64,000 nucleotides of DNA from Gammaproteobacteria bacterium (GTDB taxonomy: Bacteria; Pseudomonadota; Gammaproteobacteria; Arenicellales; UBA868). Where the stretch lies: NCBI GenBank assembly GCA_022450155.1, contig JAKUQR010000008.1:1-64000 (forward strand), in the 5' to 3' direction. The notes beneath the pieces are model-generated. The model did no database searches, was not told the origin of the DNA, and saw only the letters and a list, made by a program, of their open reading frames with translations. This document shows, in pieces, positions 1 through 64,000 of the stretch. Each line of letters begins with the position of its first letter. The first letter of the stretch is position 1. Both the position numbers and the translations under genes were made by a program.

Positions 1-522
1 CGCATATCGAAAAACCTGGCCACAGTTCCGTATGGCCCGGTGGGCTGTTTCGAGTGCACCCCTGCTTTCTATACGGCGGACCACCTTGAGTAATTCCGGC
101 GGATCGATCTGATCAATAGAACGAGAGCCCAGCCAGGGAAATACATCATTCTCGAGACGACGGAGAATGCGATTAGCGTGACTCTCGGACCAGCCAGGTG
201 CGAACTTGATGAACCACTCCCGGGCAACAGCCTCGAAACTTGTGCCGTCAGCTATGCTTTGGAGCTTCCTGGCCTCGATTGGGTCGGCACCCTCCGACAG
301 CGACCTTCGGGCCTGATCCCGTTTTTCCCGCGCATCCTTGAGGCTGACCTCCGGGTAGACCCCAAGAGAAAGGCGCTTCTCTTTGCCCAGGATCCGGTAT
401 TTAAGCGGCCACCATTTCCCGCCGCTGGGGGCTACCTCTATATATAGTCCCTGGCTGTCGAAAAGACGGTATCGCTTCACCCTCGGTTTGGCGTTTCGTA
501 TGGCGGTATTTGTCAGTGGCAC
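1..522 (-). CDS. P4-type tyrosine integrase, N-terminal part (runs off the window)
   Basis: Reverse-strand reading frame open from a GTG at 522 (a TTG lies one codon upstream) to the window edge, 174 codons. The protein begins MPLTNTAIRNAKPRVKRYRL and continues with DSQGLYIEVAPSGGKWW and EKRLSLGVYPEVSLKDAREK. This is the arm-DNA-binding (DUF4102) domain of P4/CP4-57-type integrases at about residues 5-85. A core-binding-like segment follows (AVAREWF, then RILRRLENDVFPWLGSR). The catalytic domain with the R-H-R-Y residues would lie beyond the left edge and is not seen. Such enzymes insert genomic islands into tRNA or tmRNA genes, and this one is downstream of ssrA in the same orientation, as in E. 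coli CP4-57. The family call is firm; whether the enzyme is intact cannot be judged. Confidence 0.88.
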   Translation of the reverse strand, partial: MPLTNTAIRNAKPRVKRYRLFDSQGLYIEVAPSGGKWWPLKYRILGKEKRLSLGVYPEVSLKDAREKRDQARRSLSEGADPIEARKLQSIADGTSFEAVAREWFIKFAPGWSESHANRILRRLENDVFPWLGSRSIDQIDPPELLKVVRRIESRGALETAHRAIRNCGQVFRYA

Positions 523-627
523 CAATATGTCCCTTGAATTTCTGGTCAGAATCGTTCACAGGTCCCCCAAAAGGGGTTATGCCCTAGGTGTCTGGCAGCA
601 CAACAGCCAAATTACTGCCAGATGCCT

Positions 628-696
628 GGGGGCAACTGCACGTCGAATTGGCTTCCCGGACCAGAGTTGCCCCCAAAGTGGCCCCCAGTTGCCCCC
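628..696. repeat. Cluster of AGTTGCCCCC repeats between integrase and ssrA
   Basis: The ten-base unit AGTTGCCCCC occurs at 665-674 and 687-696, with a one-mismatch copy (AGTGGCCCCC) at 677-686 and an inverted copy (GGGGGCAACT) at 628-637. The three direct copies start 12 and 10 bases apart, close to one helical turn. Their place, between the integrase start and the ssrA 3' end, is where arm-type integrase sites or a regulator operator would lie. The repeats are seen directly; the binding role is inferred. Confidence 0.6.
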
Positions 697-740
697 GGAT
701 GCAGGTAGATTCGGTGAAACGGTATCGGATGATTATACAA

Positions 741-768
741 CAAAAAATCCCGCGTTTCCGCGGGATTC
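741..768 (-). terminator. Rho-independent terminator of ssrA
   Basis: Read on the reverse strand, the stem AATCCCGCG / CGCGGGATT has a four-base loop and runs into six Ts. It lies 33 bases past the mature 3' end of the tmRNA, in the right orientation to end that transcript. Confidence 0.8.
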
Positions 769-800
769 TGGACTATATTGGATTTCCTTGGATGGAAATT

Positions 801-830
801 TGGTGGAGGCGGCGGGAATCGAACCCGCGT
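801..830. other. Probable attachment site in the 3' end of ssrA
   Basis: The T-arm and acceptor end of the tmRNA (TTCGATTCCCGCCGCCTCCA on the reverse strand, then CCA) is the usual crossover segment for integrases of this type. The integrase gene lies just outside it. The matching distal copy would be beyond the left edge, so the exact core cannot be set. Confidence 0.4.
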
Positions 831-1156
831 CCGTCAATCCGCCACGCACCGGCGACTACATGCTTAGTCTGTCTTTGATTTGACCGTACGTACCCCGACA
901 GACAGGGTTACGGCCGGCGAGCCCGCTTAAGTTTAGCGTGGCGGGTCACGAGCACCCCATCACGCGAGCCCATGTGATTTGACCCCTCGGATACCAACCC
1001 ATGGGCGAGCCGGGGGAGAGGCTAGCAGGGATTAAGCTGCTAGGGCGTAGTTGTCGTCGTTGGCAACTATAAAGTTTGCAGTTGGATTTACGAGGAGAAC
1101 TGCACCTCGGCATGCTCCGATGGCTTTGTGATCCACGTCGAAACCAGGTCGCCCCC
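801..1156 (-). ncRNA. ssrA: tmRNA (SsrA)
   Basis: Transfer-messenger RNA that rescues stalled ribosomes and tags the unfinished protein for degradation. On the reverse strand the 5' end GGGGGCGACCTGG pairs with the 3' end CGCCTCC-ACCA to form the acceptor stem (one G-U pair). The T-arm GGACGCGGGTTCGATTCC and the segment GACTAAGCATGTAGTCG are typical of tmRNA. The reading frame at 1032-1064 encodes the tag ANDDNYALAA followed by TAA, one residue from the E. coli tag. The mature length of 356 bases fits gammaproteobacterial tmRNAs (E. coli 363). Its partner smpB lies directly upstream on the same strand. A TAAAAT box at 1190-1195 (reverse strand) could be the -10 of its promoter. The 3' end doubles as the probable integration site of the neighbouring element. 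Confidence 0.97.
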
Positions 1157-1212
1157 GGTATTCGCCGACTGGTTCTCAGCCAGCCAGCCATTTTACCACC
1201 GAACGGTTGGGT

Positions 1213-1683
1213 TCAGCGGGTCTCTTTCAGCAGGCGATGCTGCTGCCGGTTCCACTCCCGTTCCCGAATTGTGGCCCGTTTATCATACTGTTTCTTGCCT
1301 TTAGCCAGGGCGATCTTCAGCTTTGCTCGGCCGCGTTTCCAGTACAGTGACAGCGGTATCAGTGTGTAGCCGCGCCGTTCAACTGCACCGCGCAGGCGGC
1401 CGATCTCTTTGGCATGTAAAAGTAGTTTACGGGTCCGAGTGGGGTCCGCAGTGACATGGGTTGATGCACTATTCAAAGGTGAAAAATGTGCCCCGAACAG
1501 GAATACCTCACCCTGTCTCAGGATCACATAGCTTTCCTGCAGCTGAGCCCGGCCTTCACGCAGACTCTTGACTTCCCAACCTTCGAGTGCGATGCCGGCC
1601 TCATATTCTTCTTCTATGAAATAGTCATGCCTGGCCCGCTTATTACGAGCGATAGTATTGTCTTTCTCTTTGGCTTTAGGCAT
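1213..1683 (-). CDS. smpB: SsrA-binding protein SmpB
   Basis: Small basic RNA-binding protein that delivers tmRNA to the A site of stalled ribosomes. It is 156 residues long (E. coli 160). Family motifs are N-terminal [20 protein letters not shown] and [17 protein letters not shown] near residue 51, then [20 protein letters not shown] and the basic C-terminal tail [15 protein letters not shown], which in the family enters the mRNA channel. It lies 56 bases upstream of ssrA on the same strand and is divergent from ratA, the standard gammaproteobacterial arrangement. Confidence 0.97.
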
Positions 1684-1756
1684 GAGACAGCGTTTTCACG
1701 TTATCGCGGCGATCGAGCGCAACAGTATAATCGGGGCGATATTTCAACCGGGCTTG

Positions 1757-2212
1757 ATGTTAAACGTGCATACGGTCAACCGTTCCCTCATTCTGCCTTA
1801 CAGCAGCGCTGAAATGTACGATCTGGCGAATAATGTGGAGGCTTACCACGAATTTCTGCCCTGGTGCAGCTGCTCAGCTGTGCTTGAACGTGATGAAGCC
1901 TGCGCTATTGCCCGTATCGATGTTTCCTACAAAGGCATGAAATCGTCATTTACGACGCGAAATGAACTGACCCCAAACCGGCAGATTCATATGACTTTGG
2001 TTGAAGGCCCATTTAGTGCACTGGAGGGGAAATGGTTGTTTGACTCGCTCGATAAAGTGGCGTGCCGGGTAAGTCTGATGCTCGACTTTGCATTCAGCAC
2101 CCGACTGATCGAGAAGACGATGGCACCAGTGTTCACTCAGATTTGTGGTGATCTGATCGATGCGTTTGCTGAACGGGCCGAGCAGGTGTACGGTGAGCGC
2201 AGATTTGCTTGA
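1757..2212 (+). CDS. ratA: RatA / START-like (Coq10-type) protein
   Basis: Small START-fold protein of the RatA/YfjG/Coq10 family, named in E. coli as a ribosome-association toxin and also linked to ubiquinone function. From the ATG at 1757 it has 151 residues. Family motifs: NRSLILPYSSAEMYDLANNV near the N terminus, EFLPWCS, TTRNELTPN, LVEGPFSALEGKW, and C-terminal DLIDAFAERAEQVYG. The frame is open further upstream into the smpB promoter region, but homology begins only at this ATG. The last 20 bases overlap the GTG of rnfH, so the pair is probably coupled. Confidence 0.9.
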   Translation: MLNVHTVNRSLILPYSSAEMYDLANNVEAYHEFLPWCSCSAVLERDEACAIARIDVSYKGMKSSFTTRNELTPNRQIHMTLVEGPFSALEGKWLFDSLDKVACRVSLMLDFAFSTRLIEKTMAPVFTQICGDLIDAFAERAEQVYGERRFA

Positions 2213-2492
2213 GATTGAAGTGGTGTATGCTCGACCTGAGCAGCAGGTGCTGATTCAGGTCAGCGTACCGGACGGCAGTTCCGTCCGTGATGCCATCGTG
2301 CGCTCGAATATCCTCAGCGACGAACCCGAGCTCGATCTTGAAACACTGGCTGTGGGGATCTTTGCTCGACGAGTGACGCTTGATTACATCCTTAAGGCGG
2401 GAGATCGTGTCGAGATCTATCGGCCTCTGACGATGTCTCCCGTCGATGCCCGGCGCTGGCGTGCAAAACTCAAAACGCCTCAGTTGGACTGA
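2193..2492 (+). CDS. rnfH: RnfH/RatB family ubiquitin-like protein
   Basis: A protein of about 99 residues with the UPF0125 (RnfH/RatB) signature: IEVVYARPEQQ near the start, SVRDAIVRSNIL, LAVGIFARRVTLDYILKAGDRVEIYRPL, then RRWRAKLK. The fold is beta-grasp; the biochemical role is not well defined. The GTG at 2193 inside the end of ratA gives the family's usual N terminus; the longer in-frame extension lies in ratA coding sequence. The ratA-rnfH pair with convergent bamE is standard in Gammaproteobacteria. Its 3' end overlaps that of bamE by 13 bases. Confidence 0.88.
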   Translation: MSADLLEIEVVYARPEQQVLIQVSVPDGSSVRDAIVRSNILSDEPELDLETLAVGIFARRVTLDYILKAGDRVEIYRPLTMSPVDARRWRAKLKTPQLD

Positions 2493-2917
2493 GTCTTACC
2501 CAGAGGCCACAGTTTGCGCCAGGTGCGCTTGAGAAAACCAGGCTTAGTGGGTTTTGTTTGCGCCTGAACACGACTTTCACTTGAACTGCGGATCCGTGGT
2601 TCGGATTCGAAACCTTGTTCAATCTTTATCAGCTGCCCGTTGTCGAAGAATACGGTCAGACGTTGTTGCTCGACCTGACGCGTTTCGCCGGAGCGAAAAC
2701 TGTAGAAATAATCCCACCGCTCTGTGTGAAATGGATCTTCCACCAGGGGGGCACCGAGAAGATATCGGACTTCCGCCTTTTCCATCCCGGGCTTGAGCTG
2801 CTCAATCTGTTCGGGGGTGACAATGTTGCCCTGCTGTATATCGATACGATAGGTTCGAACGCAGCCTGACAGCAATAAGGTCACAACAGATAAAAGAATT
2901 ACGAGTCGGAAATTCAT
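2480..2917 (-). CDS. bamE: Outer-membrane assembly lipoprotein BamE (SmpA/OmlA)
   Basis: Lipoprotein subunit of the BAM complex that inserts beta-barrel proteins into the outer membrane. It is 145 residues. A signal peptide ends in the lipobox LLSGC, with the cysteine at residue 19. The SmpA/OmlA domain follows: GNIVTPEQIEQLKPGMEKAE, VRYLLGAPLVEDPFHTERWD, YFY, and LTVFFDNGQLIKIEQ. The C terminus is longer and more basic than in E. coli BamE (113 residues). It is convergent with rnfH and shares its last 13 bases. Confidence 0.95.
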   Translation of the reverse strand: MNFRLVILLSVVTLLLSGCVRTYRIDIQQGNIVTPEQIEQLKPGMEKAEVRYLLGAPLVEDPFHTERWDYFYSFRSGETRQVEQQRLTVFFDNGQLIKIEQGFESEPRIRSSSESRVQAQTKPTKPGFLKRTWRKLWPLGKTQSN

Positions 2918-2952
2918 GCTGTTCTGGCTCAGGCGATAAAACGGTGATGATA

Positions 2953-2970
2953 ATCGGGTCGAGACCCGAT
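2953..2970. repeat. Inverted repeat upstream of bamE
   Basis: ATCGGGTC-GA-GACCCGAT, eight perfect base pairs around two bases, lies between bamE and recN and about 35 bases upstream of the bamE start. It has no T tract on either side, so an operator is more likely than a terminator. No regulator is identified. Confidence 0.4.
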
Positions 2971-3040
2971 GTACCCTATGGTCTCACACGTAGAGATTGT
3001 ACCGCCAGCGGGCTGTTCCTTATTCTCGATCGAGTTCACT

Positions 3041-4720
3041 TCAGCGCACTGATGAGTCGGTTACCCGCTGCAGCATTTCTTCGGCATGGGCAAGGGTTTG
3101 CTGGGTTATCTCAATACCGCCGAGCATACGTGCGATTTCGTTTGTTCGGAGTGCCCGGTCCAGTGGAAAAATCTCGACCTCCGCGTCATCGGTCTTGGTG
3201 ACGTGAAGGTGCTCATGGCCCTGCACGGCCACTTGCGGTAGATGAGTAATGCACAAGATCTGTCGTTCCGAACCCAGCAGACGTAGTTTGCTGCCGACGA
3301 TCTCGGCAATCCTCCCGCCGATACCGATATCGACTTCATCGTAAATACAGCTGGGTACAGAGTCGATCTGAGCTGTGACCACCTGAATGGCGAGACTGAT
3401 CCGGGATAACTCGCCGCCGGATGCAACCTGGTCCAGAGGTGCAAAGGGCATGTCGGGGATGGTCCTGACCGCAAAGTTCACATTTTCTGCGCCGTAGCGG
3501 GTACGGTCTGCTGCCTCTAGAGGGCTGAGATCAACGGTAAATTTAGCCTGTTCCAAGCCCAGATCGGCCAACTGGTGAGTTACAGAATCCGCGAGTTTTC
3601 CGGCCGATTGCGCACGCCGCTGGCTGATACGATTGGCGAGGGTGTCATAGTCGGTTGTCAGCGCTGAGATCTGCTGCTCGACTTCTGATATTCGCTGTTC
3701 CTCCGTGGTGATTGACTCGAGTTCCCCCGACAGTCGTTCGAGCAGGTCGCGCAGCTGGTCTGGCCGTACCTTGTATTTTCTTGCCGCGTCGTGAAGCACG
3801 GTCAGCCGGCTGTCTAGGCGCTGAAATTCTTCAGGGTCAAGTTCGTAGTCAACATGACAGCGGCGAATGTCGCTTACGGCATCGCTCAAAAGCGCAGTGA
3901 CGTCCTGTAACTGGGATACGCTGTTGCCCAGGCGGGTATCAAATTTGCTGAGTTCTTTTAAACGATCCGATGCACGCCCAAGGAGCACTGATACTGTGCC
4001 GTCTTCTCCTTCCTCCAGCTCATGCAGAGTCTGCCACGTGCCTTCCGCCAGTTCCCGAGTGTGTGACAGTCGTGAATGAGTCCTGTCCAGTGAATCGTAC
4101 TCATCCGGCTCGGGCGCAAGTGCAGTCAGGTCATCGATTTGATGACGCAAATAGTCTTCTCGTTGCGCCGAGTCATCTGCCTTGGCGCGCAGTTCTTCCA
4201 GATGGGCTATAGCGACGCTCAGTCGGTTGAAGCAATTTTCCAGAGCGTGAACATCATCGAGAGTGCCGGCAAACGCATCCAATGTTTTGCGTTGAACTGA
4301 TTTCTTGAGCAGCTGGTGGTATTCGTGCTGTCCGTGAACGTCCACCAGCAGCTGACCAAGTTCGCGCAATGAACTGATCGGAACCGGACGACCCTGGATA
4401 AAACCTCGGGATGATTTTTTGTGAGATACGATTCGTCTCAGTGTGCACTCAGAACCATCAATATCAATCTCCTGACCCTTGAGCCATAGCTGCGCGGCAG
4501 GATTGTTACTGAGGTCAAAGCCGGCCTGCACTTCGCATTGCTCCGAGCCCGGTCGGATGATGTCTCCGGAAGTGCGGTCACCGAGCAGTATGGTGAGCGC
4601 ATCAACAATGATCGATTTCCCTGCGCCGGTTTCGCCAGTAATAACAGTGAGGCCACCGTCAAATGAGATTTCGACGTGTTTGACGATTAGAAAATCTCGA
4701 ACGTCGATCCAGGTGATCAT
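3041..4720 (-). CDS. recN: DNA repair protein RecN
   Basis: SMC-like ATPase that acts early in double-strand-break repair and tethers DNA ends. It is 559 residues (E. coli 553). The N-terminal Walker A GETGAGKS is at residues 29-36, and VDVHGQHEYHQLL near residue 127 is typical of RecN. A central coiled coil follows, with the head-domain signature ASGGELSRISLAIQ and Walker B YDEVDIGIGG in the last third. The C terminus has CITHLPQVAVQGHEHLHV. It lies 18 bases downstream of nadK on the same strand, a common pairing. No LexA box was identified in the upstream sequence, which is nadK coding DNA. Confidence 0.97.
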   Translation of the reverse strand: MITWIDVRDFLIVKHVEISFDGGLTVITGETGAGKSIIVDALTILLGDRTSGDIIRPGSEQCEVQAGFDLSNNPAAQLWLKGQEIDIDGSECTLRRIVSHKKSSRGFIQGRPVPISSLRELGQLLVDVHGQHEYHQLLKKSVQRKTLDAFAGTLDDVHALENCFNRLSVAIAHLEELRAKADDSAQREDYLRHQIDDLTALAPEPDEYDSLDRTHSRLSHTRELAEGTWQTLHELEEGEDGTVSVLLGRASDRLKELSKFDTRLGNSVSQLQDVTALLSDAVSDIRRCHVDYELDPEEFQRLDSRLTVLHDAARKYKVRPDQLRDLLERLSGELESITTEEQRISEVEQQISALTTDYDTLANRISQRRAQSAGKLADSVTHQLADLGLEQAKFTVDLSPLEAADRTRYGAENVNFAVRTIPDMPFAPLDQVASGGELSRISLAIQVVTAQIDSVPSCIYDEVDIGIGGRIAEIVGSKLRLLGSERQILCITHLPQVAVQGHEHLHVTKTDDAEVEIFPLDRALRTNEIARMLGGIEITQQTLAHAEEMLQRVTDSSVR

Positions 4721-4738
4721 TACGCTGAATGCAGCTGA

Positions 4739-5599
4739 TCATCCCCAGCCAAGTTTGGAACGAAGCGCGGTGAAATGGTTGTGGCTGTTGATCCGGACCA
4801 TGCGGGTCACAGTTTCTGCACGGCTGATTCGAATGATCTCGTTGCCCGTGACCGGAAGTTGCTTAAGGCCATCGATAAAGATATTGCCATCTGCGCCGGC
4901 CAGATCAAGTATCTCCAGCTCAATAATGCTGCTGTCGTCAAGCACCATGGGCCGGTGTCCAAGTGTATGCGGGCAGATGGGGGCAAAAACGATTGCCGGC
5001 AGTAACGGATGCAGTATTGGGCCACCAGCTGAAAGTGCATAGGCAGTCGAGCCCGTCGGTGTTGAAATAATCACACCATCGCCCCGGGTTCGTCCAAGAG
5101 GTTCAGAGTTGACGTGGGTATCGAACTCGATCATGCGACCGGTGTTGCCCTTGCTTAAGGTGACATCATTCAGTGCAATACTATCGTTCAGGTTTTCGCT
5201 ACCGTTTGAAATCTGAACCTGCAGCATGATTCGTTCTTCTACGGTGAACTCGCCGCGGAGAAGTTCGTCCATGCCCTCGCGCATCCGGTCTGCAGAGAGA
5301 TCTGTTAGAAACCCAAGTCGCCCCAGATTGACACCGATCATCGGCAGCGCATATGAGCCCAGACTGCGTGCGACGTGGAGCATGGTACCGTCACCTCCAA
5401 CGACAACCGCAAGGTCTATCGTCTCACCCACCGGCAGACCGGAATCTTCAATTCGTGTGCCGGAGACATTGTCTGCAGTCGTGTCTCCGATGTAGACCGA
5501 AATGTCCCGATCTTCCAGGTGTTTTCGCAAAGCATCCAGCGTAGTGCTGACTCCAGGATCCTTATAGCGACCGAATAGTCCTACGGACGAAATTCGCAT
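4739..5599 (-). CDS. nadK: NAD kinase
   Basis: ATP-dependent NAD kinase that makes NADP+; cytoplasmic, 286 residues (E. coli 292). Key motifs: GGDGT at residues 68-72 (nucleotide binding and catalytic Asp), INLGRLGFLTD-type segment VNLGRLGFLTDL, NDVTLSKG, and the conserved GDGVIISTPTGSTAYALSAG. It is first in a nadK-recN pair. The ATG at 5599 opens the family's usual N terminus, and the 180-base space to the divergent hrcA holds promoters for both directions. Confidence 0.96.
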   Translation of the reverse strand: MRISSVGLFGRYKDPGVSTTLDALRKHLEDRDISVYIGDTTADNVSGTRIEDSGLPVGETIDLAVVVGGDGTMLHVARSLGSYALPMIGVNLGRLGFLTDLSADRMREGMDELLRGEFTVEERIMLQVQISNGSENLNDSIALNDVTLSKGNTGRMIEFDTHVNSEPLGRTRGDGVIISTPTGSTAYALSAGGPILHPLLPAIVFAPICPHTLGHRPMVLDDSSIIELEILDLAGADGNIFIDGLKQLPVTGNEIIRISRAETVTRMVRINSHNHFTALRSKLGWG

Positions 5600-5671
5600 G
5601 CCAGATGGCCTTTTTTCCGTAAATGAGTGGATCGAAGAAATGTGATGGGCTGGTCCATTTTTGTTCAGTAA

Positions 5672-5699
5672 TTGCGTATGGTACTGGCAATGGTATGAT
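5672..5699 (+). promoter_or_regulatory. Probable sigma-70 promoter of hrcA
   Basis: TTGCGT (5672-5677), a 16-base spacer and TATGAT (5694-5699) lie 80 bases upstream of the hrcA start. No CIRCE element (TTAGCACTC-N9-GAGTGCTAA) is visible here by eye. Confidence 0.45.
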
Positions 5700-5779
5700 T
5701 CAGGCGTAGGCCATAAATCAGTCTGACAAACCCGATTTTACATCCAAGTTCACTCGCTGCCTAAACTCAACGATTTAAC

Positions 5780-6829
5780 ATGACAGCCGTACCAGAAATT
5801 CAACTGAGCGACAGGGCTGAAATATTGCTGCGCGAACTCGTTAGGCGCTACATAAATGATGGGGAACCTGTCGGTTCGAGGACCCTTTCACGAGAGTCCG
5901 GACTTGAACTTAGTGCCGCGACAATACGCAATGTAATGGCCGATCTTGAGGATCTTGGACTGATCCGCTCGCCACATACTTCGTCTGGACGGGTGCCGAC
6001 ACAGTTGGGTTACCGGATCTTTGTCGATACCATGCTCAAAGTAAAGCCGTTGGATGCGGCTTCGATCAACGAAATCAACTCCGGACTCGCGTCCGCCCGG
6101 GACCCTGACGAGTTGATGTCGATGGCATCGGAGCTGCTCTCCCAGATTACTCAGTTTGCCGGTGTGGTTCTGCTGCCCGGGGGTGAGCACGCCAATCTGC
6201 GCCAGATTGAGTTTCTACCGCTGGCTGAGGACAGAATCCTGGCGATTCTCGTTACCCAGGACGGCCGTGTTCAGAATCGTGTGCTCTTTGTCGATCGAAA
6301 ATATACTCCCAGTGAACTTATAGAGGCAGCGAACTTTTTTAACGAACGTTATTCCGGCCGCTCGCTCAATGAGGTGCGCAGACGATTGGTTCAGGATATG
6401 GAACATGACAGTATCTCGATGAATCGAATTATGCGTACGGCAGTCAACATGGCCAAGGAACTGTTCACCGATCAGACCGCGTCGGACAGCGTAGTGGTTA
6501 GCGGTGAAACCAATCTTATGAGCGTGCCGGACTTCGACCAAGTTGAAAAACTCCGGGAAATCTTCGATGCGTTCAAAGCGAAGCAGGATCTGCTCCAGTT
6601 GCTCGATAAGAGCATGAACGCACGGGGGATATCTATTTTTATTGGAGAAGAATCAGGGTACAACGCATTGACGGATTGCAGTGTTGTCACGGCACCTTAT
6701 GAATCAGATGGCCGCTGTATTGGCGTGCTGGGTGTGGTGGGTCCCACGCGTATGTCTTATGAGGATGTGATTCCCGTCGTTGATATCACGGCCCGATTCC
6801 TGGGCACTGCCCTTAAGTCTCTTCACTAG
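5780..6829 (+). CDS. hrcA: Heat-inducible transcription repressor HrcA
   Basis: Repressor of chaperone genes that classically binds CIRCE operators. It is 349 residues. The N-terminal winged helix (about 1-85) carries LRELVRRYINDGEPVGSRTL, SAATIRNVMADLEDLGLI and SGRVPTQLGYR, all typical. The central GAF-like region and the C terminus (GIFIGEE-like ISIFIGEESG, VLGVVGPTRMSYEDVIPVVD) are complete. It heads hrcA-grpE-dnaK-dnaJ. HrcA is present in only some Gammaproteobacteria; here it coexists with sigma-32-type promoters for grpE and dnaK, so either or both may control the chaperones. Confidence 0.97.
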   Translation: MTAVPEIQLSDRAEILLRELVRRYINDGEPVGSRTLSRESGLELSAATIRNVMADLEDLGLIRSPHTSSGRVPTQLGYRIFVDTMLKVKPLDAASINEINSGLASARDPDELMSMASELLSQITQFAGVVLLPGGEHANLRQIEFLPLAEDRILAILVTQDGRVQNRVLFVDRKYTPSELIEAANFFNERYSGRSLNEVRRRLVQDMEHDSISMNRIMRTAVNMAKELFTDQTASDSVVVSGETNLMSVPDFDQVEKLREIFDAFKAKQDLLQLLDKSMNARGISIFIGEESGYNALTDCSVVTAPYESDGRCIGVLGVVGPTRMSYEDVIPVVDITARFLGTALKSLH

Positions 6830-6874
6830 CGGTTGATCCGAACCGATTCAAGGGCAACGCATGCTTGGCATGCC

Positions 6875-6902
6875 CTTGAAAAACGAGAATATTGCCCCAG
6901 TT
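6875..6902 (+). promoter_or_regulatory. Sigma-32 (heat-shock) promoter of grpE
   Basis: CTTGAAA at 6875-6881, a 13-base spacer, then CCCCAGTT at 6895-6902. This matches the RpoH consensus CTTGAAA-N13-15-CCCCATNT at nearly every position. It lies 55 bases upstream of the grpE ATG. An imperfect inverted repeat (CAAGGGCA ... TGCCCTTG, 6849-6878) overlaps its -35 element. Confidence 0.8.
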
Positions 6903-6957
6903 TTAGCCAGAGATCCAATACTGTTACCAGGTGCAAAAGCGCGAGACACACTTCATC

Positions 6958-7683
6958 ATGACTAGAACCGGCAAAGACAAACCCCAGAAGAACGATGAAA
7001 TAGCCTCCAGTGAGGTCGCTGATGAGCTGGAACTGGACAAATCTCAGACAGATGTAACCGCGGATGACTCCGACCTCAGCGCCGTCTCCTGCGGTAGGGC
7101 CCAAACGACACCAGAACCTGCTGCCGAGGCTGATGCCCAGAGTACGCCAGCGGAGGACAGCTCGGAATTAGCTGCGGAAGATGATGCAGAGTCTGCCGAC
7201 CAGATTACCGCTCTGCTTGATCAGGTTACCGAATATCAAGACAGTTATCTGCGGGCTAAGGCGGAAGTCGACAACATTCGCAAACGGACTGAGACTGAGG
7301 TCGCCAATGCGCGTAAATTCGCCCTAGAGGAGTTTGTCCGGGAGCTCCTGACTGTGAAAGACAGCCTGGAAATGGCTTTGACTGTTGATCAGCAGTCGGG
7401 TCCGCAGGCGGACAACAGCGGTGTCAACGAGGGGCTGGAACTGATTCTGAGGCAACTGGAGAACGTTTTTGCGAAGTTTTCGGTTGAAACAGTTGAACCC
7501 GAAATAGGCGATAAACTCGACCCGGACCAGCACCAGGCCGTGAGCATGGAGGAGTCACAGGACATTTCGCCCAATTGCGTGAGCAAAGTCATTCAGAAAG
7601 GCTACTCGCTCAACAATCGACTTTTACGGCCTGCGATGGTGATGGTGGCAAAATCACCCGGGAAAACTGCTGAAAAAGGTTGA
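6958..7683 (+). CDS. grpE: GrpE nucleotide exchange factor
   Basis: Releases ADP from DnaK. It has 241 residues from the ATG at 6958; a GTG at 6931 is in frame but also lacks a clear ribosome site. Residues 1-70 form a long acidic, low-complexity tail, longer than in E. coli (197 residues in all). The coiled coil and head domain are normal: YLRAKAEVDNIRKRTETEVA, FVRELLTVKDSLEMAL, GLELILRQLENVF, PDQHQAVSMEES, and the C-terminal GYSLNNRLLRPAMVMVAK. It has its own sigma-32 promoter and is followed by the dnaK promoter at its very end. Confidence 0.96.
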   Translation: MTRTGKDKPQKNDEIASSEVADELELDKSQTDVTADDSDLSAVSCGRAQTTPEPAAEADAQSTPAEDSSELAAEDDAESADQITALLDQVTEYQDSYLRAKAEVDNIRKRTETEVANARKFALEEFVRELLTVKDSLEMALTVDQQSGPQADNSGVNEGLELILRQLENVFAKFSVETVEPEIGDKLDPDQHQAVSMEESQDISPNCVSKVIQKGYSLNNRLLRPAMVMVAKSPGKTAEKG

Positions 7684-7707
7684 AAAACTGACCGACTACC
7701 CCCATTT
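7679..7707 (+). promoter_or_regulatory. Sigma-32 (heat-shock) promoter of dnaK
   Basis: GTTGAAA at 7679-7685 (overlapping the grpE stop codon), a 14-base spacer, then CCCCATTT at 7700-7707, a perfect -10 match to the RpoH consensus. It lies 47 bases upstream of the dnaK ATG. Confidence 0.82.
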
Positions 7708-7754
7708 TTGAAACATCGATCCAAGCTCGCAAGAAGATTTTCAAGGAACATAGC

Positions 7755-9695
7755 ATGACAAATATTATCGGAATTGACCTGGGCACAACCAACTCCTGTG
7801 TCGCAGTCATGGATGGCGGTACGGCCAAGGTCATCGAAAACAGTGAAGGCGACCGGACCACACCATCTGTTGTGGCCTTTACGGAGGACGGTGAAGTGCT
7901 GGTTGGGCAGTCTGCCAAGAGACAGGCCGTTACTAACCCCCACAACACGGTTTTTGCCGTCAAACGCCTGGTCGGACGCAAATTCGACGATCAACTGGTA
8001 CAACGGGATATCGACTTGATGCCGTATTCGATCGTCAAGGCCGATAATGGCGATGCCTGGGTGGAGGTTGCCGGCAAACGACTGGCTCCGCAGGAGATCT
8101 CTGCCCGCGTGCTGCAGAAAATGAAGCAGACCGCCGAGGAGTATCTTGGTGTTGAAGTCACGGAAGCGGTTATTACAGTACCGGCCTATTTCAATGATTC
8201 ACAACGTCAGGCCACGAAGGATGCTGGCAGGATTGCCGGCCTTGATGTCAAGCGGATCATCAACGAGCCGACCGCTGCTGCATTGGCTTATGGAATGGAA
8301 AAGCAGCGGGGAGATCGTAAGATCGCGGTGTACGATCTAGGCGGCGGGACATTTGATATATCCATCATCGAGATCGCAGATGTCGACGGTGAGCACCAGT
8401 TCGAGGTTCTGGCGACCAACGGTGACACCTTTCTCGGCGGGGAAGATTTTGATCGCCGACTGATTGACTATCTCGCTGACGAGTTTAAGAAAGACAACGG
8501 GATGGATCTGCGTGGCGACCCACTTGCTATGCAGCGCCTCAAAGAGGGTGCCGAGAAAGCCAAAGTTGAGCTGTCTTCAAGTACACAGACCGAAGTTAAC
8601 TTGCCCTATATCACGGCGGATCAAAGTGGACCCAAGCACCTGAACATGAAGCTCAGTCGGGCGAAGCTTGAGGCGATGGTGGAAGAGTTGATCCTTCGCA
8701 CGATCGAGCCGTGTAAGACTGCTTTACAGGATGCCGGTCTTAGCGCCTCAGACATCGATGACATTATTCTTGTCGGTGGTCAGATTCGAATGCCAAAAGT
8801 TCAGGAAGCGGTTAAGGATTTCTTTGGACGCGAACCCCGGCGGGATGTGAATGCCGACGAGGCCGTCGCGGTGGGTGCCGCGATCCAGGGCGGTGTACTG
8901 GGCGGTGATGTCAAGGATGTGCTGTTGCTGGATGTCACACCGTTGTCCTTGGGAATCGAGACCCTCGGCGGGGTGCTGACAAAGCTGATCGACAAAAACA
9001 CCACCATACCGACCAAGGCAAATCAGGTGTTTTCAACCGCTGATGATAACCAGACAGCAGTAACGGTCCATGTTCTGCAGGGTGAGCGGGAAATAGCCCA
9101 GCACAACAAGTCACTCGGTCGGTTCGATCTGACGAATATCCCACAGGCACCGCGCGGTTTGCCACAGATTGATGTCACGTTTGATATTGATGCCAATGGC
9201 ATTCTCAATGTCTCAGCCAAAGACAAGGCGACCGGCAAGGAAAACAAAATCGTCATCAAGGCAGGTTCCGGTCTATCTGACGAAGAAGTTGAACGCATGG
9301 TTCAGGATGCAGAAGCACATGCCGAAGAGGATCGACAGACTCGCGAGCGGGTAGATGCACGCAATCACGCGGAGGCGATGGTTCACACTGTTCGCAAGAC
9401 GCTTACTGAAGCCGGTGATAAGGTTGAAACAACCGACAAGGAAAACATTGAGTCGGCGATCAAGTCACTAGAAGAGGCGATAGAAGGTGATGACGTCGAG
9501 CAGATCAAAGAAAAAACAACGGTTCTGATGGAAGCCAGTCACAAGCTGGCAGAACAGATGTATCAGGAGCAGGATGCTCATGACTCAACGACCGGCCCGG
9601 CCGGCCCCGATGCCAGTGAGGGGTCACCAGGTCCTGCTGGCGACGACGTCGTCGACGCCGAATTCGAAGAGGTAAAGGACAAAGACAATAACTGA
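7755..9695 (+). CDS. dnaK: Chaperone DnaK (Hsp70)
   Basis: ATP-driven chaperone of 646 residues (E. coli 638). The nucleotide-binding domain shows [18 protein letters not shown], the [15 protein letters not shown] phosphate loop and the [11 protein letters not shown] region, where most homologues have Thr in place of the Ile. The substrate-binding domain has [15 protein letters not shown], and the linker VLLLDVTP. The C terminus ends with a disordered tail and [13 protein letters not shown], the usual co-chaperone-binding end. The start is preceded by AAGGAACATAGC. It is driven by the sigma-32 promoter at 7679 and partnered by grpE and dnaJ. Confidence 0.98.
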
Positions 9696-9745
9696 TCACT
9701 TTATCAGGCGCCGTGAAAACGGCTATAACAGCTACAACTGTTCGG

Positions 9746-9774
9746 AAGCCGGCATCAGGACCGGCTTTCGTTTG
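9746..9774 (+). terminator. Hairpin terminator between dnaK and dnaJ
   Basis: AAGCCGG (9746-9752), an eight-base loop and CCGGCTT (9761-9767), followed by a T-rich stretch (TCGTTTGTTG). It lies 51 bases after the dnaK stop and would give partial termination before dnaJ. No heat-shock promoter is visible after it, so dnaJ probably depends on read-through. Confidence 0.6.
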
Positions 9775-9807
9775 TTGCAAAATACTCTGGTCTAAGCATA
9801 CGGAATA

Positions 9808-10932
9808 ATGGATAAGCGCGACTACTACCAAGTTTTAGGCACCGAAAAAAACAGTTCTGATGCCGACCTGAAAAAGGCTTATCGAAGACTCGCTATGAAG
9901 TTTCATCCGGATCGCAATCCGGGTGACCAGGAGGCTGAGAAGAAGTTCAAAGAAGCAAAAGAAGCCTACGAAGTTCTGTCTGATCCCCAGAAAAGATCCG
10001 CATTCGATCAGTTTGGGCACGCCGGCGTGGACAGTTCCTCGGGTATGGGTGGCGGACCCGGCGCTGCAGGGTTTGGTGATGTTTTTGGTGATATTTTTGG
10101 TGATATCTTCGGCGGTTCCGGTGGTAGGAGAAGCTCGAATCGAGGCAGTGATCTGCAGTATTCCCTGGATCTTTCCCTAGAAGATGCCGTAAGAGGTACT
10201 GAAACCCGTATTCGTGTGCCCACACTGGTCAGCTGTAAGACCTGCAGCGGATCTGGTGCGAGGCCTGGCACGTCGCCCGGTGCCTGTTCCACTTGCGGTG
10301 GTCAGGGACAAGTGCGCATGCAGCAGGGATTTTTCTCAATTCAGCAGACCTGTCCCCAGTGCCGGGGCAAAGGTACTGTGATTACTTCGCCCTGTAGTGA
10401 CTGTAATGGGGGTGGCCGTGTTCAGAAAACTAAGACGCTGCAGGTCAAGATCCCGGCCGGTGTAGACGATGGTGATCAGATCCGTCTGTCAGGCGAGGGA
10501 GAGGCAGGCACGACAGGTGCAGCGCCAGGTGACCTTTACGTTCAGGTCCGTCTGAAAGAGCACCCGATCTTTACCCGGGATGGAGACAACCTTTACTGTG
10601 AGATGCCCATCAGTATTGCTGCAGCAGCGTTGGGAGGCGACATTGAAATTCCGACGCTTCAAGGACGGGCCAACCTCAAGATTCCATCGGAAAGTCAGTC
10701 AGAGCGGATCTTTCGTCTTCGCGGCAAGGGGGTGCGTAATGTGCGCAGCAAAGCACAGGGAGATCTTTTCTGCAAGATCAAGATCGAAACGCCGGTTAAC
10801 CTCAACCGCAAGCAAAAAGATCTGCTGATGGAGTTTGACCGACTGACCCAGGAAGGGGGGGAGCGGCATCGCCCACGCGAAAATTCGTGGTCAGATCGGC
10901 TGAAGTCCTTTTTCGGGGATATTGTGTCTTGA
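9808..10932 (+). CDS. dnaJ: Chaperone DnaJ (Hsp40)
   Basis: Co-chaperone that delivers substrates to DnaK and stimulates its ATPase. It is 374 residues (E. coli 376). The J domain is at residues 1-70 ([20 protein letters not shown], with HPD in [10 protein letters not shown]). A Gly/Phe-rich region follows ([18 protein letters not shown]). Four CxxCxGxG zinc motifs come next: [24 protein letters not shown] and CSDCNGGG. The C-terminal beta domains are complete. Confidence 0.98.
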
Positions 10933-11044
10933 CGCTGGACAGAGTCGCCGCGCTGTTAGAACCCGCGTTTCCTATTTTGTCCTGCCACGGAGATCGTTCA
11001 CGCTGCGTATAATGCAGTTCCGTTGATCTGTTAGAGCATGCCCG

Positions 11045-11590
11045 ATGATTGTTGTTACCCCGACACCACTGGATGGCGTTGTCGTTGTGGAGCCCACAGT
11101 GTTTGACGATGACCGCGGCTTTTTCATGGAAAGCTTCAACAGCCACGACTTCGCCGAGGCAGGGCTGCTTTCTGTGTTCGTGCAGGACAACCAGTCTCGA
11201 TCAACCCGGGGTGTGCTGCGCGGTCTTCATTATCAGTATCCCAACTGGCAGGGAAAGCTGGCTCGGGTTATTGTCGGTGATGTCTTCGACGTGGCTGTAG
11301 ATATCCGTCGGTGCTCTCCGGCTTTCGGTATGTGGTTTGGAATTGTCTTGTCGGCCGAGAACAAGAAACAGTTATACATCCCGCCGGGCTATGCCCACGG
11401 CTTCTGTGTGTTGAGTGATGTCGCGGAGATGTTCTATAAGTGTACGACACCCTATTGTGCTGACAACGATGCCGGTGTTCGCTGGGATGACCCTGAAATC
11501 GGAATCGACTGGCCGGTGTCTACGCCCATCCTATCGGAAAAAGATGCCCAGGCTCCGTTGCTCAGCGAAATCGGCGATCTCGCGGTCTAA
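11045..11590 (+). CDS. rfbC: dTDP-4-dehydrorhamnose 3,5-epimerase
   Basis: RmlC, third step of dTDP-L-rhamnose synthesis for surface polysaccharide. It is 181 residues, the family length. Motifs: DDRGFFMESFN, QDNQSRSTRGVLRGLHYQ (catalytic His), KLARVIVGDVFDVAVDIR, the cupin segment YIPPGYAHGFCVLSD, and EMFYKCTTPY with the catalytic Tyr. rfbD follows after 14 bases. rfbA and rfbB are not in the window. A TATAAT at 11008-11013 could be a -10 box, but no good -35 stands before it. Confidence 0.95.
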   Translation: MIVVTPTPLDGVVVVEPTVFDDDRGFFMESFNSHDFAEAGLLSVFVQDNQSRSTRGVLRGLHYQYPNWQGKLARVIVGDVFDVAVDIRRCSPAFGMWFGIVLSAENKKQLYIPPGYAHGFCVLSDVAEMFYKCTTPYCADNDAGVRWDDPEIGIDWPVSTPILSEKDAQAPLLSEIGDLAV

Positions 11591-11604
11591 GGTGTATCTG
11601 CGCA

Positions 11605-12462
11605 GTGAAGATACTGGTCTTCGGCAGGATAGGTCAACTGGGATCTGCGCTCGCTGAAGTCCTATCAGATTGTTACGAAACCCGGTTTATTGATCAGCCG
11701 GAACTCGACCTGACGGCGCCAGAGAGCGTTCGTGATCACGTACAGACCTATCAGCCTTCGATCGTAATCAATGCCGCCGCTTATACGGCCGTTGACCGGG
11801 CTGAAACGGAACCAGAACTTGCCCATATTATCAATGCCCGCGCACCGGGATCATTGGCTTGTGCGTGCGACGAAGTCGGTGCTGTGTTGATACATTATTC
11901 AACGGACTATGTTTTTGATGGCACGGCATCGGTGCCCTACACTGAGACTACAGCAGTGGCTCCAGCTGGGGTATACGGTCATTCCAAACTGGCCGGAGAA
12001 ATAGCGGTGGCCGGCGCGACCCAACGGCACGTGATACTGCGCACGGCCTGGTTGTATTCAGCAGTTGGACATAATTTTGTGAAAACAATGCTGAAGCTGG
12101 CCAATACCGGTCAGCCGATTCGCGTGGTGGCAGACCAGATTGGCTCGCCTACATATGCCCAGGATCTAGCCCGTGCAACACGGCGCATTATTGAAGTGTT
12201 GAACAGCAGTCGCGAGGACTGTTTTGGGCTGTACCACGTGACCAATACCGGCACCACCAGCTGGTATGGTTTGGCTCAGGAAATATTTCGATTGACAGCA
12301 CAACTGGATGTGGTCGTGCAACCCATCAGCACTGAAGAGTACCCCACACCGGCCCCGAGGCCAGCCTATACCGTGCTGGATTGTTCCAAACTGGAGCGGG
12401 TATTTGGATTGACGCTGCCGAGTTGGCGTGACGCACTGGCCCGGTGTATCACCAGTCTGTAG
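11605..12462 (+). CDS. rfbD: dTDP-4-dehydrorhamnose reductase
   Basis: RmlD, last step of dTDP-L-rhamnose synthesis, an extended SDR of 285 residues starting at GTG. It has the N-terminal nucleotide motif VFGRIGQLGSAL, VINAAAYTAVDRAE, the STDYVFDG segment, and the YGHSKLAGE catalytic Tyr-Lys pair. RTAWLYS and VADQIGSPTYAQDLA are also typical. It is coupled to rfbC. Confidence 0.95.
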   Translation: MKILVFGRIGQLGSALAEVLSDCYETRFIDQPELDLTAPESVRDHVQTYQPSIVINAAAYTAVDRAETEPELAHIINARAPGSLACACDEVGAVLIHYSTDYVFDGTASVPYTETTAVAPAGVYGHSKLAGEIAVAGATQRHVILRTAWLYSAVGHNFVKTMLKLANTGQPIRVVADQIGSPTYAQDLARATRRIIEVLNSSREDCFGLYHVTNTGTTSWYGLAQEIFRLTAQLDVVVQPISTEEYPTPAPRPAYTVLDCSKLERVFGLTLPSWRDALARCITSL

Positions 12463-12478
12463 GGCCAGACCGACAGCG

Positions 12479-13144
12479 ATGAAGGTACTGGCGATTGAGA
12501 CAGCAACAGAGGCGTGCTCAGCAGCCTACGCAGATGATGACCAGATTATTGAGCGTTTCCAGATCGATCCGAAGGGGCATTCAGAGCGCATTCTGCCGAT
12601 GGTGGAATCGGTTCTGAGTGAGGCAGGCGTTGTGCGGGCCGAGTTGGAAGCCATCGTGTTTGATTCGGGCCCAGGCTCTTTTACCGGTATTCGGATTGGT
12701 GCAGGCGTTGCGCAGGGAATTGCCCTGGGTCTTGATCTGCCGCTGGTGGCAGTTTCCTCCCTGATGGGCCTTGCTCAGGGTGTCAGCCGTGTGGTTGATG
12801 GCTGTACGGCCGTACTGCCGGCGATCGATGCACGGATGGGTCAGGTTTATTGGGCGTGCCTGGTTCGCGATCCTCAGGAAGCAACCGGTTGGCGCTGGCA
12901 GCAGATGCCCCAGGTGACCGATCCGGAGGCTGTCGATGGGCCAGGGGTTGAAGAAATCGGTGTGGGCAGTGGCTGGGACCGTTACGCGGAGATACTGAGT
13001 CGGAATGGACGGACGATATGGCACCAGGACCGTTATCCCAGCGCCCGGGATCTGATCGAGGTTGCCCAACGGTTACTGTGCGCAGGTTCAGCGACCCCAT
13101 CGACAGCTGAGCTGACCTACGTCCGGAATAAGGTTACCGGATAA
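12479..13144 (+). CDS. tsaB: tRNA threonylcarbamoyladenosine protein TsaB
   Basis: TsaB (YeaZ), an ASKHA-fold partner of TsaD and TsaE in making t6A37 of tRNAs. It has 221 residues from the ATG at 12479, which gives the family start MKVLAIETATEACSAAY. The longer frame lies in the end of rfbD. Motifs: GHSERILPMVESVLSEAG, FDSGPGSFTGIRIGAGVAQG, and AVLPAIDARMGQVYWA. tsaD and tsaE are not in this window. Confidence 0.94.
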   Translation: MKVLAIETATEACSAAYADDDQIIERFQIDPKGHSERILPMVESVLSEAGVVRAELEAIVFDSGPGSFTGIRIGAGVAQGIALGLDLPLVAVSSLMGLAQGVSRVVDGCTAVLPAIDARMGQVYWACLVRDPQEATGWRWQQMPQVTDPEAVDGPGVEEIGVGSGWDRYAEILSRNGRTIWHQDRYPSARDLIEVAQRLLCAGSATPSTAELTYVRNKVTG

Positions 13145-13161
13145 ATCTCCTTTCTAGTCAG

Positions 13162-13740
13162 TCAGTCGAGAGTAATTGATATCGTACCCTGAAACCCGCT
13201 GCGACACCCACTTCCGCTACTTGGCCACGTTCCTGAGTATTGGCCGCTCAGTGATTCCGAGTTACCTGAAAGAGTAAAGGTCACGGTAAAGGTAGTCTCT
13301 GTCGTGTCGACAGTTTCTGTTGTAGTTATGCTCAAGCTAGCGGTACCCTCATTGCTGTTTTCCTGATCACCTGTGAGCGTGTTGTCTCCACTGCTGTTTG
13401 CAGAGGCCTGAACAGAAGTGCCTGTGAGGTCAGCGCTCGTAAAGCAGCTATGATCGGTTACGATGAGGGTGCCCGTAACGGTTCCTGCGTTGTCCGAGAG
13501 TGTGAGGCTGAGACTTCGATCTGGGTTGGTGGCATCTTCAATACTACCTGACCACTGACCCGACACATTGAAGGCCTGGTTGTAAATGCCTCCGCTGGAG
13601 CTGCCCCCGCAACTTGCCAGTAGACCTGTAATGGCCAGGAGTGTACAGCCGAAGAGCGCTTTTTTTATTTTGGTTGGCACGATTTTCTGCTGGGTGATTT
13701 GAAGGATCGTACTGTAACGCAAGTGCCGGGGCTTAATCAT
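13162..13740 (-). CDS. Putative lipoprotein, Ser/Thr-rich, unknown function
   Basis: I do not recognise the family. The 192-residue frame has a signal peptide (KKALFGCTLLAITGLLASC) with the lipobox LLASC and the modified Cys near residue 44, followed by GGSSSGG. A GTG at 13680 would give a shorter signal peptide more like the usual length. The mature part is rich in Ser, Thr and Gly and reads as beta strands: SGQWSGSIEDATNP, LSLTLSDNAGTVTGTL, a Thr-rich stretch TTETVDTTETTFTVTFTLSG, and LSGQYSGTWPSSGSGC. Two cysteines in the mature domain could pair. It sits between tsaB and gatB, convergent with tsaB. Confidence 0.7.
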   Translation of the reverse strand: MIKPRHLRYSTILQITQQKIVPTKIKKALFGCTLLAITGLLASCGGSSSGGIYNQAFNVSGQWSGSIEDATNPDRSLSLTLSDNAGTVTGTLIVTDHSCFTSADLTGTSVQASANSSGDNTLTGDQENSNEGTASLSITTTETVDTTETTFTVTFTLSGNSESLSGQYSGTWPSSGSGCRSGFQGTISITLD

Positions 13741-13796
13741 CAGTTCAATGTGTGTTTAGTCTCAGTGGTACAGACATATCCTGTGTTCAGAAGGCA

Positions 13797-15233
13797 TTAA
13801 GGCGAGAGTTTGTTGGACAGAATTTCATTTACCGCTTTCGGGTTGGCTTTGCCACCCGTTTCCTTCATGACCTGGCCTACCAGAAATCCCAGAACTTTTT
13901 CTTGCCCCTGCCTGACTTGGTCGGCCTGTTCCCTGAACTTCGATAGTATCTTTTCGATAACCTGTTCCAACTCGGCACTGTCGGATATCTGTTTCAGGCC
14001 ACGGGCTTCTATGATTTGGTCTACATCACCACCGTTTTCCCATAAGTCGGAAAATATGTCCTTTGCTATTTTTCCTGATATGGACTGATCATCAATCCTG
14101 CAGATCAATCTGCCGAGTGCGGTCGGAGATACCTGACTCTGTTCGATCGGAAGACCATCTCGATTCAACGCGGCCATCAGGTCTCCAGTAACCCAGTTGG
14201 CGGCACTTTTGCTGTTACCCGCGGCCGCTCTGACCGTCTCCTCAAAGTAATCAGCAATCCCACGATCGGCAGTCAGTTGTTGAATATCTGACCTTCCCAA
14301 CTGGTAAGTTCCAACAAAACGGTCACATCGGGCATCTGGAAGTTCCGGCAGTGACGATCTCAGATTCTCCAGTTCGGCATCTTCTATCAGCAGTGGCGGT
14401 AGGTCCGGGTCAGGGAAATAACGGTAATCATGTGCTTCCTCTTTTCTCCGCATAGGGCGGGTCTGATCCATCTGCGGATCATAAAGTCTGGTCTCCTGAA
14501 CAACCTGCCCCCCATCCTCGATCAGATCGATCTGACGCTGAATTTCATGATTGAGTGCCCGCTCTATAAAGCGAAAGGAGTTGATGTTCTTTAATTCAGC
14601 TCGGGTACCGAGTTCTGTATCACCTTCAACTCTGACGGAAATGTTTGCGTCGCAGCGGAATGAGCCTTCCTGCATGTTGCCATCACAGATTTTCAGATAG
14701 CGAACAAGTGAGTGAATTTTTTTCAGATAGGCAATAGCCTCGGCTGGTGAGCGCATGTCGGGTTCGGATACAACTTCAAGCAGGGGGATGCCTGCCCTAT
14801 TAAGATCGATACCTGACATCTCCCCGAAACCATCGTGCAGTGATTTTCCCGCATCCTCTTCAAGATGTGCTCGAGTAATCCGGATCTCTCTTAGTGCGTC
14901 ACCTTCACCGATATTGATTTTGCCGCCGGATACAATGGGTATTTCATACTGGCTGATTTGGTAACCTTTGGGCAGGTCTGGATAGAAATAATTTTTTCGA
15001 GCAAATACTGATCGACGGTTGATTGTTGCACCGATTGCCAGTCCAAAAGTTGCCGCCATCAGGACTGCAGTACGGTTCATCACCGGCAGGATACCCGGCA
15101 GGGCGATGTCAACTGCACAGGCCTGGGTATTGGGATCGGCACCGTAGTGAGTGGAGGCGCCTGAAAATATCTTGCTTTGAGTCTGAAGCTGGACGTGCAC
15201 CTCCAGCCCAATGACGCTTTCCCAGCGTGTCAC
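13797..15233 (-). CDS. gatB: Asp/Glu-tRNA amidotransferase subunit B
   Basis: GatB binds misacylated Asp-tRNA(Asn) or Glu-tRNA(Gln) and activates the carboxylate for amidation. It is 478 residues starting at a GTG that overlaps the gatA stop (GTGA). Motifs: [69 protein letters not shown], and [13 protein letters not shown]. The C-terminal YqeY-like tRNA-binding domain is complete, ending [16 protein letters not shown]. It is last in gatC-gatA-gatB. Confidence 0.97.
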
Positions 15234-16687
15234 TCGTAATCTCCCGGAATGCGCTGGTGCCAGTCAGTGACCTTCTGATAGGCGTGCGCCGCAGAAAGGA
15301 TATTGGCCTCCTTGAGGTATGGCCCGGTCAGTTGTAAGCCGATTGGAAGTCCTGATTGATCGAATCCCGCTGGTAGAGAAATCGCGGGCAGACCGGCCAG
15401 GTTAGCCGGCACAGTAAACACATCGTTAAGGTACATCGAGACCGGGTCATCAAGGTTCTCACCCAGTGCGAAAGCAGTTGAGGGAGTCGTTGGCCCCGCG
15501 ATGAGGTCACACTGTTTGAACGCCTGATTAAAATCATTGGCGATGATTCGACGGACTTTCTGGGCCTTGAGGTAATAGGCATCGTAATAGCCAGCCGACA
15601 GCGCGTAAGTACCGATAAGAATTCTGCGTTTAACCTCATCACCAAAGCCCTCTGCGCGGCTTTTTTCGTACATATCAAGTAAATCATCAAACTCCGGGGT
15701 TCGATGTCCGTAGCGTACACCGTCAAATCTTGACAGGTTCGAAGAAGCTTCAGCGGGCGCAATGACGTAAAACGCAGCAATGCCGGCGCCACTGTTGGGT
15801 AACTCAATATCAACCAGCTTTGCGCCGAGTTTTTCGAATTCCTGTAAGGCTGTTTCTATGGCAGACAGCACCTCGGCGTCGATCGAGGGATCAAGAAACT
15901 CTTTGGGAATCCCCAGCCTGACGTTTTCGAGTCCAGTGTTCAGCGTGGAAAGATAATCTGGAACAGCGGTGTCTAGGGAAGTCGAATCCCGGCTGTCGAA
16001 TCCGGCCATAGTCTGCAGCAGCAGGGCTGCATCTTCGGCCGACTGGGTAATTGGTCCGGCCTGATCCAGTGATGAGGCATAGGCCACCATGCCATAACGG
16101 GAAATTCGTCCGTACGATGGTTTAAGTCCCGTCAGGCCGCAGAATGCGGCTGGCTGCCGGATTGAACCCCCGGTGTCTGTACCGATGGCGGCTGGTGCCA
16201 GTCTGGCAGACACTGCTGCTGCCGAGCCACCTGAACTGCCGCCAGGTACCTGCGCTGTGTTCCACGGGTTGAGTACCGGTCCGAAATACGACGACTCATT
16301 GGAAGAACCCATGGCAAATTCATCCATGTTGGTTTTTCCTAGCACGATGAAGCCGTCTTTATCGAGACGCTCAACGACGGTTGCATCGTAGGGTGATACG
16401 AAATTGGACAATATTCTGGATCCACAACTTGTGAGTAAATCTTGGGTACAGAATATATCTTTCAGTGCAACAGGCAGGCCCTTGAGATCCGCGTTATGCT
16501 CATCTCGCCTTGTGTGATCAGCTTGTTGGGCGCGTGCCAGGGCCTGTTCCCGATCGACACTCACAAACGCGTTCAGCTGCCGGTTCTGCTCTATCCGGTC
16601 CAGAAAGTGAGCAGTGATCTCCGTGCTGCTGATCTCACCAGTTACTAACATACTGCTCAGGGAGGTCAGGCTTTGCCGGTGCGGCAT
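15230..16687 (-). CDS. gatA: Asp/Glu-tRNA amidotransferase subunit A
   Basis: Amidase subunit that frees ammonia from glutamine for the GatB site. It is 485 residues. It carries the amidase-signature Ser-cisSer-Lys triad: Lys in [10 protein letters not shown], the Gly/Ser-rich [13 protein letters not shown], and the nucleophile region [16 protein letters not shown]. The order gatC-gatA-gatB and the four-base overlap with gatB indicate one operon. Confidence 0.97.
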
Positions 16688-16752
16688 CGTTAGAGGTTTC
16701 CTGAGAACAACGGATTCTGGAGGAGATGATCCAAAGCCTTGGTGTACCGGCG

Positions 16753-17040
16753 CTAAGCGATCACTTTTGGCACCAGGTATAAACCCTGTTTCACGGCTGG
16801 TGCGATGGCCTGAAACCGGTCCCGTTCATTTACTTCTTTCACCTCGTCGTCCCGAAGTCGCAATTGGATATCCTGAGGGTGGGCCATTGGCTGGATTCCT
16901 TCAGTATCGATCTTGTTCATCTGTTCCACCAGGGTGAGGATGTTGGATAGATCGATGCTGTAGCGTTCAGCCTCGTGCGGTTCAATACGGATACGGGCGA
17001 GTCGTGCGACACGCTCTACGTCTGATTTGGAAATTGACAC
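16753..17040 (-). CDS. gatC: Asp/Glu-tRNA amidotransferase subunit C
   Basis: Small belt subunit of GatCAB. From the GTG at 17040 it is 95 residues and begins MSISKSDVERVARLARIRIE, the family N terminus; a TTG 33 bases upstream is in frame but adds residues without homology. The C terminus IAPAVKQGLYLVPKVI matches the usual GatC end. It is divergent from mreB. Confidence 0.9.
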   Translation of the reverse strand: MSISKSDVERVARLARIRIEPHEAERYSIDLSNILTLVEQMNKIDTEGIQPMAHPQDIQLRLRDDEVKEVNERDRFQAIAPAVKQGLYLVPKVIA

Positions 17041-17168
17041 GACCAGGTGGGGACATTCATTGTTAGAGGCCAATTATACCCTGCTCTGGTTGAACCGGCA
17101 GGGGTACCCTGTGCTACAGTATGCGGCTTAATCTCGCTTCATATCTTTATCGTTTACTCGGCAGACGC

Positions 17169-18209
17169 ATGTTATTCAAGAGTTTTTTTGGCCTATTTTC
17201 CAACGACTTGGCAATCGACCTGGGGACAGCCAATACGCTTGTGTATGTGCGAGAGCGTGGTGTAATCCTCAATGAACCTTCGGTGGTTGCGATACGAACC
17301 GGTTCTATCACACCAGAAAAATCGGTACTGGCCGTTGGGCAGGAGGCAAAACTGATGTTGGGCCGAACGCCCGGCAATATTCAGGCAATACGGCCCTTAA
17401 AAGATGGTGTCATCGCAGATTTTACGATCACGGAGATCATGCTGAAATATTTTATCAGAAAGGTTCAGCAGAACCGTTTTTTCTCCAGTCCCCGAATTGT
17501 GATCTGCGTACCCGGCGGGTCTAATCAGGTTGAACGTCGGGCGATCCGAGAATCCGCCGTGACAGCCGGTGCTCGCGAGGTGTATTTGATTGAAGAGCCG
17601 ATGGCCATGGCGATAGGTGCTGCGTTGCCCGTTGCCGAGCCGACCGGTTCTTTGGTACTCGATATCGGAGGTGGGACCACTGAAGTCGCTGTGTTGTCAC
17701 TTGGCGGGATCGTTTTTGCCACTTCTCTACGCGTTGCTGGTGACACTTTTGATGATGCGATTATCAATTATGTCCGCCGTAGGCATGGATTGCTGATTGG
17801 CGAAGCAACGGCGGAGCGAGTGAAGAAGGCGATTGGAACGGCTTGGATCGACTCTGATCACCGTGAAATGGAAATCAAGGGTCGTGATGTGGCCGAAGGA
17901 ATGTCGCGCAGTCTGTTGATCGGCAGTGACGAGGTCTACGATGCGATCAGTGACGCCTTGACTCAGATCGTCCGTGTAATTCGGGAAACGCTCGAGAATA
18001 CACCACCTGAACTGGCTGCCGATATTGGTGAACGCGGTATGGTGATTGCCGGTGGTGGAGCACTGATCAGGGATATGGACCGACGGCTGATGCAGGAAAC
18101 CGGTTTGGCCGTGGTTATTGCTGACGATCCCTTGACCTGTGTCGCAAGAGGCTGTGGTCGCGCACTCGAAGACATGGCAGTGTTGGGGGATGTTTTCACG
18201 CGGGAGTAG
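17169..18209 (+). CDS. mreB: Rod-shape-determining actin homologue MreB
   Basis: Actin-like filament protein that guides the elongasome. It has 346 residues from the ATG at 17169, giving [20 protein letters not shown], the family N terminus. The frame extends upstream to 17121 but without homology. Motifs: phosphate-1 [12 protein letters not shown], phosphate-2 [14 protein letters not shown], adenosine motif [12 protein letters not shown], and [19 protein letters not shown]. It heads mreBCD-mrdA-rodA-mltB-rlpA-dacA. Confidence 0.97.
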
Positions 18210-18290
18210 CATGGCTGCTTTTAATCACTGTGATAAGGTGAGAACTGATGGCAGGAGCTACCAAATAAGGGATCGCCGGTAGCCCGTCGA

Positions 18291-19163
18291 GTGAAACTTC
18301 GCCGCTACGAATCTGTACACGCGTTGTTGTTTTTTGTGCTGTTGTCTATCGTTCTGATGACAGGTCACTTCTACAGTGAGAACGTTCGTCAGATTGCGCG
18401 GGTGCTTTCTGTTCTCAGTGTGCCCGTTCATCTGATCGCAGCATCTCCTTCGACCGTATATCGATGGTTCGAGGGAAGTCTGGACTCAAAGGATAAACTT
18501 AGACTGGAATTGGCTGAACTGAGTCGGAAGCAGCTCGTACTTCAGACACGTCTTCAGCAACTCAAGGCTCTCGAGTCTGAAAACAAACGGCTGAGAAATC
18601 TGCTGCATGCAGGCGCTCGACTCGCGAGCAAGATTCAACTTGCCGAACTGGTCAAGGTTAACCTTCATGGTTCCTCGCACTCTGTGCTGATCAACCGAGG
18701 TGCGGCTGACGGGGTCATAGTCGGTCTGCCGGTGATAGACGAGGGTGGGGTGGTTGGCCAAGTCACGCGGGTGGGCTCGTTTCGTAGCGCTGTGACGCTG
18801 CTCACAGATCCAGCACAAGGTGTTCCGGTTCAGACTGTACGCACAGGTTTGCGGGCAATAGCTTTTGGAGCAGGGGGATCGAGGAAGCTGCGGTTGCTCT
18901 ATGTCGATCGTAATGCAGATATTCGTATTGGTGACTTGCTGGTGACATCTGGTCTGGGTGGTATCTACCCTTCGAGGTACCCTGTCGCGCATATCAGCGA
19001 AATTAAGCGCTACGTCGATGAGGCGTTCATGGCTGTCCAGGCGATGCCCAGCGCGCGCCTTAATAAAGGGCGTCAGGTCGTGCTTGTCTGGCATGATAGC
19101 GCTGAATCGCCCGCTGAATTGGATCCAGCGCTCCCGGTAGCTGCGGACAGCGAAAATGACTAG
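18291..19163 (+). CDS. mreC: Rod-shape-determining protein MreC
   Basis: Periplasmic scaffold of the elongasome, 290 residues from a GTG. One N-terminal membrane segment (HALLFFVLLSIVLMTGHF), a coiled coil at about residues 65-105 (ELAELSRKQLVLQTRLQQLK), then the beta-barrel domain with VLINRGAADGVIVGLPVID, GVVGQVTRVG and LVTSGLGGIYPSRYPVA. The last eight bases overlap mreD. Confidence 0.95.
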   Translation: MKLRRYESVHALLFFVLLSIVLMTGHFYSENVRQIARVLSVLSVPVHLIAASPSTVYRWFEGSLDSKDKLRLELAELSRKQLVLQTRLQQLKALESENKRLRNLLHAGARLASKIQLAELVKVNLHGSSHSVLINRGAADGVIVGLPVIDEGGVVGQVTRVGSFRSAVTLLTDPAQGVPVQTVRTGLRAIAFGAGGSRKLRLLYVDRNADIRIGDLLVTSGLGGIYPSRYPVAHISEIKRYVDEAFMAVQAMPSARLNKGRQVVLVWHDSAESPAELDPALPVAADSEND

Positions 19164-19650
19164 TCTGTTCGCCAGCCGCCAACGGGTCTGGGTTATTCCG
19201 GCGACATTCTTGGCGTCGTATGTGCTTGTTTCGTTTCCCGTTGAACCTCAGTGGCGCGGCTATGTGCCTGATTGGGTTACCTTGGTTCTGATCTACTGGT
19301 GTATGGCAGCACCACAAAGAGTTGGTGTGGGTGCCGCCTGGCTGGTTGGATTGGGGCTCGACCTCCTGTCTTTCGGTCTGGTTGGCAGTCATGCATTAAC
19401 CAAGACGGTGATTGCGTTCCTGGTGGGCCGCGTGGCGTTGAGGCTCAGAGCCTATCCGGTCTGGCAGCAGACCGCCTTTATACTGATTTTGCTTGTGATC
19501 GAAACTGCCATACTGGTTGTCATTGAGTACCTAGTAGACGGACAGTTGGGGGGTATGTTCAGTTGGCCAGCGCTGGCAGTTGGTGTTGCCGTTTGGCCGT
19601 TGCTGTTCTGGTTTCTTCGCCGTTGCCGACGCTGGGGCCGACTGCCGTGA
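19156..19650 (+). CDS. mreD: Rod-shape-determining protein MreD
   Basis: Hydrophobic inner-membrane subunit of the elongasome, 164 residues with about five membrane spans. It starts within the end of mreC and ends in an ATGA overlap with mrdA. Recognisable features are VSFPVEPQWRGYVPDWVTLV and GLGLDLLSFGLVGSHALTKT, typical of MreD. Confidence 0.93.
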   Translation: MTSLFASRQRVWVIPATFLASYVLVSFPVEPQWRGYVPDWVTLVLIYWCMAAPQRVGVGAAWLVGLGLDLLSFGLVGSHALTKTVIAFLVGRVALRLRAYPVWQQTAFILILLVIETAILVVIEYLVDGQLGGMFSWPALAVGVAVWPLLFWFLRRCRRWGRLP

Positions 19651-21530
19651 TGAAGAAACACATCATTAACGATCGCGACCAGGACGTGCGAACTGTCAAG
19701 ACCCGACTGATGATCTCCGCTGTCGTGATGGTCGTGCTAACGGTTATTTTGCTGGGTCGTTTTTTTGTCTTGCAGGTTACGCATCACGACCAATATCGCA
19801 TGATGTCTCTGGACAACCAGATTGATTTGCGCCCCTTACCGCCAGTTAGAGGGATGATCTTTGATCGCTACGGCATGGTGCTTGCAGAAAACCAATCCGT
19901 CTATGAGCTGGAAGTCATACCTGAGAACGTCAACGATATGGATCGCATGCTCAGTGAGATCGGTATGCTGGTCGAGTTAACCGATCAGAATATTCGGCGG
20001 TTCCGAAGGAATGTGAAACAAAGACCTAGATTTGAGAGTCAAATTCTCAAATCCCGCCTTACCGATGCCGAGGCTGCCCGTTTTGCTGTTCGACAGCACC
20101 AGTTTCCAGGGGTGACACTCAGTGCGAGCCTGCGTAGGGTTTATCCTCAAAAAGACTTGGCTGGACACGTTGTTGGCTATGTGGGTAGGGTCAGTGAGCA
20201 GGATCTTAAGAAGATCGATACTCGGGCCTACAAGGGAACAAGTTACATCGGTAAGATCGGCATCGAATCCTTTTATGAAACAGAACTGCTTGGTCAAGTT
20301 GGTGTTCAGCAGGTAGAGACCGATGCGTATGGGCGGGTGGTCAGACAAATCAGCCATGTGGCTGCCAGAGCCGGAACAAATGTTTACTTGACACTGGACG
20401 TACAGCTTCAGAAAGTCGCAATAGAAGCACTGGGGGAACGTCGTGGTGCAGTGGTGGCCCTGGAACCGTCCACTGGCGACATTTTGGCTTTTGTGAGTAC
20501 GCCGACCTATGACCCAAACCTTTTCGCACAGGGTATCAGTCATGAGGCCTATGGAAACTTACGTGGGTCGGTCGATAAACCCCTCGTGAATCGGGCTTTG
20601 TATGGTCGTTACGCACCAGGATCAACGATCAAGCCCCTGTTGGCACTGGCTGCCCTGGAGCACGGCTTGAAGTCTCAAGAGAAGGTATTGTGCACGGGTC
20701 GCTACGCATTGCCTGGGAGCAGTCGTAAGTATCGTTGCTGGCGACGTAAAGGCCATGGATACGTAAATCTCCACGATGCGCTTGAGCAGTCGTGCGACGT
20801 GTTTTTTTATGAGCTCGCACATTCGATCGGCATCAGAAAAATGGCAGACTATTTCGGCCGATTCGGATTTGGACGGCAGACAGGGATTGATCTTCTGGAT
20901 GAACCGACGGCGCTGCTTCCGACCCCTGAATGGAAGAAGAAAAACCGGCAGGAGTCCTGGTATCCAGGGGAGACTATTATTACCGGCATTGGTCAGGGAT
21001 ATCTGCTGGTTACACCGCTGCAGCTGGCCTATGCTACTGCGACGCTGGCCAATCGAGGGCGTGCGATCAGGCCTCGGTTGCTCCGCGGACTTGAGAATCC
21101 TGGTTCCGGAGCCATCACCCATCCAGCGCAGCGGCGGGGATTAAGTGTCGAAAACAAGGATTCGAGTACCTGGGATCGGGTCATTGCAGGGATGGAATCG
21201 GTACTTCACGGTTCAAGAGGTACCGCCAGGGCCAGTGGCAGGAACAGTCCTTACCGTATAGCCGGCAAGACCGGTACTGCACAAGTCGTCTCGATTCCTG
21301 AAGATTGGGATAATCGCAGCGACGAACTACCTGAGGAGTTACGCGATCACGCCCTGTTTATTGCTTTTGCACCGGTCGAACAGCCGCGAATCGCCATTGC
21401 CGTGGTGGTTGAAAACGGGGGAAGTGGAAGTCGTGTAGCGGCACCCATTGCGCGCAAGATCATGGACTACTATTTCATCGATAGATTAAGACGGGCCTCC
21501 CTTCCGGGAATAGCGAATGTATTCGGGTAG
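19650..21530 (+). CDS. mrdA: Penicillin-binding protein 2 (transpeptidase of elongation)
   Basis: PBP2 crosslinks peptidoglycan during cell elongation, with RodA as glycosyltransferase. It is 626 residues from the ATG overlapping the mreD stop. One N-terminal membrane helix (MISAVVMVVLTVILLGRFF). The dimerisation domain begins with RPLPPVRGMIFDRYGMVLAE. The transpeptidase triad is present: S in APGSTIKPLLALAALE, SCDVFFYELA, and KTGTAQV. The C terminus overlaps the start of rodA by 14 bases. Confidence 0.97.
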   Translation: MKKHIINDRDQDVRTVKTRLMISAVVMVVLTVILLGRFFVLQVTHHDQYRMMSLDNQIDLRPLPPVRGMIFDRYGMVLAENQSVYELEVIPENVNDMDRMLSEIGMLVELTDQNIRRFRRNVKQRPRFESQILKSRLTDAEAARFAVRQHQFPGVTLSASLRRVYPQKDLAGHVVGYVGRVSEQDLKKIDTRAYKGTSYIGKIGIESFYETELLGQVGVQQVETDAYGRVVRQISHVAARAGTNVYLTLDVQLQKVAIEALGERRGAVVALEPSTGDILAFVSTPTYDPNLFAQGISHEAYGNLRGSVDKPLVNRALYGRYAPGSTIKPLLALAALEHGLKSQEKVLCTGRYALPGSSRKYRCWRRKGHGYVNLHDALEQSCDVFFYELAHSIGIRKMADYFGRFGFGRQTGIDLLDEPTALLPTPEWKKKNRQESWYPGETIITGIGQGYLLVTPLQLAYATATLANRGRAIRPRLLRGLENPGSGAITHPAQRRGLSVENKDSSTWDRVIAGMESVLHGSRGTARASGRNSPYRIAGKTGTAQVVSIPEDWDNRSDELPEELRDHALFIAFAPVEQPRIAIAVVVENGGSGSRVAAPIARKIMDYYFIDRLRRASLPGIANVFG

Positions 21531-22596
21531 AAAAATGCATGTGGATGGCCCACTCCTGCTGGGTGTGCTGGCCCTTTGTGTATTAGGGCTGGTACTCATT
21601 TACAGCGCCAGCGGTGAAAACTGGAATCTGATGTGGCGACAAGGGATCAGGCTGTTGCTTTCGCTAGGTGTGCTGTTCGCTGCAGCACAGATTCCACCGG
21701 AAGTTGTTCGGCGTCTGTCGCCACACATATTTATAGGCGGATTACTTATCCTGGTGCTGGTTCTGGTGGCCGGTTATGTGGGTAAAGGCGCCCAGCGGTG
21801 GTTGGATTTGGGGGTTTTTCGATTTCAACCCTCCGAATTGATGAAACTCGGTGTGCCGATGGCGGTGGCGTGGCTATTAACACGGCGTGCTATGCCACCC
21901 CGGTTTCTTGATGTGCTTGGCGTACTGCTGATCATTGCCTTACCTTCACTACTTGTTGTCGTTCAGCCTGACCTCGGTACTGCCATAATGCTAACCGTGT
22001 CCGGTCTGCTTGTTCTTTTCCTGGGTGGAATCCGATGGCAGCATCTACTGATGCTGATCGGGGCGGCGGTCGCCGCGGCACCGTACCTCTGGGCTCAACT
22101 ACATCACTATCAGCAACAACGAATTCTGAATATGTTCGATCCCTGGTCGGACCCTCTTGGCAGCGGATATCACGCTATTCAGTCCATGATTGCGATCGGT
22201 TCGGCTGGCTTGGCCGGAAAGGGATGGCTTGCTGGGAGTCAGTCGCACCTGAAATTTATTCCGGAGAGAAGTACTGACTTTATATTCGCTGTTTTCGCAG
22301 AAGAGTTCGGTCTGGTAGGGGTCATTGCCCTGGTCACACTGTATGTGTTTCTAGTAGGGCGGTGTCTGGTCATGGCTTATCATGTCAGAGAAGTATTCTC
22401 ACGTTTACTGATCGGCGGCCTGGCGCTGACGTTTTTCTTTTACTTCTTTGTAAACGCTGCAATGGTCGCAGGTATGTTGCCGGTGGTTGGCGTCCCCTTG
22501 CCGCTGGTCAGTTATGGTGGTACTTCAATGCTCACACTGATGGCAGCCTTTGGAATTATGATGGGGGCCTACACGCGTCGGGGGTTAATGACATGA
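21517..22596 (+). CDS. rodA: Peptidoglycan glycosyltransferase RodA
   Basis: SEDS-family polymerase of the elongasome, an integral membrane protein of 359 residues. Characteristic segments: LVLIYSASG, GKGAQRWLDLGVFRFQPSEL, VVQPDLGTAIML, GSAGLAGKGWLAGSQSHLKF, PERSTDFIFAVFAEEFGLVG, and the C-terminal VPLPLVSYGGTSMLTLMAAF. The start at 21517 lies within mrdA; an in-frame ATG at 21535 is an alternative. The stop overlaps the mltB start (ATGA). Confidence 0.96.
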   Translation: MYSGRKMHVDGPLLLGVLALCVLGLVLIYSASGENWNLMWRQGIRLLLSLGVLFAAAQIPPEVVRRLSPHIFIGGLLILVLVLVAGYVGKGAQRWLDLGVFRFQPSELMKLGVPMAVAWLLTRRAMPPRFLDVLGVLLIIALPSLLVVVQPDLGTAIMLTVSGLLVLFLGGIRWQHLLMLIGAAVAAAPYLWAQLHHYQQQRILNMFDPWSDPLGSGYHAIQSMIAIGSAGLAGKGWLAGSQSHLKFIPERSTDFIFAVFAEEFGLVGVIALVTLYVFLVGRCLVMAYHVREVFSRLLIGGLALTFFFYFFVNAAMVAGMLPVVGVPLPLVSYGGTSMLTLMAAFGIMMGAYTRRGLMT

Positions 22597-23627
22597 AGAC
22601 ACACAGCATGTTTTCGAGTGAGTTCGTCTCCAAAATGGCTTTCTCCTGCCTGAGTGGGCTGGTTGTACTCCTGCTGAGTCTGTTACCGGGGTCTACGGCC
22701 CGGGCAGTGTCGCTCGAGAAGTATCCTCAATTGATTGAACTTGCCGATCGGTTGGTCCAGGAACACGACTTGGATCGGACTCAACTCCTGGATTGGTTTG
22801 AACACGCTCAAATCAAGAAAAAAATTATCAAAGCGATGAACCGACCGGCTGAGCGGTTGTCGTGGCACCGGTACCGAGGACTGTTTGTGAATGAGGGATC
22901 TGTACGGAACGGTGTTAAGTTTGCGAAGCGGCATCGGGCCCTGTTAGACCGCGCTGAAGCCAGGTTCGGTATTCCGATCGAAGTGATCGTTGCCATTATT
23001 GGAATAGAAACCCGCTATGGCGAAGTTACAGGGAATCTGAGGGTGTTGGACAGTCTCGCCACACTGGCACTGGAGTACCCACGCAGAAGTAAGTTCTTCT
23101 CGTCCGAATTGGAACACTATATGGTGTTGGTGCGCGACAACAAACTCGATCCATTGGTCGTCAAAGGATCTTATGCCGGGGCGATGGGTATTCCTCAGTT
23201 CATGCCCAGCAGTTACCGGCGTTACGCGATAGATTTTGATGGTGACGATAGAAGAGATCTCCTAAACAGCGTCGCTGATGCCATCGGCAGTGTTGCCAAT
23301 TATCTGGCGGTCCACCGATGGCGAAAAGGTGAACCCATAGCATTGCGGATTCCTGTTGAACTATCAGTTCAGCTTGAGTCCTTTGTAACTCGGGGCCTGA
23401 AGCCCAACACGCCGCTGGCCACACTGGTCCAAGCTGGCGTGAAACTTGTTCCTGGCGTTGACCTTAATTGGAATGTCGGAGTTATGCGGTTTGATCAAGG
23501 GAGCAAGGTTGAATACCGGCTTGGCTATCACAACTTCTTTGTCATCACGCGTTACAACCGGAGCCAGAATTATGCGATGTCCGCATTTGAACTTGCGGAG
23601 CAGATCGCAGCCAGGATTAAGGATTAA
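22593..23627 (+). CDS. mltB: Membrane-bound lytic murein transglycosylase B
   Basis: Cleaves peptidoglycan between MurNAc and GlcNAc with anhydro product. It is 344 residues from the ATG at 22593 that overlaps the rodA stop. The open frame reaches further upstream but inside rodA. A signal peptide (LSGLVVLLLSLLPGSTARA) lacks a lipobox cysteine, so a soluble or membrane-anchored periplasmic form is likely, unlike E. coli MltB. The catalytic Glu is in AIIGIETRYGEVTGNLRVLD. GAMGIPQFMPSSYRRYAIDFDGDG-like segment and VANYLAVHRWRKGEP are typical. Confidence 0.94.
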   Translation: MKTHSMFSSEFVSKMAFSCLSGLVVLLLSLLPGSTARAVSLEKYPQLIELADRLVQEHDLDRTQLLDWFEHAQIKKKIIKAMNRPAERLSWHRYRGLFVNEGSVRNGVKFAKRHRALLDRAEARFGIPIEVIVAIIGIETRYGEVTGNLRVLDSLATLALEYPRRSKFFSSELEHYMVLVRDNKLDPLVVKGSYAGAMGIPQFMPSSYRRYAIDFDGDDRRDLLNSVADAIGSVANYLAVHRWRKGEPIALRIPVELSVQLESFVTRGLKPNTPLATLVQAGVKLVPGVDLNWNVGVMRFDQGSKVEYRLGYHNFFVITRYNRSQNYAMSAFELAEQIAARIKD

Positions 23628-23633
23628 TTTTCG

Positions 23634-24452
23634 GTGGTATTGCGGCTTTCTCTGCTGGCGATGGCCGCCCTTTGGTTGACTGGCTGCAGTTTTTGGGGTG
23701 ACAAGCCGCGCAGTGGCGCATATTTTGAAGATGATGGACCACCAGCCTACGCTGGACCAGATCCCTCTTCTGTGCCCGATGCAGTTCCCAGGATAGAACC
23801 GTTAAGTAAAATCGGCAATGCGCCCTACCGGGTGAATGGTGTTCGGTATGTACCGATGAAAAGCGCACGCGGTTACAAAGAAAATGGCACAGCTTCCTGG
23901 TATGGCCGAAAGTTTCACGGTCGTCGAACGTCCAGTGGTGAAACCTATGACATGTACGCGATGACCGCTGCGCATAAAACATTGCCATTGCCGACCTATG
24001 TGCAGGTGAAGAATCTCGACAATGGTGTCAATGTGGTCTTGCGGGTTAATGATCGAGGACCATTTCTGGGGGGACGCTTGATTGATCTGTCATATATGGC
24101 TGCGCGCAAGCTGGGTATGACGGCATCCGGCACAGCTCGCGTAGAGGTGACCGCGGTAAAAGATCATTCAGCGTCTGCCCCAGTTGCTAATGTTTCACTA
24201 ACCCAGCGCAATAACAGGCTGGTCTACGCTCAAGCCGGTAGTTTCCGACTTCTGGGAAATGCGCATGCTCTGCGTGAAAGACTCACTCACCAGGGTATCT
24301 CTCGGGTGAACGTTTCCCCCACAAGGGTCGATAACACGCTGTATTATCGGGTTTGGGTGGGCCCTTTGAGATCTGACTTGAAGTTGAGTGAGATAATTGA
24401 TCAGATTACCCGCATTACGGGTGTTGAACCACATATTATTGAGAACGACTGA
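23634..24452 (+). CDS. rlpA: Septal-ring lytic transglycosylase RlpA (lipoprotein)
   Basis: 272 residues from a GTG; lipobox WLTGC with Cys at residue 18. The double-psi beta-barrel domain is at about residues 80-175: GTASWYGRKFHGRRTSSGE, YAMTAAHKTLPLPTYVQVKN, LRVNDRGPFLGGRLIDLSY. In the family this domain has lytic transglycosylase activity and the Asp in NDRGPF is essential. A SPOR domain, which binds denuded glycan strands, fills the C terminus (YAQAGSFRLLGNAHALRERL). It follows mltB by six bases. Confidence 0.95.
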   Translation: MVLRLSLLAMAALWLTGCSFWGDKPRSGAYFEDDGPPAYAGPDPSSVPDAVPRIEPLSKIGNAPYRVNGVRYVPMKSARGYKENGTASWYGRKFHGRRTSSGETYDMYAMTAAHKTLPLPTYVQVKNLDNGVNVVLRVNDRGPFLGGRLIDLSYMAARKLGMTASGTARVEVTAVKDHSASAPVANVSLTQRNNRLVYAQAGSFRLLGNAHALRERLTHQGISRVNVSPTRVDNTLYYRVWVGPLRSDLKLSEIIDQITRITGVEPHIIEND

Positions 24453-24463
24453 CGAGGCACACT

Positions 24464-25639
24464 ATGGGTTACAGATTACGCACGATTTATTTTCTGACCC
24501 CGCTTTTTGTGCTTCTATTTATTCCGACACTACTGTCGGCTTATGAATCTGATCTCGCCGAGAGTGCCCGTTCTCTCATACAACCGCCCAGTCTTAAGGC
24601 GTCATCCTGGCTGCTCATGGATTCTAGAACGGGAACAATCATTGCCTCTGAGAAAAAAGATAAACGGATCGAGCCTGCAAGTCTGAGCAAGCTGATGACA
24701 GCTTATGTGGTATTTCAGGAGATCCAAAGAGGCATCGTTAGACTGGACGAAGAGGTCACCGTCAGCGAGAAGGCATGGAAAACAATGGGGTCCCGGATGT
24801 TTATCGAACCAGGTGATCGGGTCAGAGTCGAGGACTTGTTATTGGGGCTGATCGTCCAGTCCGGAAATGATGCGGCAGTCGCCCTTGCCGAGCATGTTGC
24901 CGGGAGTGAAGCAGGATTTGCCGACCTGATGAATCAGGCCGCTGTGCAGATGGGTTTGAAGAATACTCATTTTGTTAATTCAACCGGGCTTCCACATCCT
25001 GACCACTTCAGTACGGCGTATGATATTAGTGAAGTCACGCGTACGATCATCCGGCAACAGCCCGAGCACTACGGCTTCTACGCCATTTCGGAATTTACCT
25101 GGAATGGAATAACGCAGAAGAACCGCAATCCACTGTTGGCCCGAGATGACACGGTAGACGGCGTTAAGACGGGCCACACAAAGTCTGCCGGGTACTGTCT
25201 GGTGGGCTCGGCTGAGCGGAACAACATGCGATTGATCGCCTCGGTTATGGGCGCCAGCAGTGAGCGCAGTCGAGCTAATTCAGTTTATTCGTTGTTGAAA
25301 TACGGTTTTGCTGCTTATGAATTTCACCACTTGTATGGAAATCAGGCAGCGATCCTGCAGGCCGATATATTCAAGAGCAAAGTTGAGTCTATCCCCGTGG
25401 GAATCAGTCAGGGTATCGATCTTCTATTGCCCAAAGGTTCAGGTGCATCACTACAAGCAAAAGTCCAGCTGTCAGAGCCTCTGGTCGCGCCGTTAGAGAT
25501 TGGGCAGGAAGTCGGTACACTGACAATACTGCTTAAGAATGCCGTACTGGTCACCCGGCAGTTGATCGCGCTTGGTCCAGCGCCTGCCGCATCCTGGTTC
25601 GGTGGATTGACCGACTCGCTTCAACTCTGGCTTCGCTGA
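24464..25639 (+). CDS. dacA: D-alanyl-D-alanine carboxypeptidase (PBP5/6 family)
   Basis: Trims the terminal D-Ala of peptidoglycan pentapeptides. It is 391 residues with a signal peptide (LTPLFVLLFIPTLLSAYES). Active-site motifs: SLSK in EPASLSKLMTAY, SGN in IVQSGNDAAVALAEH, and KTG in DGVKTGHTKSAGYC. The C-terminal PBP5-type domain and amphipathic anchor (SWFGGLTDSLQLWL) are present. The stop codon touches the ATG of the next gene. Confidence 0.96.
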   Translation: MGYRLRTIYFLTPLFVLLFIPTLLSAYESDLAESARSLIQPPSLKASSWLLMDSRTGTIIASEKKDKRIEPASLSKLMTAYVVFQEIQRGIVRLDEEVTVSEKAWKTMGSRMFIEPGDRVRVEDLLLGLIVQSGNDAAVALAEHVAGSEAGFADLMNQAAVQMGLKNTHFVNSTGLPHPDHFSTAYDISEVTRTIIRQQPEHYGFYAISEFTWNGITQKNRNPLLARDDTVDGVKTGHTKSAGYCLVGSAERNNMRLIASVMGASSERSRANSVYSLLKYGFAAYEFHHLYGNQAAILQADIFKSKVESIPVGISQGIDLLLPKGSGASLQAKVQLSEPLVAPLEIGQEVGTLTILLKNAVLVTRQLIALGPAPAASWFGGLTDSLQLWLR

Positions 25640-25930
25640 ATGGAGGATCAACGTGGTGATCATATCGGCCAAGGGCTGGATCTACTGGAATTTCCCTGCC
25701 GGTATGAGATTAAGGCCATGGGTAAATATGATGCGTTGTTTGAAACACGGGTTCACAAAATTGTCGGCCGACACCTGGGCGATGTTCCCATTGTCCAGAC
25801 GGTTACTCGGGAGAGCACTGGAGGTCGGTACGTATCGGTGACATGCACAATTGAAGCTATCAGTCGTGAGCAACTTGATTCAATCTATCTGGACCTACAC
25901 AGCGAAGTGGATGTGTTGGTCACCCTCTAA
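25640..25930 (+). CDS. ybeD: DUF493 (YbeD) family protein
   Basis: Small ferredoxin-like-fold protein of 96 residues between dacA and lipB, as in E. coli. Family motifs: LLEFPCRYEIKAMG, RESTGGRYVSVTCTIEA and SREQLDSIYLDLH. The ATG follows the dacA stop with no gap. Function is not established; a regulatory role in lipoate metabolism has been suggested from context. Confidence 0.92.
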   Translation: MEDQRGDHIGQGLDLLEFPCRYEIKAMGKYDALFETRVHKIVGRHLGDVPIVQTVTRESTGGRYVSVTCTIEAISREQLDSIYLDLHSEVDVLVTL

Positions 25931-25950
25931 CTGAACCGGGTGCTTTTCAG

Positions 25951-26613
25951 GTGGTGGAACAGCCCATGGACTTTCTTGTTGTCCGTGATCTTGGATTGAA
26001 GTCGTATCATTCTGTGCTCGATGATATGCAGCGGTTTACCCGTACGCGTACGCGAGGCACAGCCGATGAAATCTGGTATGTACAGCACCCCGCAGTTTAT
26101 ACGCGCGGAGTGAGTTGCCATGATTTACCCTGGGGCGATGGTCGGGACCTGGAACTGGTTGATAGTGATCGTGGCGGGCAGATAACCTACCACGGTCCTG
26201 GCCAACTGATTGCATACCTGCTGCTTGACCTGCGCCGATGTGGTCTGGGCGTCCGGGGATTGGTCGCTCGAGTTGAGCAGGTGATTGTTCAGCTGCTGGC
26301 TAATCATGAGCTGAGCGGCGACATTCGGCCTGGTGCACCGGGTGTTTATATCGATGGTGAAAAAATTGCTGCATTAGGTCTTAGAGTCCGGAATGGATGC
26401 ACATACCACGGTTTGAGCCTTAATGTAGATATGGATCTATCGCCCTTTGGTTTCATCGATCCATGTGGTTATCAGGGTCTCGCGGTAACCCAGCTTAAGT
26501 CACAGGGTATTTCTGTTTCGCTCTCAAGCATTCAGGACGAGCTGACTGATCTATTTGTGTCGAGTCTTGGTTATGATTCCACAGTCGCAGACCCGCCAGT
26601 AAAAGAGAATTAG
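25951..26613 (+). CDS. lipB: Octanoyltransferase LipB
   Basis: Moves octanoate from acyl-carrier protein to lipoyl domains, the first step of lipoate synthesis. It is 220 residues from a GTG (a second GTG follows directly). The substrate motif RGGQITYHGPGQ, KIAALGLRV with the catalytic Lys, and the catalytic Cys in FIDPCGYQGL are present. The usual partner lipA does not follow: after 79 bases comes murU on the other strand. Confidence 0.95.
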   Translation: MVEQPMDFLVVRDLGLKSYHSVLDDMQRFTRTRTRGTADEIWYVQHPAVYTRGVSCHDLPWGDGRDLELVDSDRGGQITYHGPGQLIAYLLLDLRRCGLGVRGLVARVEQVIVQLLANHELSGDIRPGAPGVYIDGEKIAALGLRVRNGCTYHGLSLNVDMDLSPFGFIDPCGYQGLAVTQLKSQGISVSLSSIQDELTDLFVSSLGYDSTVADPPVKEN

Positions 26614-26692
26614 GTAAAGTGGATCTGGTAAGGCGACTGCGGATTCAGCCGGACTCCATCTAACCGTTATGTGGTACGGGAAGTCAACCCAG

Positions 26693-27394
26693 TCAGCGCG
26701 GGTTATTTTGTGCGTTGGCGATCCGCCTGGCTTCAGACAGTCGATCAACTGTGCCTACATCTATCCACTGGCCAGAAAAATGCTGGCCAGACAGCTGATT
26801 CCCGTCTGCAGCCTGTCTTAAAAGCCCCGCGAGTGGAAACCGGCCCCGGGGGCTGTCATTAAACAGGCTGTGACGATAGATGCCGATTCCTGAAAATGTC
26901 AGGCTCACCGAGTTGCCCACAGGTTGATTCAGTACTTTTTGTCCCAACAGGTGAAAGTCTCCAGCTGGATTGTGGACAGGGTTGTCGACTAGCAGTAAAT
27001 GCCCTTGACCGTCGATACCGTCAGGGAGTGAATCAAGGTACAGATCGGTCCAGATGTCACTGTTAAGAACAACGAAAGGGTCGGTTGTTATCAGCCTCAG
27101 CGCCTGTCGTATCCCACCACCGGTATCCAGGGCGCCTTCAGGTTCGTGAGAATAGACAACCGACAATCCGTAGCGTTTGCCATCGCCGATATGAGATTCG
27201 ATCATGTCGCCGAGGTGGTCGAGGTTGATCACCACCTGATCGACTCCAGCCTGTGCCAAAGCGACTAAATGATGCTCGATCAGGCAGCGGTCACCGATCT
27301 TGATCAGGGGTTTGGGCAGGTGATCAGTAAGCGGTCTGAGTCGTTCTCCGCGACCCGCTGCCAGAATCATTGCGTGAGAGTATTTCCAGGGCAT
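26693..27394 (-). CDS. murU: N-acetylmuramate alpha-1-phosphate uridylyltransferase MurU
   Basis: Sugar-nucleotide transferase of 233 residues. The N-terminal HAMILAAGRGERLRPLTDHL and PKPLIKIGDRCLIEHHLVAL are diagnostic. VINLDHLGDMIESHIGDG, EGALDTGGGIRQAL and VVLNSDIWTDLYLDSL follow the Pseudomonas MurU pattern. In that pathway, recycled MurNAc is phosphorylated at C1 by AmgK and joined to UMP by MurU, bypassing fosfomycin-sensitive MurA. In pseudomonads amgK is adjacent, next to lptD. Here murU is divergent from lptD and no amgK is present. Another sugar-1-phosphate nucleotidyltransferase cannot be excluded. Confidence 0.85.
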   Translation of the reverse strand: MPWKYSHAMILAAGRGERLRPLTDHLPKPLIKIGDRCLIEHHLVALAQAGVDQVVINLDHLGDMIESHIGDGKRYGLSVVYSHEPEGALDTGGGIRQALRLITTDPFVVLNSDIWTDLYLDSLPDGIDGQGHLLLVDNPVHNPAGDFHLLGQKVLNQPVGNSVSLTFSGIGIYRHSLFNDSPRGRFPLAGLLRQAADGNQLSGQHFSGQWIDVGTVDRLSEARRIANAQNNPR

Positions 27395-27520
27395 CGGGGT
27401 AACCTGCTACACAGAAAGCATGTGACTTCGGTCTGATCCGGGTGTTGCCTATAATAACGTACGTAGAGGTCTCGATTGCTTAACAAAGCTAAAGTTGTTT
27501 CGTGCGGGGTCAGGTATCGG

Positions 27521-30151
27521 ATGTCCAGGCAGCTCAAACCTATGGAATCACATCACAGCAGACGATTTAATCTTCGTGTTCCCCGAACGGGACTACAGGT
27601 TGTTACTGTGGTCTTTCTACTGTTGGTATCACTGACCACAAGAGCGGATCTGCCGGTTTCGTTCGCTGACGAGGCGATCTGCCCGGTCGACGTGATCTGG
27701 GTACCACCCGCTGTACTGCCCTATGTTGGTCGCGACCCGACCAGTCTCCAGGTGGAACTCGAGTCCGACCAGATTGATATGCCTAAACCGCATGTACTGG
27801 TTTTGACCGGCGGGGCTTCGGTGACACAGGGCGCACAGTCGGTCTATGCGGAGAACATCGTCTTTGATAAAAATACGTTTACCCTCGAGACGGGTGAGGC
27901 CGTGGTGCAGTCCCACGCAGGTGACCGACTGGTGGTTGATTCTTTGGAACTGCAACTCGAGACACGGATCGGACGTGCTGATAATGTTCAGTTTCAGATC
28001 GCCAGACGCGGCGCGATCGCCAAAGGCAAAGTGGTTGATCCCGGTGGTGTCAGCCATGACCCTTCTGGATTTACCTACGCGGTTGCCGGTCAGGTCGGAA
28101 GCGTGAAAGGGCCACGATCTTATACCCCACCCGATGTGATCACTCTGCCCAGCGGCGAAGTGATCAGCGTCGGCAACGAGGACTCGACGGCAGCTCAAAC
28201 CGATACGGAACCGGATGTAAAAGAGCGAGTCCAAGTGAAGGCGCGTTACCGGGGCCGTGCCGACACGATCTATTTCGAGGGACACGATCGCGAGCGTTTG
28301 GAAAACGTTGTGTATTCTAGTTGTGTGGCCGGTGATGATACGGTGCTGATGGAAGCGAGTGAGATCATCCTAGATCATGCAACCGGAATTGGTATTGGCA
28401 AGCACCTGAAAGTACGTTTTTTTGATGTGCCCATTCTGTATTTTCCTACAGTCAGCTTTCCATTGACCGACCAGCGGAAAACCGGTTTTCTTTTTCCGAC
28501 GTTCGGCTATGGGCAGGACTGGGGATTCAATTTCCGACTGCCTTTTTACTGGAACATTGCACCCGACCAGGATGCCACTTTCGAGTGGAGCGTGATGGCC
28601 AACCGCGGTGTACAGACTGCGGGTGAGTACCGCTACCTTGGGGCGACAGCTGACGGTGAATACAGCGGTGTAGTGCGCGCTGAGTACCTACCCGAAGATC
28701 GCAAATTTGGCAGCAGCCGCTATGGCTGGAGCTATGACCATCGCCTGAATACCCAGCGCTGGGATACCGATTTTAGACTGGATGTTGATCTCGGTTATGT
28801 GTCTGATCCCTGGTACCTGGATGATTTGGCAGACAATCTTCAGGTCAGCAGTGCGTCACATATTCCGCAGACAGTCAATCTGGCGGTGGATCCGTACGAT
28901 ATCTTTGTTGAAGAAGAAGGACTGTATGCCAACCTCGATTTCTCGGCCTACCAGAGTGTTGATGCTGAGTTGACCGATGACGAAGAGCCCTATGCGAGAT
29001 TGCCCGGTCTCAGTGTGACTTGGGACAAGACATACGACCTCAGTGCGGAAGACCGGACTGACAGGTATCTGCGCGATGACAGCACCCGTTTTAGCTTACG
29101 GCCAGAAGTGGATTCGGAACTGGTGAATTTTGATCATGGATCCAATGACAAGACACAGGGCCTGCGGTTGGACATGCAGCCGGCCGTTTCACTTAGCATG
29201 GAGCGGCAGTACGGCGCCATCACACCGAAGCTGACCTATGCCTATACTGCCTACAACGTATCTGGACAACCGATTGGAAAGCCGTCAAGTCCGACCAGAA
29301 GCATATTCTTGTTCGAAGTGGCATCTGAACTGTTCCTTGAGCGGGATATTAGCTGGCGGAGTATCGATTATGTTCAGACCCTTGTCCCTCGGCTGGCTTA
29401 TCACTATGTGCCCTATAAGGATCAGTCTGACCTGCCCGTGTTTGATACCGGATCAGTAGGTTTTAACAATATTGTTGATGCCTATCTGGGCGACGGGTTC
29501 TGGGGAGCAGACAGGATTCAGGATTTTCAGGGCTTCACCCTCGGGCTGGAAAGTGATACCTATGCTAGCGAATCTGGGGACCGTTTGATGAAGTGGACCC
29601 TGGCACAGCAGATCTATCTGGCAGACCGACAGGTGACCCTGAATACGGGTGATGCACCGGCGACGAGCAATTACTCAACGCTGCTCGGAGAACTCGATTT
29701 CAATATCACGCAGCAGTGGAACGCGAGTGGCTTCGCCAGCTGGAGCTGGGACGACAGTGAGTTCGACGAGTGGCGCGTGGGTTCAGCGTATACCCCGGGG
29801 TCACGGAGGCAGATCAATTTAGCCTATCAGAGTGAGGGAGATGACAACCGCAACTTAGAAATTGGACTGAATTGGCCGCTGGCTCCCCGCTGGCAGTTGG
29901 GGGCAAGCGGGTTGTTCGGCGAGAGTGAAGACGGCGGACAATATACCCGTATCAGTCTGGGTTATGATGCCTGTTGCTGGGCGATACGGCTGGAGCTAGA
30001 AGACCGTCCTATTGTGGAAGATGATAATTCAGAAGAAAGTGGCGGTAGTCGCATCATGTTCACGCTCAGACTCAAAGGGCTGGGCACGATCTCTTCAGGT
30101 GAGGTGTTGGGATTGAGTAGAGGATTCTCTACCTCAGCGCCAGCATTATAG
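27521..30151 (+). CDS. lptD: LPS-assembly protein LptD
   Basis: Outer-membrane beta-barrel that, with LptE, inserts lipopolysaccharide in the outer leaflet. It is 876 residues from the ATG at 27521 (TTG at 27476 and ATG at 27542 are alternatives). A signal peptide (VVTVVFLLLVSLTTRA) is followed by the OstA jellyroll (about 55-220) and the barrel. Four cysteines stand where E. coli forms its two non-consecutive disulphides: one just after the signal (EAICPVD), one in VYSSCVAGDD, and the pair in YDACCWAIR. GFLFPTFGYGQDWGFNF is typical of the barrel start. surA follows after six bases. Confidence 0.96.
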   Translation: MSRQLKPMESHHSRRFNLRVPRTGLQVVTVVFLLLVSLTTRADLPVSFADEAICPVDVIWVPPAVLPYVGRDPTSLQVELESDQIDMPKPHVLVLTGGASVTQGAQSVYAENIVFDKNTFTLETGEAVVQSHAGDRLVVDSLELQLETRIGRADNVQFQIARRGAIAKGKVVDPGGVSHDPSGFTYAVAGQVGSVKGPRSYTPPDVITLPSGEVISVGNEDSTAAQTDTEPDVKERVQVKARYRGRADTIYFEGHDRERLENVVYSSCVAGDDTVLMEASEIILDHATGIGIGKHLKVRFFDVPILYFPTVSFPLTDQRKTGFLFPTFGYGQDWGFNFRLPFYWNIAPDQDATFEWSVMANRGVQTAGEYRYLGATADGEYSGVVRAEYLPEDRKFGSSRYGWSYDHRLNTQRWDTDFRLDVDLGYVSDPWYLDDLADNLQVSSASHIPQTVNLAVDPYDIFVEEEGLYANLDFSAYQSVDAELTDDEEPYARLPGLSVTWDKTYDLSAEDRTDRYLRDDSTRFSLRPEVDSELVNFDHGSNDKTQGLRLDMQPAVSLSMERQYGAITPKLTYAYTAYNVSGQPIGKPSSPTRSIFLFEVASELFLERDISWRSIDYVQTLVPRLAYHYVPYKDQSDLPVFDTGSVGFNNIVDAYLGDGFWGADRIQDFQGFTLGLESDTYASESGDRLMKWTLAQQIYLADRQVTLNTGDAPATSNYSTLLGELDFNITQQWNASGFASWSWDDSEFDEWRVGSAYTPGSRRQINLAYQSEGDDNRNLEIGLNWPLAPRWQLGASGLFGESEDGGQYTRISLGYDACCWAIRLELEDRPIVEDDNSEESGGSRIMFTLRLKGLGTISSGEVLGLSRGFSTSAPAL

Positions 30152-30157
30152 AAACCG

Positions 30158-31519
30158 ATGGGTACATCGCCTAAACGAACTCGATTCATGCAGTTGCTGA
30201 TGCTGCCTTTGCATACAGACAGACCGAAGCTACTTGCTGTTATCGGCCTGTTTTTGCTTGTCGCCGTTTCTGATCTTGGAATCAGCAGTGACAGCCTCGA
30301 CCGAGTTGTTGCCGTGGTAAACCAGGACATTATTACTGAATCCGAGCTGCGCCACGAGGTGATGCAAACCCAGAGAGAGCTGCGTGCCAAAGGCCAGCCT
30401 ATACCCCCGATAGCTGGCCTTAAGGTAAACCTCCTTGAATCAATGATTGTCCACTTGATTCAGATTCAGCGGGCCGAATTCCTCAACATTACGGTCGCGG
30501 ATGAGATGGTCATGGGTGTGGTCAATAATATTGCGCAGAACAACCAACTCTCGCTAACTCAGCTGCAGATAGAAATCGAACGCGACGGACTGAGTTTTGG
30601 GGAATATATTGAGGACATCCGCGACCAGATTGCCATCCGCCGTCTGGTCGATCAGGAGGTGGCCCGGCAAATTACTGTGACGGATCAAGAAATCGACGAG
30701 TTTCTGATCCAGTATCCCGATACCATATCCAAGCGGCCGACAGAACTCGATCTGTCTCACATTTTGATAGCCGTACCGGCCGATGCAACGGAAGAAGACA
30801 TCGCATCGAGAGAAAACAGGACTCGTGTAATCCAGGACGAGATTTCTGGTGGTCTGGCCTTCAGCGATGCCGCAATGCTTTACTCTGACAGTCCAGATGG
30901 TGCTGAAGGCGGTCGGTTGGGATGGCGACTGAACGCTGACTTACCGACTCAGTTTGTTAAGGCTGTGTCTGAACTTGAAGTTGGCATGGTGTCCAGCGTG
31001 ATCCGGAGTCCACGTGGGTTTCACATTGTCCAGCTGTTGAATCGTCGAGGTGGGGAGGAAAACTTGGTCGAGCAGTCTCGGGTCCGACACATAGTTCTGG
31101 TACCGAACGTGGTTTCCGGAGAAGCCCAAATACGCGTGCGACTCGAGCGTATCCGCCAGAGGATACTCGCGGGTGCACCATTTTCAGAGATGGCCAAACT
31201 CCATTCCCAGGACCAACAGAGCCGTGCGAAAGGGGGTGATCTCGGATGGTTGAGTCCAGGTGATAGCGATGGTGAATTTGAAAAGGTTGCGAGCGAGCTG
31301 GCAGTGGGTGAGGTAAGCACAGTGTTTCAGACTGGGGCCGGTTTTCATCTCGTACAGCTGGATGCGCGACGGACGAGAAATATGAGTAGTCGAATCAAAC
31401 GCAGTCAAGCCCGGCTGCAGGTTCGTACGCGAAAAGTCAACGAGAAATATGAAGAATGGCTCGGCGAACTCCGGGATATAGCCTACATTGAGTATCGTGT
31501 TGCACTGGATGACCTGTAG
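30158..31519 (+). CDS. surA: Periplasmic chaperone / peptidyl-prolyl isomerase SurA
   Basis: Chaperone that escorts outer-membrane proteins such as LptD to the BAM complex. It is 453 residues. A signal-like hydrophobic segment lies at about residues 24-44, then DRVVAVVNQDIITESEL opens the SurA N domain. Two parvulin (PpiC) domains follow, the first around LDLSHILIAVPADATEED to SEL-VGMVSSVIRSPRGFHIVQ, the second around VRHIVLVPNVVSGEAQI to FQTGAGFHLVQL. The pdxA-rsmA genes that often follow are absent; the next genes belong to nitrogen control. Confidence 0.96.
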   Translation: MGTSPKRTRFMQLLMLPLHTDRPKLLAVIGLFLLVAVSDLGISSDSLDRVVAVVNQDIITESELRHEVMQTQRELRAKGQPIPPIAGLKVNLLESMIVHLIQIQRAEFLNITVADEMVMGVVNNIAQNNQLSLTQLQIEIERDGLSFGEYIEDIRDQIAIRRLVDQEVARQITVTDQEIDEFLIQYPDTISKRPTELDLSHILIAVPADATEEDIASRENRTRVIQDEISGGLAFSDAAMLYSDSPDGAEGGRLGWRLNADLPTQFVKAVSELEVGMVSSVIRSPRGFHIVQLLNRRGGEENLVEQSRVRHIVLVPNVVSGEAQIRVRLERIRQRILAGAPFSEMAKLHSQDQQSRAKGGDLGWLSPGDSDGEFEKVASELAVGEVSTVFQTGAGFHLVQLDARRTRNMSSRIKRSQARLQVRTRKVNEKYEEWLGELRDIAYIEYRVALDDL

Positions 31520-31520
31520 C

Positions 31521-31552
31521 CCACCGAACATTTCCTTCGAAATGCCCGGTGG
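31521..31552. terminator. Hairpin between convergent surA and amtB remnant
   Basis: CCACCG (31521-31526) with CGGTGG (31547-31552) and, inside, CATTTC with GAAATG around the loop CTTC. It sits directly after the surA stop. No T tract follows on either strand, so a true intrinsic terminator is uncertain; it may stabilise 3' ends. Confidence 0.45.
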
Positions 31553-31576
31553 ATCACAGCCAGTTCTCGTCTTCGA

Positions 31577-32321
<745 letters not shown>

Positions 32322-32378
32322 TTAACGCCTTAAATGTGTCGCTGGCACGAATGGGCCTTTGTTCACATCTATACCTCA

Positions 32379-32394
32379 AGCAATTTCCGTGCCA
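32379..32394 (-). promoter_or_regulatory. Sigma-54 promoter of glnK
   Basis: On the reverse strand the sequence TGGCACGGAAATTGCT matches the sigma-54 consensus TGGCAC-N5-TTGCA at 10 of 11 fixed positions, with the exact -24/-12 spacing. The -12 end is 72 bases upstream of the glnK ATG. Confidence 0.82.
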
Positions 32395-32488
32395 GAGTCG
32401 TTAAGTCGGTATTTCCGGGCTGGATTGGCGTATTTGGCAGGTTGAATAGGGCTGTTTTGATTCAGACTGGTGCATCTGGAGGCAGCCC

Positions 32489-32505
32489 TGCACCGGACCG
32501 GTGCG
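32489..32505. promoter_or_regulatory. NtrC-type enhancer site upstream of glnK
   Basis: TGCACC-GGACC-GGTGCG matches the NtrC site TGCACC-N5-GGTGCA in 11 of 12 positions. It lies about 95 bases upstream of the -24 element, a usual enhancer distance. A weaker site (right half GGTGCA at 32469-32474) is 31 bases closer to the promoter, about three helical turns away, as in tandem NtrC enhancers. Confidence 0.7.
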
Positions 32506-32597
32506 CTGATAAACGAAGAACTGAATTTGGTACAATCGGGGACCGTGATTATTGCGGCTGCCCATTGTCTTGATGTGCGACCGGAGAAGACCCAGTG

Positions 32598-32834
32598 ATG
32601 CCTTTACGAAAAATTGCCGAGGCTATTGTTGATGTGCTGCCCCAGAATATTGCCAAAGATGTTCGCAGCAACACGCGAGTTGTGGTGCAATCTGCTCTTG
32701 AAAAAATGGATCTGGTCAGTCGCGAAGAACTCGATGTCCAGGAAAAGGTCCTGCAGCGAACACGAGAGAAGCTTGAGGCCCTGGAAGCTCGGATTACTGA
32801 ACTCGAGCAGACACTCAGTACGCGTTCGGACTAG
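32598..32834 (+). CDS. ubiK: Ubiquinone biosynthesis accessory factor UbiK (BMFP/YqiC)
   Basis: Small protein of 78 residues with the BMFP domain. An amphipathic N-terminal half (LRKIAEAIVDVLPQNIAKDV) precedes VVQSALEKMDLVSREELDVQ and a C-terminal trimeric coiled coil (LEALEARITELEQTL). In E. coli it assists aerobic ubiquinone synthesis through UbiJ and binds lipids. A GTG three bases upstream is in frame. glnK and ubiK are divergent across 291 bases that hold the glnK control region. Confidence 0.9.
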   Translation: MPLRKIAEAIVDVLPQNIAKDVRSNTRVVVQSALEKMDLVSREELDVQEKVLQRTREKLEALEARITELEQTLSTRSD

Positions 32835-32896
32835 TTCTCACCGTATCTCACCCCTGGTTGTATGCTACCTTGGGGCGTGTTAGGGGCTGCCTGAAA

Positions 32897-33508
32897 TTAA
32901 CACATCTGCTTATCGGCCAGTGCGTGCCATCGTTCACGAAGGGTATCCGCATCGGTGTAACCGGCGCTCAGCAGTTCCAAGCGGTTTCCATCAGTCGCGT
33001 CCTTTTGATGCCAGATTACTGTCGGGAACCCTGACACCCCGAATGAACGGACTTGGTCCAGCTCTTCTCTAAAAGCTTGTTGCACAGTTGAACTGTCAAG
33101 ATCTTCCTGGAACTGTACCCGGTCAAGTCCAATTTCGCCGGCAAGATCAATTAATGTATCGTAATCTGACGGATTTCTAGCGTCCAGGAAGTAGGCCCGC
33201 TGTAGTGCTTCATAATATCGTTCTCGCGAACCGTTCAATTGGAGACCGGCAGTGATTACCGCGCGGCATGCAGGATAGGTTGAGCGGCGAGGCTGACACA
33301 CAACCCAGAACTGATGATTAAATTTAGCCCCGGTCCGATCAGCGACTGATCGCCAGGCGCTTTGAACATAGGCTTGTGTTTTCGTGTCCATGGGTTCATC
33401 CGAATCAGGCGCGAGCCCCCCCATCAAATCCTTGACAGTCACCGATGATGGTAACTCTCTGACGAATGCCTGCCATGCAGATCGAAAACCCCAGCACCAG
33501 CTGCACAT
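32897..33508 (-). CDS. DsbA-family thioredoxin-fold protein, start uncertain
   Basis: The active-site motif CSWCWGF stands at the very N terminus of the only frame with a standard start (203 residues). ACRAVITAGLQLNG, YYEALQRAYFLDARNPSDYD and GVSGFPTVIWHQ (cis-Pro loop) confirm the DsbA-like (PF01323) fold. Homologues have a beta strand before the motif, and the in-frame sequence INQLYFIVDP upstream supplies it, but no ATG, GTG or TTG precedes it before the stop of the next gene. An ATG at that stop (TAATG) is one frame off. Either an ATC/ATT start or a one-base error is likely. There is no signal peptide, so it is probably cytoplasmic (FrnE-like). Confidence 0.75.
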   Translation of the reverse strand: MCSWCWGFRSAWQAFVRELPSSVTVKDLMGGLAPDSDEPMDTKTQAYVQSAWRSVADRTGAKFNHQFWVVCQPRRSTYPACRAVITAGLQLNGSRERYYEALQRAYFLDARNPSDYDTLIDLAGEIGLDRVQFQEDLDSSTVQQAFREELDQVRSFGVSGFPTVIWHQKDATDGNRLELLSAGYTDADTLRERWHALADKQMC

Positions 33509-33544
33509 CGGATCGACAATGAAGTAGAGTTGATTGATGGTGCA

Positions 33545-33907
33545 TTAATCCGGAAGTTTGGTCGACTGCCACGCAACCATCTGCCAACTGCCATTGTGCT
33601 TGCAGTAAACATCGAGAAACCGCACTTGAAACTTAAGGTCGCGGTCACTGCCCGTGACATGTAACTTAGCGTGTCCTGTGACCACTGCTGTATCCCCGTA
33701 GTCTTGAATGTTTACGTCATCTCGTTCAAAGGACACATACCGGATCCGGCCGGAAGTTAGATTGCCGATAAACTCGGCTTTAGTTTCAACCCGAGCAGTT
33801 GAGTGGGTATAGATCAAATCATCAGCCAGGATCGCGTCTAGCGCAGCCCCGTCGCCCGCAATCATTGCCGCTATACGCTGGTTTTCTAGTTCGATAATCT
33901 CATCCAT
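33545..33907 (-). CDS. NTF2-like (SnoaL/DUF4440) protein
   Basis: 120 residues with the cone-shaped NTF2 fold: IIELENQRIAAMIAGDGAAL, LADDLIYTHSTARVETKAEF, and a C-terminal VRFLDVYCKHNGSWQMVAWQ. The pattern is that of DUF4440 proteins, which include ketosteroid-isomerase-like enzymes and binding proteins of unknown substrate. It lies upstream of the DsbA-like gene with 36 bases between, in the same frame. No specific function can be given. Confidence 0.8.
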   Translation of the reverse strand: MDEIIELENQRIAAMIAGDGAALDAILADDLIYTHSTARVETKAEFIGNLTSGRIRYVSFERDDVNIQDYGDTAVVTGHAKLHVTGSDRDLKFQVRFLDVYCKHNGSWQMVAWQSTKLPD

Positions 33908-33982
33908 TATTGTTTTCTCGGTTAAGCAGAAGTTGGTTTACTAATCGATACCTTCGGGTCTGACACAAGTGTGACATAAATT

Positions 33983-33999
33983 GGTACACCACACGTACC
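33983..33999. repeat. Inverted repeat upstream of the NTF2-like gene
   Basis: GGTAC-N7-GTACC in the 128-base space upstream of the NTF2-like gene, a form common for dimeric regulators. A second imperfect dyad (ACACAAGTGT) lies at 33963-33972. Both are seen directly; the function is unknown. Confidence 0.3.
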
Positions 34000-34035
34000 A
34001 CACAGAGTGGCACAGGGTCAGCTTATGATGTACCG

Positions 34036-34941
34036 CTAGGTCGCAGCAAGTGGCAAATGACGTGCATTCGTGGCCAGTTCGGCAACTGCATCAGCGACGG
34101 GTTCCCAGTACGGGGCAAGCAGGCAGTGCCCCATGTCCTCAATGATCATCAGTCGGGCATTTGGAATAGCAGCCGCTGTGGCTTGACCGGCTGCAACAGG
34201 TATGAGCGGGTCTGCAGTACCATGGATGATCAGTGAGGGCAGCTTAAGCTGTGAGAGACGGGACAGTCGGTCCCCACTGGCGCGGGCTGCTGCCATCTGA
34301 TACGACCAGCCAGACGGATGGTAGCAGCGGTCAAAGCTACGCTGGAGAATCAGCCTGATATAGGCTTCATCAAAATGGGGGCCGCTGGTCGCTCGGTACC
34401 CTTCAATCTGAAGGTCGACGTAGGTTTCGGGGTCGTTCAGATCCATGGTGAGAGATTTGTTCACCACATCGGACGACATTTGTTCATCAGAGATGGCCAT
34501 CCGTGGCCGTGGGGCCGACATGATGGAGATCAGAGAGCGTACCCGCTGTGGAAATTCGATAGCCAGGGTTTGGGCAATCATGCCGCCCAATGACACGCCC
34601 ATCATGTGGGCAGTCTCGATCTCCAGGGCATCTAGGACGCCGATTGTATCTGCAGCCATAGCCGACAGGGAATAGGGAGCGTCAACTACCTCTGATCGCA
34701 TAATTTCCGATACAGGTTGAGCGGGTCCGGATGTTTTTGAGCTTAAACCAACGTCCCGATTGTCAAATCTGACGATCTGAAATTTCCGGTCAGCAAACAC
34801 CTGGCACAGTTCATCTGTCCAGTAGACCAATTGGCTGCCAAGTCCGGATATCAATACCAGGGTCTCATGTGCCGGGTTGCCGAGAACTTCATAGTAGATG
34901 TCGGTGCCGGCGTTGTGGGCTGTTCCTGATCTGAAGTTCAT
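34036..34941 (-). CDS. Alpha/beta-hydrolase fold protein
   Basis: 301 residues. The oxyanion region LVLISGLGSQLVYWTDEL, FDNRDVGLSSK, the nucleophile elbow GVSLGGMIAQ with Ser at about residue 119, the acid in IIHGTADPLIPVAAG and the catalytic His in EDMGHCLLAPYW are all present, so it should be active. Enzymes of this type are esterases, lipases or C-C hydrolases; the substrate is open. It lies 54 bases downstream of the acyl-CoA ligase on the same strand. Confidence 0.88.
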   Translation of the reverse strand: MNFRSGTAHNAGTDIYYEVLGNPAHETLVLISGLGSQLVYWTDELCQVFADRKFQIVRFDNRDVGLSSKTSGPAQPVSEIMRSEVVDAPYSLSAMAADTIGVLDALEIETAHMMGVSLGGMIAQTLAIEFPQRVRSLISIMSAPRPRMAISDEQMSSDVVNKSLTMDLNDPETYVDLQIEGYRATSGPHFDEAYIRLILQRSFDRCYHPSGWSYQMAAARASGDRLSRLSQLKLPSLIIHGTADPLIPVAAGQATAAAIPNARLMIIEDMGHCLLAPYWEPVADAVAELATNARHLPLAAT

Positions 34942-34995
34942 GTGTCCGCTGACTTTTCAGACAACACCACAGCTTGATGGCAGAGGTTTTGTTGG

Positions 34996-36531
34996 TCAGA
35001 TGTTACGGTCAGTATCTTTCCAGTAGTGTTCTCTCAGCTTGCGCTTGAAAATCTTGCCGCTGTCCTCACGCGGCAGGTCGCGCCGGAATTCGATGATACG
35101 GGGTATTTTGTATCCAGCGAGGTGCTCTTTCAGGTAAGCACGCAGTGCTGATTCTTCACAGATCTGATCGTCAGCCGGTTCAACGAGCGCAACGACCTGC
35201 TCACCATACTCGTCGTCGGGAATCCCCAAAACCGCACAATCACGGACGCCGGGGAAAGCCAGCAGGGCTGACTCGATTTCTGCGGGATAAATGTTGACAC
35301 CACCAGAGATGATCAAATCGCGCACACGATCACACAGGTAGAGATAGCCTTCGTCATCGAGGTAGCCCAGGTCGCCGTTGGTGATTAATCCATCTCGTTC
35401 AATTGAATTACGTTTCTCCGGGTCGCCGTGATAGGTAAATTCCGGATAGTCGTGGCGCAGCATAAATATCTCGCCTATCTCATGAGTTGCCGCTTCAGCA
35501 CCATCGGGTTTGAGAATACGCAATGTAGTGTTACCCACCGCTCGGCCAACACTGCCAGGATGGCTCAGCCATTGTGCGCTGTTGCAGTGGGTGATAACAC
35601 CACTTTCAGTACTGCCATAAAACTCGTGGATCACTGGTCCCCACCAGTCGATCATGGCGCGTTTTATGGAGGGCGGACACACTGCGCCTGCATGGATAAC
35701 GTGTTCCAGGCTTGAAATATCGTACTGAAGTCGCTGTGATTCAGGTAGTTTCAACAGCCTGACAAACATGATCGGTGCCAGGAACATGCCGGTGATGCGG
35801 TGACGCTGAATCAGTTGGAGCAATTCCAGTGCATCGAATCGGGGTTGAAGCACCATAAGCGTTCCGGTATCCAGAGCAACTCGCGCAAAATGAATAGGCG
35901 CAGCGTGATATAGCGGCCCGCAGATAACCACACGCATTCCCGGACGGTTGCCTAGAACCTGTGGTTCGGTGCTTCGCAGTTTATCGGCCTGTTCAGCACT
36001 GGCGGCTTCCCGCCGCACACCTTTGGGTCGGCCCGTCGTTCCAGAGGTGTACATCATTGCAGTCGGTACCGAATCGGGCTGTATATTTCTCGGCGGATGG
36101 TTCGATAGCCAGTCAGACCAGGAATGCATGTCGTTTGGAACTTGGCAGAGAATCGGGTCGATTGCATAGGCTGCCTGTATGGTTGAAGGCGTCTCGATCA
36201 CCAGCACCAGTAGTTCCTCGGGCAGCCGGTCCCGTATCCCGTGAAACAGGTCCGCATGCACCACCAGCGCCTTGGCGTTGCTGTCGCGCAGTACGTGCAG
36301 TACCTCGTCAGCTGTGAAGTGCCAGTTGATCGGCACGCTGTAAGCCCCGAGTCGTTGTGCGGCCGTGGTAACTTCAAAGAAAGGAGGATCGTTTCGCAAC
36401 AGTAGCGCAATCGAATCGTTTCTGTTGACGCCGAACTCAGCCAGGCCGGTTGCTGCACGAGCACCCCGGTCGACTATGTCAATCCAGGGGTAGGTGGTAT
36501 CTCCGAGTATGAGAGTGGTGTGTGTAGACAA
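34996..36531 (-). CDS. AMP-dependent acyl-CoA synthetase
   Basis: 511 residues from a TTG. It has the AMP-binding P-loop AMMYTSGTTGRPKGVRR, the YGSTESG motif, GDLGYLDDEGYLYLCDRVRD, the hinge region ISGGVNIYPAEIE and the catalytic Lys in REDSGKIFKRKLRE. The enzyme activates a carboxylic acid to its CoA thioester. With the next two genes it makes a ligase-dehydrogenase-hydratase set for beta-oxidation of an unusual acyl chain. The substrate is not readable from the sequence. The N terminus seems somewhat short and the TTG start lacks a clear ribosome site, so the start is uncertain. Confidence 0.9.
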   Translation of the reverse strand: MSTHTTLILGDTTYPWIDIVDRGARAATGLAEFGVNRNDSIALLLRNDPPFFEVTTAAQRLGAYSVPINWHFTADEVLHVLRDSNAKALVVHADLFHGIRDRLPEELLVLVIETPSTIQAAYAIDPILCQVPNDMHSWSDWLSNHPPRNIQPDSVPTAMMYTSGTTGRPKGVRREAASAEQADKLRSTEPQVLGNRPGMRVVICGPLYHAAPIHFARVALDTGTLMVLQPRFDALELLQLIQRHRITGMFLAPIMFVRLLKLPESQRLQYDISSLEHVIHAGAVCPPSIKRAMIDWWGPVIHEFYGSTESGVITHCNSAQWLSHPGSVGRAVGNTTLRILKPDGAEAATHEIGEIFMLRHDYPEFTYHGDPEKRNSIERDGLITNGDLGYLDDEGYLYLCDRVRDLIISGGVNIYPAEIESALLAFPGVRDCAVLGIPDDEYGEQVVALVEPADDQICEESALRAYLKEHLAGYKIPRIIEFRRDLPREDSGKIFKRKLREHYWKDTDRNI

Positions 36532-36555
36532 AACAGGATCTGACCGCCTGTTGGC

Positions 36556-37377
36556 CTAGCGGCCACCATCGCACATGAGCAACTGCCCGGTGATGTAGTT
36601 CGATTCAGGAATGCATAACAGGTAAACCGCACCGGCGGCCTCCTCAGGTGTCCCACCGCGACCAAGAGACATTCTAGAACCTGCATTCTCGAGCACCGCC
36701 CGCTGTACGCCGACCGGAATTTGGTGGCCCTCTATATCGATGCTGGCGGCATCTGTATCAAGTGCCTGAGTAAGACGGGTATGTACAAGACCGAAGGCAA
36801 CAGCATTGACATTGACTTTGTAGCGCCCCCACTCTCGTGACATTGCCCGCGTCAGGCCCACGATTGCGGCCTTGGCAGATGAATAGTTAGCCTGGCCAGC
36901 GTTACCGAAAACACCTGACGTGGATGAGATATTCACAATCTTTCTGAAGATCTCACGATTGTCAGCCTTTTCACGCTTGGCCGCTTCCCGAATGGGCCCG
37001 GCTGCAGCTCGCAAAATCCTGAACGGGGCCGTCAGGTGAACATCGAGGACCGCCTGGAACTGTTCGTCCGTCATCTTCTGTATAACATTGTCCCACGTGT
37101 AGCCGGCGTTGTTGATGATGATGTCCGGTACGCCCCAAGTGTCCACGGCCGTCGCGATGAAACGCTCAGCAAAACCGGGTTCAACGACGCTGCCGGTGCA
37201 ACTCATGGCCTCAGTGCCAGTGGAGCGCAGCAGTTCAAGCGTTTCCTGAGCAGGTTCTTCATCCAGATCGTTCACCACGACCCGCGCGCCTTCGCTCGCG
37301 AGTTTCAATGCGATGCAGCGGCCGATGCCACGACCGGATCCTGAAACCAGTGCGACTTTTCCATCCAATTTGTTCAT
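36556..37377 (-). CDS. Short-chain dehydrogenase (3-hydroxyacyl-CoA type)
   Basis: 273 residues from the ATG at 37377, which is preceded by GGAGACAAC. Classical SDR: GSGRGIGRCIALKLA (NAD(P) loop), NDLDEEPA, INNAGYTWD, catalytic Ser in VNISSTSGVFGNAGQ and the YSSAKAA Tyr-Lys pair. An insert around REAAKREKADNREIFRKI is seen in SDRs linked to steroid-type and branched-chain acyl-CoA oxidation. It follows the MaoC gene by 16 bases and precedes the ligase by 24 bases, so all three are probably one operon. Confidence 0.9.
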   Translation of the reverse strand: MNKLDGKVALVSGSGRGIGRCIALKLASEGARVVVNDLDEEPAQETLELLRSTGTEAMSCTGSVVEPGFAERFIATAVDTWGVPDIIINNAGYTWDNVIQKMTDEQFQAVLDVHLTAPFRILRAAAGPIREAAKREKADNREIFRKIVNISSTSGVFGNAGQANYSSAKAAIVGLTRAMSREWGRYKVNVNAVAFGLVHTRLTQALDTDAASIDIEGHQIPVGVQRAVLENAGSRMSLGRGGTPEEAAGAVYLLCIPESNYITGQLLMCDGGR

Positions 37378-37393
37378 GTTGTCTCCAGTTATT

Positions 37394-38248
37394 TCAGTTC
37401 GCCAATGTACATTTTCCATTGCGGATAACGGTTACATTCCGTTCAGCAACCCGGCACTCAAACGAAACGATATGACCGTCCCGCCATATATCCGTGATGA
37501 TGGTCTCACCGGGATAGACAGGAGAGGAAAAGCGGACGTCAAAACCTGTGATCAATGTGTGATCGTAATTACAGATAGTTTTGAGCAATGCCAGGCACGC
37601 CGTACCGTAGGTACACAAACCGTGGAGTATCGGTACCGGGAAGCCGACGTTGTTGGCCAGTTCCGGATCAGCATGCAGTGGATTTCGGTCGCCGTTCAGA
37701 CGGTAAAGCAGGGCCTGGTCGTCTCGTGTTTTGATGGCACAGGTTGTATCAGGTCTACGCTCAGGGATCACATGAGGTTGAGGTGACGACGCAGTTGAAC
37801 CGCCAAATCCGCCATCTCCACGCGCAAATATACTGCTGGTCGCGGTAAAAAGTAGCGAACCGTCAGACTTCGAGCGGGCCGTGGTTTCGGTATAGATCAG
37901 TGCACCTTTATCCTTGCCTTTGTCGAATGCATCAACCACCCGGGCGTCTGCAATCAATTCCGATTCTGCTGGCAGTGGCTGATGAAGTCGCAGATGCTGT
38001 TCGGCATGCAAGACCTTTGTATAGTCAAAGCCGCAATTCATCAGCAGCGGGACCCGGGCAAGCACTGATGCCATTGTCGGTACTGTTTTTAATGGATGCT
38101 TCTCAAACACAAAATCAAGTTCGGTAGTATTCAATGGATCGCGACCCATACCGACAGACAGGGCGTAGAGCATGGTCTCACGATCCCCGTATCGGATTAC
38201 GTTACCAGTCGATTCCAGTGCCATCAGGTGGTTGTAATCAATAGCCAT
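37394..38248 (-). CDS. MaoC-type 2-enoyl-CoA hydratase (double hot-dog)
   Basis: 284 residues made of two hot-dog units. The C-terminal one carries the hydratase-2 motif: Asp in LNGDRNPLHADPELA, His in the same segment and GFPVPILHGLCTYG. The N-terminal unit (MAIDYNHLMALES) lacks this motif, as usual for the eukaryote-like type 2 hydratases and mycobacterial Hsd4B. It adds water to trans-2-enoyl-CoA to give the (3R)-hydroxy product, which the SDR next to it could oxidise. First gene of the ligase-SDR-MaoC operon. Confidence 0.9.
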   Translation of the reverse strand: MAIDYNHLMALESTGNVIRYGDRETMLYALSVGMGRDPLNTTELDFVFEKHPLKTVPTMASVLARVPLLMNCGFDYTKVLHAEQHLRLHQPLPAESELIADARVVDAFDKGKDKGALIYTETTARSKSDGSLLFTATSSIFARGDGGFGGSTASSPQPHVIPERRPDTTCAIKTRDDQALLYRLNGDRNPLHADPELANNVGFPVPILHGLCTYGTACLALLKTICNYDHTLITGFDVRFSSPVYPGETIITDIWRDGHIVSFECRVAERNVTVIRNGKCTLAN

Positions 38249-38565
38249 CTTGGGGCTCTCCTATTCGCAGCAATAAATTCCTCAACTCGGTGTTGTCGAT
38301 CAACAACATACGGGTGATGCGTATAGTGGACGCGGTATACCGGAGGCGTCGACGACCCTCGCCCTGTTTAGATATATCATGTGAGGGGTGTAATCTGAAG
38401 CAAATGCACAGGAATAAATGTATTTCGGAATTCAACACATCTCCGTTGCTGCCTAAATCGGCACTTATTAGAACTGATATCGAGTCAGACGCACTTTCTT
38501 CATCCCAATGCGGGACTACATTTTCTGAACAACCTCTGTTACCGTATCTGTAACACGCAAATACT
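38249..38565. other. 317-base divergent control region
   Basis: Non-coding space between the MaoC operon and the ABC importer. It contains the perfect palindrome CGGTATACCG at 38333-38342, about 85 bases upstream of the MaoC start, and GTTAC-N7-GTAAC at 38538-38554, 12 bases upstream of the ABC ATPase start. No clear RNA gene or convincing -35/-10 pair was recognised in the rest. Confidence 0.5.
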
Positions 38566-39360
38566 GTGAAGCATAGTCACTTGGATAACAACAAAGTTTC
38601 AGCGCTTAAGGTAATTGATCTGCACAAGCAGTTTGGAACTGAGCCAGTGCTAAAGGGGGTACACCTGGAGGCAGCAGTCGGTGACGTGATTTCCATGTTG
38701 GGTTCATCGGGTTCCGGCAAGAGCACCTTTCTGCGCTGTATTAACTTGCTGGAAATTCCCGATGCCGGTACGGTGACCATACACGGTGAGACCATACGTA
38801 TGGCCCGTGATAAGTCAAACAACCCGATTCCCGAAGATATGCAGCAGGTCATTCGTATGAGGTCTCGGCTGGGAATGGTCTTCCAAAGTTTCAATCTGTG
38901 GTCGCACATGACTGTACTGGAAAATGTAACTGAGGCGCTGGTCCATGTACTGAAGATGTCCAGGTCTCAGGCTCGTGAGCAGGCTGAAGCCACATTGAAC
39001 AAGGTGGGGATGTATGACCGAAAGGACTACTATCCGGCACACATTTCCGGCGGGCAGCAGCAGCGAACAGCGATTGCCCGTGCACTTGCGATGGAACCCG
39101 AAGTGATGCTGTTCGACGAACCAACTTCCGCACTCGATCCGGAACTGGTTGGTGAAGTGCTCAAGGTAATACGTTCACTGGCAGATGAAGGGCGAACAAT
39201 GATCGTCGTGACGCACGAAGTTGGGTTTGCCCGGGATGTCTCAAACAAGGTTATTTTTCTCCACGAAGGGTTGATTGAGATAGAAGGCCCCCCACAAGAA
39301 ATGTTTGGCAACTCCGACTCGGAACGGTTCAGGCAGTTTCTTTCGAATGCGCTGCACTGA
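38566..39360 (+). CDS. Polar amino-acid ABC transporter, ATPase (HisP-like)
   Basis: 264 residues from a GTG. Walker A GSSGSGKSTFLRCINLLE, Q-loop VFQSFNLWSHMTVLENV, signature SGGQQQRTAIARALAM, Walker B VMLFDEPTSALDPELV and switch His in VVTHEVGFARDV. The insertion RMARDKSNNPIPEDM between Walker A and the Q-loop is characteristic of HisP/AotP/ArtP-type ATPases for basic amino acids or opines. First of four importer genes. Confidence 0.93.
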   Translation: MKHSHLDNNKVSALKVIDLHKQFGTEPVLKGVHLEAAVGDVISMLGSSGSGKSTFLRCINLLEIPDAGTVTIHGETIRMARDKSNNPIPEDMQQVIRMRSRLGMVFQSFNLWSHMTVLENVTEALVHVLKMSRSQAREQAEATLNKVGMYDRKDYYPAHISGGQQQRTAIARALAMEPEVMLFDEPTSALDPELVGEVLKVIRSLADEGRTMIVVTHEVGFARDVSNKVIFLHEGLIEIEGPPQEMFGNSDSERFRQFLSNALH

Positions 39361-39433
39361 AGCGGTTGTCACCAGAACTAATCTCTATAGAATGTATGAT
39401 GACTAACCACCACGAGGATAGGAGAATAAGGTA

Positions 39434-40213
39434 ATGAAACTAAGCAAATTGATTCACGTTTTTGTTGCAGCAACGTTGTTGCTGGTCGGGAGTGCTGTGC
39501 AGGCTGGCGATACGCTTCGGGTCGGCGTTGAAGGTGCCTACCCGCCGTTTTCCTGGAAAGAGGCTGACGGTAGTCTCAAAGGTTTCGACATCGATTTTGC
39601 ATACGAAGTATGCAAGCGTCTGAACCGAGAGTGTGTGTTGATCGAACAGGAGTGGGACGGCATGATCCCTGCACTGCTAGCAAAGAAATTCGATACGATT
39701 ATCGCATCCATGTCGATTACGGAAGAGCGCAAGAAAAAAATCGACTTTACCGTCAAGTACTACAACACACCTGCCAAGTTGGTCGCCAAAAAGAACCCAG
39801 GGTTTGAAGGCACTGCTGCTGGCCTCAACGGCAAACGTCTGGGCGTACAGCGGGCCACAACGCACCAGTGTTCTGCTGAGAAACTCTACCCCGGTGCTGA
39901 ACTGGTTTTGTACGCGACTCAAGAGGAAGTGTGGCAAGACCTTGCATCCGGTCGGCTCGATGCCCAGTTGTCTGATTCACTGCAGGCCTATGAGGGTTTT
40001 CTAGCTCTTGATTCAGGCCAGGGTTTTGATTTCCTGGGGGGTGCGATTGACGATGTCCAGTGTCAAGGAGTAGGTGCTGGCTTTGCCGTACGTAAGGAAG
40101 ACTCGTCACTGCGCGATGCACTCAGCAAAACCATCCAAGACATACGGGCAGACGGTACTTACAAGGTTATGAACGATAAGTACTTCGCAGTCGATATTTA
40201 CGGCGCCGACTAA
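39434..40213 (+). CDS. Periplasmic amino-acid-binding protein (Lys/Arg/Orn type)
   Basis: 259 residues with a signal peptide (LIHVFVAATLLLVGSAVQAG). The mature start DTLRVGVEGAYPPFSWKEAD and GFDIDFAYEVCKRLNRECVL, IASMSITEERKKKIDFTVKY and LGVQRATTHQCSAEK are the solute-binding family 3 pattern of HisJ/ArgT/AotJ. AGG-rich bases precede the ATG. The substrate class is inferred from the family. Confidence 0.92.
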   Translation: MKLSKLIHVFVAATLLLVGSAVQAGDTLRVGVEGAYPPFSWKEADGSLKGFDIDFAYEVCKRLNRECVLIEQEWDGMIPALLAKKFDTIIASMSITEERKKKIDFTVKYYNTPAKLVAKKNPGFEGTAAGLNGKRLGVQRATTHQCSAEKLYPGAELVLYATQEEVWQDLASGRLDAQLSDSLQAYEGFLALDSGQGFDFLGGAIDDVQCQGVGAGFAVRKEDSSLRDALSKTIQDIRADGTYKVMNDKYFAVDIYGAD

Positions 40214-40281
40214 TTCTCTTGAGCTGACGATATTCTGGACGGGCCTCTTGATGGGCCCGTCCTATTTTTCTAAATTGCATT

Positions 40282-40971
40282 ATGGAGTCGGTCTGGGAGT
40301 ACCGGGCACTACTGTTGTCGGGTACGCTGGTGACAGTCCAGCTGGCAATTGGTTCCCTGTTATTATCGGTATTGCTGGGCTTTGCCGGGGCCTCGGCCAA
40401 GCTGGCACGAAACCCTGTTTCGCAACGCCTGGCAAATGCCTACACCACCCTAGTCCGCGGTGTACCCGATCTTGTCCTGATGATGCTGTTGTTCTACGGC
40501 GGACAGCAGGTTTTCAACGACCTCGGTTCCGTAACGGGGCTTTGGGACTACATCGAAATTAACCAGTTTACAGCAGGTGTCGGATCGATCGGTTTTGTAT
40601 TTGGCGCCTATATGACCGAGACCTTCCGCGGCGCGATCCTCGCCATTCCAAGAGGTCAGATTGAGGCGGGCATTTCCTGCGGCATGACACCGCTCACTAT
40701 CTTTCGCCGTATCACCTGGCCACAAATGGTACGTCATGCTCTACCCAGTTTTACCAATAACTGGCTGGTACTGATCAAGGCCACTGCCCTGGTTTCTGTG
40801 ATCGGCTTGCATGATCTAGTGTGGAATGCATCTACTGCCGGCCGTTCAGTGCGTGAACCATTCGCATTCATGTTTGCCGTTCTGGTTATCTATCTGGTGC
40901 TCACTGCTTTTTCGGATGTCGGCCTGCGCTGGTTAGACAGGCGCTACAGTGCCGGAGTTCGACAGGATTAA
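40282..40971 (+). CDS. Amino-acid ABC transporter permease (HisQ-like)
   Basis: 229 residues with about five membrane helices. The ATPase-contact EAA loop reads AILAIPRGQIEAGISCGMTP. TLVRGVPDLVLMMLLFYGGQ is typical for HisQ/AotQ. It is followed after four bases by its partner. Confidence 0.92.
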   Translation: MESVWEYRALLLSGTLVTVQLAIGSLLLSVLLGFAGASAKLARNPVSQRLANAYTTLVRGVPDLVLMMLLFYGGQQVFNDLGSVTGLWDYIEINQFTAGVGSIGFVFGAYMTETFRGAILAIPRGQIEAGISCGMTPLTIFRRITWPQMVRHALPSFTNNWLVLIKATALVSVIGLHDLVWNASTAGRSVREPFAFMFAVLVIYLVLTAFSDVGLRWLDRRYSAGVRQD

Positions 40972-40975
40972 CCTT

Positions 40976-41734
40976 ATGACCGAGCCTGAGCGAACATTCT
41001 GGGAGTACCTGGTCCATGTCAGCGAGAATAATTCGCCGCTGGACTTTATGCTCGTCGTTGATCATATCGACAAGTTTTTATACGGCTCGTTGCTTACCCT
41101 TGAAATCACAGCGCTGTCTTTGCTGATTGGTGGTGTGGTGGCAGTGCCGCTGGCTGTCGTTCGGGCGTACCGCTTGCGTTGGTTCAATGGACCAATCTGG
41201 GCGTTCACTTATTTTTTCCGGGGCACGCCGCTGCTGGTGCAGACCTATCTTATCTACTACGGTCTTGCTCAGTTTGAATTTGTGCGCGACAGTTTTCTGT
41301 GGAGACCAATCCTGTCCAGTGCTTGGTGGTGTGCTTTAATCACATTCAGTCTTAATACGGCTGGCTATACCACCGAATTTCTCCGTGGCGCAATTGAGAA
41401 CACACCCCATGGTGAGGTTGAAGCTGGTCGGGCATGCGGTATGTCGCCATTAAAGTTAATGTGGCGTATCGTTCTGCCCAGCGCTTTCCGACGAGCACTG
41501 CCGGCATATTCGAATGAAGTGATTTTTATGCTGCACAGTTCCGTGGTCCTCAGCACGATCACGCTTCAGGACATCTTGGGCGTGGGCCGTTGGCTGAACG
41601 GGCGCTATTATCTTGCCTACGAAGGATTCATCACCGCAATGCTGTTCTATATGGTGCTGGTGTTTTTCATCAGTCGCGGTTTTCGGATCTGGGAGAAATA
41701 CTGGCTGGGTCACCTGCGTCCTCGAGAAGAATAA
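40976..41734 (+). CDS. Amino-acid ABC transporter permease (HisM-like)
   Basis: 252 residues from the ATG at 40976 (the frame opens earlier, inside the previous gene). Helices are clear, with FFRGTPLLVQTYLIYYGLAQ and the EAA loop AIENTPHGEVEAGRACGMSP. It completes an ATPase-binding protein-two permease importer. Confidence 0.92.
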   Translation: MTEPERTFWEYLVHVSENNSPLDFMLVVDHIDKFLYGSLLTLEITALSLLIGGVVAVPLAVVRAYRLRWFNGPIWAFTYFFRGTPLLVQTYLIYYGLAQFEFVRDSFLWRPILSSAWWCALITFSLNTAGYTTEFLRGAIENTPHGEVEAGRACGMSPLKLMWRIVLPSAFRRALPAYSNEVIFMLHSSVVLSTITLQDILGVGRWLNGRYYLAYEGFITAMLFYMVLVFFISRGFRIWEKYWLGHLRPREE

Positions 41735-41770
41735 ACCAAAAAATAGAGGGCCGGTTTTGACTGACAAATA

Positions 41771-41782
41771 ACGGTATACCGT
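41771..41782. promoter_or_regulatory. Palindrome ACGGTATACCGT
   Basis: Perfect 12-base palindrome in the 55-base space between the convergent permease and cupin genes. It shares CGGTATACCG with 38333-38342, and GGTATACCG recurs at 45210-45218. Candidate operator of one regulator; no regulator gene of that kind lies nearby. Confidence 0.4.
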
Positions 41783-41789
41783 GACCTGC

Positions 41790-42218
41790 TCAGCCCCACG
41801 TGGTGTCGTAGTCACGGCCGAGCATATCGGTCTGCGAGCCATCACTGTTATAGAAGCGATTGGGTTTCAAGAAGATCGCAAGTACCAGCGCACCGTCCGG
41901 CGCATAGACTGAATGGCGGCTTCCAGAGGGGCGCCAGACAAAATTTCCGGACGTGACTTCACCATCTTCATCTACCAGACGTCCGGAAAGAACATAGCTC
42001 TGTTCGATTTCAACGTGTTCGTGGTCAGGCAGGATAGCGCCCGGTGCCATCCGCACCAGAGCTGTGAGGATGCCGGTGTCCGGGTCGATCAGCAGCGTTT
42101 TGAATTCAACGCCGTCGAATTTAGACGGCTGCCATGCCAAAGACTCGACATCGACAAAGCGAGACGCAAACTGGTTAAGGTCTTGGTGTCCGGCGACGTT
42201 AGGGGTCAGTGCGGTCAT
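41790..42218 (-). CDS. Cupin-domain protein (ChrR-like)
   Basis: 142 residues from the ATG at 42218, which follows AAGGAGACCC; the longer frame is discarded. A single cupin: GILTALVRMAPGAILPDHEH, then VEIEQSYVLSGRLVDEDGEV and FVWRPSGSRHSVYAPDGALV. The His and Glu residues of the two cupin motifs (HEHVEIE and later H) could bind a metal. Function unknown; it may be a small oxygenase or a binding protein. Same strand as, and downstream of, the amidohydrolase. Confidence 0.8.
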   Translation of the reverse strand: MTALTPNVAGHQDLNQFASRFVDVESLAWQPSKFDGVEFKTLLIDPDTGILTALVRMAPGAILPDHEHVEIEQSYVLSGRLVDEDGEVTSGNFVWRPSGSRHSVYAPDGALVLAIFLKPNRFYNSDGSQTDMLGRDYDTTWG

Positions 42219-42276
42219 GGGTCTCCTTATGGTCGAGGTTTGTTGGTTTAGGAACGGTGGAGTCCTGTGATAGTAA

Positions 42277-43998
42277 TTACTCAGCTGGCAGGCCGGGTGA
42301 GTGATTGTTTTGGGAAGGTTGAAAGCGATCGAGAATATGCCCCGGGCCGCTGGTGTGCTCGACATAGTCCTTGCCATCAAATACCTCTATACCATTCACA
42401 AAAACGCTGTGTAGTCCTACGGGCCGGCGGATGGTCCGTGGGCCACCGCCAGGCAGGTCATAAACTCTTTCAGCAGGTGTAACACCCACCTTATCGGGAT
42501 CAAATAACATCATATCAGCGTACGCACCGGGCTGAATTCGCCCTCTGTCGATCAGACCATAGAGATCCGCAGGATGACTGGTCAGTCGCTGAATCCCCTG
42601 GGCCAACGAAAAATCACCCCTTTCTCGAACCCACTTGCTCAGGAAGTGCAGTCCAAATCCGGCGTCACACATAAATACCAGATGTGCACCTGCGTCACTG
42701 AGTGACACGACACCTGATTCGTGCCGCAGCAACTCGGCGACACCGTCATCGCCAACGTTCAGAAACTGGCCAATAAAGGTCGTTTTGAGGTCCTCTTCGA
42801 GGCTCAAGTCCATGATCACATCCAGGGGGTCAGCTGCCTGATTGCGGGCAATCGACTCAATGGTCTGATTCGCAAAATGGTTGTTCTTCTCTAAGGCCGG
42901 TACAGCAACCGTGACCCGATTCCAGTTGCCTTGGAATATCATCCCCGGCCGAGGATTTTGCAGACTGTTTCGGAATCGGTTACGAAAATCGGTATCAGAG
43001 AATATCTTCTTCAATTCATCTGGAGGGCAGGCTTTTATTTCTCCGAAGGCGTCGTGACTGTAAAACGGATAGGCGTTGGCCATCGTGAAATCGAACGACA
43101 GAGGCTGGCAGGGTATCTGGACATAAACCTGTTGCCCTCTTGAATTGGCAGCTTTACAGGCTTCAAAGATCTGAATCGCCCGATCGGGTTCCTGTTCGTT
43201 GAACATGGCCATTCCTGTAGACTGGAACACAGCTCTATTGTGATTGACTGAAAGTTCTTCCAGTTCATCCACAGTCCGTATGCCCGAAGCGAGCTGAACG
43301 ATGCCGTGGTCATACTGAGGCATCGAACCGACCAGGGTATCGAATTCAGACCACGGGGTAATGGTTGAGGGCATGGGAACACCAGCATAGCCGGAATGGT
43401 TCAGTGAATAGGAACTCGCGAAACCCACGGCCCCTTGGTCCATAGCCTCTCTAACCATAGAACACATGGTCGAAAGTTCTTCTGTTGTCGCCTCTGCTCG
43501 ATTAGAGGCATCTTCGCCCATCACCGATGTGCGAATCACGGAATGCCCGGCCAGTACTGCGACGTTGATGTAAGGCGCGATTGAGCGCAGGGCAACCATG
43601 TAGCTGCCGAAGCTGTCAAATGTCCAGTTGACGCCGGTGCGAAGAGAATCCAGGTCCATACCTTCCACAACGGAGAGGTTTCTTAGAATAAGATCACGCA
43701 CCGCCGGTGGGGAAGGCACGATCCCAAATCCGCAGTTACCGATGACCACACTGGTAACGCCCAGCGACGGTGACGGGGAGAGCGTCGCGTCCCAGGTGAT
43801 CTGGGCATCGTAATGGGTGTGCAGGTCTACAATACCCGGTGCCAGTGTGAGCCCTGCCGCATCGACCGTCCGGACTGCCCCACCCTTGGTCTGTCCGATC
43901 GCTGTGACCCGCCCATTGCTGATTGCAACATCAGCATCAACAGGGTCGTTACCGAGCCCATCCACGACAATTGCGTTTCGAATCACCAGGTCATGCAT
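42277..43998 (-). CDS. N-acyl-D-amino-acid deacylase-like amidohydrolase
   Basis: 573 residues of the metal-dependent amidohydrolase superfamily (D-aminoacylase/AmdHD3). The N terminus MHDLVIRNAIVVDGLGNDPV, the metal motif APGIVDLHTHYDAQITWD, GVTSVVIGNCGFGIVP with Cys and the C-terminal LSDAGAHLVFMCDAG and LTSHPADLYGLIDRGRIQPG are typical. Proteins of this form include D-aminoacylases and N-acyl-D-Glu/Asp deacylases, but the substrates of most are unknown. It sits between an amino-acid importer and acyl-CoA genes. Confidence 0.87.
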   Translation of the reverse strand: MHDLVIRNAIVVDGLGNDPVDADVAISNGRVTAIGQTKGGAVRTVDAAGLTLAPGIVDLHTHYDAQITWDATLSPSPSLGVTSVVIGNCGFGIVPSPPAVRDLILRNLSVVEGMDLDSLRTGVNWTFDSFGSYMVALRSIAPYINVAVLAGHSVIRTSVMGEDASNRAEATTEELSTMCSMVREAMDQGAVGFASSYSLNHSGYAGVPMPSTITPWSEFDTLVGSMPQYDHGIVQLASGIRTVDELEELSVNHNRAVFQSTGMAMFNEQEPDRAIQIFEACKAANSRGQQVYVQIPCQPLSFDFTMANAYPFYSHDAFGEIKACPPDELKKIFSDTDFRNRFRNSLQNPRPGMIFQGNWNRVTVAVPALEKNNHFANQTIESIARNQAADPLDVIMDLSLEEDLKTTFIGQFLNVGDDGVAELLRHESGVVSLSDAGAHLVFMCDAGFGLHFLSKWVRERGDFSLAQGIQRLTSHPADLYGLIDRGRIQPGAYADMMLFDPDKVGVTPAERVYDLPGGGPRTIRRPVGLHSVFVNGIEVFDGKDYVEHTSGPGHILDRFQPSQNNHSPGLPAE

Positions 43999-44038
43999 GT
44001 GCAGGGTCCGCCTTCATGAGCTTTTTCAAACCGAGTGC

Positions 44039-45117
44039 CTACAACGGCGGGATCATCCTGGCCTGTGCCATTTCAGTCAGTATTTGCGAAAACATGTGCT
44101 CGCTGTCCTCAAATGATTCAAATCCATGCTGCCGGGCTTTGGTGGTGCTGGCCATGATATCCCAGTCACAATTAAATATGTAATCGCCAAAGGACCAGTT
44201 GACTGCCTTTTCAATATCGGGTGTCACAAGACCATGCACTTCAGCCAACTCCCGCCAGGTACTTGTCTTATCTGCCATGAACTGTTGCAAGGAGATCGAC
44301 TGTGGTGGCCCCAGTGGTAAATCAAACAGATCGGCCACTTTCTCCCAGATCTGTTCCCAGCGAAAAAAATCACCGTTGGTTATGTTGTAGGCCTGGTCAG
44401 TGGTCTGCGGACTGGTCAGCGCCCAGTTTGCAGCACGTCCGAGCAGTTTGGCATCGGTGGCCTGGTAGATGCTGCGATAGGCACCCCGGGCTGCCAGGAA
44501 ACCTTAGCGGTAGCCTCAGCGCTTTCGAAAGGCTGGTATAGGCACCGATGATCATGAGTGGGTTCATCGGTGAACGCATACCGAGTCCGCATATGATGTG
44601 TGGGCGAAGGCACGAATAGTCCCACGTCGCTTCGGCAGATCGTGCCGCCAACAAGTCCTGTTGTTTAAAGTAAAAATTCGGCGGCATGTGGCGTGCGTCA
44701 TCTTCCCGGCTGGGTGTTCTGTAGGGGCCAAGATGAGTGCCATAATATTTCTGGCCCTGCATGAGCAGAATCCGTCTAAGCGCAGGTGCAGCCCGGCAGA
44801 CGCTATCCAGGAGATTCTCAAACATCTGCGCATTAATGCTGGTCTGTTCTGCCCAGTCATCACCCCCTGCCGGAGAGTAGCCGGCGTATACCAGGTGTGT
44901 GAGACTTTCAAATTCGCCGGATACAGCACTCAGGTCGGACGGCTTCAGCATGTCTGCTGTCACGAATCGAATGTCGTCCGCAATGGGAAACTGGGGCATT
45001 CGCCGAGAGAGCCCAATCACCTCCCACTGTGGACGTGCCGCAAAATCCTTACGCAACGTAACTGTCGGAGATTCCAGTGACCCCTGCAATCAGAACTGTT
45101 TTTCTGTCATCAGTCAT
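44039..45117 (-). pseudogene. PRISE-like SDR (NAD-dependent epimerase type), two frameshifts
   Basis: The pieces together give about 355 residues, the length of progesterone 5-beta-reductase/iridoid synthase-like SDRs. Frame 1 starts at 45117 with MTDDRKTVLIAGVTGIS (Rossmann loop) and hits a stop after about 22 codons. Frame 2 continues with LRKDFAARPQWEVIGLSRRM, THLVYAGY and QGQKYYGTHLGPYRTP to RFPGS. At 44484-44491 (CCCCGGG run) it shifts again, after which GAYRSIYQATDAKLLGRAAN, YNITNGDFFRWEQIWEKVAD and DLFDLPLGPPQS follow. The Tyr of YYGTH and later residues are conserved, so the loss is recent or the breaks are sequencing errors. Confidence 0.75.
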
Positions 45118-45254
45118 GTCACCGGGCTTCAGTTTTTCGGCTAAACCATCCTATACTGCCTTGATCACACCGGCACAGTATAGCCCCAGCCGGTTTGTGT
45201 AGCGGTCGGGGTATACCGTGTTACCACTCGCCACAGGATGTGGCCGGGACAGAA

Positions 45255-46445
45255 ATGACAGAACCAGTTTGTTTGACGAGCGCGCTTGAACTCGATACAT
45301 CCCAGACCACGATTCTGAACAGTGTACGGTCGGTCGTTGCTCAGTTTGACGACGACTACTGGTTGCAGCTGGATCGTACTGGTGAGTTTCCCCATGCGTT
45401 TTACGACGAGATGGCCAAAGGAGGGTGGCTCGGCATCGCTATGCCTGAAGAGGTGGGTGGTGCAGGCCTGGGTATTTTTGAAGCAGCGCTGATCATGCAT
45501 ACGGTGGCCAATTCACCAGGTGGAATGTCGGCAGCCTCTGCAATCCACATCAACATATTCGGACCGCATCCCATTGTGGTCCATGGTACGGAAGACCAGA
45601 AACGGGAATGGCTGCCAGAACTCATTCAAGGTCGGAGCAAATGCTGTTTTGGTGTAACTGAACCTGATTCGGGACTAGAGACCGGCAGTATCCAGACTTT
45701 TGCCCAGCCCGACGATGATGGCTATATCGTTACAGGTCAGAAAATATGGACGTCTACGGCACAGCATGCCGATAAGATCATGCTGCTGGCACGGACTACA
45801 CCAAAAGAATTGTGTCAGCGCGCAACAGATGGCCTGTCCCTTTTTTTTACAGACCTGGATAAACGTTTTGTAGAGGTCAGGGAAATTCCGAAGATGGGGC
45901 GCTCAGCGGTGGATTCCAACCTAGTGTTTTTCGACGGGTTACCCGTACCGAGAAAGGATCTGATCGGAGAAGAAGACCGGGGCTTTGAGTACATTCTTAA
46001 TGGTTTTAACCCAGAACGAATCCTGATCGGTGCAGAAGCGCTGGGTATCGGCGTGCAGGCATTGAACCGGGCTGTGGACTATGCCCGCAATCGAATCGTT
46101 TTCGATCGACCCATTGGGCAGAACCAGGCGATTCAGCACCCGTTGGCTGAGAATTGGATGGAGCTGCAGTCAGCGTTTCTGGTCTGTATGGAGGCAGCTC
46201 ATTTGTATGATGCGGGAAAGCCCGCAGGTGCGCTTGCAAATGCCGCCAAATATTTGGGTGCAGAAGCAGGGTACCGTGCCGCAACACAATCGGTCTTGAC
46301 CCATGGCGGTATGGGTTATGCCAAGGAATATCATGTTGAACGGCTACTCCGAGAGGCTATGATTCCGAGATTGGCACCGGTCAGTTCACAGTTGATCTTG
46401 TGCTATATCGCTGAGCGTGTACTGGAACTGCCCCGGTCATACTGA
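45255..46445 (+). CDS. Acyl-CoA dehydrogenase family protein
   Basis: 396 residues from the ATG at 45255. FAD-dependent acyl-CoA dehydrogenase fold: MAKGGWLGIAMPEEVGGAGL, CCFGVTEPDSGLETGSIQTF, GYIVTGQKIWTSTAQHADKI, GFEYILNGFNPERILIGAEA, RIVFDRPIGQNQAIQHPLAE and VLTHGGMGYAKEYHVERLLR. Where many members have YEGT with the catalytic Glu, this one reads APVS, so the base must come from elsewhere or the substrate is unusual. Next to a class III CoA-transferase, which may charge its substrate. Confidence 0.9.
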   Translation: MTEPVCLTSALELDTSQTTILNSVRSVVAQFDDDYWLQLDRTGEFPHAFYDEMAKGGWLGIAMPEEVGGAGLGIFEAALIMHTVANSPGGMSAASAIHINIFGPHPIVVHGTEDQKREWLPELIQGRSKCCFGVTEPDSGLETGSIQTFAQPDDDGYIVTGQKIWTSTAQHADKIMLLARTTPKELCQRATDGLSLFFTDLDKRFVEVREIPKMGRSAVDSNLVFFDGLPVPRKDLIGEEDRGFEYILNGFNPERILIGAEALGIGVQALNRAVDYARNRIVFDRPIGQNQAIQHPLAENWMELQSAFLVCMEAAHLYDAGKPAGALANAAKYLGAEAGYRAATQSVLTHGGMGYAKEYHVERLLREAMIPRLAPVSSQLILCYIAERVLELPRSY

Positions 46446-46502
46446 CGGCACTTGAGTACTGCACATAACCCACAACCATCCGGTTTCATGGTAGGTAAAC
46501 TG

Positions 46503-47675
46503 ATGTTGCCACTGACAGATCTTCGTATTCTTGATTTGACTACGGTCATTTTTGGGCCATACACGACGCAGATGCTGGGTGATTTTGGAGCTGATGTCAT
46601 CAAGATCGAACACCCCGATGGTGATCTGACCCGGCATCTGGGGCCAGGCCGAAGTCCGGGTATGTCTTCACTTTATCTGGGTTGTAACCGGAATAAGCGT
46701 AGTGTGATTCTGGACCTCAAGCGAGAACCGGCAAAGCGCGCATTGTGGCGACTGATCGAGAGCGCAGACGCAATCGTTCATAACGTCAGGCCGCAGAAAA
46801 TGGCTGCTTTGGGATTTGCGCCAGATCCCGTCATGGCTTGCAATTCCAAGATCGTCTATGGCGGCTTGCATGGTTACTGGGAAGATGGACCTTATGGAGG
46901 ACGACCTGCTTTTGATGATGTGATACAGGGCGAATCTGGCATTGCAGGTACTTTCATGGCTCGAGATGGTGAGCCGGAGCTGATGCCGACCATCGTTGCG
47001 GATAAAACTGCAGCGCTACTGGCCAGTACCGGGTTGATCGCAGCGTTGCTTCAACGGTTTCGCACGGATAAGGGAGTTTATCTGGAAACTTCGATGTTTG
47101 AGGGTATGGTGGCCTATACACTACTCGAACATCAGCACGGCACGATATTCGACCCGAAGGCGACGGGCGCAGGTTACCCACGGGCCTTGTCACCATCCCG
47201 CAGGCCTCATCGCACTTCCGATGGTTATATCTGTATGCTTGCGTATACCGACGACCAGTGGCATCGCTTCTGGTCTCTGGCAGACAAGGCCGAACTGGTG
47301 ACAGATCCCCGATTCGATTCTCTGTCAAACCGCTCAAACAACATCGACGTGCTTTACAGCCTGGCCGGAGAGGTTCTCACTACTCGCAGCACGAAGGAAT
47401 GGCTGGATGTACTGGGAGACGCCGACATTCCGGCTGGACCGGTGAACCGACTCGATGACTTGAGAGATGATCCTCATCTTAAAGCCACTGGATTTTTTAG
47501 ATCCTATGAACATCCCAGCGAAGGGCGTCTGGAGATACTCGACACGGCGTTTCGATTTAACCGACAAGCGCTACCGGTTCGACTGCATCAGCCGAGACTG
47601 GGTGAGCACAGCCGCCAAGTTTTGGATGAGGCGGGTTTTTCTGACTCAGAGATGGACGAGATCCTCGACCTCTAG
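46503..47675 (+). CDS. Class III CoA-transferase (CaiB/BaiF family)
   Basis: 390 residues from the ATG at 46503, preceded by GGTAGG; TTG 46452 and ATG 46488 are alternatives. Family motifs: LTDLRILDLTTVIFGPYTTQ, LGDFGADVIKIEHPDGD, YLGCNRNKRSVILDLKRE, the catalytic Asp region PAFDDVIQGESGIAG and VDYLETSMFEG-like GVYLETSMFEGMVAYTLLEH. C-terminal IPAGPVNRLDDLRDDPHLKA is typical. It moves CoA between carboxylic acids; the substrate is unknown. 57 bases after the acyl-CoA dehydrogenase, in one unit. Confidence 0.92.
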   Translation: MLPLTDLRILDLTTVIFGPYTTQMLGDFGADVIKIEHPDGDLTRHLGPGRSPGMSSLYLGCNRNKRSVILDLKREPAKRALWRLIESADAIVHNVRPQKMAALGFAPDPVMACNSKIVYGGLHGYWEDGPYGGRPAFDDVIQGESGIAGTFMARDGEPELMPTIVADKTAALLASTGLIAALLQRFRTDKGVYLETSMFEGMVAYTLLEHQHGTIFDPKATGAGYPRALSPSRRPHRTSDGYICMLAYTDDQWHRFWSLADKAELVTDPRFDSLSNRSNNIDVLYSLAGEVLTTRSTKEWLDVLGDADIPAGPVNRLDDLRDDPHLKATGFFRSYEHPSEGRLEILDTAFRFNRQALPVRLHQPRLGEHSRQVLDEAGFSDSEMDEILDL

Positions 47676-47690
47676 CGTACCGCTGCGCCT

Positions 47691-48506
47691 TTAGGAGTTT
47701 GACCAGTCAGGTTCGCGTTTCTCGATGAAGGCATCGATGCCTTCGCCTGCATCTTCAAACATCATATTGCAGGCCATGGTCTCACCCGCATCGTGATACG
47801 CTTGCTCTAGGGAATGTTCAAGCTGCCGGTAGAACAAAGACTTTCCGAGCCGAAGTGTTTGCGCCGGTTTTCGTGCGATGTTTTGCGCAAGCGCCATCAC
47901 GGTTTTGTCCAGTGCCTCGGGTACTACAACGCGATTGACCAGTCCAAATTCAAGTGCGGTCGGCGCATCGATGAATTCTCCAGTCATCAACATTTCATAT
48001 GCCCGCTTCCGGGACAAGTTACGGCTCAGCGCAACACCGGGTGTTGAACAAAACAGGCCAAGGTTAACTCCTGAGACTGCGAATCGTGCGGTGCTCGAGG
48101 CAACGGCGAGGTCACTGTTTGCGACCAACTGGCAGCCGGCGGCGGTCGCAGTACCATGGACTCGGGTGATGACCGTTTGCGGCATTCGGACCATAGTCAT
48201 CATCATTTCGCTGCAGCGGCTGAAAAGATCCTGGTAGTAGTCCTTGTCTGGTGTCGCCCGCATTTCTTTAAGGTCATGGCCGGTACAGAAAGCATCCCCG
48301 GTGCTTGCGATAACAACCACCTTGACGTCATGCCTTTCGCTTAGCTGGTCGAGTAGCAACTGCATGTCGGTCAACACCTGTTCTGACAAGGCGTTATACT
48401 GGTTTGGACGATTGAGCGTGACTGTGGTGATGCCATCACCATTTTCTGTCAACAATACAACACCAGTCTGTTTAGAATTTTCAGGTGATTGTTTCATCTG
48501 GCTCAT
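47691..48506 (-). CDS. Enoyl-CoA hydratase/isomerase family protein
   Basis: 271 residues from the ATG at 48506 (TTG 48524 and ATG 48497 are also possible). Crotonase fold: GDGITTVTLNRPNQYNALSE, oxyanion region DAFCTGHDLKEM, and GTATAAGCQLVANSDLAVAS, then FAVSGVNLGLFCSTPGVALS. The position of the first catalytic Glu (often AxGGGxxL...CD) reads AAGCQLVANSD. The closest pattern is ECHDC3-like, of uncertain reaction. Convergent with the CoA-transferase. Confidence 0.9.
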   Translation of the reverse strand: MSQMKQSPENSKQTGVVLLTENGDGITTVTLNRPNQYNALSEQVLTDMQLLLDQLSERHDVKVVVIASTGDAFCTGHDLKEMRATPDKDYYQDLFSRCSEMMMTMVRMPQTVITRVHGTATAAGCQLVANSDLAVASSTARFAVSGVNLGLFCSTPGVALSRNLSRKRAYEMLMTGEFIDAPTALEFGLVNRVVVPEALDKTVMALAQNIARKPAQTLRLGKSLFYRQLEHSLEQAYHDAGETMACNMMFEDAGEGIDAFIEKREPDWSNS

Positions 48507-48561
48507 CCGCTTTTGTTGCGGCAACGTACGTTACTCTCTAAAGGGTTTTAAGTAAACCAAA

Positions 48562-49011
48562 ATGACCGCTGTCACCGTTCAAGAAATTGAATTGCTGACG
48601 CTGGAATCGTTGCCATTCGCTGTTGATTATGGCTTCAGAGTCGATTCACTAGGATCGGGAACTGCGGCCGTACACGCACCCTATAAAGAATCATTCCTTA
48701 GACCTGGCGGAACGATTTCTGGACCAGTGATTATGGGTCTGGCCGATTATGCGTTGTACGTCGCTATTCTGACTAAGATCGGTCTTGTCGAACTCGCAGT
48801 TACTACCAATCTTAATATTAATTTTCTACGACGACCTGAACCAGGTGATCTGCTAGCAGTAGCCAGTGTGATCAAGATCGGGAAACGACTTGCGGTGGGG
48901 GAAATTGAGGTCTACGTGGATGGAAAAGAGAGTATGATCGCTCATGCCACTTCAACTTATTCGATACCCCCGATAACAGCCAAGCCTGGACCACAGACGC
49001 AGACCCATTGA
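48562..49011 (+). CDS. PaaI-type hot-dog thioesterase
   Basis: 149 residues. FRVDSLGSGTAAVHAPYKES, FLRPGGTISGPVIMGLADYA with the catalytic-region Asp, VTTNLNINFLRRPEPGDLLA and HATSTYSIP are the PaaI/4HBT pattern. Probably releases CoA from a stalled or final acyl-CoA. Divergent from the enoyl-CoA hydratase, 55 bases apart. Confidence 0.87.
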   Translation: MTAVTVQEIELLTLESLPFAVDYGFRVDSLGSGTAAVHAPYKESFLRPGGTISGPVIMGLADYALYVAILTKIGLVELAVTTNLNINFLRRPEPGDLLAVASVIKIGKRLAVGEIEVYVDGKESMIAHATSTYSIPPITAKPGPQTQTH

Positions 49012-49048
49012 CCCGTAAATTCAGATGCCTTAAAGCGTTATCAGTACG

Positions 49049-49109
49049 GCGCCGATTTGACAATCAGCTTGCGGGCGCAAAAAAATACGGCTAAAGCGAG
49101 TTAAGATTG
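49049..49109 (+). ncRNA. Candidate SAM-II-type riboswitch in the metZ leader
   Basis: The 61 bases fold by hand into an H-type pseudoknot with the SAM-II plan. P1: GCGCC (49049-49053) with GGCGC (49074-49078). Loop 1: GATTTGA, which resembles the conserved U-rich loop of SAM-II. P2: CAATC (49061-49065) with GATTG (49105-49109), and CTTGC (49068-49072) with GCGAG (49096-49100). Loop 3 is A-rich (AAAAAAATACGGCTAAA), containing GCTAAA as in known examples. The gene behind it, metZ, is a typical SAM-II target, and a terminator follows at once. Pairings are seen; the class is inferred, and the length of loop 3 differs from the usual, so SAM-V or a chance fold remain possible. Confidence 0.55.
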
Positions 49110-49111
49110 AT

Positions 49112-49148
49112 AACCCGCTCTGGCCCAGGTCATTGCGGGTTTTTATTT
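49112..49148 (+). terminator. Leader terminator before metZ
   Basis: AACCCGC (49112-49118) pairs with GCGGGTT (49135-49141), followed by TTTATTT. It begins two bases after the pseudoknot candidate and 46 bases upstream of the metZ ATG. It could end the upstream thioesterase transcript or serve as the expression platform. Its loop contains CCCAGGTC, the exact complement of GACCTGGG at 49154-49161. Confidence 0.7.
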
Positions 49149-49186
49149 GCCGAGACCTGGGTCGGGGATGAACCAGGAAAAGCTAA

Positions 49187-50362
49187 ATGAAACATTCCTA
49201 CGACACCACGGCAGCAATCAGGGCAGGGCAGGTTCGAACCGGGGAAAACGAGCACAGTGACCCTCTTTTTCTTACTTCGAGTTTTGTGTTTTCTAGCGCA
49301 GCAGACGCAGCAGAAAAATTCTCCGGCAACGCGTCAGGGAATGTGTACTCACGCTTTTCTAACCCAACTGTCAGGGCATTCGAGACGCGGCTCGCCCAGT
49401 TGGAGAATGCAACTTATTGCCTTGCAACTGCCTCTGGTATGTCTGCGATTCTGCTTCTGGCTTTGGCATTGTTGAAATCGGGTGACCATGTTGTAGTCGC
49501 AAAGAGTGTATTTGGGAGTACAGTGACGCTGTTTTCCAACGTTCTGTCGCGATTCGGTATCACGATGGACTTCGTAGATATCACTGATTTAGATCAATGG
49601 GCCGAAGTCCTTACGCACCAAACCCGATTGTTGTTCATTGAAACCCCGTCGAATCCGTTAATGGAAATAGGCGACATTGCAGCATTAGCTGAATTGGCGC
49701 ATCAGAATGGTTCGATACTCGTAGTGGACAATGCTTACTGCACACCAGCTTTACAATGTCCGATATTGTTAGGGGCAGATGTAGTCGTTCATTCGGCGAC
49801 CAAGTATCTTGACGGTCAAGGTCGTTGTATTGGTGGGGCGCTTGTCACAGCAAATAAAAAGCTCCAGGAATCGTTTTTCTCGGCTCTTCGGAGTGCAGGT
49901 CCCGCGATGAGCCCGTTTAATGCGTGGGTATTTCACAAGGGGTTGGAAACGCTCCAGCTGAGAATGAAGGCCCATTCAGAAAATGCGATGAAAGTTGCGC
50001 AATGGCTGACACAACATCCTGCTGTAGATCGAGTGTATTACCCAGGACTCAAGGTGCATCCAGGTCACCATCTGGCTAAGAAACAGCAGTCGGCGTTTGG
50101 CGGTGTTCTTTCTTTTGAGGTGCGTGGTACTAGAGACCATGCCTGGCGAGTGATTGATAGCACTAAATGGCTATCTATTACCGCAAATCTGGGCGATGTT
50201 AAAACAACCATCACTCACCCAGCTACAACAACCCACGCCAGGATCACTGATGCACAGCGGGCCGCAGCAGGAATTCACGATAACCTGCTACGGATTTCAG
50301 TGGGGTTAGAGAACCCAACAGATATCATCGATGATTTGTCACTTGGGTTGTCGGACCACTAG
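49187..50362 (+). CDS. metZ: O-succinylhomoserine sulfhydrylase
   Basis: PLP enzyme that makes homocysteine directly from O-succinylhomoserine and sulphide. It is 391 residues, preceded by AGGA at 49173. Motifs of the Cys/Met-metabolism family: SDPLFLTSSFVFSSAADAAE, YSRFSNPTVRAFETRLAQLE, ATASGMSAI, the PLP Asp in ILVVDNAYCTPALQ and the PLP Lys in HSATKYLDGQG; GDVKTTITHPATTTHAR near the end. The overall pattern is MetZ; cystathionine gamma-synthase or methionine gamma-lyase is less likely. Probably controlled by the leader RNA. Confidence 0.88.
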   Translation: MKHSYDTTAAIRAGQVRTGENEHSDPLFLTSSFVFSSAADAAEKFSGNASGNVYSRFSNPTVRAFETRLAQLENATYCLATASGMSAILLLALALLKSGDHVVVAKSVFGSTVTLFSNVLSRFGITMDFVDITDLDQWAEVLTHQTRLLFIETPSNPLMEIGDIAALAELAHQNGSILVVDNAYCTPALQCPILLGADVVVHSATKYLDGQGRCIGGALVTANKKLQESFFSALRSAGPAMSPFNAWVFHKGLETLQLRMKAHSENAMKVAQWLTQHPAVDRVYYPGLKVHPGHHLAKKQQSAFGGVLSFEVRGTRDHAWRVIDSTKWLSITANLGDVKTTITHPATTTHARITDAQRAAAGIHDNLLRISVGLENPTDIIDDLSLGLSDH

Positions 50363-50475
50363 GGAATTCTGGTTTGTTTCAGGTGGATCGGAGAACCGAT
50401 ATACCAAACTTATTTATTCTCAAACAAGCCTATTCTATGGGAACACCACAACTTCTACATCGCAACCCTTGAGGA

Positions 50476-50931
50476 TCAATGAGGTAGCGGCAACTCTGTC
50501 GTGTCTTTGATCTGTTCCATTACAAACCCCGCCGTGACATTCGACAGCGGCAGACGATCAATAAGCCGTAAATAGAAGTCGTTATAGGATGCAATATCGG
50601 GAACCACAACTTTCATCAAATAGTCCACATCCCCTGCCAGCCGGTAGAATCCCATGACTTCCGACATCTCGTCCACGGTGGTCACAAACTGGTTGAACCA
50701 GTCTTGGTTGTGTTCATTGGTTTTGATTGATATAAAAACCATAATTCCGCCGCCGATTTTGTCGCTATCCAGTAATGCGACCCTTTTTCTGATAATGCCT
50801 TCATCTTCTAACCGCCGTATTCGTTTCCAACAGGGAGTGGATGACAGATTCACTTGGCTGGCAATCTCACTGATTGAGAGACTGGCGTCGTTTTGAAGCA
50901 GGGAGAGAATTTTTCGGTCTATGTTATCCAT
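50476..50931 (-). CDS. Lrp/AsnC-family transcription regulator
   Basis: 151 residues. N-terminal helix-turn-helix: DNIDRKILSLLQNDASLSIS and SQVNLSSTPCWKRIRRLEDE. C-terminal RAM ligand domain: FVTTVDEMSEVMGFYRLAGD, YLMKVVVPDI. Similar proteins respond to amino acids and act on neighbouring genes, so metZ (convergent) or the rhodanese gene (divergent) are candidate targets. The 169 bases between it and the rhodanese gene are strikingly AT-rich, suited to an Lrp-type site. Confidence 0.92.
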   Translation of the reverse strand: MDNIDRKILSLLQNDASLSISEIASQVNLSSTPCWKRIRRLEDEGIIRKRVALLDSDKIGGGIMVFISIKTNEHNQDWFNQFVTTVDEMSEVMGFYRLAGDVDYLMKVVVPDIASYNDFYLRLIDRLPLSNVTAGFVMEQIKDTTELPLPH

Positions 50932-51100
50932 AGGAATTTATTCCCTAATAATTGTGATGATTAGATCATATAGAATTAAGTTTTATATTTTAACATAAAT
51001 TTAGCATTATTTGCTTTTTTGATATTGCGATCAGGGAGTCAAGAAGTTAGTCTTCCTGCCGTTATGTATGTCCTGTTTCCACCGTTTACATATCGAATTG

Positions 51101-51565
51101 ATGGAAAAAAGCAACCCTCAAGTTTGCGCAGCATCCCGGGCAGCCGCGGAGCCGATTTCTATCGGCGCGAGACAGGCCTGGTCCCTGATGCAGGCTGAGA
51201 CATCAGCCAAACTGATCGATACCCGGTCAACCATGGAACACGTCATGATTGGCCACCCGCAAGGGGCTATTCACATACCCTGGCAGGATGATCCTGATTG
51301 GGTGGACAATCCCAGGTTTACGGAAAACATCAAATCTTTGATTTCAAATGGCGAAGACAAGACAGACGGCGGGCACTCGCCACCGATCCTCTTGATCTGC
51401 CGTTGTGGGGAACGTTCTCTCGAGGCAGGCAAGCGTCTGATGGCAGACGGGCTTGAGAACATTTACAACGTTGAGTCCGGGTTCGAAGGACCACTTGATG
51501 ACAAGCGGCGAAGACGCTCTGTTTCCGGCTGGCGGTTCGATGGTCTTCCCTGGCAACAGTTTTGA
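51101..51565 (+). CDS. Rhodanese-domain protein
   Basis: 154 residues from the ATG at 51101 (frame open from 51068). A single rhodanese fold: ARQAWSLMQAETSAKLIDTR, IGHPQGAIHIPWQD, and the active loop LICRCGERSLEAGKRL with the catalytic Cys, then NVESGFEGPLD. It moves or senses sulphane sulphur; the substrate is unknown. It is divergent from the Lrp-type gene. No gene was recognised in the 225 bases that follow. Confidence 0.88.
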   Translation: MEKSNPQVCAASRAAAEPISIGARQAWSLMQAETSAKLIDTRSTMEHVMIGHPQGAIHIPWQDDPDWVDNPRFTENIKSLISNGEDKTDGGHSPPILLICRCGERSLEAGKRLMADGLENIYNVESGFEGPLDDKRRRRSVSGWRFDGLPWQQF

Positions 51566-51790
51566 TGGGCACTGCGTTAGATTTAGCTTGCTGACCGGAG
51601 CGCTTTTGTTTCTAGGTGTGATCTCAATTCGATACTAGATACGAAGGTCAGGTTTCAGTTCATCCCCGCAGTCTCCTTCGATCAGAGGTACTGGAAGGGC
51701 GCTCAGTGAAAGATGTTGTAGTCATTGTGCGGGGTCCAGTCAGCAGACAGTCACCTTTTCAGCATCGATGGCGTGTTTGTAGCTGCGCCG

Positions 51791-52381
51791 TTAGGGTGCG
51801 GCCACTTCATCGAGTTTTCGTGTTTTTTCGCGTGTGCGGATTATGCTTTTGTGTCGGGCCGTGCACACACTGCAGGCGGCATCCTCTTCTAGCCGGGCAG
51901 GGCGCCACGTGTCAGGAGGAATAAAGCCACCCCGCCATAGGCCGACGTTGTTCTGTTGGGCTAGGCGCTCGTCTGCGTGATAGGCACTCTCGGTATCGCC
52001 GACGGTTAAGGCCCAACCGGTTTCAACCAGCCAGCGATTCAGATTTTGCTCACCGATCCAGCATTCCGCAGTCAGCGTGGTGCCCCTTGAGGAACGCAGC
52101 AGTGGCAGATAGACACAGTTGAGCTCGGTGTTTAGGAGCTGTTGGTCAAGGGTCTGCCAGGCGATTATTCCACACGGCCACGGGACATCACCGCCCTCAC
52201 ACACTTGACCAGGCGCAGGGAGACTGACGCCGTATAACGAGATCAGCTGATCACCGACACGAAGCAGTCCGTTGTCGGGGAAAGTATGGGCGGGTTCTGC
52301 CGCTTGACCTGTTCCAGTCATCAGTACAAAGAGAACTACTGTTGTTAAACCGGCCCATCGGAATGCAGGCAATCGACGCAT
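51791..52381 (-). CDS. Exported nuclease-fold (SNase-like) protein, probably non-catalytic
   Basis: 196 residues from the ATG at 52381 (the frame continues upstream without homology). A signal peptide (AGLTTVVLFVLMTGTGQAAE) sends it to the periplasm. The fold follows the thermonuclease family: LRVGDQLISLYGVSLPAPGQ, LNRWLVETGWALTV, and HADERLAQQNNVGLWRGGF ending in WRPARLEE. In active enzymes the second strand reads R-L-x-G-I-D-x-P-E. Here the Arg is Ser, the Asp is Ser and the Glu is Ala, so catalysis is doubtful. Cysteines (VCEGGDVPWPCG, NCVY, CSVC) may form disulphides. Confidence 0.75.
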   Translation of the reverse strand: MRRLPAFRWAGLTTVVLFVLMTGTGQAAEPAHTFPDNGLLRVGDQLISLYGVSLPAPGQVCEGGDVPWPCGIIAWQTLDQQLLNTELNCVYLPLLRSSRGTTLTAECWIGEQNLNRWLVETGWALTVGDTESAYHADERLAQQNNVGLWRGGFIPPDTWRPARLEEDAACSVCTARHKSIIRTREKTRKLDEVAAP

Positions 52382-52472
52382 CAGTGATCTAGTCAATCGA
52401 GCGAATGTCCTGTGATGTCGCAGGCAGAAACGACTGCGCCCAAGTTCGGCCAGGTAGAAGCCGACTGGCAAT

Positions 52473-53570
52473 TCAGTTGCGCGGCAGCACCACCAGAGCA
52501 TCGGGAGACCAGGTCAGCCAGACCGGTTGATTTGGACGAGAAAGACCGTCAAGTGAACGTTCCAGATTCTGCAGTGCCACAAGGACTGGATCGTCTCGAT
52601 GATCGACATGGACATAAAAATGACTCCGGTCACCAAGGTATGCCGAAGGCCCCATGCGACCCTCAATATACCCGGCAACATTTACAGGGTTCTCAAATAG
52701 TGGCACAAGTTTTTCCGGGCGAATTGCAATCCACACTGCCGCGCCGTTGGAAAATTTATGTTCCGCCTGTGAGGCAGTGACCGTGCCAAGAAGTTTACTC
52801 GTTACGGTGGTATTCCCGGCTTCAGAGTCGACCACCTGCCCCTCAAAGAAATTCATGTTGCCGATAAAGTCGGCAACGAACCGGGAACTTGGCGACTCGT
52901 ACAACTCCGCTGGTGACGCAATTTCCATGACCTCGCCTTCAGACATGACAGCGATGCGGTCTGACAGTGTCAAAGCCTCTTCCTGGTCGTGAGTAACAAA
53001 AAGAAACGTAATGCCGAGTTGTTGCTGTAACTGTCGCAGTTCTATCTGCATCTGTTCCCGTAGTTTTTTATCGAGTGCGCCGAGCGGCTCATCAAGCAGC
53101 AGAACTTTGGGTTGCTTAATCAGCGCCCGAGCGAGAGCAACGCGTTGCCTTTGACCACCTGAGAGTTCTTCTGAGCCACGGGATCCGTATCCCGGTAATT
53201 TGATCAATTCCAGCACTTCGTCAATCCGTTTGTTCAGGTCTGTTTTAGACAGTCCAGACTTGCGCATACCGAACGCAATGTTCCTGCGCACATCGAGATG
53301 AGGAAAGATCGCATAATTCTGGAATACCATATTAACCGGGCGTCTGTTAGGTGGTGTTGTCGACATTGGTTGACCATCTATTAGGATTTCGCCTTCAGTT
53401 GGCGTCTCAAAACCGGCAACTATTCTGAGTAGTGTGGTCTTGCCGCAGCCCGAAGGACCCAACAAAGAAAAAAACTCGCCGCGGTAGATATCGAAACTGG
53501 CTTGGTTCACAGCAGTGACGGTACCAAAACGTTTGCTGACGTTGCTGAATGAAATAATGGATTCGTCCAT
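52473..53570 (-). CDS. spuF: Polyamine ABC transporter ATPase (PotA/SpuF-like)
   Basis: 365 residues. Walker A LLGPSGCGKTTLLRIVAGFE, Q-loop MVFQNYAIFPHLDV, signature LSGGQRQRVALARALI, Walker B VLLLDEPLGALDKKL and switch His FVTHDQEEAL. The C-terminal TOBE domain (VWIAIRPEKLVPL) is typical of spermidine/putrescine importers. Last of six same-strand genes for polyamine uptake and breakdown; the permease gene ends one base upstream. Confidence 0.93.
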   Translation of the reverse strand: MDESIISFSNVSKRFGTVTAVNQASFDIYRGEFFSLLGPSGCGKTTLLRIVAGFETPTEGEILIDGQPMSTTPPNRRPVNMVFQNYAIFPHLDVRRNIAFGMRKSGLSKTDLNKRIDEVLELIKLPGYGSRGSEELSGGQRQRVALARALIKQPKVLLLDEPLGALDKKLREQMQIELRQLQQQLGITFLFVTHDQEEALTLSDRIAVMSEGEVMEIASPAELYESPSSRFVADFIGNMNFFEGQVVDSEAGNTTVTSKLLGTVTASQAEHKFSNGAAVWIAIRPEKLVPLFENPVNVAGYIEGRMGPSAYLGDRSHFYVHVDHRDDPVLVALQNLERSLDGLSRPNQPVWLTWSPDALVVLPRN

Positions 53571-53571
53571 A

Positions 53572-54387
53572 TCAGATTCCTGATGTGCTTTCCAGTTTTA
53601 CTCCGCGACGTCGTAACCATTCAGCAAAGGAGACGACGAAGAATGATATGACAAATATACTTGCCCCTAGCGCTAACACCGCTGGTATCTTGGTGGGGAA
53701 GCGTAATGAACTCCATATATAGATTGGAAGAGTAGCGTCGGTGCTCGATAGAAAAAATGCGAGGACAAATTCGTCAAAGGAAATCGTGAATGTCAGCAAG
53801 AGGCTGGCGACAATACCTGGCAGAACGATCGGGAAGGTTACGCGCCAGAAAGTCATCCAACCGTTTTCTCCAAGATCCAAAGCCGCTTCTTCAAGGCTGT
53901 TATCAAATCCCTCCATTCGCGAAATCAGGACGAGCATCGCGAACGGTATGCATAGCAGCAAGTGTGAGAAACCAACTGTCCATAGTGACAAGGGAATGTC
54001 GACTTGACTGATGAGAATCAGCAGTGAAATTGCCAGAATAATCTCGGGGATTACGAGAGGTATCATGATAAAACTGATGACTGGTCCGCGCCCCGGTAAT
54101 CGGTAGCGGGTGAGCGCTTTAGCTGCCAGTAAACCGAGAATGGTGCTGACGATAGCAACAATCAGGCCCACCTTTATACTGTTGAGTAGAGCTTCCAGCA
54201 TACTGGGACTGTTCACCATCTGGTGATACCATTTCAGGGTAAATCCTTTCAGTGGAAAAGCGATGTACTTTGAACTGTTGAAGGAGAATAACGGCAGGAA
54301 CAATACTGGGAGGTAGATAAATGTCAGGTAGATAATGGCGTAAAGTAAAAAGCCGTCTGGACGCCACCAGGGTCGTTGGTCACTCAT
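53572..54387 (-). CDS. spuH: Polyamine ABC transporter permease (PotC/SpuH-like)
   Basis: 271 residues with six membrane helices. SLEEAALDLGENGWMTFWRV is the EAA loop that contacts the ATPase. IMIPLVIPEIILAISLL and SFDEFVLAFFLSSTDATLPI are typical of PotC. It overlaps the preceding permease by four bases. Confidence 0.92.
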   Translation of the reverse strand: MSDQRPWWRPDGFLLYAIIYLTFIYLPVLFLPLFSFNSSKYIAFPLKGFTLKWYHQMVNSPSMLEALLNSIKVGLIVAIVSTILGLLAAKALTRYRLPGRGPVISFIMIPLVIPEIILAISLLILISQVDIPLSLWTVGFSHLLLCIPFAMLVLISRMEGFDNSLEEAALDLGENGWMTFWRVTFPIVLPGIVASLLLTFTISFDEFVLAFFLSSTDATLPIYIWSSLRFPTKIPAVLALGASIFVISFFVVSFAEWLRRRGVKLESTSGI

Positions 54388-55301
54388 GCGACTCGCCTTC
54401 GGAAACTTTGTGTTCCCCAGAGAAATAGACTGATCATTAGGGCGACTGTCAGCATCGATATGACTGATATAGCCGCCCCTAAAGGCCAGTTCAGGGCTTT
54501 ACCAAACATCGACTGGATAATGTTACCGATCATAATACCGCTTGGCCCACCGACAAGAGAAGGTGTTACATAGTCACCGACTGTTGGTATGAATACGAGC
54601 AGACTTGCTGCAATTACGCCAGGCAGCGATAACGGTAGAGTGACCCGTAGAAAGGTCATCCAAGCGTTCTCGCCAAGATCGCGGGCCGCTTCGAGTAGGG
54701 AACGATCTATTTTCTCCAGTGACACATAGATCGGCAGGATGGCAAATGCGGCCCAGGCATGAGCCAGTGTGATCACAACGGAGGTCGGATTGTAGAGCAG
54801 GAAGGCCAGGGGCTCTGATATAAATCCCAGTGCTTTCAGTCCAGAATTGATCACGCCGTTGTAGCCCAGCATGATCTTCCAGGCAAACACCCTTAGCAGA
54901 TAGCTGGTCCAGAACGGGACAGTGATCAGGATCAGCCAGAGCAGCTTATTGTTCTTGACTCTGAAGGCAATGAAATAGGCCATAGGGTAGGCTAGGAGTA
55001 CAGTAGCCAGAGTGACCAGGCCCGACATGCGAATAGACTTGATCAGGATCTTTCCGTAGATGGGTTTCTGGAAGAAGTCTATATAGTTCTTCAGTGAAAA
55101 AGTTCGGATGAAATCCAGATAGTCCTGGATCCAGAAGCTCAGTGTAAACAACACCGCCAGTGGCATCGCCAGTCCCAGCAATAACGCAAGTAGTGTGGGC
55201 GACAACAGGGTGTAACCACGAACTGCCTCGCTGGTTTGAAAAAGCCGGGCTAGGCTGAATCCGGAATTGTGATGGGGCGCAGTAGTGCTCGAGGTCTTCA
55301 T
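54384..55301 (-). CDS. spuG: Polyamine ABC transporter permease (PotB/SpuG-like)
   Basis: 305 residues with six membrane helices. EAA loop SLLEAARDLGENAWMTFLRV; VGDYVTPSLVGGPSGIMIGN is a PotB hallmark. A strong hairpin lies between it and the binding-protein gene. Confidence 0.92.
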   Translation of the reverse strand: MKTSSTTAPHHNSGFSLARLFQTSEAVRGYTLLSPTLLALLLGLAMPLAVLFTLSFWIQDYLDFIRTFSLKNYIDFFQKPIYGKILIKSIRMSGLVTLATVLLAYPMAYFIAFRVKNNKLLWLILITVPFWTSYLLRVFAWKIMLGYNGVINSGLKALGFISEPLAFLLYNPTSVVITLAHAWAAFAILPIYVSLEKIDRSLLEAARDLGENAWMTFLRVTLPLSLPGVIAASLLVFIPTVGDYVTPSLVGGPSGIMIGNIIQSMFGKALNWPLGAAISVISMLTVALMISLFLWGTQSFRRRVA

Positions 55302-55380
55302 GCTCTAGTCGAGGTGCGGCCGCTATCACACACTGAATAGACGCTGCCATTCTAGATCGACAGATGCCGCATTGAATTAC

Positions 55381-55418
55381 AAAAAATGCGGACAGGGACA
55401 ATCGGTTGTCCCTGTCCG
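55381..55418 (-). terminator. Strong hairpin terminator after the binding-protein gene
   Basis: CGGACAGGGACAA pairs over 13 bases with TTGTCCCTGTCCG around a four-base loop (55389-55418), and six Ts follow on the reverse strand (55381-55386). It lies between the binding protein and its permeases, a position where partial termination keeps the binding protein in excess. Confidence 0.8.
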
Positions 55419-55431
55419 TCACTATGGTTAC

Positions 55432-56565
55432 TTAGAGGCCTGCTTTAACCTCTTCGAACATGGCCTGTAGAGCAGGTTCGTTACCCATTGGGGCTTGGAA
55501 GATTCCCGCATCTAAGGTCTCGCTTACATTAATGGAGTAGCCTAGCTCCTTGAGCAGGCCAGGCTGATCTTTCTCGACTTGCGCGAATGCCTTCATGTTG
55601 CCGTGGCCATAGCCGTATTCGGTGAGTGCAAATACACCTGATTCCACGCTAGCGTAGGCATCGATGTACTCATAAATTTTGTCCAATTTGGCCGGATCAT
55701 GGTCAGTCATCAGGCAGAAGCCACAGACCCAAGTCATTGCGCCTTCCTTTGGACTGGTATAGCGCACATCTAAACCCTCTTTTTTGAGCGCCGCGTATGA
55801 TGAATTCCACGCAGATGCTGCGACCAATTCTCCGGAGGCTAGCGCCTGTTCTATGTCGGCAGGACTGGTCCAGTAATAACGCATCAATGGCAGCTGTTCT
55901 TTGAGTGAAGCACGGGTTTTTTCCATTTCAGCATCGGTCATGTTGAAGGGATCTTTCGCTCCGATATAGATAGCAGCGACCATGACACCATCAATCAGAC
56001 TGTCCGCCATTGACAGGCGGCCCTTGTACTTGGGATCCCAAAGCATACCCCACGTCTCATTACCGACATATTCTGGTGCGAGGTCAGCCCTATATAGGAC
56101 CGACGTCAGTCCCCAGTCCGTTGGGATAAAGTATTGTTTGTCGCCGTCGAAGGTGCCGGGGATTGTTTTTAGGGCTGGGATAATGTCGGACCAATTCGAA
56201 AGACGGCTGGGATCCATGGGCTGAAGAATGCCTGCATCTTTCCAGATTGGAACCTTGTACGAGCACGGCTGCGTAAGGTCAACCTTAAATCCAGCCCGCA
56301 TCTTGGCAAAAGCCTCTTCTTCGTCACCAAAGATGGCAAAGTTGGGAGATTGACCGTGTTTTGTGATATAGGATTGATGCAACTCGGGTACTTCCCAGCC
56401 CTCCCAAGTAAACACAGTCGGGTGATCGTTACTGGCGGCGCTGGCTATTTTCGATCCTAAGGGTAGGGTTACCATCGTGGCGCCAAGTGCAATAAGTTTC
56501 TGGTTGAACTGCCGCCGGCTCATTCTGCCAGTCGCAAGTTCCTCGATAATCTGGTCTTTTTGCAT
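55432..56565 (-). CDS. spuD: Polyamine-binding periplasmic protein (PotD/SpuD-like), Tat-type signal
   Basis: 377 residues from the ATG at 56565, which follows GGAGGAGCACAAA; an ATG 15 bases earlier overlaps that ribosome site. The N terminus MSRRQFNQKLIALGATMVTL is a twin-arginine signal, unusual for PotD-type proteins, which normally use Sec. The mature part: FTWEGWEVPELHQSYITKHG, DLTQPCSYKVPIWKDAG, FIPTDWGLTSVLYRADL, MADSLIDGVMVAAIYIGAKD. Polyamine specificity is inferred from the fold and the neighbouring catabolic genes. Confidence 0.88.
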   Translation of the reverse strand: MQKDQIIEELATGRMSRRQFNQKLIALGATMVTLPLGSKIASAASNDHPTVFTWEGWEVPELHQSYITKHGQSPNFAIFGDEEEAFAKMRAGFKVDLTQPCSYKVPIWKDAGILQPMDPSRLSNWSDIIPALKTIPGTFDGDKQYFIPTDWGLTSVLYRADLAPEYVGNETWGMLWDPKYKGRLSMADSLIDGVMVAAIYIGAKDPFNMTDAEMEKTRASLKEQLPLMRYYWTSPADIEQALASGELVAASAWNSSYAALKKEGLDVRYTSPKEGAMTWVCGFCLMTDHDPAKLDKIYEYIDAYASVESGVFALTEYGYGHGNMKAFAQVEKDQPGLLKELGYSINVSETLDAGIFQAPMGNEPALQAMFEEVKAGL

Positions 56566-56611
56566 TTTGTGCTCCTCCATCTAAGAAAGCTTTGGTTAAA
56601 GAAATTGTGAT

Positions 56612-57982
56612 TTAGTTGCCTACTGTGGCATAGGTCTCATCGAGCGCGTGAGTGACCTTCCCCATCATTTCGTCGATTTCCGCCTCTGACATGATCAGTG
56701 GTGGAGAGATGATCATGGTATCACCGACGGCCCGCATCACCAATCCAAGACGTAGGCAGGCTTCACGACAGAGCGTACCGGTTTCACCCGCAGGATCATA
56801 GCGTCTGCGGGTAGCTTTGTCCTTGACGAGTTCGAGCGCGCCAAGAAAACCAAGGCCTCGGGTTGCCCCGACCAGCGGGTGATCAGCCAGTGTTTTCCAT
56901 TTTTCCTGCAGGTAGGGACCTGTTACTGTGTCCACACGCTCGATAATTTTCTCGTCGCGAAGAATTCGCACGTTTGCGCAGGCAACCGCACAGGCTGCAG
57001 GGTGACCGGAATAGGTCATGCCGTGGAAGAATTCGCCACCTTCTTCGATCAGAACCCGGGACACGTGGTCGGCCACCATCACGGCTGCAATGGGCAGATA
57101 GCCAGAAGACAGTCCCTTGGCAATGGACATCAGGTCCGGCTGGATGTTGTAGTAGTCACTGCCAAACCATTTGCCGGTTCTGCCGAATCCGCAGATGACT
57201 TCATCAGCCACCAGTAAAATCTGATAGCGACGGCAGATATCACTGATTTCCGGCCAGTAGGTATCCGGTGGTATGACGACACCGCCGGCGCCCTGAATGG
57301 GTTCGGCTATAAAAGCAGCGACACGGTGTTCCCCCAGCTCATTGATTTTTTGTTCCAGTTCTTGAGCGACTTTAAGGCCGTGTTGGTCCGGGGAGTCAGA
57401 GCCACCGTCCTGGTACCAGTAAGGCTGACCGATATGGGTGATATCCGGGATCGGCAGGCCGCCCTGGGCATGCATTGTCGGCATGCCGCCCAGACTTGCA
57501 CCGGCCATCGTGCTGCCATGATACGCATTCTTTCGGCTGATGATGACCTGTTTATCGGGTTGTCCGAGTGAGGCCCAGTAATGTCGGGCCATCCGGACCA
57601 CGGTATCGTTTGCTTCGGAGCCTGAATTGGTGAAAAAAGCATGGTTGAGACCTGCTGGCGTGACCTCGGACAGGAGTTGAGACAGTTCTATTACGGGTGG
57701 CGTGGCTGTCTGAAAAAAAGTGTTGTAGTACGGGAGAATCTCCATCTGTTTTCGGGCTGCATCGACCAGTTCCTGACGCCCGTAACCCACATTGACACAC
57801 CATAATCCGGCCATCGCATCCAGAATCTTGTTGCCATCTGAATCCCAGAGATAGACGCCATCTGCCCTTTCAATGATCCGGGCACCCTTGGCGTGCAACT
57901 CTTTGTGATTTGTAAACGGATGTAGAAAGTGGGCGCTGTCGAGAGCCTGCCAGTCGGCGGTTGATTGCTGCGTTTGGGTCAC
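56612..57982 (-). CDS. spuC: Class III omega-aminotransferase (SpuC-like)
   Basis: 456 residues. LDAMAGLWCVNVGYGRQELV, NSGSEANDTVVRMARHYW, SRKNAYHGSTMAGASLGG, EPIQGAGGVVIPPDTYWPEI, VADEVICGFGRTGKWFGSDY and the PLP Lys in SIAKGLSSGYLPIAAVMV match the putrescine-pyruvate aminotransferase SpuC type. It would take an amino group from putrescine or gamma-glutamyl intermediates. It stands between the binding protein and the gamma-glutamylpolyamine synthetase. Confidence 0.92.
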   Translation of the reverse strand: MTQTQQSTADWQALDSAHFLHPFTNHKELHAKGARIIERADGVYLWDSDGNKILDAMAGLWCVNVGYGRQELVDAARKQMEILPYYNTFFQTATPPVIELSQLLSEVTPAGLNHAFFTNSGSEANDTVVRMARHYWASLGQPDKQVIISRKNAYHGSTMAGASLGGMPTMHAQGGLPIPDITHIGQPYWYQDGGSDSPDQHGLKVAQELEQKINELGEHRVAAFIAEPIQGAGGVVIPPDTYWPEISDICRRYQILLVADEVICGFGRTGKWFGSDYYNIQPDLMSIAKGLSSGYLPIAAVMVADHVSRVLIEEGGEFFHGMTYSGHPAACAVACANVRILRDEKIIERVDTVTGPYLQEKWKTLADHPLVGATRGLGFLGALELVKDKATRRRYDPAGETGTLCREACLRLGLVMRAVGDTMIISPPLIMSEAEIDEMMGKVTHALDETYATVGN

Positions 57983-58115
57983 TTTATAGCTCCTGTCAAT
58001 ATCTAGCCTGCGGTTATAAATATAAATTTCTACAGTGGCAACTCAGCCATGGAAACTATGTCGAACAACACACAGCGTGGAACATCAGAGTTAAGTTCGT
58101 TTCGCTGAAGCACGG

Positions 58116-59495
58116 TCAGACGTTCAGCAGTAAGTGTTCTCTCTCCCAGGAACTAATTACCTGGAGGAATGTGCCGTGCTCGTTTTCTTTTACCGCGTTA
58201 AAGGCCCTGACAAAACGTTCTCCGAGAATTTCTCGCAGCGGTGTGCAATCCTGCAGCGCACGTAGTGCCTGCTCGAGCGTTCGTGGCAGGTCATACGGCA
58301 TATTGTAGGCAGTGCCGGTGACAGGTTCCGACGGCTCGAGCTGGTCCATCATTCCGAGCAGGCCGCAGGCAAGACTGGCGGCGACGGCCAGATAGGGGTT
58401 GGCGTCTGCTCCGGGTACCCGGTTTTCGATGCGGCGTGACTCGGGTGTTGAATCCGGCACTCTCAGACCGACCGTACGGTTGTCGTAGCCCCAGTGTACA
58501 TTGATTGGTGCAGCATGGTCACGAATCAGACGCCGGTAGGAGTTGACATTCGGTGCAAGGAGCGACATTGCAGCCGGAAGGTAGCGCTGTAAGCCTGCAA
58601 TATGGGCAAAAAATAGTGGGCTGGCCTGGCCGTTGTCTTCGCTAAATATGTTTTTACCATGTCTGATGTCGACGATGCTTTGGTGAATGTGCATGGCACT
58701 GCCAGGTTCTTTTTCCATTGGCTTTGCCATGAAGGTAGCATACATGTTGTGCCGCAATGCTGTTTCGCGAGTGGCTCGTTTGAAAAGAAATGCCTGGTCC
58801 GAGATCTTGACCGGATCACCATGCGCCAGGTTGATCTCCATCTGGGCCGCACCTGCTTCATGATTGAGTGTCTCAAGCGCGATATCAAGGACTTCACAGT
58901 GATCGTATAAATCCTCAAACATAGGATCGAATTCGTTAACCGCATCTATACTGAACGACTGGCGGCCGGGTTCTGCGCGGCCTGAGCGTCCGACCGGTGG
59001 TTCCAGAGGGTAGTCTGCATCATGATTCGGTTTGACCAGGTAGAACTCGAGTTCAGGAGCCACGATGGGTGTCCAGCCGAATTCATGATAAGCCTGCACG
59101 ATTTTTTGCAACACATAACGCGGTGACATCTCAACCGGTTTGCCATCGGCGTAAAAACAATCGTGAACAATGAGCGCAGTCGGATTCTGGGCCCAGGGCA
59201 CCAGCCTGAAACTCTCAATATCCGGCTTTAGGAAGATGTCTCCGTCCGACGGATCAACTGCGCTCTGATCTTCGGGATATTCGCCGGTTACGGTCTGGAG
59301 GAAAATACCTTCAGGCATACGCAGGCCCACTTCTTCACTGTATTTTTTCGCGGAGATCAGCTTGCCGCGCGCGATCCCGGTCATATCAGGGATAACGGCT
59401 TCTATCTCATCAATATCGTGGTCCCGGATCCACTGCTGGATTGAACGGACCGGATTGCCCTTGGGCGTTGGTACGATGCTTGGTTTAGAAGTCAT
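58116..59495 (-). CDS. puuA: Gamma-glutamylpolyamine synthetase (PuuA/SpuB-like glutamine synthetase)
   Basis: 459 residues, a glutamine-synthetase-family ligase that joins glutamate to putrescine or another polyamine. It has APELEFYLVKP (metal Glu), NHEAGAAQMEINLAHGDPVK, GSAMHIHQSI, NSYRRLIRDHAAPINVHWGY and ENRVPGADANPYLAVAASLA. An N-terminal IEAVIPDMTGIARGKLISAK is typical of PuuA/SpuB rather than GlnA. The oxidase and hydrolase genes of the full Puu pathway (puuB, puuC, puuD/spuA) are not here. First gene of the polyamine unit. Confidence 0.92.
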   Translation of the reverse strand: MTSKPSIVPTPKGNPVRSIQQWIRDHDIDEIEAVIPDMTGIARGKLISAKKYSEEVGLRMPEGIFLQTVTGEYPEDQSAVDPSDGDIFLKPDIESFRLVPWAQNPTALIVHDCFYADGKPVEMSPRYVLQKIVQAYHEFGWTPIVAPELEFYLVKPNHDADYPLEPPVGRSGRAEPGRQSFSIDAVNEFDPMFEDLYDHCEVLDIALETLNHEAGAAQMEINLAHGDPVKISDQAFLFKRATRETALRHNMYATFMAKPMEKEPGSAMHIHQSIVDIRHGKNIFSEDNGQASPLFFAHIAGLQRYLPAAMSLLAPNVNSYRRLIRDHAAPINVHWGYDNRTVGLRVPDSTPESRRIENRVPGADANPYLAVAASLACGLLGMMDQLEPSEPVTGTAYNMPYDLPRTLEQALRALQDCTPLREILGERFVRAFNAVKENEHGTFLQVISSWEREHLLLNV

Positions 59496-59617
59496 TTGTG
59501 TGACGCAGGTTGTGCACGACGGGCAGTGTAATCGATGGTTGTTGCCGGGAACAGATTAGCTTATGCCGCGATAAGATGAGTCGAAATGACTACTGTATCT
59601 GCACTGCAAAAACTGGG

Positions 59618-60088
59618 TCAGGTTTTATATCGGTAGCGGAAGGTACAACAAGAGGCACCGCCCATAATAGTCTGATCTCTTTGCAATGTGATGCGATCAT
59701 CGAACCCCTGACAGAAGGTGCCGTCACGATGACAAGAGAGTAGGTGACCAATGTGCCCCAGATCCATGTCTTGGTACATCTCGGCATATCGGCAGCGAGT
59801 CACATTAAAGTCGAACTGGTCATCGGACTCGTGTAAGACGTCGATCTCGAGTGCGCCACCTGCTTTCCACTGCTCGAATAGTTCGATGAAGTTACGAAGC
59901 GGTGAACGCTCAGGCGAGGTCTTGGTCTGCGCATAGTGCTGACCTTCGGTAATGGCTGCCTTCTCGATCGCAGCTCGCAGAATATCTTCGGCTTTCTGTT
60001 GCCCCAGTTGTGTCTTCATTTCATCGAATACCGGGCCTATGACTTCAGCTTGTAGCTGACGTTTGATGATAATCGGGATATCGTCCAT
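59618..60088 (-). CDS. L-2-amino-thiazoline-4-carboxylate hydrolase-like protein
   Basis: 156 residues. The C-terminal half, with TRCRYAEMYQDMDLGHIGHL, LSCHRDGTFCQGFDD and IMGGASCCTFRYRYKT, fits the ATC-hydrolase-like family (PF14196), named after an enzyme of Pseudomonas D,L-ATC to L-cysteine conversion. The helical N-terminal half (DEMKTQLGQQKAEDILRAAI) fits too. Cysteines in RCRY, SCHRDGTFC and SCC are conserved. Many family members probably act on other small molecules. It lies 26 bases downstream of the dioxygenase on the same strand. Confidence 0.78.
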   Translation of the reverse strand: MDDIPIIIKRQLQAEVIGPVFDEMKTQLGQQKAEDILRAAIEKAAITEGQHYAQTKTSPERSPLRNFIELFEQWKAGGALEIDVLHESDDQFDFNVTRCRYAEMYQDMDLGHIGHLLSCHRDGTFCQGFDDRITLQRDQTIMGGASCCTFRYRYKT

Positions 60089-60114
60089 TGTAGGTCTCCA
60101 GGTAAAGCCTGAGG

Positions 60115-61014
60115 TTAAACGGGTTCTAGAGCCACACCTTCTAGCGTGATCCGGTGCATCAGCCTTCGTTCGCCGGGGTAGTCATTCAGGGCATGGTGCC
60201 AGGTGGCCCGGTTATCCCACATTGCGAGTGATCGCGGTTGCCAGCGAAAGCGGCAGGTGAATTCCGGTCGGTAGCCATGTTGGTAAAGATATTCAAGAAG
60301 AGGCCTGGACTCGTCTTCTGTCCAGCCGTCAAAACGCAGGGTGAATTGCGGGTTGACATAAAGCGCCGGACGGCCCGACAGCGGATGGCGAATGACTACA
60401 GGGTGATTGGCGTCCTGAGTGGCCGCAGCCGCGTTACCGACTCGATCACCAATGTCCGATTCATCACGCCAGTCCTGATAGGCTTGGGGACCGAATACAT
60501 CGCGGCTGGAATGGATCGCACGAAGGGAGCTCAGCATCTGCTTGAGACCTTCGGAGAGGGTGTCGTAAGCTGCATACATGCTGGCGAACACGGTGTCCCC
60601 GCCTGAGTCTGGTACTTCGCGAGCGTAGAGGATCGAACCTGTTGCCGGGATTTGATCGTAAGAATGGTCGGTGTGCCACAGGCCACCAATGTTCGACGTT
60701 TGTTCAGGCTCCTTGCGTACTTCGGCGATCAATGGATAGGAAGGCACTGGCTTGAAAAATCGGTTTACATTGATCTTTCCCCAGCACCGGGCAAAGTCAA
60801 CGTGTTGCTCGGGAGTAAGATCTTGATCGCGGAAAAAGATCACACCGAAATCAGAAAAAGCGCGCTGAACTTCTTCGAATGCAGTAGTGGAAAGCCCGTT
60901 GGCGATATCTACACCATGGATCTCGGCACCAATCGCACTACTCAACGGACGAACCTCTATGTCTCTATAGCCCGAATTTAGGGTGTTCGAGTTGTGAGTA
61001 AGCGAGTTTGCCAT
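60115..61014 (-). CDS. TauD/TfdA-type 2-oxoglutarate dioxygenase
   Basis: 299 residues. Fe(II) facial triad: HxD in LWHTDHSYDQIPATG and the distal His in ATWHHALNDYPGERRLMHRI, whose second Arg binds 2-oxoglutarate. RPLSSAIGAEIHGVDIANGL, DFGVIFFRDQDLTPEQHVDF and RHPLSGRPALYVNPQFTLRF are family features. It hydroxylates a small acid, sulphonate or ether substrate not readable here. Its ATG overlaps the aminotransferase stop by one base (TGATG), so the two are translationally coupled. Confidence 0.93.
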   Translation of the reverse strand: MANSLTHNSNTLNSGYRDIEVRPLSSAIGAEIHGVDIANGLSTTAFEEVQRAFSDFGVIFFRDQDLTPEQHVDFARCWGKINVNRFFKPVPSYPLIAEVRKEPEQTSNIGGLWHTDHSYDQIPATGSILYAREVPDSGGDTVFASMYAAYDTLSEGLKQMLSSLRAIHSSRDVFGPQAYQDWRDESDIGDRVGNAAAATQDANHPVVIRHPLSGRPALYVNPQFTLRFDGWTEDESRPLLEYLYQHGYRPEFTCRFRWQPRSLAMWDNRATWHHALNDYPGERRLMHRITLEGVALEPV

Positions 61015-62345
61015 CAGTCAAGCGTCTTCAGTGTTGTGTCCAGACTAACCGCCAGTCGATCGACGATGTCAGAGAGTTGATTTTCGGACACGTTATAAGG
61101 TGGCGCAAGCAGAACATGACTGCCCTGCCTGCCATCCACAGTGCCACCCATCGGGTAGCAGATCAGGCCGTTGTCCATTGCTGCAGATTTGAGTCGATGG
61201 TGCACCTCAAGCGATGGTTCGAATGGAGACTTACTGCTTTTATCGGCTACAAATTCAAGACCTACAAACAGGCCTCGTCCGCGGATGTCTCCGACATAGG
61301 GGTGCTCTCCAAATTGTGTGACTAGCAAGTCCATCAGTAATGTGCCCATTGTCCGCACACGTTGCAGAAGGTTCTCGCGTTCAATGACGCGCTGTACTGC
61401 CAGTGCCGCTGCACACGCAACCGCATGGCCCAGATAAGTATGGCCATGCTGGAAGAAGCCAGTGCCCTGATGAATCGTCTGATAGATTTGTTCATTGACC
61501 ATGACGGCGCCGACCGGCTGATAACCGCCACCCAATCCTTTGGCAATGGTGATAAGGTCACCACAGATATCGTCCTGCTCACAGGCAAACAGCGTGCCGG
61601 TCCGGCCCATTCCACACATCACTTCATCGAGTATCAAAAGAATACCGTGTCGATCACAGATTTCCCGAATGCGCCGAAAATAACCGGGTTCCGGCGGTAC
61701 TGCGCCCAGCGTGGCGCCGACGACGGGTTCAGCGACAAATCCAATGACGTTCTCAGCGCCGAGTTCCACGATCTTGTTTTCAAGTTCATCGGCAGCCCGC
61801 AGCGCATACGTCTCTGCAGTCTCGTCAGTACGTTGTTCCCGGTAGGCATAGCAAGGAGCGATGTGATGAGTCTCCATCAGTAGCGGGTCATAGGGTTGGC
61901 GCCGCCACAGGTTGCCACCGGTGGCCAGGGCGCCCAGAGTGTTGCCGTGGTAGCTCTGCCGTCGAGCGATGTACAGTCGCTTCGACGGTTCATTACGCTC
62001 CAGAAAGTACTGTCTTCCCATCTTCAGAGCGGCTTCCATGGCTTCAGAGCCTCCGCTGACCACATACACTCTATCAAGTGGACCCGGCGCCCGAGTAGTG
62101 AGATGAGCCGCCAGTTGTTCCAGCGGCTCGCTGGTGAAAAATGCCGTGTGGGCAAAGGGAATGGCATCCAGTTGATCTTTTATGGCACGAATGACATCCG
62201 GGTGACTGTGGCCCAGGCAGGAAACAGCGGCACCGCCAGATGCATCGAGGTAGCTTTTGCCTGTCTGATCGACGATGTAGGCGCCGTCACCTGAGACCGC
62301 AACCGGCAGATCGGCATGCGTATTGCGGTGGAAAACGTGGGTCAT
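61014..62345 (-). CDS. Class III aminotransferase
   Basis: 443 residues. YLDASGGAAVSCLGHSHPDV, SGGSEAMEAALKMGRQYFLE, ARRQSYHGNTLGALATGG, EPVVGATLGAVPPEPGYFRR, ILDEVMCGMGRTGTLFACEQ and the PLP Lys in TIAKGLGGGYQPVGAVMV are the class III pattern. It differs from the SpuC-like enzyme at 56612. It probably removes or adds an amino group on the substrate or product of the dioxygenase. The substrate is unknown. Confidence 0.92.
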   Translation of the reverse strand: MTHVFHRNTHADLPVAVSGDGAYIVDQTGKSYLDASGGAAVSCLGHSHPDVIRAIKDQLDAIPFAHTAFFTSEPLEQLAAHLTTRAPGPLDRVYVVSGGSEAMEAALKMGRQYFLERNEPSKRLYIARRQSYHGNTLGALATGGNLWRRQPYDPLLMETHHIAPCYAYREQRTDETAETYALRAADELENKIVELGAENVIGFVAEPVVGATLGAVPPEPGYFRRIREICDRHGILLILDEVMCGMGRTGTLFACEQDDICGDLITIAKGLGGGYQPVGAVMVNEQIYQTIHQGTGFFQHGHTYLGHAVACAAALAVQRVIERENLLQRVRTMGTLLMDLLVTQFGEHPYVGDIRGRGLFVGLEFVADKSSKSPFEPSLEVHHRLKSAAMDNGLICYPMGGTVDGRQGSHVLLAPPYNVSENQLSDIVDRLAVSLDTTLKTLD

Positions 62346-62515
62346 CGTTTCGTTCGATTGCAGTTGGTATAAGTCAGGTTAGCATCCCGCGGCAGCATAT
62401 TGTCTGGGTTGCTAGAGGATGTTGGACACTGGACACAGTGGGCAGAGCCCACAGCGGTCAACGCGTTGCCGTTGAAATTTCTGGAGTCGGCCAGTGCTAA
62501 ATAAACGTTAGGGCG

Positions 62516-63310
62516 CTAGCGCCACGTTTTTTCGTTGTCCCAGATATTCTTGGGCATAGGTAATCCACTGAAATCAGCTGAACCAAGTGGTTGATCCGGC
62601 TCTATGCCGATAGATTCCAGGGTCAGCATCAGTTGGCGGGTATGTTGACCTGAATGCCAGGCCGTTCGCTCGAGTACTTCATGCAGCGTGACCTCACCAT
62701 AATAGACCTTACCCGGTTGAGCGAAATCGATTGTCTGTCCTGCTTGTGTCCACCACAAATTTATCCGATCAGTCACAGCGTGTGCGAACTCCAGAAGGTC
62801 CTGACGCGATACCAAATCCGTCGGCAAGTTACTGACCAGTGCTTCGTAAGTGTACGGCGTGTCATGTTCGACCCGATCCAGAAACACTTTGGGAATCTGG
62901 AAAATGTGGTAAGCAAGCTGCCGGTAAGAACGTGGCCGATCTGGCAGCATCGAATCCAGCTGATTCTCTGGGATCTGGCTCAGAAAACGCTGAGCCGCAG
63001 TCAGGATTGTGTTGAGGCGGTCGATCAGGATGTCGGGGTCTAACAGGGCGTGCGGTTGCCAGTCGAATCCTGCGACCCGAGCCACATCTCGGAAGACAGC
63101 ACCATTGGCCCAGTCTGAGCCGCGTGCGACTATGGGTACGAGTCTCAGGCCCAGGATTTCAAGTTCTTTAAAACCATCGGGGTCTTCAAGTACGTTGATG
63201 GACTCAAACGTTACACCGTGGTCAAGCAGAAATTCCTTGGTCTTGAGGCAGCTGGAACAGCCTGGCTGCCAGTAGACTTTAAGCGGTAATGCGTTTTGGG
63301 TGCGGGTCAT
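62516..63310 (-). CDS. Glutaredoxin-DinB fusion protein
   Basis: 264 residues in two parts. The N-terminal part (about 8-85) is a glutaredoxin fold with redox motif CSSC in YWQPGCSSCLKTKEFLLDHG and the cis-Pro loop RLVPIV. The C-terminal part (about 100-264) is a DinB-like four-helix bundle: LNTILTAAQRFLSQIPENQL, YRQLAYHIFQIPKVFLDRVE and VTLHEVLERTAWHSGQHTRQ, with His residues (YHIF, WHSGQH) placed as in metal-dependent thiol transferases. A thiol-linked (glutathione or similar) transferase or repair role is likely, but no substrate can be named. Confidence 0.85.
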   Translation of the reverse strand: MTRTQNALPLKVYWQPGCSSCLKTKEFLLDHGVTFESINVLEDPDGFKELEILGLRLVPIVARGSDWANGAVFRDVARVAGFDWQPHALLDPDILIDRLNTILTAAQRFLSQIPENQLDSMLPDRPRSYRQLAYHIFQIPKVFLDRVEHDTPYTYEALVSNLPTDLVSRQDLLEFAHAVTDRINLWWTQAGQTIDFAQPGKVYYGEVTLHEVLERTAWHSGQHTRQLMLTLESIGIEPDQPLGSADFSGLPMPKNIWDNEKTWR

Positions 63311-63496
63311 GAGCGGGTCTCGACTGGGTTCAATTGACGATATGATGTTTATATCAAACTATTATAGTGTCAGGGTGCTGTGGGCGGTGTGCAAGCTACA
63401 TCCATAATGTTCGGTGACCAGGCGTCTCTTGGATACAATGTCGGCGAGCCGGATCGTGTCGGCTTCTGATGAACAAGACACAGGTAACCTGAATCA
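63311..63496. promoter_or_regulatory. AT-rich divergent promoter region
   Basis: Between the Grx-DinB gene and the TPR gene. A perfect TATAAT on the reverse strand (63361-63366) lies about 50 bases upstream of the Grx-DinB start. The dyad GATAT-N7-ATATC (63339-63355) is close to it. No good -35 box was recognised, so the exact promoter is unsettled. Confidence 0.35.
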
Positions 63497-64000
63497 ATGG
63501 CAAGGAAAGGGAAAAATTCGCGAACGCGTCGCCCATCCGTGCGTGCCCTGATGAGCAGGAACGCAAAGAAAGAGCGGAACATCCCGTATTTGGAGGAGCT
63601 TCAACAGGCCTTAAGTCACCAGGCTGCGGGTCATCTTGGTCAAGCTGAAGAAATCCTGCAGCGTGTTTTAGCACATAAGCCTAATCATGCAATGGCCCTT
63701 AGATTACTGGGCCGCTTGTATTGTGACAGTGGGCGGGTGGAGCAGGGCGTCGACTGTCTTGAACGGTGTGTCCAGTGTGAACCGGGCGAGGTGTCGAACT
63801 ACACTGAACTCGGTCACGTATTGCGAGTCACAGGCCGGCGCGACGAAGCCGAGCAGGTTCTGCTCAAGGGGATTGGTCTCAAATCGAATGATCCGCATGG
63901 GCACTATGAACTGGGGTGTCTTTACCATGACCAGACAAAACTCGAACTGGCGAGTGCTGAACTGAATCTGGCGCTCAAACTGAACCCGGATCACATTGCT
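63497..64000 (+). CDS. Tetratricopeptide-repeat protein, N-terminal part (runs off the window)
   Basis: Frame open from the ATG at 63497 to the edge, 168 codons. A basic N terminus (MARKGKNSRTRRPSVRALMS) leads into TPR units: LSHQAAGHLGQAEEILQRVL, then HAMALRLLGRLYCDSGRVEQ, NYTELGHVLRVTGRRDEAEQ and HGHYELGCLYHDQTKLELAS. Each has the usual G, Y/L, A and P spacing of the 34-residue repeat. TPR proteins of this kind often carry a C-terminal enzyme such as a sulfotransferase, but that part is not in view. Confidence 0.85.
   Translation, partial: MARKGKNSRTRRPSVRALMSRNAKKERNIPYLEELQQALSHQAAGHLGQAEEILQRVLAHKPNHAMALRLLGRLYCDSGRVEQGVDCLERCVQCEPGEVSNYTELGHVLRVTGRRDEAEQVLLKGIGLKSNDPHGHYELGCLYHDQTKLELASAELNLALKLNPDHIA

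Follow-up and report, generated by a model that had tools for sequence, protein, structure and literature searches.

A SAM-II riboswitch aptamer upstream of metZ in a gammaproteobacterium, with a predicted transcriptional OFF switch

SAM-II riboswitches (Rfam entry RF00521, SAM_alpha, the metA element) bind SAM and discriminate against SAH, many representatives have terminators downstream, and an OFF-switch logic has been proposed for the class (PMC1273637). In Sinorhizobium meliloti, the SAM-II element of metZ (RZ sRNA) is predicted to terminate transcription, and a riboswitch-containing sRNA of ~100 nt rises at high SAM (PMC9373788). The SAM-II part of the Pelagibacter tandem SAM-II/SAM-V is likewise predicted to terminate transcription (PMC9481103). 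As to the distribution of the class, a 2007 survey described SAM-II as sporadic in Gammaproteobacteria (PMC2258182), a 2009 study listed it among Alpha-, Beta-, and Gammaproteobacteria (PMC2704228), and a proteobacterial genome survey of 2014 recovered it from Rhizobiales and Rhodobacterales alone (PMC4239095).

We analyzed a 64,000-nt stretch of gammaproteobacterial DNA (contig JAKUQR010000008.1, positions 1 to 64,000, hereafter the window), in which positions 49044 to 49102 of the forward strand carry an ordinary SAM-II riboswitch aptamer that is predicted to bind SAM; all features described below for the window lie on this strand unless stated otherwise. The element has P1, the GATTTGA loop, the TTGC:GCTAAA pseudoknot, and an A-rich loop of normal length in common with RF00521, as well as a downstream terminator, a methionine gene as target, and, in relatives, a promoter a few bases upstream (PMC1273637), whereas its P2a is shorter than the alphaproteobacterial consensus and its host is a gammaproteobacterium. 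With the metZ element of S. meliloti it shares the target gene and a predicted SAM-dependent terminator (PMC9373788), but the two belong to different proteobacterial classes, and in vivo data exist for the S. meliloti element. The class, the kind of platform, and the target are all familiar, and the arrangement is common in relatives.

An earlier note on this DNA had proposed a possible SAM-II-class riboswitch in the metZ leader, to be scored with the models for SAM-II (RF00521) and SAM-V (RF01826). When we scanned 211 bases (positions 48990 to 49200) against all of Rfam at a relaxed threshold (E up to 10), the best match was RF00521, at full model length over positions 49039 to 49111 (26.9 bits, E = 1.8e-4, or 6.4e-4 over the whole 3.2-Mb genome), and genome-wide this model matched twice, in the metZ leader and at contig position 113128. 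The score at the metZ leader lies below the curated Rfam cut-off of 36 bits, a value that serves annotation and is not a structural feature; at the default Rfam threshold, tmRNA was the sole hit across the window and SAM-II was absent. We also trained a covariance model, R1, on 41 gammaproteobacterial aptamers from outside the family of the window, whose sequence had no part in it. These came from 60 further SAM-II matches fetched from other families of the class, all of them found with RF00521, so that R1 is not independent of RF00521. R1 scored the metZ leader at 64.7 bits (E = 2.9e-16 over the window and 1.5e-14 over the genome), the second-best match in the window reaching 7.3 bits. A second aptamer ahead of the metZ start, in a tandem arrangement, was also sought with R1, which gave a single strong match in the window.

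Since close relatives from the same family exceed the RF00521 cut-off (39.2 and 36.3 bits) and R1 gives 64.7 bits, the low RF00521 score most likely reflects the poor fit of the Rfam model, or of its training set, to the gammaproteobacterial lineage. Part of the deficit comes from the short P2a of the element, which appears as a 4-nt deletion in the RF00521 alignment. The same scan bears on whether the element might instead be a SAM-V or a SAM-II long-loop (RF01726) riboswitch, a highly improbable assignment that the model scores largely refute. Much of the binding core is common to SAM-V (PMC2704228) and RF01726 also aligns (19.3 bits, E = 0.16); this score is nevertheless lower than that of RF00521 and far under the RF01726 cut-off of 44, and with E allowed up to 10 RF01826 matched nowhere in positions 48990 to 49200; we rejected both classes. 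In addition, P2 extends 3' of GCTAAA through C49065-G49098 and T49064-A49099, and SAM-V reportedly has no such extension (PMC2704228). The locus also differs from the Pelagibacter tandem, to which it is related through the SAM-binding core, in having no RF01826 match and a single aptamer before the metZ start codon.

We then examined the structure of the aptamer. P1 is a hairpin of five pairs, GCGCC (49049 to 49053) with GGCGC (49074 to 49078, placed by sequence and covariation), around loop L1, GATTTGA (49054 to 49060), which agrees with the RF00521 consensus and of which GATTTG is present in 97/98 parsed aptamers. P1 varies among relatives with compensation (97% of cells paired, both-side changes in 4/6 pairs, and the outer pair seen as A-U, C-G, G-C, U-A, and wobbles), and the outermost pair of most relatives is unformed in the window, where it reads G-A. 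The 5' strand of P2 (49064 to 49072), in the register of the SAM-II core, consists of TC (49064 to 49065) and TTGC (49069 to 49072), and its 3' strand (49090 to 49099) of the GC and AA of GCTAAA (49090 to 49095) and of GA (49098 to 49099); TTGC pairs with GC and AA, and C49065-G49098 and T49064-A49099 form the outer pairs. Ahead of this 3' strand lies the A-rich loop L3 (49079 to 49089), delimited by sequence and by comparison with 98 aptamers. Contrary to the earlier suggestion, at 11 nt it is not longer than usual, given that it measures 12 nt in 75 of these aptamers, 11 nt in 21, and 13 nt in 2. We find no support for a variant, since the loop is of normal length and the aptamer conforms to the shape common among Gammaproteobacteria, as a normal member of the class.

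The pseudoknot drawn in the earlier note was correct in its five-pair P1, its GATTTGA loop, its A-rich loop, and the place of GCTAAA, and wrong in its P2. The pairing drawn there, CTTGC:GCGAG plus CAATC:GATTG, is present in the window sequence and in its ligand-free minimum-energy fold, yet it is not kept in relatives: on 41 diverse aptamers (A2), this register paired 75.6% of P2 cells and showed no double change, and for the CAATC:GATTG equivalents matched pairing barely beat permuted pairing, with 143/2,000 permutations as good. With the SAM-II register on the same aptamers, 100% of TTGC:GC-AA cells were paired, as were 89% of those in the two outer pairs, one of which showed double changes. 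Among relatives, the C-G pair of P2 is conserved in 98/98, the G-C pair in 96/98, and the equivalent of C16-G50 in 95/98; the inner pairs of P2 are invariant, and covariation comes from outer P2 and P1 only. Over the whole structure on A2, 96.7% of cells were paired and double changes occurred in five pairs; covariation scored 0.178, versus an average of 0.078 for shuffles and 0.082 for the best slid version.

The downstream gene (49187 to 50362, ATG at 49187) encodes O-succinylhomoserine sulfhydrylase, as the NCBIfam equivalog models PRK08133 (632 bits) and TIGR01325 (538 bits) both exceed their cut-offs; the gene had rightly been named as the target. The aptamer begins ~30 nt 3' of the stop codon of a thioesterase-like gene (48562 to 49011) and ends 84 nt 5' of the metZ start. 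From the sequence, we read a weak sigma-70-like promoter candidate, TTGACC - 17 nt - TAAAGC (49008 to 49036), the -35 element of which overlaps the stop codon of the thioesterase gene. Its -10 element is poor (3/6), so polymerase may read through from the upstream gene; in 77/97 related aptamers, TANNNT stands 13 to 19 nt 5' of P1, as has been described for SAM-II (PMC1273637). An Lrp/AsnC-type regulator gene (50476 to 50931, reverse strand) lies convergent with metZ.

The linkage of aptamer and metZ is conserved. An aptamer match was found in 32/33 genomes of the family of the window, and the aptamer was directly upstream in 11 of the 14 metZ orthologues of the family (at least 65% identity; aptamer and gene positions were compared by hand). 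A metZ homologue detected by phmmer lay downstream in 46/60 of the fetched gammaproteobacterial loci, the others having metK, metF, metX, or transporter genes downstream, as judged by eye from translations, and the aptamer also precedes metZ in Leucothrix pacifica and in two species of Ectothiorhodospira. Taken with the RF00521 and R1 matches and the covariation of P1 and P2, this linkage supports both the SAM-II class and metZ as the target. That the similarity could be due to chance, with no functional RNA, is suggested by nothing beyond the subthreshold Rfam score and is already refuted by the comparative evidence, namely, the genome-wide E value of R1, the position before metZ in most orthologues, and the covariation. 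A leader that resembles SAM-II and has a terminator and an antiterminator could in principle bind another ligand or a protein; the Rfam score is under the cut-off, and SAM binding by the window RNA is something we infer. We regard this as very unlikely, as the core (GATTTGA, TTGC, and GCTAAA) equals the SAM-II consensus to the letter, close relatives of the same family score above the cut-off, and the downstream genes are mostly those of methionine and SAM metabolism.

Across 369 sampled gammaproteobacterial genomes, 118 had an RF00521 match at E up to 0.001, of which only 30 reached the Rfam cut-off, compared with 0/14 control genomes having a match. By these counts SAM-II is common in Gammaproteobacteria, and together with earlier reports (PMC2258182, PMC2704228) they show that the class extends beyond Alphaproteobacteria. 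Annotation at the Rfam cut-off overlooks the majority of SAM-II elements in Gammaproteobacteria, leaving methionine regulation there underannotated.

The earlier note contained no expression platform, and we identified one here. Sequence and comparative evidence establishes two mutually exclusive hairpins in the leader, both far stabler than shuffles and both conserved in relatives. The antiterminator (49090 to 49124; -11.7 kcal/mol, z = -3.45) pairs GCTAAAGCGAGTTA (49090 to 49103) with TAACCCGCTCTGGC (49111 to 49124) through 12 pairs with two A-C mismatches. The intrinsic terminator (49112 to 49148; -17.2 kcal/mol, z = -4.24, with no shuffle as low) pairs AACCCGC (49112 to 49118) with GCGGGTT (49135 to 49141), followed by TTTATTT. 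A simple terminator scan found nothing because it limited loops to 8 nt and the terminator loop has 16 nt; the hairpin was found with a purpose-written scan. Such a terminator-like hairpin occurs in 80/98 related leaders versus 23/1,960 shuffled tails (1.2%). Antiterminator pairing within the leaders of relatives beats all but 1 of 2,000 permutations, with a small mean gain (matched, -12.7 kcal/mol, versus permuted, -12.1 kcal/mol), since both strands are conserved. The antiterminator uses the P2 strand GCTAAAGCGA, which makes it and the ligand-bound aptamer mutually exclusive.

We propose that the SAM-II riboswitch very probably works on metZ as an OFF switch of transcription; that it binds SAM, that it switches in this direction, and that termination occurs are all predictions from the sequence. 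At low SAM, the nascent RNA would form the antiterminator, which would occupy the left arm of the terminator and let RNA polymerase continue into metZ. At high SAM, the ligand would hold P1 and the P2 pseudoknot, positions 49090 to 49099 would no longer be available, AACCCGC would then pair with GCGGGTT, and transcription would end at the U-run, leaving metZ off. The proposal provides metZ with a concrete, testable regulatory mechanism. Alternatively, the aptamer could control translation of metZ by hiding the ribosome-binding site, the U-run hairpin being incidental or constitutive. The compact SAM-II that has been studied most closely is believed to target the ribosome-binding site, the metA aptamer of S. 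meliloti has a SAM-independent terminator downstream (PMC9373788), and 18/98 related leaders have no terminator by the test used, showing that the platform is not universal. We nevertheless consider translational control unlikely, because the putative Shine-Dalgarno sequence of metZ, AGGAA (49175 to 49179, 7 nt 5' of the ATG), is outside the aptamer and the terminator, ~75 nt 3' of the former and with no overlap with P2, and because the conserved terminator has its left arm in common with an antiterminator built from a P2 strand.

The gammaproteobacterial elements might constitute a subtype of SAM-II, with a short P2a and an antiterminator that uses the ligand-binding GCTAAA strand, that differs from the alphaproteobacterial form in affinity, kinetics, or ligand preference and has been overlooked below the Rfam cut-off; we think this improbable. 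As a separate observation, a strong inverted repeat, CCCAGGTC...GACCTGGG (49124 to 49161), spans the right arm of the terminator and the U-run between the aptamer and the metZ start. In the minimum-energy fold of the read-through leader this repeat is the dominant feature; leaders of relatives show no evident counterpart, and the repeat is possibly an mRNA-stabilizing hairpin or a product of chance.

Finally, we looked at other SAM-II elements in this genome and in relatives. A paralogous copy with a terminator (R1, 64.2 bits) lies outside the window (C8:113133-113191, L001 1506-1564), between metA (homoserine O-succinyltransferase) and a betaine-homocysteine S-methyltransferase gene, and leaders of this metA/betaine-homocysteine S-methyltransferase type are the commonest SAM-II of the family. 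A weak R1 match elsewhere in the genome (C1:126214-126268, reverse strand, L180; 26.2 bits, E = 7e-4) contains GCTAAAGGGGGTGACAGACCCG followed by a terminator-like hairpin; it resembles a decayed element of the short-loop type, for which a clear downstream gene was not found. In three relatives (L114 971-1645; L115), a small rhodanese-like gene, an unusual target, has a short-loop SAM-II leader in front of it, and none was found when SAM-II was sought before the similar rhodanese-like gene of the window itself (51068 to 51565). Several relatives have tandems, in which a SAM-II aptamer and its terminator are followed ~100 nt on by a second SAM-II-like aptamer (R1, 18 to 52 bits), ahead of rhodanese, MoxR-like ATPase, or metF-like genes (forward strand, L114 971-1129, L116 1506-1666, L139 66-233, and L146 66-227; reverse strand, L115 1413-1569, L127 1317-1474, and L136 1300-1472); 44 tandem SAM-II have been reported previously (PMC9481103). 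Two relatives (L125 1390-1465; L152 19-98) have a SAM-II leader ahead of a metK-like gene and, ~1.3 kb away, an SAH riboswitch (RF01057; 49 and 63 bits, both above the cut-off), so that SAM- and SAH-sensing leaders flank the same metK-like gene.
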